Assembly: GCA_024709225.1 (NCBI GenBank)
Contig: JANJXC010000070.1
Span: 1 to 37,473 of the forward strand
Direction: 5' to 3'
Source of the DNA: Gammaproteobacteria bacterium
GTDB lineage: Bacteria > Pseudomonadota > Gammaproteobacteria > Thiohalomonadales > Thiohalomonadaceae
DNA length: 37,473 nt
The position numbers were made by a program, and so were the translations under genes. Within the stretch, counting starts at the first letter, position 1, and each line of letters begins with the position of its first letter. Below the pieces are notes generated by a model, which was given only the letters and a program-made list of their open reading frames with translations, was not told the DNA's origin and made no database searches. Positions 1 to 37,473 of the stretch are shown here, piece after piece.

Positions 1-91
1 CGAGGCATGGGACGTTCGCGGGGGTTTACGGCCGGTGTTGCGCGCCGGTTTGGTGCATGGTGTGGTGCATACGCACCGGAATCTAACACCT

Positions 92-157
92 GTAGGAGCT
101 AATCGTATTCGCGTGGGGCCTGACCCGGCGCCCATCGCGAATACGATTCGCTCCTAC
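92..157. repeat. REP-like palindrome
   Basis: Two arms of 22 bp (92-113 and 136-157) are inverted copies of each other with one mismatch, around a 22-bp loop. The arm core GTAGGAGCGAATCGTATTCG recurs at 19911-19980 and, in variant form, in the 160-bp tandem repeat at 18454-18821. The right arm covers the stop codon of the minus-strand HD-GYP gene (CTA at 154-156). It may also act as that gene's transcription terminator. The rest of 1-153 shows no gene. Confidence 0.85.
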
Positions 158-3100
158 TTGTGCAGGGTATACCCGTCCTCGCGGAACAGCTTGAGACAGG
201 CGTCCACCACCACCGGGTCGTAGCGCACGCCGCGGAAACGCTCGATCTCGTTCAGCGCCTCCTCCAGCGGCAGGGCCGCGCGATAGGGGCGGTGCGAGGC
301 CATGGCCTCGACCACGTCGGCGACGGAGAGGATGCGCGCCTCGAGCAGGATGTCGTCGCCCTTGAGTCCCTTGGGGTAGCCGCTGCCGTCGAGGCGCTCA
401 TGATGCTGCACCACCATCTCGGCCACCGGCCAGGGGAATTCGATGCCCTTGACGATGTCGTGTCCCATCACCGGATGGGACTGGATGATCTCGAACTCGG
501 TGTCGCTGAGGTGGCCGGGGCGGTTGAGGAATTCGGCCGGCACGTAGATCTTGCCGATGTCGTGGATCAGGGCGCCCAGGCGCAGCCCCTCCTGCTGGTC
601 CTCCGGCAGGCCCATCTCGCCGGCGATGGCGGTGGCCAGCTCCGCCACGCGCTGCTGGTGGCCGGCGGTATAGGGGTCGCGTTTTTCGATGGTGACGGCG
701 ATGGCCTGGATGGTCTGCACCAGGGAGCGCTGCAGGCTCTCGCCGATGCGCTTGCGCTCCACCTCCATCTGCTTGCGCGCGGTGATGTCGCGGGCGATGC
801 CTTCCAGCGCCACCAGCCGGCCGGTTTCGTCGTACAGCAGGGTGTTGCGCTGCTCGGTCCAGATCTGCGTGCCGTCCTTCCTGATCCAGCGCAGGGTGAG
901 TATGCCGTCGCCCTCCTGCCGGCCCTCCGCCATGGCCTCCAGCAGGTGGCGGTCGTCGGGGTGGACCAGCTTCATGCCCAGGTCCGCATCGGCATAGTGC
1001 TCCTCCGGGGTGTAGCCGGTCATCTCCAGCGCCGAGGGGCTGACGTATTCGAAGCGCCGCTCCGGGTAGAGCTGGTAGCGGTAGATCAGGTCCTGTGCAC
1101 TCTCGGCCAGGGCGCGGTAGCGTTCCTCGCTGTGCGCCAGTTCCTGCTCCGCCGCCTCGCGCCGCATCCGGCTGCGCTGGCTGACGATGCCGAAGGCGAG
1201 GTCGTTGGACAGCTCGGTAAGCAGGGCCACCTCCTGCGTGTCGAAGGCGTCCGGTTCCGCCGCGTCGATGGTGAGCACGCCCACCGTCTCGCTGCCGTGG
1301 CGCAGCGGCAGGGCGATGAGCGAGGCGTAACCGCGCTTGTGCGCCTCCTCGCGCCACGGCGCGTAGGCCGGTTCGTTCAGCAGGTCGCGGGCGATGCAGG
1401 TCTCGCCGCTGCGCAGCGCGGTGCCGGTGGGGCCCTGGCCCCACTCGTCCTCGCCCCAGCCGAAGCGCATGCTCTCCAGATAGCCGGCGTCATGGCCGGC
1501 CCAGGCCACCGGCAGGATGCGCTTGTCCGCATCCTGCTGCGGATAGCCCACCCAGGCCAGGCGGAAGCCGCCCACCTCCACCAGCACCTGGCAGATGTCC
1601 CGCACCAGCTGCTCCTCGCTCTCGGCGCGCACCAGGGCTTCGTTGCCGCGGCTCAGGGTGCGCAGGGCGCGGTTGAGGCGCTGCAGTTCGCGCTCGGCGC
1701 GGCGGATGTCGGTGACATCCTGCACGGTGCCGATCATCCGCTGCGGCGTGCCGTCGGCGGCGAAGATCACCTGCCCCTTCTCGTGCACCATCTTCTGCCG
1801 GCCGTCGGACAACACGATGCGGTGGTCGGTCTCATAGGCCGCCTCCTGGCGCAGGGCGGTGTTCACCGCCTCCTGCACCGGCTGGCGGTCATCGGGATGG
1901 ATGTATTGCAGGAAGGCCTCATAGGTCGCGCCGAAGGCCTGCGGCGCGACACCGAAGATGCGGTAGATCTCGTCGGACCAGTACAGCGTGCCGGCGACGA
2001 TGTCCCAATCCCAGTTGCCCAGGTGGGCGATCTCCTGCGCCTCCTTGAGGCGCATCTCGCTGCGGCGCACACGCAACTCTGCAGCCAGGCGCTGCAGGGC
2101 GCTGGAGACGATCTCGCCGGCGGCGCGCAGCATGCGCGTGTCCTCCTTGACCCACTGGCGCGGTTGCTCCGTCACGTCGAAGCCGATATAGCCCACCTGA
2201 TGCTCGCCGTAGCTCATCGGCACCATCAGCATGGCGCGGATGCCCTCGGCGAGGAACTCCTCGCGCTCCGCCTCCGCCGCGGGCGGCAGCGCCAGCACGT
2301 CGTCGACGAGCAGCGGCTCGTTGCGCATCAGGCGCTCCAGCCACCAGGGAAACTTGTCCATGGCCAGCTCGGCGAGGCGGGCGGCCTGCGGCGTGATGCC
2401 TTCCGCGCACCACTCATGCACCTCCACCAGGCGGCGGGTGTCGCTGTCGAGCCCAAAGATGTAGGCGCGATCGGCGCCGACGAACTGGCCGATCTGCTCC
2501 AGCGCCTGCAGGATATCCTGCTCGATGGAGTCCGCGCTGACGGTGACGAAACGCCCGGCGATGCCGCCCACCAGCGACTCGAAGGCGAGGCGGTATTTGA
2601 GCGCCGCCTCCGCCTCCTTCACCGAGCTGAGGTCCATCAGGGTGAAGACATAGCCGGTATGGGCCTGCTGTTCATCGTGGATGGCGCTGGCGGTGAGAAA
2701 CACCGGGATCTGCCGGCCGCCGCGCGCCTGCAGCACCGCCTCCCCCATCCAGCCCTCCGGGCGGAGGGCGTGCTCAAAGATGGCATTGACCTGCTCATAC
2801 CGCTCCGGCGCAAACAGCTCGAACAGGGTGCGCCCTTCCAGATCGGTGTGCGCACCACCGAGCAGGCCGCACAGGGCGGGGTTGCAGTAGGTGATGAGTT
2901 GCGCCCGGTTCATCACCAGGATGCCCTCGCCGGCCTGCGCCACCGCATGGCTCAGGGTGCGCCGCTGCGCCTCGGCATGACGTTCGGCGGTGACGTCCTC
3001 CAGGATGTGGATGGCATGACGGATACTGCCGTCCAGGTGGCGGATGCCGAAGGACTTCGACAGGAACACCTCGCCGGACGGCAACACCACCTCGTCGCCC

Positions 3101-4500
3101 TGCGCCTGCAGCCGATCCGGGAAGGTCTGGCACGAGGGCAGCGGACCGTCGCCGCGCGGAAACACCTCCCAGTACGGCCGGCCGACGATCTGTGCGGCAT
3201 CCATGCCGGCGCGGGCGATGTAGGCCGGGTTGCCGTGCACGATGCGCAGGTCCTTGTCGTGGATGAAGATGGGATGGGGAATGGCATCGAAGGCATCGTG
3301 CCAGTCGCGCTGCGCCAGTTCGATGCGGCGCCGGCTGTCTTCCAGCTCATCCAGCGCCTGGCGCAGCTCGGCGGTGCGCTCGGTCACGCGCTGTTCCAGA
3401 TCGTCGCGCGCCTGCGTCAACGCCAGATCGGCCTGGCGCAGGCGGCGGTTGATGCGGATGAAATGGGCGATGCCTGCCAGCAGGACCACCACCAGCACGG
3501 CGCCGAGCGCCAGCCAGACGCCATACTGGCGCAGCACATCCTGCGGGTGCACCTTGCCCAGTTCGCGGTAAGGGCCGAGGCGCAGTTCACGCAGCAGGTC
3601 ATGCACCGGCTGATAGTCGGCCGGGATGGTCCAGCCGGCATTGTTGCCCAGCACCGCCGCCGCGCTGTCCGGCGGCATCTGCATCAGCGCCAGGGCCACG
3701 CTGTGGCCGAGCGCCTGCGGGGTGTGCTGCAGCCGCGCCATGGGCCATTCCGGGTAGAGGCGGGTGCTGCTCTGGAAGATGAATTCGGGATGGCTGGCGG
3801 GCTGGATGACGCGGTAATCCTCCAGCCGGATCTTGCCCTCGGCGGCCATGCGCTCCAGGGAGTCGGTGCGCACCGTGCCGGCATCCACCGTGCCGTCGCG
3901 CACGGCGTAGATCACCGCATCGTGGGTGCCGCCGAACAGCAGCGGCTTGAAGTCGCGATAGGGCTCGATACCGGCCAGGCGCATCTCGCGCCAGGCGGCA
4001 TGAAAGCCGCCGAGGGACAGTTCGTCCACCGCCATGAAGGACTTGCCGGCCAGGTCGGCGAAGGTGCGCAGATCGCTGCGCTCGGCGCGGGTCAATACCA
4101 CGCCGCCGAACTGGGTGTAGGCATGTCCGTGATCACGGTTGCGCAGGGTGGCGATGCGGCTGGTGCCGTAGCTCAGCTCCATCTCCACGTAATAGGAGGA
4201 GTTGGCCAGCACGAAGTCCACCGCACCGTCGCGCACCGCCGGCAGCAGCTCATCGAAGCTGAGCGGCACGACGACGAACTGGTGACCGCTGATCTGCCGG
4301 GTCAGATAGTCGGCGGTGGGTCCCCACATGCGCAGGGCATTTTCCGGGCCGCGCAGCGACAGCACACCGAGGCGCACCTCCGTGGCGGCAACGGCCGAAC
4401 CCATGCCGCACAGCAGGCACAGCAGCACCAGGCCGTGGCGCCAGGACGCCGGCAAGGCACGCAGAGAAATCGTGAAGTGATACAGCGCGGCAACCCTCAT
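154..4500 (-). CDS. PhnD-like sensor, PAS/GAF, HD-GYP c-di-GMP phosphodiesterase
   Basis: A 1448-residue membrane sensor that probably degrades c-di-GMP. The N-terminus has a signal/anchor helix (about 12-37), then a PhnD/substrate-binding-protein type periplasmic domain (about 40-310), a membrane helix near 345-370 and a coiled coil. Cytoplasmic PAS, PAS, GAF, PAS, GAF and PAS domains follow, and the last ~175 residues are HD-GYP. The catalytic motifs GALIHDIGK and HHERLDGSGYPKGL are intact. I chose ATG 4500 (MRVAALYHF) over an upstream in-frame start at 4566 because the signal helix then sits at the N-terminus; the ribosome site is weak. It lies 120 bp downstream of the diguanylate cyclase on the same strand. 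Its stop codon lies inside a REP-like repeat. The ligand of the PhnD domain cannot be told from sequence. Confidence 0.9.
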   Translation of the reverse strand: MRVAALYHFTISLRALPASWRHGLVLLCLLCGMGSAVAATEVRLGVLSLRGPENALRMWGPTADYLTRQISGHQFVVVPLSFDELLPAVRDGAVDFVLANSSYYVEMELSYGTSRIATLRNRDHGHAYTQFGGVVLTRAERSDLRTFADLAGKSFMAVDELSLGGFHAAWREMRLAGIEPYRDFKPLLFGGTHDAVIYAVRDGTVDAGTVRTDSLERMAAEGKIRLEDYRVIQPASHPEFIFQSSTRLYPEWPMARLQHTPQALGHSVALALMQMPPDSAAAVLGNNAGWTIPADYQPVHDLLRELRLGPYRELGKVHPQDVLRQYGVWLALGAVLVVVLLAGIAHFIRINRRLRQADLALTQARDDLEQRVTERTAELRQALDELEDSRRRIELAQRDWHDAFDAIPHPIFIHDKDLRIVHGNPAYIARAGMDAAQIVGRPYWEVFPRGDGPLPSCQTFPDRLQAQGDEVVLPSGEVFLSKSFGIRHLDGSIRHAIHILEDVTAERHAEAQRRTLSHAVAQAGEGILVMNRAQLITYCNPALCGLLGGAHTDLEGRTLFELFAPERYEQVNAIFEHALRPEGWMGEAVLQARGGRQIPVFLTASAIHDEQQAHTGYVFTLMDLSSVKEAEAALKYRLAFESLVGGIAGRFVTVSADSIEQDILQALEQIGQFVGADRAYIFGLDSDTRRLVEVHEWCAEGITPQAARLAELAMDKFPWWLERLMRNEPLLVDDVLALPPAAEAEREEFLAEGIRAMLMVPMSYGEHQVGYIGFDVTEQPRQWVKEDTRMLRAAGEIVSSALQRLAAELRVRRSEMRLKEAQEIAHLGNWDWDIVAGTLYWSDEIYRIFGVAPQAFGATYEAFLQYIHPDDRQPVQEAVNTALRQEAAYETDHRIVLSDGRQKMVHEKGQVIFAADGTPQRMIGTVQDVTDIRRAERELQRLNRALRTLSRGNEALVRAESEEQLVRDICQVLVEVGGFRLAWVGYPQQDADKRILPVAWAGHDAGYLESMRFGWGEDEWGQGPTGTALRSGETCIARDLLNEPAYAPWREEAHKRGYASLIALPLRHGSETVGVLTIDAAEPDAFDTQEVALLTELSNDLAFGIVSQRSRMRREAAEQELAHSEERYRALAESAQDLIYRYQLYPERRFEYVSPSALEMTGYTPEEHYADADLGMKLVHPDDRHLLEAMAEGRQEGDGILTLRWIRKDGTQIWTEQRNTLLYDETGRLVALEGIARDITARKQMEVERKRIGESLQRSLVQTIQAIAVTIEKRDPYTAGHQQRVAELATAIAGEMGLPEDQQEGLRLGALIHDIGKIYVPAEFLNRPGHLSDTEFEIIQSHPVMGHDIVKGIEFPWPVAEMVVQHHERLDGSGYPKGLKGDDILLEARILSVADVVEAMASHRPYRAALPLEEALNEIERFRGVRYDPVVVDACLKLFREDGYTLHK

Positions 4501-4620
4501 GGTTTCTGCCCTGAACCGGCGCCCGCGCGCCACGCCGGCGCGATGCACGGCGTGGCAACGCAGCAATCAGGTGTGTTCTCAGTGTAGGCACCCGGGCCAG
4601 CGATGCCGGAAAAGCATACG

Positions 4621-6690
4621 TCAGGCCGGGGCGTTGTAGAAGCAGTAACGGTTGCGCCCGGCCTCCTTGGCGCTATACATCGCCGCATCGGCGCGCCGCA
4701 GCAGCTCTTCCGCCGTGGCGCCATCGGCGGGATAGAACACGATGCCCACCGAGGCCGACAGGGTGACCATCTGCTCCTGCACCGTGAAGGGTTCGGTCAG
4801 CACCTGCAGCACCTTCTGCGCCACCACCTGCACACCGGCCACGCCGTGCACCTGCGCCAGCACCATGGCGAACTCGTCGCCGCCGAGGCGCGCCACGGTG
4901 TCGCTGTCGCGCACGCAGGTGAGCAGGCGCCGTGCCGCCTCGCGCAGCAGCGCATCACCGGCGGCATGGCCGAGATTGTCGTTGACCTGCTTGAAGCCAT
5001 CCAGGTCGATGTACAGCAGGCCGGCCTCGCTGTCGCCCACGTCGGCCTGATTCAGCGCCTGCTGCAGACGGGCGGCAAACAGATCGCGGTTGGGCAGCCC
5101 GGTCAGGCCATCGTGATGAGCCTGGCGCCAGATCGCATCCTGCTGCGCCTTGCGCTCGGTGATGTCTTCCTTCACCGCCACGAAATGGGTGATGCGGCCG
5201 CTGTCGTCCTTGATGGGGGAGATCTGCGCGCTCTCCCAGAACAGGCGTCCGTCCTTGGCCTTGTTGAGCACCTCGCCATGCCACACCTCGCCGCCCTTGA
5301 TGGTGGCCCACAGGCGCTGATAGGTCTTGAGCGGCGTAATGCCCGACTGCCACAGGCGCGGATTCTGGCCGATAACCTCTTCCGGCTGATAGCCGGTCAT
5401 CTCCACAAAGCGCGGGTTGACGTATTCGATGGTGCCCTCGCTGTCGGTGATGATGGCCGATGCCGGGCTGTGCTCCACCGCGCTGGACAGCTTGCGCAGC
5501 TGCGCCTCGGCCTGCTTGCGCGCCGTGATGTCGCTGAAGGTGACCACCGCGCCGAGCAGGCGGCCGCCGCTGTAGAGCGGATGGGAGCGGTATTCCACCG
5601 GGAAATGGCCGCCGTCGGCACGCCAGAAGACGTCGCTGTCGTCGTGCACCACGCTGCCGTCGCGCAGGGTGGCATGCAGCGCGCATTCATGCAGCGGATG
5701 GGCACGGCCGTCGGCATAGCTGTGATGGATCAGCTCGTGCACCGGCCGCCCCAGCAACTGCTCCGGCTGCTCCAGCCCCAGCAGGCGCAGCGCCTCGGGA
5801 TTGACCAGGGTGCACAGCCCGAGCAGGTTCATGCCGATGATGCCTTCGCCGGACGATTCGATGAACAGACGCAGCTGGGCCTCGGCCTGTTGCCGCTCCT
5901 CCACCTCGGCGCGCAGCTCCGCGGTGCGCAGCTGCACCAGCACCTCGGTCTGCGCCTTGGCCGTTTCCAGCGCCAGCATCTGATCGCGAAAGCGGGTCAG
6001 GGCAAACAGGGTCAGCCCCGACAGCAGCAGCCACACCGCCAGGTGGGTGGCGGCGATATTGCGCAGCTGCACCGCCTCCGGCGCCAGCAGGGGCGCGGCG
6101 GCAAAGGACACGCTGACGCCGCCGCGGATGTCGCCCAGCCGATAGCCCTGGTGTTCATGGCACTTGAGGCAGGGCTGCTGCACGCGCAGCGGGGCGATGA
6201 AGCGGAACAGCGCCGCGTCGCCCTGTCCGACCAGTTCGCTCACCTCGCCCACGCCCTGCTCGAATTTCTCCAGCTGCGCGCGTTCCCAGCCGTCGGGTTC
6301 ATTGTTGGGATTGAGCGGCTTGAGGCTGGTGAGGTGCAGGCGCAGCTGGCTCAGCTCGGCCACCACGTCGGTGAGCTGACGCGTCATGTAGGCGGGATTG
6401 ATCATGGTGAGCGCGGTGCCCGAGGGCGTGCTGATCTCGCGCTCCGGCACCTTGAGGTAGGGGTTGGGCCGGGTGTAATCGTCGACCGGGGCATACACGC
6501 CGCCGTGGCGCGCGTTCCACAGCCGCACCGACTCCACCATCTTGAACACGAACTGGGCGCGGTCGCTGGCCACCAGAAACGACTTGCGCTCCATCTCCGC
6601 CTGGTTCCACAGAAACGACACCACCACCACCAGGGTCCAGATCAGGATCGGCAGCGGCCAGTAACGATACTGAAGAACAATCTTTCTCAT
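4621..6690 (-). CDS. Heme-motif (DUF3365) PAS-GGDEF diguanylate cyclase
   Basis: A 689-residue membrane protein that should make c-di-GMP from two GTP. A helix at about 11-28 is followed by a DUF3365/Tll0287-like periplasmic domain with a c-type heme motif CLKCH (C174, C177, H178), a second helix near 215-238, two PAS domains (about 265-510), and a C-terminal GGDEF domain. The active-site motif LGGDEF is intact and is preceded five residues upstream by RDSD, a product-inhibition I-site (RxxD). A bound heme would make it a redox or gas sensor, which fits a genome with nitrite reductase and sulfur oxidation, but the signal is inferred. It lies directly upstream of the HD-GYP gene on the same strand, so the two may be cotranscribed as an opposing pair. 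Confidence 0.9.
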   Translation of the reverse strand: MRKIVLQYRYWPLPILIWTLVVVVSFLWNQAEMERKSFLVASDRAQFVFKMVESVRLWNARHGGVYAPVDDYTRPNPYLKVPEREISTPSGTALTMINPAYMTRQLTDVVAELSQLRLHLTSLKPLNPNNEPDGWERAQLEKFEQGVGEVSELVGQGDAALFRFIAPLRVQQPCLKCHEHQGYRLGDIRGGVSVSFAAAPLLAPEAVQLRNIAATHLAVWLLLSGLTLFALTRFRDQMLALETAKAQTEVLVQLRTAELRAEVEERQQAEAQLRLFIESSGEGIIGMNLLGLCTLVNPEALRLLGLEQPEQLLGRPVHELIHHSYADGRAHPLHECALHATLRDGSVVHDDSDVFWRADGGHFPVEYRSHPLYSGGRLLGAVVTFSDITARKQAEAQLRKLSSAVEHSPASAIITDSEGTIEYVNPRFVEMTGYQPEEVIGQNPRLWQSGITPLKTYQRLWATIKGGEVWHGEVLNKAKDGRLFWESAQISPIKDDSGRITHFVAVKEDITERKAQQDAIWRQAHHDGLTGLPNRDLFAARLQQALNQADVGDSEAGLLYIDLDGFKQVNDNLGHAAGDALLREAARRLLTCVRDSDTVARLGGDEFAMVLAQVHGVAGVQVVAQKVLQVLTEPFTVQEQMVTLSASVGIVFYPADGATAEELLRRADAAMYSAKEAGRNRYCFYNAPA

Positions 6691-6888
6691 CAGGCACCCG
6701 ATAGGAGATTAGTGCCTTCCGGTGGCGGCGGGCCCGCGTACGCGTCCCGATCTAGATGCGGCTCACGGTGCAGCGCGGCTGCCGTGTGAGCGCAGTCACA
6801 TTATGTATGCCCATGCGCTGGATAGGCAAATCAGGACATGGCATGGCGCTTGCTGCCTTGTCGCAGAACCATGCTCGGACATAGCGCC

Positions 6889-7488
6889 ATGCCGCCACCC
6901 TCTGCCCCACTCCCCCTGCGCGTTCTGCTCTGCGACGCCGACCGCGGCCGCGCTGCGCTCCTCGAACAGGCCCTGGCCGACGCGGGCTACCGTGTCATCA
7001 CCCGCCTGGACGGGGCGGCAAACCTGAGCGCCGAGGTGGCCCGCCACCAGCCCGACGTGATCATCATCGACCTCGACTCCCCCGACCGCGACACCCTGGA
7101 ACAGATGCGCAGCATCAGCCGCGAGCAACCGCGGCCCATCGTGATGTTCGCCGAGGACGACGCCAGCGGCACCATCAGCCAGGCCATCAAGGCCGGCGTC
7201 AGCGCCTACGTGGTGGATGGCCTCAGCGGCAAGCGCGTGCGCCAGGTGATGGAGGTGGCCATCGCCCGCTTCCGCGAATACCAGGCCCTGCGCGAGGAAT
7301 TGGCGCGCACCAAGACCTCGCTGGAGGAGCGCAAGGTAATCGACCAGGCCAAGGGCCTGCTGATGCAGCACCGCGCCATGAGCGAGAGCGAGGCCTACCA
7401 GGCCCTGCGCAAGCTGGCCATGGACCAGGGCAAGAAGCTGTCCGAGGTGGCGAAGAACGTCATCGCCATCATGGATCTGTTGGGCTGA
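6889..7488 (+). CDS. nasT: NasT-type ANTAR antiterminator
   Basis: A protein of about 199 residues with an N-terminal response-regulator-like receiver domain (VLLCDADRGR, then a DVIIIDLDSPD strand carrying the acidic pocket), a short coiled-coil linker (ALREELARTKTSLEERK), and a C-terminal ANTAR RNA-binding domain (VIDQAKGLLMQHRAMSESEA, then KKLSEVAKNVI). NasT proteins bind paired hexaloop hairpins in nas leaders and prevent termination; they are held inactive by NasS when nitrate is absent. The gene lies immediately upstream of a leader with exactly such hairpins. The start is uncertain: ATG 6889 begins just before the receiver domain, while in-frame ATGs at 6838 and 6871 also exist and none has a strong ribosome site. 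Confidence 0.88.
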   Translation: MPPPSAPLPLRVLLCDADRGRAALLEQALADAGYRVITRLDGAANLSAEVARHQPDVIIIDLDSPDRDTLEQMRSISREQPRPIVMFAEDDASGTISQAIKAGVSAYVVDGLSGKRVRQVMEVAIARFREYQALREELARTKTSLEERKVIDQAKGLLMQHRAMSESEAYQALRKLAMDQGKKLSEVAKNVIAIMDLLG

Positions 7489-7524
7489 CGCCCGGCAGCG
7501 CCGGTACGAAGAACACAGGTACGA

Positions 7525-7589
7525 GGGACGAGATACGAGGTACAAGAAAAACCGTGCGCGCAGCGCACACCGCCCTCGTACCTCGTCCC
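7525..7589. repeat. Palindromic element with GTACGAGG-type arms
   Basis: Arms GGGACGAGATACGAGG (7525-7540) and CCTCGTACCTCGTCCC (7574-7589) pair over 16 bp with one mismatch; looser related copies (GGTACGA, CTCGTACC) extend the element to about 7503-7604. It lies just after the nasT stop and upstream of the sigma-54 promoter of nrtA. It could terminate nasT transcription. It is unlike the other palindromes in the locus. Confidence 0.8.
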
Positions 7590-7629
7590 TTTCCCCTCGT
7601 ACCTTCTTTGCCTTAAAAACGGGCACCAC

Positions 7630-7644
7630 GCTCCGTGTTGGTGC
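7630..7644 (+). promoter_or_regulatory. Candidate NtrC binding site
   Basis: GCTCCGTGTTGGTGC matches the NtrC dyad GCAC-N7-GTGC with one mismatch in the left half. It lies roughly 115-130 bp upstream of the transcription start inferred from the sigma-54 promoter, a usual enhancer distance. This is a single-site match by eye; a second site was not found. Confidence 0.45.
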
Positions 7645-7732
7645 AGCAAAGCCCCATGGTAATGGCCTGCGCCGCAGGCAATAACGCCGCAAACCCACTC
7701 CTGGCGCGCTCTCAGCCCTGCGCAGCCCCCCT

Positions 7733-7748
7733 TGGCACAGCGGTTGCA
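7733..7748 (+). promoter_or_regulatory. Sigma-54 promoter of the nrtA operon
   Basis: TGGCAC-N5-TTGCA matches the -24/-12 consensus exactly, with GG at 7734-7735, GC at 7746-7747 and ten bases between. The expected start is near 7759, five bases before the first ANTAR hairpin. Sigma-54/NtrC control is the usual mode for nitrate assimilation genes in proteobacteria. Confidence 0.85.
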
Positions 7749-7758
7749 AAACACCAGA

Positions 7759-7897
7759 CAAGCACCGGCAACGAAGCCGGTCTCACCCGGCCGCAAGGCC
7801 CAACGACGGGCCGCCGGGTGACAGCAACAGACTGAATAGGACAAAGGCGTCCATGCGTGTGGATTTCGATCTGCACGGATGGACGCCTTTTTTATTT
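7759..7897 (+). ncRNA. ANTAR-responsive leader with intrinsic terminator
   Basis: The transcribed leader of nrtA. Hairpin P1 (7764-7781) is ACCGGC-AACGAA-GCCGGT. Hairpin P2 (7784-7820) has lower stem CACCCGGC/GCCGGGTG, a 5-base bulge, upper stem GGCCC/GGGCC and loop AACGAC. Both hexaloops have A at position 1 and G at position 4, the signature recognised by ANTAR proteins. A strong terminator follows (arms 7843-7854 and 7879-7890, extended inside by CGTG/CACG) with a run of T. In the known mechanism NasT binds the two hairpins and allows readthrough into nrtA at 7920. The boundaries are inferred; the start depends on the sigma-54 promoter call. Confidence 0.88.
7843..7897 (+). terminator. Attenuator upstream of nrtA
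   Basis: AAAGGCGTCCAT at 7843-7854 pairs with ATGGACGCCTTT at 7879-7890; CGTG (7856-7859) and CACG (7874-7877) extend the stem inside a one-base mismatch. TTTTTT spans 7888-7893. It lies 23 bases before the nrtA start and after the two ANTAR hairpins, so it is the regulated terminator. Confidence 0.92.
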
Positions 7898-7919
7898 CCG
7901 CAACACAAGGAGACAGGCA

Positions 7920-9308
7920 ATGACGCAGGACAGACACCCCGTCGCCGGCACGCGCCGCGGCTTCATCAGGCACACCACCCTGGCACTGGCCGCGGCGCTG
8001 CTGCTGGGCGGCACGGCCCAGGCGGCCAAGCTGGAGAAGGAAGACCTCAAGTTCGGCTTCATCAAGCTCACCGACATGGTGCCGCTGGCCATCGCCAAGG
8101 AGAAGGGCTACTTCGAGGACGAAGGCCTGTACGTGGAGCTGGAGGCGCAGGCCAACTGGAAGGTGCTGCTGGACCGCGTCATCACCGGCGAACTGGACGG
8201 CGCCCACATGCTCACCGGCCAGCCGCTGGGCGCCACCATCGGCTTCGGCACCGAGGCGCACATCGTCACCGCCTTCGTCATGGATCTGAACGGCAACGCC
8301 ATCACCGTCGCCAACGACGTGTGGGCGCAGATGAAGCCGGGGCTGAAGAGCGCGGACGGCAAGCCGGCCCATCCCAACAGTGCCGCGGCGCTCAAGCCGG
8401 TGGTGGAGCAGTTCAAGCGCGACGGCAAGCCGTTCAAGATGGGCATGGTGTTCCCGGTGTCCACCCACAACTACGAGCTGCGCTACTGGCTCGCCGCCGG
8501 CGGCCTGCACCCCGGCTACTACGCGCCGCACAAGGGCGATACCTCCGGCAATCTCAACGCCGACGTGCTGCTGTCGGTGACGCCGCCGCCGCAGATGCCC
8601 GCCACCCTGGAGGCCGGCACCATTCACGGCTACTGCGTGGGCGAACCGTGGAACCAGCAGGCGGTATTCCGCGGCATCGGCATCCCGGTGATCACCGACT
8701 ATGACGTGCGCAGGAACATGTCGGAGAAGGTGTTCGGCGTGTCCAGCACCTGGGCGGAGAAAAATCCCAACACCCACAAGGCGGTGGTGAAGGCGCTGAT
8801 CCGCGCCGGCCACTGGCTGGATGCGGAGAACAACAAGAACCGCAAGGAGGCGGCAAAGATCATCGCGCAGCCGCACTACGTCGGCGCCGACTACGCGGTG
8901 ATTGCCAACTCCATGACCGGGGTGTTCGAGTTCGAGAAGGGCGACGTGCGCCCGGCACCGGACTTCAACGTGTTCTTCCGCTACCACGCCACCTATCCCT
9001 ACTACTCCGACGCCGTGTGGTACCTGACGCAGATGCGCCGCTGGGGCCAGATCAGCGAGCAGAAGCCGGACAGCTGGTATCACGACATGGCGAAGAAGGT
9101 GTTCCGTCCCGACATCTACGCCGCCGCCGCCAAGGAGCTGATCGCCGAAGGCAAGATGCAGGCGGCCGACTTCCCCGACCTCGACAAGGAGAGCGGCTAC
9201 CGCGCACCGTCCAATGCCTTCATCGACGGCATCACCTACGACGGCCGCAAGCCCAACGCCTATCTGCAGCAATTCAGGATAGGCCTGAAGGACAAGGAAC
9301 AGATCTGA
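7920..9308 (+). CDS. nrtA: Nitrate ABC transporter substrate-binding protein NrtA
   Basis: A periplasmic nitrate/nitrite-binding protein of the NrtA/CmpA family, 462 residues. The N-terminus has a twin-arginine-type signal (TRRGFIRHT with R12-R13, then an Ala/Leu-rich core and AQA-A near 35), so it is probably exported folded. The family's domain begins at [13 protein letters not shown] 7920 is preceded by AAGGAGA at good spacing; an upstream in-frame start at 7857 would lie inside the terminator hairpin and was rejected. It is the first gene after the NasT-controlled leader and is followed by nrtB after 60 bp. Nitrate rather than bicarbonate as ligand is inferred from the nas/nir neighbours. 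Confidence 0.93.
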
Positions 9309-9368
9309 CGCCGGGCGCTCTCCCGGAGCCCGCTCTGGGAGAGCGCACAGGATAACGAGGACATCACC

Positions 9369-10391
9369 ATGACCATAGCGCTGTTCAATCCCCGCACCAC
9401 CTTCCACAGCCCGGCGCTGGACCGGCTGCAGGCCTGTCTGCAAAGCGCACAGTTTCCCCGCCGCGTCGTCGGCATGGTGCGCCACCTGCTCATTCCGTTC
9501 ATCGCCATCGCCCTGTTCCTCGGCGTGTGGGGCGCGGCGGCCAAGAATATCCAGACCTCGCTGGGCGAACTGCCCGGCCCCGGCGCCGTATGGCAGCAGG
9601 CGGTGTCGCTGTACGGCGAACATCAGGCCGAGCGCGCGAAGGCGGACCAATTCTACGCCCGCCAGGCCGAGCGCAACGCGCAGAAACTGGCGGAGGACCC
9701 CGATGCCGAGGTGCGCGTGCGTCCCTACACCGGCAAACCCACCTTCATCGACCAGATCGGCACCAGCCTGCTCACCGTGGCCACCGGCTTCATCATCGCC
9801 TCGCTCATCGCCATACCCGTGGGCATCGTCTGCGGCATGAGCGCCACGCTGTACACCGCCCTCAACCCGCTGATCCAGGTATTCAAGCCGGTGTCGCCGC
9901 TGGCCTGGCTGCCGCTGGTCACCATGGTGGTGAGCGCGCTCTACGTCAGCGAAGACCCGCTGTTCGCCAAGTCCTTCGTCACCTCGGCCATCACCGTCAC
10001 CCTGTGCTGCCTGTGGCCGACCATCATCAACACCACCGTAGGCGTGTCGTCGGTGAGCAAGGACCTGCTCAACGTCAGCCGCGTGCTGCGCCTCGGCTGG
10101 TTCACCAAGACCGTGAAGATCGTGCTGCCCTCCGCCATCCCGCTGATGTTCACCGGCATGCGCCTGTCCCTCGGCATCGGCTGGATGGTGCTCATCGCCG
10201 CCGAGATGCTGGCGCAGAATCCGGGCCTCGGCAAATTCGTCTGGGATGAATTCCAGAACGGCAGTTCCAATTCGCTGGCCCGCATCATGGTCGCGGTGTT
10301 CGCCATCGGCCTGGTGGGCTTCGCCCTCGACCGCGGCATGCTGCTGCTGCAGCGCCGCGTGAGCTGGGACAAGGCCGCCGTGCTGCGCTGA
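9369..10391 (+). CDS. nrtB: Nitrate ABC transporter permease NrtB
   Basis: The membrane-spanning subunit of the nitrate importer, 340 residues. A first membrane helix near 35-58 is followed by a long charged stretch (about 75-130, rich in E, K, R and A), then the five-helix binding-protein-dependent permease domain. The coupling-loop (EAA-type) segment is VSKDLLNVSRVLRLGWFTK, and the C-terminal half reads IGWMVLIAAEMLAQNPGLGK as in NrtB/SsuC/TauC relatives. It lies between nrtA and nrtC on the same strand. A palindromic repeat separates it from nrtC. Confidence 0.93.
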   Translation: MTIALFNPRTTFHSPALDRLQACLQSAQFPRRVVGMVRHLLIPFIAIALFLGVWGAAAKNIQTSLGELPGPGAVWQQAVSLYGEHQAERAKADQFYARQAERNAQKLAEDPDAEVRVRPYTGKPTFIDQIGTSLLTVATGFIIASLIAIPVGIVCGMSATLYTALNPLIQVFKPVSPLAWLPLVTMVVSALYVSEDPLFAKSFVTSAITVTLCCLWPTIINTTVGVSSVSKDLLNVSRVLRLGWFTKTVKIVLPSAIPLMFTGMRLSLGIGWMVLIAAEMLAQNPGLGKFVWDEFQNGSSNSLARIMVAVFAIGLVGFALDRGMLLLQRRVSWDKAAVLR

Positions 10392-10421
10392 TATGCACTC
10401 GTCAAACATAACAACCAGGGG

Positions 10422-10496
10422 TCCGCAAATGAACGCAAATAGACGCAAATACTCATGGGTTATCTGCATTCGCGTTCATTCGCGTTCATTTGCGGA
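10422..10496. repeat. Palindromic element with TCCGCAAATGAACGC arms
   Basis: TCCGCAAATGAACGC (10422-10436) and GCGTTCATTTGCGGA (10482-10496) are perfect 15-bp inverted repeats, with further ACGCAAAT / ATTCGCGT copies inside the arms. It fills most of the nrtB-nrtC gap inside the operon and would form a large hairpin in the transcript, possibly affecting mRNA stability or relative expression. Confidence 0.85.
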
Positions 10497-10532
10497 TTAC
10501 TTGCCTTGTGTTTGCAGATAAAGGAGCACGTG

Positions 10533-11366
10533 ATGACCTATCTCAACATCGACCACGTCGGCATCACCTTCGACACCGACCATGGCCCACTCAACGTGCT
10601 GGATGGCGTCGCGCTCAAGGTGGACAAGGGCGAGTTCGTCTCCCTCATCGGCCACTCCGGCTGCGGCAAGTCGACGGTGCTCAACATCGTCGCCGGCCTG
10701 CTGCAGGCCAGCAGCGGCGGCGTGCTGCTGGAAAACCGCGAGGTGAACGAACCGGGCCCGGATCGCGCGGTGGTGTTTCAGAACCATTCGCTGCTGCCCT
10801 GGCTCAGCGTCTACGACAACGTGCGCCTCGCCGTGGACACCGTATTCAAGGGCAGCAAGAGCAGGCAGGAGCGCCACGACTGGACCCTGCACAACCTGGA
10901 GCTGGTGCACATGTCCCACGCCCTGCAACGCCGTCCGGACGAGATCTCCGGCGGCATGAAGCAGCGCGTCGGCATCGCCCGCGCCCTGGCCATGGAGCCC
11001 AAGGTGCTGCTGATGGACGAGCCCTTCGGTGCGCTGGACTCGCTCACCCGCACCCACATGCAGGACTCGCTGATGGAGATCCAGGCGCGCCTCAACAACA
11101 CGGTGATCATGATCACCCACGACGTGGACGAGGCGGTGCTGCTGTCCGATCGCATCGTGATGATGACCAACGGACCCAGTGCCACCGTAGGCGAGGTACT
11201 GCACATCGATCTGCCGCGGCCACGCGACCGCCTGCGCCTGGCCGACAACCCCAGGTACAACCACTACCGCGCCGCCGTGCTCAAGTTCCTGCACGAACGC
11301 CATGCCCAACCCGACGTCCCGGTGCAGCCGCGCAGCAAGCCGGCACTGAAGCTGGCCGCCGGTTGA
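10533..11366 (+). CDS. nrtC: Nitrate ABC transporter ATPase NrtC/NrtD type
   Basis: The ATP-hydrolysing subunit of the nitrate importer, 277 residues. Walker A is GHSGCGKST (40-48), the signature is ISGGMKQR (138-145), Walker B is VLLMDEP with E163, and the H-loop is ITHD (H196). ATG 10533 has AAGGAG seven bases upstream; longer in-frame starts run into the palindromic repeat. It lacks the C-terminal NrtA-like regulatory domain of cyanobacterial NrtC; instead a free-standing NrtA-like protein is encoded 10 bp downstream. Confidence 0.93.
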   Translation: MTYLNIDHVGITFDTDHGPLNVLDGVALKVDKGEFVSLIGHSGCGKSTVLNIVAGLLQASSGGVLLENREVNEPGPDRAVVFQNHSLLPWLSVYDNVRLAVDTVFKGSKSRQERHDWTLHNLELVHMSHALQRRPDEISGGMKQRVGIARALAMEPKVLLMDEPFGALDSLTRTHMQDSLMEIQARLNNTVIMITHDVDEAVLLSDRIVMMTNGPSATVGEVLHIDLPRPRDRLRLADNPRYNHYRAAVLKFLHERHAQPDVPVQPRSKPALKLAAG

Positions 11367-11376
11367 GGAATACACC

Positions 11377-12690
11377 ATGTTCGATGCACCGGCACTGGAA
11401 AAGACCGCCCTCACCCTGGGCTTCATCCCGCTCACCGACTGCGCACCGTTGGTCGTCGCGCAGGAGTACGGCTGGTTTGCCAAATACGGCCTGAACGTCA
11501 CGCTGTCCAAGGAGACCTCCTGGGCCAACATTCGCGACAAGGTGGCGCTGGGCATCCTCGACGGCGCGCAGATGCTGGCGCCGATGCCGCTGGCGATGAC
11601 GCTGGGCCTGGGTCCGATCCACAAGCCCATGGTGACGGCCTTCAGCATGGACCTCAACGGCAATGCCATCACCGTGTCCAACGCCCTGTACGAGCGCATG
11701 CTGCGCGCCGATGCCGCCGCCATGAACGAGCGTCCGCTCAGTGCGCGGGCGCTGAAGCGCGTGCTCGATGCCGACCGCCAGGCCGGGCGCCCGCCGCTCA
11801 CCTTCGCCATGGTGTTCCCGGAATCCACCCACAACTACGAACTGCGCTACTGGATGGCCGCCGCCGGCATCGACCCCGACTGCGACGTGCGCCTGGTGGT
11901 GGTGCCGCCGCCGCAGATGGTGGGACGCCTGGCCGAGGGCGAGATCGACGGCTACTGCGTCGGCGAACCGTGGAATGCGCAGGCGGTGCAGGCAGGCATT
12001 GGCCGCACCCTGATCACCAAGTACGAAATCTGGAACAACAGCCCGGAGAAGGTGCTCGGCGTGACGCAGGAATGGGCTGAGCAGTATCCCAACACCCATC
12101 ACGCCCTGCTGCTGGCGCTGCTGGAGGCCTGCCGCTGGCTGGACGAGCCGGATCATCGCATCGAGGCGGCCGCGCTCATCGCCCGCAGCGTCTACGTCAA
12201 CGCCCCCGAGCATGTGGTGCGCATGTCCATGACCGGAACCTTCCAGTACGCCGCCGATGAGATGCCGCGCGCCCTGCCCGACTTCAATGTATTCCACCGC
12301 TACGCGGCCAATTTCCCCTGGCGCTCCCATGCGGTGTGGTTCCTCACCCAGATGCTGCGCTGGGGCCAGTTGCAACAGCCGCTCGATCTGCAGGCCGTGG
12401 CCGCTGCCGTGTACCGGCCGGACATCCACCGTCAGGCGGCGGCAGCGCTGGGGCTGCCCTGTCCCGGCATCGACCACAAGACGGAAGGCAGGCACGCCGC
12501 GGTGTGGAAGCTGTACGACGGCAGCAGCAGCCTGCCCATGGGCGCCGACGGCTTCCTCGACGGCCGCCTGTTCGACCCGTCGCAGGTGACGGACTACCTG
12601 CGCGGCTTCGAGATACAGCACATGAAGGTGGACGCGGAGCAATTGGTGGCCCTCAACCCGGACACCACGCGACTGCAACCTTCGGCATGA
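11377..12690 (+). CDS. nasS: Cytoplasmic NrtA-like protein, probable nitrate sensor NasS
   Basis: A 437-residue homologue of the NrtA protein encoded at 7920; parallel segments include GFIPLTDCAPLVVAQEYGWF and [17 protein letters not shown]. It begins directly with the binding fold and has no signal peptide, so it should stay in the cytoplasm. Cytoplasmic NrtA homologues in nas clusters are NasS, which holds NasT until nitrate or nitrite binds; nasT and its RNA target lie at the head of this locus. The start ATG has GAGGA overlapping the nrtC stop, indicating coupling. The alternative is that it works as a detached regulatory domain of the ATPase, as in cyanobacterial NrtC. The fold is certain, the role inferred. 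Confidence 0.8.
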   Translation: MFDAPALEKTALTLGFIPLTDCAPLVVAQEYGWFAKYGLNVTLSKETSWANIRDKVALGILDGAQMLAPMPLAMTLGLGPIHKPMVTAFSMDLNGNAITVSNALYERMLRADAAAMNERPLSARALKRVLDADRQAGRPPLTFAMVFPESTHNYELRYWMAAAGIDPDCDVRLVVVPPPQMVGRLAEGEIDGYCVGEPWNAQAVQAGIGRTLITKYEIWNNSPEKVLGVTQEWAEQYPNTHHALLLALLEACRWLDEPDHRIEAAALIARSVYVNAPEHVVRMSMTGTFQYAADEMPRALPDFNVFHRYAANFPWRSHAVWFLTQMLRWGQLQQPLDLQAVAAAVYRPDIHRQAAAALGLPCPGIDHKTEGRHAAVWKLYDGSSSLPMGADGFLDGRLFDPSQVTDYLRGFEIQHMKVDAEQLVALNPDTTRLQPSA

Positions 12691-12739
12691 AACCGCAACC
12701 TTTTGCCGCAGATGTGAACTGAAGTAGGAGATCGCCCCC

Positions 12740-15196
12740 ATGAAAGAAAAACTGGTAGTCATCGGCAACGGCATGGCCGGCATGCGCACGGTGGAAGAGC
12801 TGCTCAAGCTGGCGCCCGAACAATATGAAATCACCGTGTACGGCGCCGAGCCGCACGGCAATTACAACCGCATCCTGCTCTCGCCGGTGCTGTCCGGCGA
12901 GGCACAGTTCGACGATATCCTGCTCAACCGGCCGGAGTGGTACGCCGAACACGGCATCACCCTGCACACAGGCAGCAAGGTGGAAAAAATTGATCGCGTG
13001 CGCCGCCAGGTGGTGGCCGCCGACGGCAGCAGCTCGCCCTATGATCGCCTGCTCATCGCCACCGGCTCCCGGCCGTTCATCCTGCCGGTACCGGGCCACG
13101 ACTTGCCCGGCGTGGTCGGCTTCCGCGACATCGCCGATGTGGATGTGATGCTGGATGCGGCCCAGCACTATCGCCACGCCGTGGTGATCGGCGGCGGCCT
13201 GCTCGGCCTGGAGGCGGCCGTCGGCCTGGTCAAGCGCGGCATGGTGGTGCGCGTGGTGCACCTCGCCGACACGCTGATGGAACGGCAGCTGGATTCCGCC
13301 GCCGGCAAGATGCTGCAGCAGGAACTGGAGTCGCGCGGCGTCGAGTTCCTCATGGGCGCCAAGACCAAGGAGCTCATCGGCAGACAGCGCGTGCAGGGCA
13401 TCGTGTTCGAGGACGGCCGCGAGGTGAGCGCGGACCTGGTGGTGATGGCGGCCGGCATCCGCCCGGACTTTGCCCTCGCCAAGGACGCGGGCATCCACTG
13501 CGAACGCGGCATCGTGGTCAACGACACCCTGCAAACGTTTGATCCGCGCATCTACGCCGTGGGCGAATGCGCACAGCATCGCGGCCAGACCTACGGCCTG
13601 GTGGCGCCGCTGTTCGAGCAGGCCAAGGTGTGCGCCAATCACCTGGCCAAGCTCGGCTATGGCCGCTATCAGGGCTCGGTCACGTCCACCAAGCTCAAGG
13701 TCAGCGGCGTCGATGTCTTCTCCGCCGGCGATTTCCTCGGCGGACCCGAGAGCGAGCAGATCGTCTACCGCGACCCCGGCGCCGGCGTCTACAAGAAGGT
13801 GGTGCTGCAGGGCAACCGCATCCAGGGCGCCGTGCTGTACGGCAACACCCTGGACGGCGCCTGGTACTTCCAGCTGATGCGTGACGGCGCGGATGTCTCC
13901 GCCTTCCGCGACCAGCTGCTGTTCGGTCAGGCCCACCTCGGTGACGCCGGTCACGGCCAGCACTCGCCGGTGGCCATGATGGCCGACAGCGCCGAGGTGT
14001 GCGGCTGCAACGGCGTCACCAAGGGCGACATCGTTCACGCCATCCGCAGCAATGGCCTGTTCACCCTGGACGAGGTGCGCGCCCACACCAAGGCCTCCGC
14101 CTCCTGCGGCGGCTGCACCGGTCTGGTGGAGCAGATCCTCGCCTCGGTAGTGGGCTCCGATGCGGCACCGGCCGATCAGCAGAAGCCGCTGTGCCCCTGC
14201 ACCGAACATTCGCACGACGCGGTGCGCGAGGCGATCCGCACACAGCACCTCACCAGTATCGAGCAGACCATGCGTGCGCTGGAGTGGCATAGCGCCGACG
14301 GCTGCCCGACCTGCCGTCCGGCGCTCAACTACTACCTGATCAGCAGCTGGCCGGCCGAGGCCATCGATGATGATCGTTCGCGCTTCGTCAACGAGCGCCT
14401 GCACGCCAACATCCAGAAGGACCGCAGCTACACCGTGGTACCGCGCATCTGGGGCGGCGTCACCACGCCGGCCGAACTGCGCGCCATCGCCGACGCGGCG
14501 GAAAAATACGCGGTGCCGATGGTGAAGATCACCGGCGGCCAGCGCATCGACCTGGTGGGCGTGCAGAAGGAACAGCTGCCCTCAATGTGGGCCGACCTCA
14601 ACGCGGCGGGCCTGGTATCGGGCCACGCCTACGGCAAGGCGCTGCGTACGGTGAAGACCTGCATCGGCAGCCAGTTCTGCCGCTTCGGCACCCAGGACTC
14701 GGTGCAGATGGGCATCGATCTGGAGAAGTTCAGCTGGGGCTCGTGGACGCCGCACAAGTTCAAGATGGCGGTGTCCGGCTGCCCGCGCAACTGCGCCGAG
14801 GCGACCATCAAGGACTTCGGCGTGGTGGCGGTGGACTCCGGCTGGGAACTGCACGTCGGCGGCAACGGCGGCGTCAAGGTGCGCGTCACCGACCTGCTGT
14901 GCCGGGTGAAGACGGCGGATGAAGTGCTCGAATACTGCGGCGCCTTCATGCAGCTCTATCGTGAGCAGGCGCGCTACCTGGAGCGCACCGCGCCGTGGCT
15001 CGAACGCGTCGGCCTCGACTACGTGAAGCAGCAGATGGTGGAGGATGCGGCCAATCGCGCCGCGCTGCACCAGCGCTTCGTCGCCTCGCAGCAGATCGCG
15101 CAGAACGACCCCTGGGCCGAGCGCACGACCGAAGCACGGCGCAGCGAGTTCGAGCCATTGACCAAGACTGATGTAGGTCGGGTTAGCGCAGCGTAA
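12740..15196 (+). CDS. nirB: Assimilatory nitrite reductase large subunit NirB
   Basis: Reduces nitrite to ammonium in the cytoplasm, 818 residues. Domains in order: FAD/NAD(P)H pyridine-nucleotide-disulfide reductase fold (VVIGNGMAGMRTVEELL at the start, VVIGGGLLGLEAA near 150), BFD-like [2Fe-2S] domain (CGCNGVTKGD, then CGGCTG), a second Cys-rich segment (CPCTEHSHD, then GCPTCRPALNYY), and the sulfite/nitrite reductase siroheme domain with [4Fe-4S] ligands C641, C647, C681 and C685 (TCIGSQFC, GCPRNC). AGGAGA precedes the ATG. The last eight or so residues (VGRVSAA) and the stop codon are encoded by a palindromic repeat, so the native C-terminus may have been altered by its insertion. Confidence 0.95.
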   Translation: MKEKLVVIGNGMAGMRTVEELLKLAPEQYEITVYGAEPHGNYNRILLSPVLSGEAQFDDILLNRPEWYAEHGITLHTGSKVEKIDRVRRQVVAADGSSSPYDRLLIATGSRPFILPVPGHDLPGVVGFRDIADVDVMLDAAQHYRHAVVIGGGLLGLEAAVGLVKRGMVVRVVHLADTLMERQLDSAAGKMLQQELESRGVEFLMGAKTKELIGRQRVQGIVFEDGREVSADLVVMAAGIRPDFALAKDAGIHCERGIVVNDTLQTFDPRIYAVGECAQHRGQTYGLVAPLFEQAKVCANHLAKLGYGRYQGSVTSTKLKVSGVDVFSAGDFLGGPESEQIVYRDPGAGVYKKVVLQGNRIQGAVLYGNTLDGAWYFQLMRDGADVSAFRDQLLFGQAHLGDAGHGQHSPVAMMADSAEVCGCNGVTKGDIVHAIRSNGLFTLDEVRAHTKASASCGGCTGLVEQILASVVGSDAAPADQQKPLCPCTEHSHDAVREAIRTQHLTSIEQTMRALEWHSADGCPTCRPALNYYLISSWPAEAIDDDRSRFVNERLHANIQKDRSYTVVPRIWGGVTTPAELRAIADAAEKYAVPMVKITGGQRIDLVGVQKEQLPSMWADLNAAGLVSGHAYGKALRTVKTCIGSQFCRFGTQDSVQMGIDLEKFSWGSWTPHKFKMAVSGCPRNCAEATIKDFGVVAVDSGWELHVGGNGGVKVRVTDLLCRVKTADEVLEYCGAFMQLYREQARYLERTAPWLERVGLDYVKQQMVEDAANRAALHQRFVASQQIAQNDPWAERTTEARRSEFEPLTKTDVGRVSAA

Positions 15197-15202
15197 CCCG
15201 AC
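15177..15202. repeat. Small palindrome forming the 3' end of nirB
   Basis: GTCGGGTTA (15177-15185) and TAACCCGAC (15194-15202) are perfect inverted arms around GCGCAGCG. The right arm begins with the nirB stop codon TAA. This is a common genomic palindrome style (GTAGGTCGGGTTAGCGCAGC) and here lies inside a reading frame. Confidence 0.85.
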
Positions 15203-15227
15203 AGACGTGATCCCAACTTTATTTTTT

Positions 15228-15269
15228 GGGTCGGGCTTCAGCCCGCCATGTCGGACTGAAGCCCGACCC
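15228..15269. repeat. Palindrome GGGTCGGGCTTCAG between nirB and nirD
   Basis: Perfect 14-bp inverted repeats at 15228-15241 and 15256-15269 with a 14-base loop. It immediately follows a T-run (ATTTTTT) on the plus strand; on the minus strand the stem would be followed by a U-run, but no minus-strand gene lies upstream of it. It may modulate the nirB/nirD ratio. Confidence 0.85.
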
Positions 15270-15296
15270 ACAACATGATTAGAGGAGTGACGCACC

Positions 15297-15611
15297 ATGA
15301 ACGATTGGATCACCATCGGCACACTGGAAGACATCCCGCGCCAGGGCGCGCGCGTGGTGCAGACCGCCGCCGGCGAGGTAGCCGTATTCCGCGCCCAGAG
15401 CGATGCGGTGTTCGCCCTGGCCAACCGCTGCCCCCACAAGGGCGGACCGCTGGCCGAAGGCATCGTGTTCGATCACCATGTCGCCTGCCCGCTGCACAAC
15501 TGGAAGATCAGCCTGGAAAGCGGCGAGGCCGTGGCGCCCGACCGGGGCTGCGCGCGGCGCTACGCGGTGCGTCTGGCGGACGGCATTGTACAAATCAACA
15601 TCACCACCTAA
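15297..15611 (+). CDS. nirD: Nitrite reductase small subunit NirD, Rieske type
   Basis: A 104-residue Rieske-fold partner of NirB. The [2Fe-2S] ligands are all present: C45 and H47 (CPHKGG), C64 and H67 (CPLHNW). Many enterobacterial NirD proteins have lost these, so this subunit probably binds a cluster. The ATG follows GAGGAG at nine bases. It lies 100 bp after nirB, with a palindrome between. Its stop TAA touches the next palindromic repeat. Confidence 0.93.
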   Translation: MNDWITIGTLEDIPRQGARVVQTAAGEVAVFRAQSDAVFALANRCPHKGGPLAEGIVFDHHVACPLHNWKISLESGEAVAPDRGCARRYAVRLADGIVQINITT

Positions 15612-15751
15612 CGCAAAGACGCAGAGGACACAAAGAGGGAATGGGAAAGCAACTCGTGGCACAGATGCATCGAATAGCCATCCCACACGGCATGACACCC
15701 TTTACGTCTTTGCGGCTTTGCGTTGGATTTGTTGTTTTTCGTCTTTGCGTT
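15610..15751. repeat. Palindromic element with AACGCAAAGAC arms
   Basis: AACGCAAAGAC (15610-15620) is inverted at 15741-15751, and a second inverted copy (CTTTACGTCTTTGCGGC and onwards) lies at about 15709-15732. The element fills the nirD-nasA gap (151 bp). No open frame in it looks real. It starts within the nirD stop codon. Confidence 0.75.
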
Positions 15752-15762
15752 GAGGTGTCTTC

Positions 15763-18399
15763 ATGATCAAAACCACCTGCCCCTATTGCGGTACCGGCTG
15801 CGGCCTGATCGTCGAGGCCGGTGACGGCGCCACCCTGTCCATCAAGGGCGACCCGGAACACCCGGCCAACTACGGCCGTCTGTGTTCCAAGGGGGCGGCC
15901 CTGGGCGAGACTGTCGATCTGGATGGCCGCCTGCTGCAGCCGCAGATCAACGGCACGCCGGTGGCGTGGGACGAGGCACTGGATGCGATCAGCGAGGGAC
16001 TGCGCACGACCATCGCCCGGCACGGTGCCGACGCCGTGGCCTTCTATGTCTCCGGCCAGCTGCTCACGGAAGATTATTACGTCGCCAACAAGCTGATGAA
16101 GGGCTACATCGGCAGTGCCAACATCGACACCAATTCGCGCCTGTGCATGGCCTCATCCGTCGCCGGCCACAAGCGTGCCTTCGGCAGTGACAGCGTGCCG
16201 TGCAGCTATGAAGACCTGGAGCGCGCCAAACTGATCGTGCTGGTCGGCTCCAACGCCGCCTGGTGTCATCCGGTGCTGTACCAGCGCATCGTGCAGGCAC
16301 GGCGCGACAACCCGGACCTGCTGCTGGCGGTGATCGACCCGCGCCGCACCGCCAGCTGCGACGGCGCCGACCTGCACCTGGCGCTGGCACCAGGCTCGGA
16401 CGCCGCATTGTTCAACGGCCTGCTGACGTATCTGCACGACCAGGGCGAGGAGAACGCCCTGTTCACCACGCATCACACCCAGGGCATGGAGGACGCACTC
16501 GCCGCGGCACGACAGGGCAGCCCCGACATCGATGCCGTGGCGGCGCAGTGCGATCTCGATCCTGCTTCAGTGCGCGAATTCTATCGTCTGTACTCACGTA
16601 CCGAACGCGTGGTCACCGTCTACTCGCAGGGCATCAACCAGTCGTCCAGCGGCACCGACAAGGTCAACGCCATCATCAACTGCCACCTGCTCACCGGGCG
16701 CATCGGCCGCCCCGGCATGGGACCGTTTTCCTTCACCGGCCAGCCCAATGCCATGGGCGGGCGTGAGGTGGGCGGGCTGGCCAATCAGCTTGCCGCCCAC
16801 ATGAACATCGAGGACGCACAGTCGCGTGCGCTGGTGCAAGGCTTCTGGCAGTCACCGCACATCGCCGCGCAGCCGGGACTCAAGGCGGTGGATCTGTTCC
16901 GCGCCGTGGAAGACGGCACGGTGAAGGCGATCTGGATCATGGGCACCAACCCGGTGGTGAGCCTGCCGGAGGCGGACCGGGTGAAGGCCGCGCTGGAGCG
17001 CTGTCCGCTGGTGATCGTCTCCGACTGCATGGCGGACACCGATACCGTGCGCCTGGCCCACATCCGTCTGCCGGCCCTCGCCTGGGGCGAGAAGGACGGC
17101 ACCGTGACCAACTCCGAGCGGCGCATCTCGCGCCAGCGCGCCTTCCTGGCGGCACCGGGCAGCGCGAAACCCGACTGGTGGATCGTGGCCCAGGTGGCGC
17201 AGCGTCTCGGCCATGGCGCGGCCTTCGCCTGGGACAGCCCGGCGGCCATCTTCCGCGAGCACGCCGCCCTGTCAGGTCACGACAATGATGGCCGGCGCGC
17301 CTTCGACATCGGCGCGCTGCGCGACATCGACGACGACACCTATGCCGGGCTCCGGCCCGTGCAATGGCCGGTGACCAAGGCGGCACCGCGCGGCACCGCG
17401 CGCCTGTTCGGCGACGGCCGCTTCCATACCGCCGACGGCCGCGCCCGCTTCATCGCCGTCACGCCGCAGCCACCGCGTGCCGCCCTCGATGGGCAGCAGC
17501 CGCTGCGCCTCAACACCGGCCGCCTGCGCGATCAGTGGCACACCATGACGCGCAGCGGCAAATCGGCGCGGCTGTCGAGCCACGATCCGGAACCGTGCGC
17601 CGCACTGCATCCACGCGACGCCGCACGCCTCGCCATTGACGACGGCGCACTGGTGCAGGTCAGCAGCCCACACGGAACTGTGGTCATGCGCGCGGCGGTA
17701 AGCGACACGCAACGCCCGGGTGATATATTCGTTCCCATGCATTGGAATGATCGCTACACCGCGCAGGGGCGCATCAACACCCTCATCAGCGCCCACACCG
17801 ATCCGCACTCGGGCCAGCCCGAGTCCAAGCATGGCAGCGCCACCGTCGCACCGCTGCCTGTCGCCTGGCACGGCCTGCTGCTGAGCCGGCGGCGTCTGCA
17901 ACCGGGTGGGGCGTACTGGAGCTGCAACCGCATCGCAGGCGCCTGGCGTTATCGCCTGGCCGGCACCGCCGCGCCGGACGCCTGGCCGGCACAGGCGCGC
18001 GCACTGCTGTGCGCAGCGGAGCAGGATGTGGGCTGGATCGAGTACCAGGACCAGGCCGGCGGCCGCTACCGCGCCGCGCGCCTGGTCAACGGCCGCCTGG
18101 AAAGCTGCCTGTTCATCACACCGACCCCGGAACTGCCCGACAGCAGCTGGCTGGAGACCCTGTTCGCCGCGGAGGTACTGGACACGCAGCAGCGGCACAG
18201 CCTGCTCACCGGGCGCGCACCGCAGGGCAGCGACACCGGCGGCGCCGTGATCTGCGCCTGCCACGGCATACGTGCCGGCACCATCCGTGACGCCATCGCG
18301 GCCGGCGCCGCCTCAATGGAAGCCATCGGCAATGTCACGAAGGCCGGCACCGGCTGCGGTTCGTGCGTGGCGGAGATACGGGGAATGTTGCGCGCGTAA
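15763..18399 (+). CDS. nasA: Assimilatory nitrate reductase catalytic subunit NasA
   Basis: Reduces nitrate to nitrite in the cytoplasm; 878 residues of the molybdopterin oxidoreductase family. The N-terminal [4Fe-4S] ligands are C6, C9, C13 and C41. The molybdopterin domains follow (EDYYVANKLMKGYIG; IMGTNPVVSLPEADR), then the molydopterin-dinucleotide-binding domain (RLNTGRLRDQWHTMTRSGK) and a C-terminal BFD-like [2Fe-2S] domain (C831, C833, C865, C868). The extra C-terminal cluster is typical of NasA and is where reductant enters. GAGGTG lies before the ATG. No separate NAD(P)H-dependent NasB subunit is encoded nearby, so the electron donor is unknown. Confidence 0.95.
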   Translation: MIKTTCPYCGTGCGLIVEAGDGATLSIKGDPEHPANYGRLCSKGAALGETVDLDGRLLQPQINGTPVAWDEALDAISEGLRTTIARHGADAVAFYVSGQLLTEDYYVANKLMKGYIGSANIDTNSRLCMASSVAGHKRAFGSDSVPCSYEDLERAKLIVLVGSNAAWCHPVLYQRIVQARRDNPDLLLAVIDPRRTASCDGADLHLALAPGSDAALFNGLLTYLHDQGEENALFTTHHTQGMEDALAAARQGSPDIDAVAAQCDLDPASVREFYRLYSRTERVVTVYSQGINQSSSGTDKVNAIINCHLLTGRIGRPGMGPFSFTGQPNAMGGREVGGLANQLAAHMNIEDAQSRALVQGFWQSPHIAAQPGLKAVDLFRAVEDGTVKAIWIMGTNPVVSLPEADRVKAALERCPLVIVSDCMADTDTVRLAHIRLPALAWGEKDGTVTNSERRISRQRAFLAAPGSAKPDWWIVAQVAQRLGHGAAFAWDSPAAIFREHAALSGHDNDGRRAFDIGALRDIDDDTYAGLRPVQWPVTKAAPRGTARLFGDGRFHTADGRARFIAVTPQPPRAALDGQQPLRLNTGRLRDQWHTMTRSGKSARLSSHDPEPCAALHPRDAARLAIDDGALVQVSSPHGTVVMRAAVSDTQRPGDIFVPMHWNDRYTAQGRINTLISAHTDPHSGQPESKHGSATVAPLPVAWHGLLLSRRRLQPGGAYWSCNRIAGAWRYRLAGTAAPDAWPAQARALLCAAEQDVGWIEYQDQAGGRYRAARLVNGRLESCLFITPTPELPDSSWLETLFAAEVLDTQQRHSLLTGRAPQGSDTGGAVICACHGIRAGTIRDAIAAGAASMEAIGNVTKAGTGCGSCVAEIRGMLRA

Positions 18400-18453
18400 T
18401 TCGCGCCCTGCATGCAGGCCGACGCGACAGGAACGGAGCGTATCCGCTCTGCA

Positions 18454-18821
18454 CTGCCGGGCGGAGCCGCCCCTGTCGCGAATGCGATTCGCTCCTACGC
18501 AAGGCCCCGTAGGCGCGATATCGCGGCAACGGCAGCGGGCAACGCTTGCCGGGCACTAGGGCATGTCCGGACGACATCATTCCTGCGTAGGAGCGGATGG
18601 TATCCGCGATACCCTGCCGGGCGGAGCCGCCCCTGTCGCGAATGCGCTTCGCTCCTACGCAAGGCCCCGTAGGCGCGATATCGCGGCAACGGCAGCGGGC
18701 AACGCTTGCCGGGCACTAGGGCATGTCCGGCTGACATCATTCCTGCGTAGGAGCGGATGGTATCCGCGATACCCTGCCGGGCGGAGCCGCCCCTGTCGCG
18801 AATGCGATTCGCACCTACGCC
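18454..18821. repeat. 160-bp tandem repeat, 2.3 copies, built of REP-like palindromes
   Basis: CTGCCGGGCGGAGCCGCCCC starts at 18454, 18614 and 18774, so the period is exactly 160 bp; the third copy is partial. Copies differ at only a few positions (for example GCGATTCGCTCC, GCGCTTCGCTCC, GCGATTCGCACC). Each junction holds an inverted pair, GTAGGAGCGGATGGTATCCG against CGCGAATGCGATTCGC, related to the palindromes at 92-157 and 19911-19980. The 488-bp gap between nasA and the glycosyltransferase holds nothing else I can recognise. This is a BIME-like REP cluster, not a CRISPR array. Confidence 0.9.
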
Positions 18822-18887
18822 AGCCACATCACGCCCGTAGGGTGTGCATCGCACACCATCCGCACAGTCGGGTTATCATGCGCAACC

Positions 18888-19907
18888 ATGTCCGCCACCC
18901 CGCCCCTGATCTCCGTCCTGCTGCCCTTCTACAACGCCGCCGCCACGCTGGACGAGACCCTGCACTCGATCCGGCGACAGACCTTCACCGACTTTGAGCT
19001 GGTCGCCGTGGACGACGGCAGCAGCGATGCCTCGGCGGAGATCGTGCGCGCCCATGCCCGCGACGACGCGCGCATCCGCCTGCTGCAGCCGGGGCGGCAG
19101 GGGGTGGTCGGGGCCATGAACAGCGCACTGGCGGCGGCACGCGCCGCCATCGCCGCACGCATGGACGCCGACGACCTGATGGCGCCGCAGCGGCTGGAAC
19201 TGCAATACCGCCTGTTGTGCGCGCAGCCGCAGCTCGCCGCCGTCGGCAGTCAGGTGCGGCTGTTCCCGGAAGAGGAGATCCAGGGCGGCTTTCACGAATA
19301 CATCCGCTGGCAGAATGCCTGCGTGAGCACGCACGACATTGCCGACGAGATCTATGTCGAGCTGCCCATCGCCAATCCCTCGCTGATGTTCCGCCGCGAC
19401 ATCGTGCTGGCCCTGGGCGGCTACCGCGACGGCCCCTTTCCCGAGGACTACGACATGCTGCTGCGCCTGCATCAGGCCGGCCACACCATGGCGAAAGTAC
19501 CCGAGATACTGCTGCACTGGCGCGAAAGCGGCGGCCGCCTTACCCGCACCGACCCGCGCTACAGCCGCGCGGCCTTCGCGCGCCTGCGCACGGAATTTCT
19601 CGCCCGCGACCCGCGCCTGCACAGCGGCCGCCCCCTGGCCATCTGCGGCGCCGGCCGGCGCACGCGTCAGCGGGCGCAGCTGCTGCTGGCTTACGGTTTT
19701 CAGCCCGTCGCGTGGATCGACATCGACCCGCGCAAGATCGGCAACGCGGTGCATGGCGTGCCGGTGCACCCGCCGCAGTGGCTGGCGCGCGATGACAAGC
19801 CCTTCGTGCTCAGCTACGTCACCAACCACGGCGCACGCGATATCATCGCGGCGCAGTTGCGCGAGATGGGATATGAGCGGGGGCGGGATTATCTGATGGT
19901 GGGGTAG
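18888..19907 (+). CDS. Family 2 glycosyltransferase with C-terminal Rossmann-like extension
   Basis: A 339-residue GT-A (GT2) glycosyltransferase. The N-terminal domain has the nucleotide-sugar strand ISVLLPFYNAA, VDDGSSD, the metal-binding DADD motif (ARMDADDLM) and the acceptor-side EDYDMLLR. After about residue 245 a second segment reads LAICGAGRRTRQRAQLLLAY, a GxGxxT/R-type nucleotide-binding turn, then IDIDPRKIGNAVHGVPV, which resembles the N-terminal domain of PglD-like sugar acyltransferases. Donor and acceptor are unknown. No ribosome site is obvious before ATG 18888. It stands alone between repeat clusters and converges on the HD-GYP gene. Confidence 0.85.
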   Translation: MSATPPLISVLLPFYNAAATLDETLHSIRRQTFTDFELVAVDDGSSDASAEIVRAHARDDARIRLLQPGRQGVVGAMNSALAAARAAIAARMDADDLMAPQRLELQYRLLCAQPQLAAVGSQVRLFPEEEIQGGFHEYIRWQNACVSTHDIADEIYVELPIANPSLMFRRDIVLALGGYRDGPFPEDYDMLLRLHQAGHTMAKVPEILLHWRESGGRLTRTDPRYSRAAFARLRTEFLARDPRLHSGRPLAICGAGRRTRQRAQLLLAYGFQPVAWIDIDPRKIGNAVHGVPVHPPQWLARDDKPFVLSYVTNHGARDIIAAQLREMGYERGRDYLMVG

Positions 19908-19910
19908 ATG

Positions 19911-19980
19911 CGTAGGAGCGAATCGTATTCGCGACCGTGCCAGGTGCGAGCGATCATCGCGAATACGATTCGCTCCTACG
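19911..19980. repeat. REP-like palindrome, perfect 24-bp arms
   Basis: Arms at 19911-19934 and 19957-19980 are perfect inverted repeats (core GTAGGAGCGAATCGTATTCG). It lies between two convergent genes and contains the stop codon of the minus-strand HD-GYP gene (CTA at 19976-19978). It may serve as a bidirectional terminator. Confidence 0.92.
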
Positions 19981-22900
19981 GCTCTTCTCCAGCCTGCCAG
20001 GTGTAGCCCTGCTCGCGGAACAGGCGCAGGCAGATATCCACCACCGCGCTGTCATACCGCGTGCCGCGGTGCTGTTCGATCTCCTCCAGCGCCTGCTGCA
20101 GCGGCAGGGAGGCGCGGTAGGGGCGATGCGAGACCATCGCCTCCACCACGTCGGCCACGGCGAGGATGCGCGCCTCCAGGCAGATGGCCTCGCCGCGCAG
20201 GCCATGGGGATAACCCGAGCCGTCGATGTGTTCGTGGTGCTGCACGATCATGTCCGCCACCGGCCAGGGGAAGTTGATGTCCTTGACGATGTCGTAGCCC
20301 ACCTGCGGATGGGTCTTGATCAGATCAAACTCCACGCCCGACAACCGCCCCGGCCGGTTGAGGATCTCGGCGGGGATGTAGATCTTGCCGATATCGTGGA
20401 TCAGCGCCCCCATCTGCAGGCCTGTGAGGGTGCCCTCGTCGAGATGCATCTCGCGGCCGATGGCCAGGGCCAGGTCCGCCACGTGCTGCATGTGGCCCGC
20501 GGTATAGGGGTCGCGCTTTTCCACCGTCAACGCAATCACGCTCACCGTCTTGATCAGGATGTTGGCCAGCTCCGCCTGGGCGCGATCGCGCTCGCCGGTG
20601 GTGCGGCGCATGCGGATGCCGTAGGCGAGGTCATCCGCCAGCTCCTGCAGCAGCTCCACCTCAGCCGGCGCCCAGGGCTCGGTCTGGCCGGAGCAGACAA
20701 ACAGCACGCCGAGTTCGGCCGTTCCGCTGAGCAGCGGCAAGGCGATCACGCTGGTATCGTCGCCGCCGATGCCGCATACCGGACAGTGCTCCGCCATGCG
20801 CAGCGTATCGCGCTGTATTTCGCCGCGGTCCAGCGCATCACAGACCAGTCGGCTCACGGTGTCATGGCGGGTACAGGAGATGTCGGCGCCCACCATATCC
20901 TGCTCGCCGCTCCAGGCCACGGTATGCAGCACGGCGACTGCGTCGCGATAGCCGATCCACGCGGAACGGTAACCGGCCTCGCGCACCAGCACCTCGCAAA
21001 TCTCCTGCTCGAACTCGACCTCGCCCGAGGTGTAAACCAGGGCGCGGTTGCTCAGGTTGAGCGTGCGCAGCACGCGGTTGAGACGGGTCAGCGTCTGCTG
21101 ATGCAGGCGCAGGGAGATGATCTGGCCCAGCTGATCGGCCACGGCCTCGAGCAGCTCGCGCTCCTCCTTGAAGAACGGCCCCTCATCCTCCACCGGCTGC
21201 TCGATGGTATAGAACACCTCGACGCTGCCCACCTCGATCTCGCCGGTCCGGATCAGGGCTGCGAGCGTCGCCGGCCCGGTGATGAATCCCGGCGACAGAT
21301 ATTCCTGCCCCTGATAACGGATGCGCGCCGTTGCCACCTCGGGGTACTGCCAGCCCTCGGGCAGGTAGCTCACCGCCCGCTGCAACAGCTCCGGCAACGG
21401 CACGTCGGTTTCTTCCGCCAACTGCGCCACGCGATACAGGCAACGGCTTTCCTTCAACCGCTCCTGCAGCTGATAGGCCAGTTCCTGCACCCGCTCCTCC
21501 GCCCCCCGCCGTCCGGAAACATCCTCATGGGTGCCCACCAGACGCTGCGCCTGGCCGCTGGCGTCGCGCACCACATGGCCGCGGCTCTGGATCCACACCC
21601 AGTGGCCATCCTTGTGGCGCATGCGCATCTCCATCTGCAGCTTGTCATCACTGCCGTCCAGCATGGACTGCACTTCGGCCTCCGCGGCCGGCAGGTCATC
21701 GGGATGCACGCGACTGCGCCACTCTTCGGGGGTATCGCCCACCTCGTCCTCGCGGTAGCCGAGCAGGGATTTCCAGCGCGGCGAGTAATACACCTTGCCG
21801 GTGGTCACATCCCAGTCCCACAGGCCGTCGCTGCTGCCCTGCATGGCCAGCGTCAACTGCTCCTCGCTGGACTTGAGCGCCGCCTCCATGGCACGCCGCG
21901 CCGTGGTGTCGTGAAAGATGCCGAGCAGGCAGGGACGCCCGTCGATATCGACCGGCGCGGAATTCACGTCGGCGTACAGCGTGGTGCCGTCGCGGCGCAG
22001 CAGCGGGATATCCCGCGCCAGGGTGTATTCGCCGCGGGCCTGGCGCGCCATCTGGTCCTGCACATACGGCAGGTGTTCCGCTGGATGAATATCCTCCACG
22101 CCGAGCCAGTACAGCTCGGCCTCGCTATAACCGAGCATGTCGGCCATCGCCTTGTTGGCCAGCACGAACCGGCGGGTGGCGAGTTCGGCGACGAGGACGC
22201 CGTCGCGGGCGGTATCGAACACGGTCTGCAGCCGCGACTGCGATTCGCGCAGCGCCTGTTCCAGCCGGTGCCGCTCGGTGATATCCATGCCCGACGACAA
22301 GGTGCCGGTTATCGTGCCGTCGGCATCGCGCAGTACGGTGTTCTGCCAGGCGATGAGGCGATGCTCGCCGCTGCGCCGCACGATCCAGTTCTCGGCATAC
22401 TCGTGCGGATGGCCGGCGATGTGCTCGGCAAACATCGCCCGCACCTGCGCTTTGGCCGGCTGCGGCACGAAACGGTCCAGCCAGCTCTGTCCGAGCAGCT
22501 CCGCCTCGGTATAGCCGAGGATTTCACAGCCCTTGCGATTGATGAGGGTGATGCGGCCCTGGGTATCCAGCACCAGCAGCATCACGGCGGCCACATCGAG
22601 GTAGCGCTGCGCGCGGCTGCGCTCGTCCTCCACCCGGCGCGCCATGGCGCGCTGCTCGGTCATATCGCGCAGGATATGGATGGAGTAGCGATACGCGCCG
22701 GCCATATCGCGGATGGCAAAATAGCGCGCGGCATACACATGCCCGTTGCCGGCCATCACATCCTCTTCCACCTTGCGCTCCGCCTGCCGCGCCAGCTCGC
22801 AGGCGGCCGCCGGTCCGTTGCTGCGCGGGAACACATCCCAGTAGTAACGGCCGATGATGTCCGCAAAATCCATCCCGGCACACTCGGTATAGGCACGATT

Positions 22901-24049
22901 GGCGCGCATCACGCGGCCTTCGATGTCGTGCAGGAAGATGGGATCGGACACCGCATCGAAGGCATCCATCCACTCGTGGTGGGCGTGTTCGATCAACTCA
23001 CGGCTGGCCTCCAGCGCGGCATTGGCCTGCTCCAGGCGCCGCGCCCGGACCGCCAGACTGCGCAGGTGGTAAGCCAGCGCCAGGGTGAACAGCAGGCCGA
23101 GTGCCAGGCCCCACCAGGCCAGTCTGGGCTGATACCCCGTCAGCGGCTCCTGGCCGGGGAAAAACGCCACGCGCCAGCTGCGCCCCGGCAGATACAGCTC
23201 GCCGTGCCATGCCAGGCCCGCGGTGTCCACCACCGGATGCAGGGACTGAAACAGGGGACGGCCGTTGGCCGCATCGAACAGCGCATAGGCGATGTGCTCG
23301 GTGCCCGCGCCGCGCTGCACCGCCGCCATCAGCTCGGCGATGCGGAACACGCCGGCGGCATAGCCGCGCAACGACTGGCGCCTTGCCACGACATCGGCAG
23401 GCACGCGCGGCTCGCGGTATACCGGACGGAAGATGAGAAATCCCTGCCGCTCATGCTCGGGCTGCAGCAGCGTGATCATCGCACTGGCCACCGGCGTCCC
23501 GCTGTCGCGGGCCTGCTCCATGGCGGCACGCCGCAAGGGGTGCGAGGCGAGGTCGATGCCGAGGGCGCCGCGATTCTGCTCCAGCGGTTCGGCGAAGTGA
23601 ACGGGGAAATATTCGTTGCGGGCCCACGACGGCTGCAGACTGCCCGTGCTGCCTACGCTGGTGATGGCGTAGTCGACCAGTCCCTCGGCGCGCACCCGGG
23701 CCTCATACTGCGCCCGCTCCGCCGCCGCGACGCGCGGCAGCCAGATCAGCGCCTGGACCTCGCCGTGCCGCTCCAGCTGCGCCTCGACAAAGCGGCGAAA
23801 CTCCGGACGGTCCACGTCATCGGAGGCGTCGTACAGCGCACCGACGCTGTCCACCATCTCCACCGCCAGGTCCACCTGACGCTGCATGCTCTCCAGCAGG
23901 CTGGCGGCGTGCTGTTCGAACTCATGCACCACCCCCTGCATCTCATAGCGGCGCATACCCTCGAACAGCACCGCGGACAGCAGCGCCCCCAGCAACAGGG
24001 TCAGCAGTACCGCGCGCGGCACTACCCGATTACCTCGCAAACTCGGCAT
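19976..24049 (-). CDS. CHASE, PAS, GAF, HD-GYP c-di-GMP phosphodiesterase
   Basis: A 1357-residue membrane sensor. A helix at about 10-30, a CHASE-type periplasmic domain (about 75-270; typical text YFPVHFAEPLEQNRGALGID), a second helix near 308-330, four PAS domains (about 355-850), two GAF-like regions (about 865-1175, the second with a CPVC motif) and a C-terminal HD-GYP domain with GALIHDIGK and HHEHIDGSGYPHG. The catalytic residues are intact. The first PAS domain and the HD-GYP domain closely resemble those of the protein at 154-4500, so the two are paralogues with swapped input domains. ATG 24049 has AAGGA six bases upstream. The stop lies in a REP-like palindrome. Confidence 0.9.
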   Translation of the reverse strand: MPSLRGNRVVPRAVLLTLLLGALLSAVLFEGMRRYEMQGVVHEFEQHAASLLESMQRQVDLAVEMVDSVGALYDASDDVDRPEFRRFVEAQLERHGEVQALIWLPRVAAAERAQYEARVRAEGLVDYAITSVGSTGSLQPSWARNEYFPVHFAEPLEQNRGALGIDLASHPLRRAAMEQARDSGTPVASAMITLLQPEHERQGFLIFRPVYREPRVPADVVARRQSLRGYAAGVFRIAELMAAVQRGAGTEHIAYALFDAANGRPLFQSLHPVVDTAGLAWHGELYLPGRSWRVAFFPGQEPLTGYQPRLAWWGLALGLLFTLALAYHLRSLAVRARRLEQANAALEASRELIEHAHHEWMDAFDAVSDPIFLHDIEGRVMRANRAYTECAGMDFADIIGRYYWDVFPRSNGPAAACELARQAERKVEEDVMAGNGHVYAARYFAIRDMAGAYRYSIHILRDMTEQRAMARRVEDERSRAQRYLDVAAVMLLVLDTQGRITLINRKGCEILGYTEAELLGQSWLDRFVPQPAKAQVRAMFAEHIAGHPHEYAENWIVRRSGEHRLIAWQNTVLRDADGTITGTLSSGMDITERHRLEQALRESQSRLQTVFDTARDGVLVAELATRRFVLANKAMADMLGYSEAELYWLGVEDIHPAEHLPYVQDQMARQARGEYTLARDIPLLRRDGTTLYADVNSAPVDIDGRPCLLGIFHDTTARRAMEAALKSSEEQLTLAMQGSSDGLWDWDVTTGKVYYSPRWKSLLGYREDEVGDTPEEWRSRVHPDDLPAAEAEVQSMLDGSDDKLQMEMRMRHKDGHWVWIQSRGHVVRDASGQAQRLVGTHEDVSGRRGAEERVQELAYQLQERLKESRCLYRVAQLAEETDVPLPELLQRAVSYLPEGWQYPEVATARIRYQGQEYLSPGFITGPATLAALIRTGEIEVGSVEVFYTIEQPVEDEGPFFKEERELLEAVADQLGQIISLRLHQQTLTRLNRVLRTLNLSNRALVYTSGEVEFEQEICEVLVREAGYRSAWIGYRDAVAVLHTVAWSGEQDMVGADISCTRHDTVSRLVCDALDRGEIQRDTLRMAEHCPVCGIGGDDTSVIALPLLSGTAELGVLFVCSGQTEPWAPAEVELLQELADDLAYGIRMRRTTGERDRAQAELANILIKTVSVIALTVEKRDPYTAGHMQHVADLALAIGREMHLDEGTLTGLQMGALIHDIGKIYIPAEILNRPGRLSGVEFDLIKTHPQVGYDIVKDINFPWPVADMIVQHHEHIDGSGYPHGLRGEAICLEARILAVADVVEAMVSHRPYRASLPLQQALEEIEQHRGTRYDSAVVDICLRLFREQGYTWQAGEEP

Positions 24050-24147
24050 GGGTCATCCTTGGACATCGTCGTGCTCCTTGCGTGCCGGAATGACAGCGCT
24101 GGATTCATGTGCATTTGTACGCTGCTCTTGCCCCGCCGCCTAGACAC

Positions 24148-24222
24148 CTGTTCCGAATAAGTAGCCAGCCATGGGGCGCCCCATGCCGCGCCGCAGAGAA
24201 GATGGATACCCATTCGGAACAG
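24148..24222. repeat. Inverted repeat with inner palindrome, upstream of HD-GYP gene
   Basis: CTGTTCCGAAT (24148-24158) is exactly inverted at 24212-24222, and between them lies the perfect palindrome ATGGGGCGCCCCAT (24171-24184). It sits in the 315-bp gap between the CLC gene's end and the HD-GYP gene's start. I see no gene in that gap. It could be a terminator-like structure or an operator; nothing decides. Confidence 0.6.
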
Positions 24223-24364
24223 CCAGTTGGCGGCCAGATACCCGCCGGGCCGGATCTTTCCGGCGCGGCACTGTACGCTCCGCCCACTATAGCGGCCCTG
24301 CCGCATGCCCGGCCAGCCCGCCGCCGCATGCCCCGACACCGTAGAGGGACATGCCGCGGCCGGT

Positions 24365-26104
24365 TCAGCGGTAGCGGTAGTTTTCCTCCACCGCCTCGCG
24401 CGTCAGCACGCCGTAGACATGCTGCGCAAAGGACGCCGTGGTGCGCTGCACGTACAGCACATCGGCCTGACTGTCCTGCAGCGCCTCCAGGGCCTCCTGC
24501 AGGGTGGCCTGCAGATGGATCGGTGCGAGGTCGCGGCGGCGCGCCGGAATGGCCAGCAGGTCGCAGGTCGGCTCCTCGCCTTCGCTCAAGGCCCGCGCCA
24601 GATCGGCCGCCGGCAGCAGGGTGAGGGGGCGGCCCTGCTCCCGCACCAGCAGCCAGTGGGGATTTTCCGCCAGCAGCCGCTCCGCCGCCGCCCGCTCCAG
24701 CCGCGGCGCGCACTCGACGAAATTGCGCTCCATCACCGCCGCCACGCCGACGCGGCGCAGCGACTGCGCCACCGGGTCGTTGCGGTAATCCAGGCCGCGG
24801 GCGCGCAGCAGCACCAGATAGACGGAGTCCTGCCGGAACACCTCGCGCGCCACCAGGTTGGCGATCACCACCGCCAGCATGCCGGGCAGGATGATGTTGG
24901 GGTTGCCGGTGAGTTCGAGCAGGGCCATCAGCGCCGCCAGCGGCGCCTGCAGGGTGGCGCTCATCATCGCGCTCATGCCCACCATGGCATAAAAGCCGGG
25001 CGAGGAGGCCTGTTCCGGATTGAGCAGGCCGCCCACCACGCCGAGCGCGCCGCCGGCCGCGGCGCCGATCACCAGGGTCGGGCCGATGAGGCCGCCGGGC
25101 AGGCCCAGCCCGAGACCCAGGGTGGTGGCCAGCAGCTTGCAGGCCGCGATGGCCAGCAACAGCCCCAGGCCGACCTGGCCCAGCAGCACGCCGTTCACCG
25201 TGTCGTAGCCCACGCCCATGATCTGCGGCACCGCCATGGCCAGCAGGCCGGTGAGCGCCCCGGCCAGGGTGGTGCGCAGCCACAGCGGCGTGGTGCCGAG
25301 TGCGGCGGAACTGGCGCGCAGCAGACGGATGAAGGCCGCCGACAGGGTGCCCAGCACCAGCCCGATCAGCACCAGCCAGGGCAGGTCCCACAGCGAGAGC
25401 ATGTCCAGCGCCGGCACATTGAAGGCAGTGGCGTCGCCGAACACCAGACGGGTCAGCACCGCGCCGCTCACCGCCGCCAGGATCACCGGCGTGAAGCCGG
25501 CGATGGTGTACTCCATCATCACCACCTCCATGGCGAAGATCACCCCGGCGATGGGCGTGTTGAACGAGGCGGCGATGGCCGCCGCCGTGCCGCAGGCCAC
25601 CAGGGTGCGGATGCTGTTGTTGGGCAGGCCGAGGCGCTGCCCCACCTGGCTGCCGGCGGCGGCACCGAGATGGATGCTCGGCCCCTCGCGTCCCACCGAA
25701 TGGCCGCTCACCAGGCAGATCGCCGCACCGACGAACTGCGTCAGCAGGTTGCGCAGCGGCAGATGGCCCTGGTGATAGCTCAGGCGCTCCATCACATGCA
25801 CCACCCCGACCAGGCGCTGCGCCGGCGCCAGCGCCTGCAGCAGCAGCCCCACCAGCAGGCCGCCGGCCGTGGCGACCACCAGGCGCAGCCAGGGCGCCAG
25901 CGCCTCGAAGGACTCCGCCTCGCCCCCGGGCAGATACGCCGCCTGCCCCCACTGGATGACCAGGCGAAAGACGATGATCACGGCCCCCGCCAGCAGGCCG
26001 CTCACCAGGCCCAGCACCGCCAGCTGCGGCAGGGCCTCCATGGCGGCGAGGCGCTCGCGCAGGCCATCGAGCCGGGCGCGCAGATCAAAACCAAAATTTT
26101 TCAT
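24365..26104 (-). CDS. CLC-family chloride channel/transporter with CBS pair
   Basis: A 579-residue integral membrane CLC protein with about ten hydrophobic helices and a C-terminal region (about 465-575) resembling a CBS pair. The gating-glutamate motif GREGP is present (E140), and the later filter motif reads GLGLPGGLIGP. Two departures from the E. coli H+/Cl- antiporter are visible: the GSGIP-type first motif is not recognisable (the region reads RLVGVVHVME), and the internal proton glutamate position is Val (FAMEVV, E193-V194). Valine there is found in CLC channels. I chose ATG 26104 (MKNFGFDLR) over an upstream in-frame start at 26164. It follows the glycosyltransferase gene by 72 bp on the same strand. 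Confidence 0.88.
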   Translation of the reverse strand: MKNFGFDLRARLDGLRERLAAMEALPQLAVLGLVSGLLAGAVIIVFRLVIQWGQAAYLPGGEAESFEALAPWLRLVVATAGGLLVGLLLQALAPAQRLVGVVHVMERLSYHQGHLPLRNLLTQFVGAAICLVSGHSVGREGPSIHLGAAAGSQVGQRLGLPNNSIRTLVACGTAAAIAASFNTPIAGVIFAMEVVMMEYTIAGFTPVILAAVSGAVLTRLVFGDATAFNVPALDMLSLWDLPWLVLIGLVLGTLSAAFIRLLRASSAALGTTPLWLRTTLAGALTGLLAMAVPQIMGVGYDTVNGVLLGQVGLGLLLAIAACKLLATTLGLGLGLPGGLIGPTLVIGAAAGGALGVVGGLLNPEQASSPGFYAMVGMSAMMSATLQAPLAALMALLELTGNPNIILPGMLAVVIANLVAREVFRQDSVYLVLLRARGLDYRNDPVAQSLRRVGVAAVMERNFVECAPRLERAAAERLLAENPHWLLVREQGRPLTLLPAADLARALSEGEEPTCDLLAIPARRRDLAPIHLQATLQEALEALQDSQADVLYVQRTTASFAQHVYGVLTREAVEENYRYR

Positions 26105-26176
26105 GCCTTGGCCATCTTCCGAATATCCGTAGTCATGCGCGCAGCGCCCCAGGTCCGCGCCCACTCCTCCAGGCCA

Positions 26177-27250
26177 TTATGTCAGACGCCTCTTGAGCTG
26201 TGCCGCCGCCTGCATCACACCGGCCGGCGCACGCGGCTGCGGGCGCGGCCGCTGCCACAGCGCCTGCAGGCGTGGCACGAAGCCGCCGCCATCCAGCTCG
26301 CTGCGCGGCAGCGCGGCGCACGGCACCTGCCGCTCCAGCCACTGCACCAGCCATGGTTCTTCCGGCCAGTCCACGCGCGGCACATACAGCAGCGGCACCC
26401 CGGCGCAGGCCGCCTCGGCGAAGGTGCCGTAGCCCGGCTTGGTCACCACCGCATCGCACGACGCCAGCACATCGGAGAACGGCAGCCCCAGGTCCTCCAG
26501 CACCAGGGTGTCCGCGCGGGCGGCCTGCCAGTCGCGCTGCATCACATAGCGCAGCCCCGGCGTCAGCGGCCAGCGCTCCAGCGATGGCCGCAGGGCGATG
26601 CCGCCCATCACCACCAGCACCAGCCGCTCGGCGGGGCCCAGTCCGCAACGCGCATTGATCTCCTCGCGCCGCGCGACGCCGGTGAGCGCCAGCGGCCCGA
26701 TGTCGCAGCGATGGTCGAGACCGGGCATCGGCATCGCCGGCTCGGTGCGCAGGAACACCGCCGCACTGTTGTAGGCGGCCAGCATCTGCGCGTGGATGCG
26801 CCCCGCCTCGGGCAGTGCGTGACAGTAATAGCCGTAGATGTCCGCCCAATGGAGGCAGCACATGGCCACCGCGGGAATGCCGGCGTGCGCCGCCGCCGCC
26901 AGGGTGAGATAGGGGATGTCCGCGAGAATCAGATCCGGCGCCGTGCGCCCCAGTTCGCCTGCCACCGCCGCGACACGCCGCTCCCAGTCCTGGTGAAACG
27001 CCGCGTAGCGCGCCGCGCTCGCCGCCACGTCCACCTCCAGCGCATCGCGCATCACCATGCCGAAATCATCCGCCACCTCCTGGTGCGCGAACGGCCCGGC
27101 GATGCGCCGCGCCAGCACCTCATGCGGCAGGCCGCAGCGCACGGTCAGTTGCAGTCCGGGCAACTGCGCGCGCAGCGCGTTCAGCACCGGCGCGGTTTGC
27201 GCCAGATGGCCGTAGCCGTGGGCGGAGATGGCGGCGAGGAGGTGGGGCAT
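26177..27250 (-). CDS. GT-B fold glycosyltransferase
   Basis: A 357-residue protein with the GT-B pattern of MurG/MGT-like transferases: N-terminal HLLAAISAHGYGHLAQTAPV with the His-Gly-His turn, an acceptor half (LILADIPYLTLAAAAHAGIP), and a donor-binding half with VVMGGI and the nucleotide-sugar motif TKPGYGTFAEAACAGVPLLY. Substrates cannot be named. I prefer ATG 27250; an in-frame GTG at 27274 adds eight residues and neither has a clear ribosome site. It is divergent from the rhodanese-MBL/apr operon and may be cotranscribed with the CLC gene. Confidence 0.82.
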   Translation of the reverse strand: MPHLLAAISAHGYGHLAQTAPVLNALRAQLPGLQLTVRCGLPHEVLARRIAGPFAHQEVADDFGMVMRDALEVDVAASAARYAAFHQDWERRVAAVAGELGRTAPDLILADIPYLTLAAAAHAGIPAVAMCCLHWADIYGYYCHALPEAGRIHAQMLAAYNSAAVFLRTEPAMPMPGLDHRCDIGPLALTGVARREEINARCGLGPAERLVLVVMGGIALRPSLERWPLTPGLRYVMQRDWQAARADTLVLEDLGLPFSDVLASCDAVVTKPGYGTFAEAACAGVPLLYVPRVDWPEEPWLVQWLERQVPCAALPRSELDGGGFVPRLQALWQRPRPQPRAPAGVMQAAAQLKRRLT

Positions 27251-27386
27251 GACGGGCGCACGCTGAGGGAACACCGCTGCATCTTATAACAGCACGTGGC
27301 CCGGCCCGGGCGGACACCGCGCCGCCCATGGTCTATAGTTCCAGCTTACCCGATATAAACGCTTGGTCTTTTCGCGGAGGTGTCCC

Positions 27387-28607
27387 ATGCTGGACAAGGT
27401 CACCACCACGGCAAACCCGCAGCAGGTGTGGGACTGGCTGTTGCGCGACGAGCCGCTGTTCATCCTCGACCTGCGCAACCGCGACGAATTCGCCCGCTGG
27501 CGCGTGGAGGGGCCGCACCCGCCGCCCACGCTCAACGCCCCCTACTTCGAGCTGCTCGACCTGGAGGGCGACGAGGAGGACGTCACCGCCGCCGTGATGC
27601 GCGGCGTGCGCGCCCGGCTCCTGCCGCAACTGCCCGCCGGCCGGCGCATCCTCGCCCTGTGCGCCGAGGGCAACACCTCCGCCTACGTCGCCGAGGGGCT
27701 GCGCCGCCTCGGCTTCGACGCGGTAAACATGGCAGGCGGCATGGAGGCCTGGGGCAATTTCTACTACGCGCAGACGGTGGAGCAGAACGCGCGCTACGCG
27801 CTGTACCAGGTGGTGCGCCCGGCGCGCGGCTGCCTCAGCCACGTGCTGGTGAGCGACGGCCGCGCCGCGGTATTCGATCCGGCACGGCACATCGAGCACT
27901 ACCGGCAACTGGCCGCCACGCTGGAGGCGCGCATCGAGCGCGTGCTGGACACCCACCTGCATGCCGATCACATCAGCGGCGGCCCGGCGCTGGGCGCCGG
28001 CGGACACATTCCCTATCACCTGCATCCCTACGACGCCATCCATCCCATGGACATGCTGCCGGCGCGCATCGACTATGCGCCGCTGCGCGACGGCGAGACC
28101 TTCCGCCTCGGCCAGGCGGAGATCCGCACCCTGCACTACCCCGGCCACACCCTCGGCATGGTGGCCTTCCTCATCGACGGCCGCTACCTGCTGAGCGGCG
28201 ACAGCCTGTTCCTCGAATCCATCGCCCGTCCCGACCTGGGCGGCCGGGCCGAGGCCTGGGCGCCGCTGCTGTACGAGTCGCTGCAACGCATGAGCGCGTT
28301 GCCGGATACCACCGTGGTGTTGCCGGCCCACTTCAGCGACATCACCGTGGCCGACGGCGCGGGCGTGTTCCGCACCACGCTGGGCGAACTCAAGCGCAGC
28401 AACCCCGGCCTGCGCCAGCTGGCCGGGGGCCGGGAGAAGTTCTGCGCCTACATCCTGGCGAGCCTGCCGGAGTTTCCGCCGGCCTACGTCGAGATCAAGC
28501 GCGCCAATGCCGGGCTGGCCGCCCCGGACGAGCGCACGATGCAGGAACTGGAGCTGGGCAGGAACATCTGCGCCCTGACCCAGGCCGCGGGAGGACAACA
28601 TGGCTAG
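27387..28607 (+). CDS. Rhodanese-metallo-beta-lactamase fusion, persulfide dioxygenase-like
   Basis: 406 residues. An N-terminal rhodanese domain (about 8-130) carries the active-site cysteine C92 in LCAEGNTS, ready to hold a persulfide. The C-terminal metallo-beta-lactamase domain has HLHADH (H190, H192, D194, H195), H254 (PGHTLG), D272 (SGDSLF) and H315 (PAHFSD), the metal ligands of the ETHE1/glyoxalase II-like group. Persulfide dioxygenases of this fold oxidise glutathione persulfide to sulfite. GGAGG lies six bases before the ATG. The gene overlaps aprM by 8 bp (ATGGCTAG), so it belongs to the aprMBA operon. Domain order is rhodanese first, the reverse of CstB-type fusions. Catalysis is inferred. 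Confidence 0.85.
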   Translation: MLDKVTTTANPQQVWDWLLRDEPLFILDLRNRDEFARWRVEGPHPPPTLNAPYFELLDLEGDEEDVTAAVMRGVRARLLPQLPAGRRILALCAEGNTSAYVAEGLRRLGFDAVNMAGGMEAWGNFYYAQTVEQNARYALYQVVRPARGCLSHVLVSDGRAAVFDPARHIEHYRQLAATLEARIERVLDTHLHADHISGGPALGAGGHIPYHLHPYDAIHPMDMLPARIDYAPLRDGETFRLGQAEIRTLHYPGHTLGMVAFLIDGRYLLSGDSLFLESIARPDLGGRAEAWAPLLYESLQRMSALPDTTVVLPAHFSDITVADGAGVFRTTLGELKRSNPGLRQLAGGREKFCAYILASLPEFPPAYVEIKRANAGLAAPDERTMQELELGRNICALTQAAGGQHG

Positions 28608-29343
28608 CGCCAACCCCTTCTTTGCCGCCGGCGAATTCCTGCCGGCGAATTTCCTGCAGATATACGCGGTGCTGATGTTCCTCGCCGTCGTCGCCGGCAC
28701 GCTGTACGACCTGTGGCACAAGCGCAGCGCGCGCTTTTTTGCCGCACAGCAACAGCGCGCCCGCGCCCGGGCGACACGCCCGCTGCGCAGCGGCGAGCGC
28801 GCCCTCCTCGCCGCGCAGACGCTGCTGCACGAGGTCGCCGCCTCCGGCGAGTTCTGCGCCTGGCAACGCCGCCTGTCGCACCTGCTCATGTCCTGGGGCT
28901 TCGTGCTGTATCTGCTCGCCACCGTGGCGCTGGTGTTCCTCCATGCCGGCAATCCGCAACCGCCGCTGCTGTGGCCGCTGCTGTGGAACCTCGGCGCGGT
29001 GATGGTGCTCGTGGGCGGGCTGTGGTTCTTCTTCGTGCTGCGCGTGGACGTCGCCCGCGAGGCACGGCCGCCCTGGCGCCTGGTGCGCGCCGACCTGTTC
29101 ATCGTCACCCTGCTGCTCAGCGTCGCCTGCGCCCTGCTGTACGAGATCGCCACCCTGACGCGGCACCCCGGCGCGATACAGGCGACATTCATCGTCTATC
29201 TGTTCTTCACCACGCTGCTGTTCGTCACCGTGCCCTGGTCCAAGTTCGCCCACATGTTCTACAAGCCGGCGGCGGCCCTGCAGCGCCGCGTGGAACAGGC
29301 CGACGGCTCGTCCGACCTGCCGCGCCCGGCGGCGAGGGAGTGA
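28600..29343 (+). CDS. aprM: APS reductase membrane anchor AprM
   Basis: A 247-residue membrane protein with about five hydrophobic helices (roughly 18-36, 93-115, 128-147, 163-184, 194-213) and several histidines near the membrane (H77, H94, H218) that could bind heme. It is named from its place directly before aprB-aprA. AprM replaces QmoABC as the quinone-linking partner in one lineage of sulfur oxidisers. The start overlaps the end of the rhodanese-MBL gene, and aprB starts five bases after its stop, so all four genes are one operon. Confidence 0.85.
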   Translation: MASANPFFAAGEFLPANFLQIYAVLMFLAVVAGTLYDLWHKRSARFFAAQQQRARARATRPLRSGERALLAAQTLLHEVAASGEFCAWQRRLSHLLMSWGFVLYLLATVALVFLHAGNPQPPLLWPLLWNLGAVMVLVGGLWFFFVLRVDVAREARPPWRLVRADLFIVTLLLSVACALLYEIATLTRHPGAIQATFIVYLFFTTLLFVTVPWSKFAHMFYKPAAALQRRVEQADGSSDLPRPAARE

Positions 29344-29347
29344 TGCC

Positions 29348-29791
29348 ATGCCCACCTACACCTACATGACGCGCTGCGACGGCTGCGGCCAGTGCGTCGA
29401 CATCTGCCCCGCCGACATCATGCACATCGATCCGGTGTACCGCCGCTCCTACAACATCGAGCCCAACTTCTGCTGGGAATGCTATTCCTGCGTCAAGGCC
29501 TGCCCGCAGCACGCCATCGACGTGCGCGGCTACGCCGACTTCGCGCCGCTCGGCCACAGCGTGCGCGTGCTGCGCGAGGAGGAGCACGGCAGCATCGCCT
29601 GGAAGGTCCGCTACCGCGACGGCCGGCTGAAGGAGTTCCGCTTCCCCATCCGCACCACGCCGTGGGACTCCATCACGCCGCCCACCGCCTATGCCGCCCC
29701 TGATCGTGCCGCGCTGGATTCGCCGCTGCTGGCGCACGAGCCGGAGGCGCTCTACCTTGCGGCGCTGCCGGTGCCGCAGGGCAGGGTCTGA
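29348..29791 (+). CDS. aprB: Adenylylsulfate reductase beta subunit AprB
   Basis: The electron-transfer subunit, 147 residues. Two [4Fe-4S] sites are complete: C10, C13, C16, C20 and C42, C45, C48, C52. The C-terminal tail (after about residue 65) is the family's arm that wraps around AprA. It passes electrons from the AprA flavin towards the membrane partner AprM. It ends four bases before aprA starts. Confidence 0.96.
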   Translation: MPTYTYMTRCDGCGQCVDICPADIMHIDPVYRRSYNIEPNFCWECYSCVKACPQHAIDVRGYADFAPLGHSVRVLREEEHGSIAWKVRYRDGRLKEFRFPIRTTPWDSITPPTAYAAPDRAALDSPLLAHEPEALYLAALPVPQGRV

Positions 29792-29795
29792 CGCC

Positions 29796-31622
29796 ATGCG
29801 CCCGCGCATCCACTACGTCGACTGCGACGTCCTCATCGTCGGCGGCGGCTTCGGCGGTTGCGGCGCCGCCTACGAGGCGCGCTACTGGGGACGCGACCTG
29901 AAGATCGTGGTGGCGGAGAAGGCCAACATCACGCGCAGCGGCGCCGTGGCCCACGGCCTGTCGGCCATCAACTGCTACATGGGCATGCGCTGGGGCGAGA
30001 ACCGGCCGGAGGATTTCGTGCACTACGTGCGCGGCGACCTGATGGGACTGGTGCGCGAAGATCTGGTGTACGACATCGCGCGCCACGTCGACTCCACGGT
30101 GCACAAGTTCGAGGAGTGGGGCCTGCCGATCATGAAGGACCCGGCCACCGGCCATTACCTGCGCGAGGGACGCTGGCAGGTGATGATCCACGGCGAGAGC
30201 TACAAGCCGATCATCGCCGAGGCGGCGGTGAAATCCGCCGAGGTCCACAACCGCGTGATGGTCACCCACCTGCTGCGCGACAAGACCGATCCCAACCGCG
30301 TCGCCGGCGCCATCGGCTTTCACATGCGCGAAGGCACCTGCTACGTGTTCCGCGCCAGGGCGGTGATCAATGCTGCCGGCGGCGCCTCGCACATCTTCCG
30401 CCCGCGCTCGGTGGGCGAAGGCGCGGGCCGCACCTGGTACTCGCCCTGGAGCAGCGCCTCCGCCTATGCCCTGCTGATCCAGGCCGGCGCCAAGATGATC
30501 CAGATGGAAAACCGCATCGTCCTCGCCCGCTTCAAGGACGGCTACGGCCCGGTGGGCGCCTGGATGCTGCTGCTCAAGGCGCCGTCCACCAACGCCTACG
30601 GCGAGGACTTCGAGGCGCAGCGGCTGGAGGAGATCCGGGCCCTGGTCGGCCCCTACGCCGACACCCGGCCGATGCCCACCTGCCTGCGCAATCACGCCAT
30701 GCTGCAGGAGATGAAGGCCGGCCGCGGCCCCATCTACATGCACACCCAGAACGTCATCGACAGCAAGGAAAAGGAGGACCTCGGCTGGGAGGATTTTCTC
30801 GACATGACCGTGGGCCAGGCGGTGCTGTGGGCGGCGCAGAACATCGACCCCAGGGAACGCCCCTCGGAACTGATGACCTCCGAACCCTACGTCATGGGCT
30901 CCCACGCCACCTGCTCCGGCGCCTGGGCCAGCGGCCCCGACGACTGCGCCCCCACCGACTACCAGTGGGGCTACAACCGCATGACCACCGTGGCGGGCCT
31001 GTTCGGGGCCGGCGACACCATCGGCGGTTCCGCCCACAAGTTCTCCTCCGGCTCCTTCACCGAAGGCCGCATCGCCGGCAAGGCGGCGGTGAAGTATGTG
31101 CGCGATCACGCCACGCAGCCGCCGCAGCTGGACGAGGCACAGGTGCAGGAACTGCACCAGGCCATCTTCCGCCCCCTCGACACCTACGCCGTCAACCGCA
31201 ACGAAATCGTTGCCGGCAGCGTGGCGCCGCACTACCTCACGCCGCTGCAGGGGCTGCAACGGCTGGAAAAGATCATGGACGAGTACGCCGGCGGCTACAG
31301 TCTGTTCTACGTCACCAGCGCACCGCTGTTGAACCGTGCCCTGGAGCTGGTCGCCATGCTGAAGGAAGACCTGCACCAGCTCGGCGCCGAAGACCTGCAC
31401 CAGCTGATGCGCGCCTGGGAGCTGCACCACCGCGTCTGCACCGCCGAGGCGGTGATCCGCCATACCCTGTTCCGTGAGGAGACGCGCTGGCCCGGCTACT
31501 ACTACCGCGCCGACCACCCCACGCCGCGCGACCCCGACTGGCATGTGTTCACCGCGTCGCGCTACGACACGCGCAGCGACACCTGGCAACTGGAGAAACT
31601 GCCGGTGCATCACTTCATCTGA
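29796..31622 (+). CDS. aprA: Adenylylsulfate reductase alpha subunit AprA
   Basis: The FAD-containing catalytic subunit, 608 residues, of the fumarate reductase/succinate dehydrogenase flavoprotein type. The FAD-binding turn is LIVGGGFGGCGAAYEARYWG and the family block ITRSGAVAHGLSAINCYMG follows. In a sulfur oxidiser it works in reverse: sulfite plus AMP to APS. The start at 29796 (MRPRIHYVDCDVL) lies four bases after the aprB stop with GCAGGG upstream; a longer in-frame frame starting inside aprB was rejected. No ATP sulfurylase gene (sat) is in view, so APS use must be encoded elsewhere. Confidence 0.96.
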   Translation: MRPRIHYVDCDVLIVGGGFGGCGAAYEARYWGRDLKIVVAEKANITRSGAVAHGLSAINCYMGMRWGENRPEDFVHYVRGDLMGLVREDLVYDIARHVDSTVHKFEEWGLPIMKDPATGHYLREGRWQVMIHGESYKPIIAEAAVKSAEVHNRVMVTHLLRDKTDPNRVAGAIGFHMREGTCYVFRARAVINAAGGASHIFRPRSVGEGAGRTWYSPWSSASAYALLIQAGAKMIQMENRIVLARFKDGYGPVGAWMLLLKAPSTNAYGEDFEAQRLEEIRALVGPYADTRPMPTCLRNHAMLQEMKAGRGPIYMHTQNVIDSKEKEDLGWEDFLDMTVGQAVLWAAQNIDPRERPSELMTSEPYVMGSHATCSGAWASGPDDCAPTDYQWGYNRMTTVAGLFGAGDTIGGSAHKFSSGSFTEGRIAGKAAVKYVRDHATQPPQLDEAQVQELHQAIFRPLDTYAVNRNEIVAGSVAPHYLTPLQGLQRLEKIMDEYAGGYSLFYVTSAPLLNRALELVAMLKEDLHQLGAEDLHQLMRAWELHHRVCTAEAVIRHTLFREETRWPGYYYRADHPTPRDPDWHVFTASRYDTRSDTWQLEKLPVHHFI

Positions 31623-31633
31623 GCGAGGGAGAA

Positions 31634-31658
31634 GGGGCGGGGAAGAACTCCCCGCCCC
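31634..31658. terminator. Shared hairpin between convergent aprA and nirS
   Basis: GGGGCGGGG (31634-31642) and CCCCGCCCC (31650-31658) form a perfect 9-bp GC stem with a 7-base loop. It sits 11 bases after the aprA stop and 7 bases after the nirS stop, between convergent genes. There is no long T-run on either side, so efficiency is unsure. Confidence 0.75.
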
Positions 31659-31665
31659 GCAGTGG

Positions 31666-33526
<1,861 letters not shown>

Positions 33527-33745
33527 TTTGTGCATCGCATTTAACGATTTCAGATATCGAATTTCACGATGCAATTCAGCGCGGCTTTGTGCGTTTACGC
33601 AAGGCGCATCCACGTAAGAGGCATGAGAGTACGCAGGGCATTGCCGACGCGCCCGGCACGCGCCGGGGCACAGGAATAATCAAAACCTATGGCAAAAACC
33701 GGACACGGGCACGGTACCGGCAGGACGGGCAACAAAACAGCCGGG

Positions 33746-34351
33746 TTAGCGCTTGCGGCACACCGGCAGATTCAGTCCCCAGCGGATGGCAAGAACGCGC
33801 AGCAGCACCACCACCACGATACCGGTGCTGAAGGCCATGGAGGACGCCACGCCGAGGGATTGCAGCGCGAGATACGCCACGATGCCGGCGATCGCCGCGG
33901 TGGCATAGATCTCCTTCTGCATGATGAGCGGAATCCGCGCCGTGACCACGTCGCGCAGCACGCCGCCGGTGACGCCGGTCATGGTGCCCATCAACACCAC
34001 GATCAGCGGCGCATGGCCCGCTGCCAGGGTGAGCTTGGCGCCCAGCATGGCAAACAGCGCCAGACCCAGCGCATCCGCGATGAGAAAGATCTTTCCCGGC
34101 GGCGGGCGCAGGCGTAGATAGAGGATCGTCGCCAACGTCGCGGCGATGATGACGATGAGATACCAGGTGTCGACGATCCAGAAGATCGGATGCCGATCCA
34201 GCAGCAGGTCGCGCAGCGTGCCGCCGCCGATGGCCGTGAGCGTCGCCACCATCAATACGCCGAGCAGGTCCAGATCGCGATCCCGCGCCGCCAGCACGCC
34301 ACTGGCGGCAAACACCGCCACGCCGGCCAGATCCAGGTAATACAGCAACAC
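33746..34351 (-). CDS. TRIC/UPF0126 membrane protein (YadS-like)
   Basis: 201 residues and about seven hydrophobic helices arranged as two related halves. Each half carries the family motif: GGGTLRDLLL near 42 and TGGVLRDVV near 127. Prokaryotic TRIC homologues form trimeric cation-permeable channels; the physiological role in bacteria is unclear. The start is a GTG at 34351 supported by GGAGG five bases upstream. It is followed by no gene on its strand until nirS. The gap 34352-34528 before the next gene holds nothing I recognise. Confidence 0.88.
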   Translation of the reverse strand: MLLYYLDLAGVAVFAASGVLAARDRDLDLLGVLMVATLTAIGGGTLRDLLLDRHPIFWIVDTWYLIVIIAATLATILYLRLRPPPGKIFLIADALGLALFAMLGAKLTLAAGHAPLIVVLMGTMTGVTGGVLRDVVTARIPLIMQKEIYATAAIAGIVAYLALQSLGVASSMAFSTGIVVVVLLRVLAIRWGLNLPVCRKR

Positions 34352-34528
34352 GATGCCTCCGGAAGGAATGGATAAAGATGCGGTAAAACCTCCTCTCCCT
34401 CAGGGAGACGGAACCACACCATTGCCGCACAGGAACAGCACGAACTACAGGCCGGTCAAGCGGCGTGCCCCAACAGGCGCGCAAGAATATCACCCCGCGT
34501 CACGCCGGTCTGCCCCCGCCGTGATGCC

Positions 34529-35077
34529 CTACTCGCGCCAATACCGCGGGTCGTTCAGGGTATCGGCGCACTGCACCGTGCCATGTACCTGGCCGAGTAC
34601 GCCCGGCCGCAACGCCAGCACCATCCAGGCGGCGTCATGCTCGGCAGGAATTGGATAAGGCGCGGCCAGACCCAGCGCCCGCGCCGGGCGGAATCCGAAG
34701 CGGGAATAGTAGTCGGGATAGCCGAGGACAAAGACCAGCGCGACGCCCGCCGCTGCCAGCAGCCGCAGCCCGGCGCGAACCAGGGCGCCGCCGACGCCCT
34801 GCCCCTGTACCTCCGGCAGCACCGCCAGCGGTGCGAGGATCTGCGCAGCGGTTTCCTGATCGCCCGGTTGCATCGTTACGGCGGTAAACAGCACATGCCC
34901 CACTACCCTGCCATCCACCTCCGCCACCAGCGAATGCAGCGGCCTGGCGGTTGCATCGCCCAGCAAGCCCTCAACCAGCGCGACGATCTCCGGCCCCTCT
35001 GTGAGGCCGAAGGCTGCCTCATGGACAGTCCGGACGGCAGCACGGTCATCTGTGGTAGCGAATCTGACGTTCACCAT
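34529..35077 (-). CDS. GNAT N-acetyltransferase, YhbS-like
   Basis: 182 residues with the GNAT fold. The acetyl-CoA loop is VQGQGVGGALV (Q91-G96), preceded by LAPLAVLPE and followed by VFVLGYPDYYSRFGFRPA, the layout of YhbS-type acetyltransferases. The substrate is unknown. I chose ATG 35077 (MVNVRFATTD), which begins at the first GNAT strand; the ribosome site is weak, and in-frame sequence upstream is a non-conserved-looking Pro/Gly-rich stretch. Confidence 0.85.
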   Translation of the reverse strand: MVNVRFATTDDRAAVRTVHEAAFGLTEGPEIVALVEGLLGDATARPLHSLVAEVDGRVVGHVLFTAVTMQPGDQETAAQILAPLAVLPEVQGQGVGGALVRAGLRLLAAAGVALVFVLGYPDYYSRFGFRPARALGLAAPYPIPAEHDAAWMVLALRPGVLGQVHGTVQCADTLNDPRYWRE

Positions 35078-35252
35078 GGAATGTATTTCATCACGATGGC
35101 CGCCCTCCCCCGGTATCAACCGGAGCCCTTGGTAGGTTGGCGCTGACGGAGGAAGCCCAACGAACGGGGCACGGGGCATGCCGGGCTTCGTTCCTCACTC
35201 CTGTCGTGCTGCGCCGACAAAGACCACTCGACGGGACGGATGAAAGTTACGT

Positions 35253-35549
35253 TCAAGAAGATACCGGCTGATGTTTCAGGAAACATCGCTCAGACGTCAG
35301 CCACACGCCAAGGCCATAACACGCCCCCGCCGCCATCCAGAGCAGCGACTGCCAGACCCAGTAATAACCGGCCGTGTCTGCCCGATACGGCAACCCGAAA
35401 TAAACCGGGGCGCACGCCATGACCAGGAACATCGGCAGCCCCCAGCGGATGACGCCATTAAAGACAACAAAACGCCACTTGCCTTGCCTGCGCGTTTCGC
35501 CCCAGGTCAGGTGGCGTCTTTCGGGGTAGTACCAGGAAAATTTCGGCAT
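35253..35549 (-). CDS. Small membrane protein, unknown
   Basis: 98 residues with a basic N-terminal part (WGETRRQGKWRF) and two hydrophobic helices (about 30-50 and 62-82). ATG 35549 has AGGAG six bases upstream, a good match that decides the start over an in-frame codon at 35606. It lies 93 bp beyond the attC-like site at 35643-35720 on the same strand as the two cassette genes, so it may be a further cassette, but I see no attC-like site after it. No function assigned. Confidence 0.7.
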   Translation of the reverse strand: MPKFSWYYPERRHLTWGETRRQGKWRFVVFNGVIRWGLPMFLVMACAPVYFGLPYRADTAGYYWVWQSLLWMAAGACYGLGVWLTSERCFLKHQPVSS

Positions 35550-35642
35550 TGCGTGCTCCTTCAACTTCGAACGCAAGTTGTTAGTCTGACCCCGAACTAT
35601 TTTCAATAAGGATGTTTTCGGTGGTCATGTCCATTTCTTAAC

Positions 35643-35720
35643 GTCTAACGCCCGCAATAAACGGCGCGAGGAACGAGCGTCCGGCGACCGTAGGGAGCGA
35701 ATTTAATTTCTTGGTTATGC
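35643..35720 (-). other. Integron attC-like recombination site 1
   Basis: Read on the minus strand it starts GCATAAC (35720-35714), the R'' core, and ends GTTAGAC (35649-35643), a perfect GTTRRRY R' core, 78 bp in all. It lies directly at the 3' end of the gene at 35715-36332, whose TAA stop is inside the R'' core, as is usual for cassettes. The inner arms are only partly complementary, so it is a degenerate site. Confidence 0.62.
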
Positions 35721-36332
35721 GTTCTCATTTTCTATCCAGACACAGAAATCTGTAATCTCTCTCAGGTCAGGAAATTCACCGTCTTTTGGCCCCCACCATC
35801 CCAAAGAGTCCCGATAGAGATAGTAAATATATTTATGGTACTTGTCGTAGAATTGAGTGAGGCTGAGATTAGATGATCTTTCATAGGCGACATGCCCACA
35901 GACTTTGTTCCGGTATTCTCGAAAGTTCTTTGCAAACTCCTCAGGCACCTTTACATCATAAAAACCTATGTCATTTACCCACTCAGGTGCGCGACCATCT
36001 TTAATGGCATCACGATATTGATCCATCACTCGCTGCGCGTGATGCATGATGTAACTGTCAATTATAAGGGTTCGTTCTTCACCTTTCTTGTTCGTTATCT
36101 TCGTGTTGCCAGAATCACGAGCATTACATCCCAAAATAAACTCGTACAGGTGATGCACGAAGCTTGAATACGCGTTATAGGCCCGATAAGAAACCTCTCG
36201 GATACGCCCTTTCATAATCATGATGGTGGCGTAATGGGTGAACCGCTGAAACTCGTCATGACACCTGAACATTTCATGAGTTAAAGCAGTGCAGTGATCT
36301 GAATCGACAATGCCGCCTACCTCAAACTTCAT
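35715..36332 (-). CDS. Cassette gene: HEPN-motif-containing unknown protein
   Basis: 205 residues, mostly helical in character and clearly lower in GC than the neighbours. Near the C-terminus is EYRNKVCGHVAYE with R141 and H147, a match to the R-x4-6-H motif of HEPN ribonucleases, many of which are toxins or phage-defence effectors. The full HEPN fold is not proven. ATG 36332 has AAGGAG at five bases; an in-frame ATG at 36350 lies inside the upstream attC core and was rejected. The gene is flanked by attC-like sites on both sides, so it is a mobile integron cassette. No partner antitoxin is recognisable. Confidence 0.75.
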   Translation of the reverse strand: MKFEVGGIVDSDHCTALTHEMFRCHDEFQRFTHYATIMIMKGRIREVSYRAYNAYSSFVHHLYEFILGCNARDSGNTKITNKKGEERTLIIDSYIMHHAQRVMDQYRDAIKDGRAPEWVNDIGFYDVKVPEEFAKNFREYRNKVCGHVAYERSSNLSLTQFYDKYHKYIYYLYRDSLGWWGPKDGEFPDLREITDFCVWIENENA

Positions 36333-36346
36333 GACTACTCCTTGAT

Positions 36347-36418
36347 GCATAACGCCCAGCTGAGCCGACGAGGGGGCGCGCTAGCGTCCCCGAGGTCGGC
36401 TCCAGCTGGATGTTATAC
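36347..36418 (-). other. Integron attC site 2
   Basis: On the minus strand: R'' core GTATAAC (36418-36412), L'' CCAGCTGGAGCCGAC, a variable centre, L' GTCGGCTCAGCTGG, and R' core GTTATGC (36353-36347); 72 bp. The arms pair almost perfectly, with one extra base in L'', the extrahelical base that marks attC strand polarity. It separates the two cassette genes, both of which point the same way. Confidence 0.88.
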
Positions 36419-36424
36419 GCGTAC

Positions 36425-37024
36425 TTAAATGGTGTTTTCACGCACGATCTGTCCTATCTCGTGGCTCAATTGTGAGAATGCATAGGCCCGGACCAGTGAG
36501 GGAACGTGCACGATGTGCCTCAACCCTTCCTTTTCATCAAAATCGGAAGCAACCTCCACGTAAACCCGCCCGTCTTCAAACTCCCTAGTCTTGCCATCTT
36601 CGTATACCCTCAAATGGCAGTAATCTCCTCCGAGCACCATCACTGATTTCGAATGGATTACGCGCCCAAGGATCCACCACAGGCTTTCCGGGCACAGCTG
36701 GATTTCCCTTTCTTCAATTCCTCCTCGCCCAATCCAAGCGACTGGACGATCGCTATGTGGGAATAGCTTCTTCGCAAGAGCGACCTTACCCGCGCGCTCA
36801 ATGAGTTTGCGAAGGATAAAGCAATACTCATGCAGTCCATCGATCACTTCAACCGTGAACTCGAGATCGAGCGACTGAAAGGAGAACAGATCATCTTCAA
36901 TGGCATTCCTTCCTGCGACGAATCGATTCCTGTCGAAACATGAGAGAGCAAGCAATCTAGTGCCAGCATCGACTGCCTTTGCGTGCCAACGCGCAATGAG
37001 CGCAACCTGTTTCGTCACGACCAC
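36425..37024 (-). CDS. Cassette gene: unknown protein
   Basis: 199 residues, no signal peptide or membrane helix, lower GC than the flanking chromosome. Recognisable stretches are LHEYCFILRKLIERAGK and PESLWWILGRVIHSKS, but I cannot place the family. It begins with GTG 37024, four bases after CGGAG. The stop is six bases before attC site 2, and a GTTATAC core lies 12 bases upstream of the start, so the gene is bounded like an integron cassette. Confidence 0.7.
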   Translation of the reverse strand: MVVTKQVALIARWHAKAVDAGTRLLALSCFDRNRFVAGRNAIEDDLFSFQSLDLEFTVEVIDGLHEYCFILRKLIERAGKVALAKKLFPHSDRPVAWIGRGGIEEREIQLCPESLWWILGRVIHSKSVMVLGGDYCHLRVYEDGKTREFEDGRVYVEVASDFDEKEGLRHIVHVPSLVRAYAFSQLSHEIGQIVRENTI

Positions 37025-37036
37025 TAGGCTCCGAGC

Positions 37037-37043
37037 GTATAAC
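37037..37043 (-). other. Integron-type core site upstream of first cassette
   Basis: The minus strand reads GTTATAC, a GTTRRRY core, 12 bases before the start of the cassette gene. It could be the R' core of an attI site or of a decayed attC; sequence further upstream (to about 37185) does not pair with it. Supported mainly by position. Confidence 0.4.
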
Positions 37044-37214
37044 AGTTATTTAGACTGACGCCGCACTAATACTTTTAGCAACGCTGCGGCCTATCACATT
37101 AGCCACAGCAAACCAGAAAGCGGCAATTTTTCCGATAAACCAGCAGCTTGCCCTCATTTCCTCGACTCCCACGCATCCGTTAGCCAAGATACTGCCAACG
37201 CCTCACGCCGCTGT

Positions 37215-37234
37215 CTGTAGGTGAATGCCTACAG
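37215..37234. other. Small hairpin in the gap before the regulator gene
   Basis: CTGTAGG (37215-37221) and CCTACAG (37228-37234) form a 7-bp stem with a 6-base loop. No T-run follows. The gap 37044-37282 holds no gene I can support. Confidence 0.45.
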
Positions 37235-37282
37235 CGTCCTCTTCCGGCTTCCGCACTGTCGTGGAAAAAATTCCCCCTCCCA

Positions 37283-37308
37283 GCCTCCCCCACTGTCGTG
37301 GGGGAGGC
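37283..37308 (-). terminator. Terminator-like hairpin after the partial regulator gene
   Basis: GCCTCCCCCA (37283-37292) and TGGGGGAGGC (37299-37308) pair perfectly over 10 bp around a 6-base loop. On the minus strand it starts 14 bases after the stop of the gene at 37323; a T-run appears only about 12 bases after the stem. Confidence 0.75.
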
Positions 37309-37322
37309 GTTAATCAAAGAGG

Positions 37323-37473
37323 CTAATTTTCCCGCAGTTCGCGCAGCTTGCGGTACAGCGTCCGCTCCGACAGCCCGAGCTGGTCGGCGAGGGCGCGCTT
37401 GTCACCCTGGAAGCGGGCCAGGGCCCAGAGCAGGTAGCGGTGTTCCACTTCTTCCAGCGGGATCACTTCGCCG
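37323..37473 (-). CDS. C-terminal end of a Fis-type HTH regulator (partial)
   Basis: Only the last 49 residues are inside the window; the gene continues beyond 37473. The text [19 protein letters not shown] followed by [20 protein letters not shown] is a Fis-type helix-turn-helix, as found at the C-terminus of sigma-54-dependent NtrC-family activators. Which activator, and whether it acts on genes here, cannot be told. The stop is TAG at 37325-37323. Confidence 0.82.

Follow-up and report, generated by a model that had tools for sequence, protein, structure and literature searches.

An integrase-less pair of integron cassettes behind a likely attI-like docking repeat, the second encoding a predicted HEPN-type RNase

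Introduction

How do integron cassettes come to lie at a chromosomal locus with no integrase gene beside it? Clusters of this kind (CALINs) are recognized by at least two attC sites and no neighboring integrase, as defined in the accessible part of PMC12444791. Their origin is unsettled in the portions of the literature available to us, which offer two accounts: loss of the integrase, given as a usual origin (PMC11389934), and insertion at scattered sites. Here, we analyze such a locus on contig C78 of a 2.90-Mb genome in 110 contigs; the window below means this whole stretch of 37,473 nt. An earlier note had described a CALIN-like array of two orphan genes of atypical composition, each bounded by attC sites. 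New here is a repeated, attI-like element that heads the array.

Results

DNA of foreign composition separates the chromosomal flanks

Genes on the minus strand of C78 are ordered as the end of a regulator gene, gene A, gene B, gene C, and a GNAT gene. The regulator end (37323 to 37473, minus strand; C-terminal end of a sigma-54-type response-regulator gene by eye) is a chromosomal flank truncated at the contig end, and its 48 amino acids are 100% identical to a 462-amino-acid gene in G001, which belongs to the same genus and is complete. Regulator matches also lie upstream at the corresponding locus in G002 (90%) and G004 (94%). On the other side, the GNAT acetyltransferase gene (34529 to 35098, minus strand; Pfam Acetyltransf_9, 50.9 bits) is likewise a chromosomal flank, with relatives at the equivalent locus in G001, G002, and G004; the G001 gene was matched in two separate pieces. 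The G002 locus holds other genes, including one of GGDEF type by eye.

Gene C (35253 to 35549, minus strand; 98 amino acids, membrane-like by eye) occupies the equivalent position in G001 at 91% identity. The gap between the regulator gene and gene C is about 193 nt in G001 versus about 1.58 kb in the window, which makes gene C chromosomal rather than part of a cassette. At a G001 locus (L091), gene C is also present a second time, in part, amid numerous AGTTCGGGGTCAGAGTAA-type repeats (4040 to 5140). The right flank beyond the last crossover (35597 to 35648, minus strand) has no G001 counterpart that we found, and similarity to G001 returns at about 35598.

The atypical composition was borne out, with a GC fraction of 0.51 for the reading frame of gene A and 0.44 for that of gene B, against a mean of 0.672 (standard deviation 0.029; 350 windows of 600 nt across positions 1 to 35600). 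The hairpin terminator ascribed to the adjacent chromosomal gene held up in part: the hairpin is there, but its T run lies about 13 nt past the stem and the terminator scan did not list it. A promoter consensus scan of 35200 to 37473 listed none.

Two attC sites delimit the cassettes

Site 2, at the end of cassette A (36347 to 36418, minus strand), carries the boxes R'' GTATAAC and R' GTTATGC, the latter being the start of cassette B. Both by eye and by folding, it is a strong attC. Its paired boxes and extrahelical base, claimed previously, are confirmed by long L arms with a single bulged base. Folded as single-stranded DNA, the cassette strand reached z = −4.64 (0 of 200 shuffles as good) and the other strand z = −5.10 (1 of 200), and the pattern-plus-stem score of 18.7 exceeded the maximum of 13.2 from 200 shuffles of a 2.5-kb segment.

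Site 1, at the end of cassette B (35643 to 35720, minus strand), has R'' GCATAAC and R' GTTAGAC with divergent arms. As the earlier note had it, the gene B stop codon lies inside GCATAAC. This site folded no better than shuffles (z = +1.03) and was undetected by the simple pattern-plus-stem scanner. On that scan, a long imperfect inverted repeat of ACGCAAAG units elsewhere in the window (15606 to 15728) mimics an attC.

We therefore scored both sites with a covariance model (R1) trained on 12 attC sites from other loci, the window sites being left out. Within the 37-kb window, R1 returned two matches at E ≤ 10, exactly site 1 (23.3 bits; E = 0.0039) and site 2 (22.2 bits; E = 0.0071), about 627 nt apart; the calibration of these E-values is rough. 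With filters off, the sites appeared as fragments only (5.4 and 6.5 bits). Since all matches in that mode were at most 64 nt, the loss of the full sites probably reflects a length limit of the mode. A wider run (38 sources, 330,269 bases) gave 25 matches at E ≤ 10, and none of them fell at the 17 loci of gene B homologues that lack an R1 site next to them (L014, L016, and L018 to L032). The claim that both genes are bounded by attC sites stands for the two minus-strand sites but not for the left edge of gene A. At 37030 to 37105, there was neither a hairpin that beats shuffles nor an R1 match, and we rejected this edge as an attC.

Gene B most likely travelled as a cassette

Gene A (36425 to 37018, minus strand; 197 amino acids, GTG start chosen from homologues) is carried by a cassette about 690 nt long. 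Gene B (35715 to 36332, minus strand; 205 amino acids, predicted HEPN-fold RNase) lies in one of about 704 nt. The description of the two as orphans failed: gene A has 31 homologues and gene B has 78. Gene A yielded no Pfam match for the window protein, and its confident AlphaFold2 model (pLDDT 91.4) could be assigned no fold or family. It was found in 1 of 369 genomes drawn from the class, this genome itself. In the comparison with relatives that the earlier note proposed, genes A and B were each found in 1 of 144 related genomes, again their own, so that they are not fully conserved.

Relatives of gene B were located at 21 loci in a scan of named genomes and at 1 in a viral collection. A Halomonas metagenome-assembled genome (L012) matches over 710 ungapped nt at 93% identity, starting with GCG-TTATGC and running into the GCG-TTA of site 1, a site common to the two as far as its GTTA core. 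For Halomonas nitroreducens (L013), the alignment covers 642 nt at 82% identity; it starts with GGCG-TTATGC and reaches the stop codon in R'', beyond which the attC is a different one. The shared DNA thus begins no more than 4 nt from the attC cut point in both records and in one stops no more than 3 nt from the next cut point, and the upstream contexts of the window, L012, and L013 copies are unlike each other. Substitutions in gene B were mostly synonymous (28 synonymous and 11 nonsynonymous against L012; 90.5 and 22.5 against L013, where synonymous sites are saturated). From the matching cassette boundaries and this excess of synonymous change, movement of gene B as a cassette, with selection maintained, is most likely. 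At L013 (4007 to 4702), the gene B homologue with its own attC stands shortly after a reading frame resembling ribose-phosphate pyrophosphokinase by eye, and looks like a lone cassette that is not part of an integron.

The array is headed by a repeated element that ends at one base

To learn what lies at the left edge of cassette A, we searched its 142-nt left flank against 20 genomes. Matches appeared at several places in genomes of the genus, and 7 other copies could be aligned. The element core (37039 to 37103, minus strand; about 61 nt) is conserved up to a crossover G at 37043. Mean pairwise identity among the 8 copies (28 pairs) was 0.79 over the 60 nt leading to the G and fell to 0.27, chance level, over the 60 nt past G-TTA. 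TTA follows the G in 7 of 8 copies. The R' pattern GTTRNRY fits 4 of 8 (window, G002 C5, G004 C57, and G004 C30); the G001 copy reads GTAAGCC at the crossover. In its upstream part, the window copy contains a hairpin (CTGTAGG..CCTACAG; 37215 to 37234, minus strand, by eye). By eye, all copies except G004 C10 (7 of 8) have a similar sequence at a similar distance, and in one of them it includes a T-G wobble; the hairpin is also retained at the orthologous locus of G001.

A sequence model of the element (R2), which gives the window copy 75.1 bits with that copy in its training set, matched at least 9 of 76 genomes at E ≤ 0.01. Within the genus, the element occurs in at least 4 of 5 genomes, with at least 1 copy in this genome, 1 in G001, 2 in G002, and 4 in G004, and none among the matches listed for G003. 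Outside the genus, the two best among the matches listed were both in G007 and weaker (31.7 and 26.5 bits). These G007 loci, from another genus of the family (L132 and L133), hold diverged copies that each end in ACTGTTA; a reading frame begins 11 nt later in one, and no attC was found at either. Scored against a profile of the element, the last 24 nt of class 1 attI1 before the crossover outscored 623 of 623 background GTTRNRY sites with a score of only −0.03 bits, a resemblance that we treat as a weak lead.

Different reading frames follow the element at other loci

Behind each of the 7 other copies, a different reading frame begins on the same strand 7 to 43 nt later. One of these first frames encodes a BRCT domain, and 6 of the 7 lack a Pfam match at E ≤ 0.01. 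Of the 7 other loci in the genus, 5 gave attC sites with R1, at E < 0.1 for L125, L126, L127, and L130 and more weakly for L128 (E = 0.24); the R1 search found none at L129 and L131. All 12 matches at these loci (E ≤ 10) lie downstream and on the strand of the element; a 13th match in that run lies near a weak copy of the element in G033 (L135) but is oriented the other way. Each of four attC sites in G004 C57 either overlaps a reading-frame end or begins 6 nt past one. An element that ends at one base and is followed by different frames at 8 places in 4 genomes of one genus probably provides cassettes with landing sites at dispersed positions.

In G004, a sister species, the locus orthologous to that of the window lies on contig C31 (regulator 94%, GNAT 73%). 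There, the element is followed by reading frames other than those of the window, together with an attC. A fixed docking site would be expected to show just this, different cassettes at the same locus. In G001, the orthologous locus keeps only the left half of the element, followed by an insert and no cassettes. This small insert (L091, 5120 to 5300), which has inverted ends, lies between CTAAGGA direct repeats, and cuts the docking element, looks by eye like a MITE.

The genome encodes an intact integrase elsewhere

The absence of intI from the window was upheld: a search of the whole genome, as the earlier note had proposed, matched only contigs C51 and C88. The match on C51 is an intact IntI (339 amino acids; 465 bits, cut-off 265). 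The gene (L006, 15608 to 16891) lies 264 bp from the contig end, so the array side is cut off, and identity to the G001 integron is 93% over the last 361 nt. In G001, intI is followed by an array and is distant from the orthologous locus. Best matches in G002 and G004 reached at most 81 bits against the same cut-off, and these we infer to be XerC and XerD.

Copies of the element were then sought beside integrase genes. R2 had no match beside intI in this genome (the C51 stretch), G001, or G003, where some stretches are short, and none at 29 intI loci of relatives, of which some are short and several are cut by contig ends. The element also did not match the attI region of the G001 integrase. 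A second cassette stretch with no neighboring intI was seen in this genome (L096, contig C26, 4980 to 6365), in the order gene with a subthreshold SH3 match, attC, DUF6988 gene, and attC, at a contig end.

Gene B has the motif of a HEPN RNase

We aligned the window protein with 46 of its 78 homologues. R143-N144-...-H149 (R-N-x4-H) is invariant in 47 of 47 sequences and sits at the end of a model helix (135 to 148), with a polar residue after the R; helix 2 of the family carries an invariant Glu. The accessible part of the HEPN survey describes R-x4-6-H with a polar residue following R, and gene B has this motif. Gene B is therefore predicted from its sequence to be a HEPN-type RNase. A somewhat unlikely alternative is that it is no nuclease and that its helical bundle, merely HEPN-like, binds RNA or another partner. 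In keeping with that alternative, the window protein had no Pfam match, the best contact with a HEPN model was E = 0.22 in 1 of 47 family members, and sequence search reached no solved HEPN structure. Against it stand the motif in every row, at the helix end where the available text of the survey places it, and the Glu in helix 2.

Gene B resembles the integron-cassette family of PDB 3JRT (Vpc_cass2), described in the accessible parts of PMC3710099 and PMC3548836 as a cassette-borne helical bundle and predicted HEPN RNase. 3JRT was not among the 4 matches of a gene B profile search at E ≤ 10, making gene B a separate sequence family at that sensitivity. Identity to HEPN-MNT toxins was 3 to 11% across nine rows, and cassette B differs from a HEPN-MNT toxin-antitoxin pair in being a single gene; neighboring gene A, with no Pfam match or assigned fold, could still be a diverged partner. 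The predicted enzyme would cut RNA once triggered, and its most likely role would be that of a one-gene factor in phage defense or growth arrest.

Discussion

The two cassettes are best read, at a probability of roughly 0.58, as an integrase-less array behind a likely attI-like docking repeat, at which an integron integrase acting in trans would insert cassettes, with a predicted HEPN-type RNase encoded by the second cassette. The CALIN-like reading of the earlier note is supported, since two close attC sites are present with no adjacent intI, on a contig that ends inside the regulator gene, and neither subthreshold attC scores nor conservation of the genes in all relatives was found. Because the array is headed by an element that elsewhere precedes other reading frames, it is more than a stray cluster of cassettes. 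We consider the elements likely to be dispersed, integrase-less, attI-like docking sites, a role in recombination that we read from their anatomy. In the proposed mechanism, recombination would join the attC of a circular cassette to the G-TT in the element, such that the sequence after the G would be cassette and everything through the G would stay chromosomal. Later cassettes would enter at the same point and push older ones away. The recombinase may be the IntI on C51 or one since lost.

The repeat can be read in other ways. It could be an attI remnant of complete integrons that lost their integrase, the arrays being decaying fragments. G002 and G004 do have arrays but no intI, and integrase loss is a usual account, as noted above. 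However, no R2 match lies beside intI in this genome, G001, G003, or the other intI loci (some of them short), and eight separate losses that each left the same stretch of about 61 nt would be required; we regard this explanation as unlikely. If the repeat were instead the left end of a mobile unit carrying element and cargo, the boundary would be a transposon end. Its presence at many loci, the hairpin start in 7 of 8 copies (by eye), and a GTTRNRY fit after the boundary in only 4 of 8 would agree. At the orthologous locus of the window and G004, however, the element is constant and the cassettes differ, and G-TTA comes next in 7 of 8 copies, with attC sites further on at 5 of the other 7 loci, making a transposon end quite improbable.

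Ordinary off-target insertion at a chance chromosomal attG-type G-T-T site has precedent, nonclassical attG insertion having been reported (Loot 2024, as related in the accessible parts of citing papers), and gene B homologues do occur at other chromosomal places in Halomonas. A stretch of about 61 nt common to all eight loci before the crossover is not expected of chance sites, however, and this is the explanation to which we give very little weight.

The locus can also be compared with systems already described. The array is like a CALIN in its two attC sites of the same orientation, its small genes of foreign composition, and the lack of an adjacent intI, but it has a heading element repeated at eight loci, which does not figure in the available parts of the CALIN accounts compared. 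Like an attI, the element is fixed up to the crossover G and then followed by variable attC cassettes, co-oriented with it at 5 of 7 other loci, and it has at most a weak match to attI1. Unlike an attI, it has no intI alongside, is present in several copies per genome (G002 and G004), and does not resemble the attI region of G001. It shares with attG the cassettes outside an integron at a G-T-T; in the accessible descriptions, however, attG is scattered sequence, whereas the element is a conserved repeat.

A broader interpretation, possible but somewhat short of even odds, is a multiplatform integron, in which several fixed orphan docking sites around the chromosome share one integrase, present or already lost, and each site holds a first-position cassette of its own. 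If so, cassettes would be held at many genomic addresses beyond the vicinity of intI. Such an architecture would be new for integrons, and CALINs could arise from it by a path distinct from integrase loss or random insertion. A repeated docking element, followed at the same locus by different cassettes in sister species, would add a third, directly testable route, one that would uncouple cassette capture from the intI locus. The predicted HEPN cassette would be a conserved one-gene candidate for phage defense or growth arrest, of a kind that the accessible literature describes as lately found in integrons.
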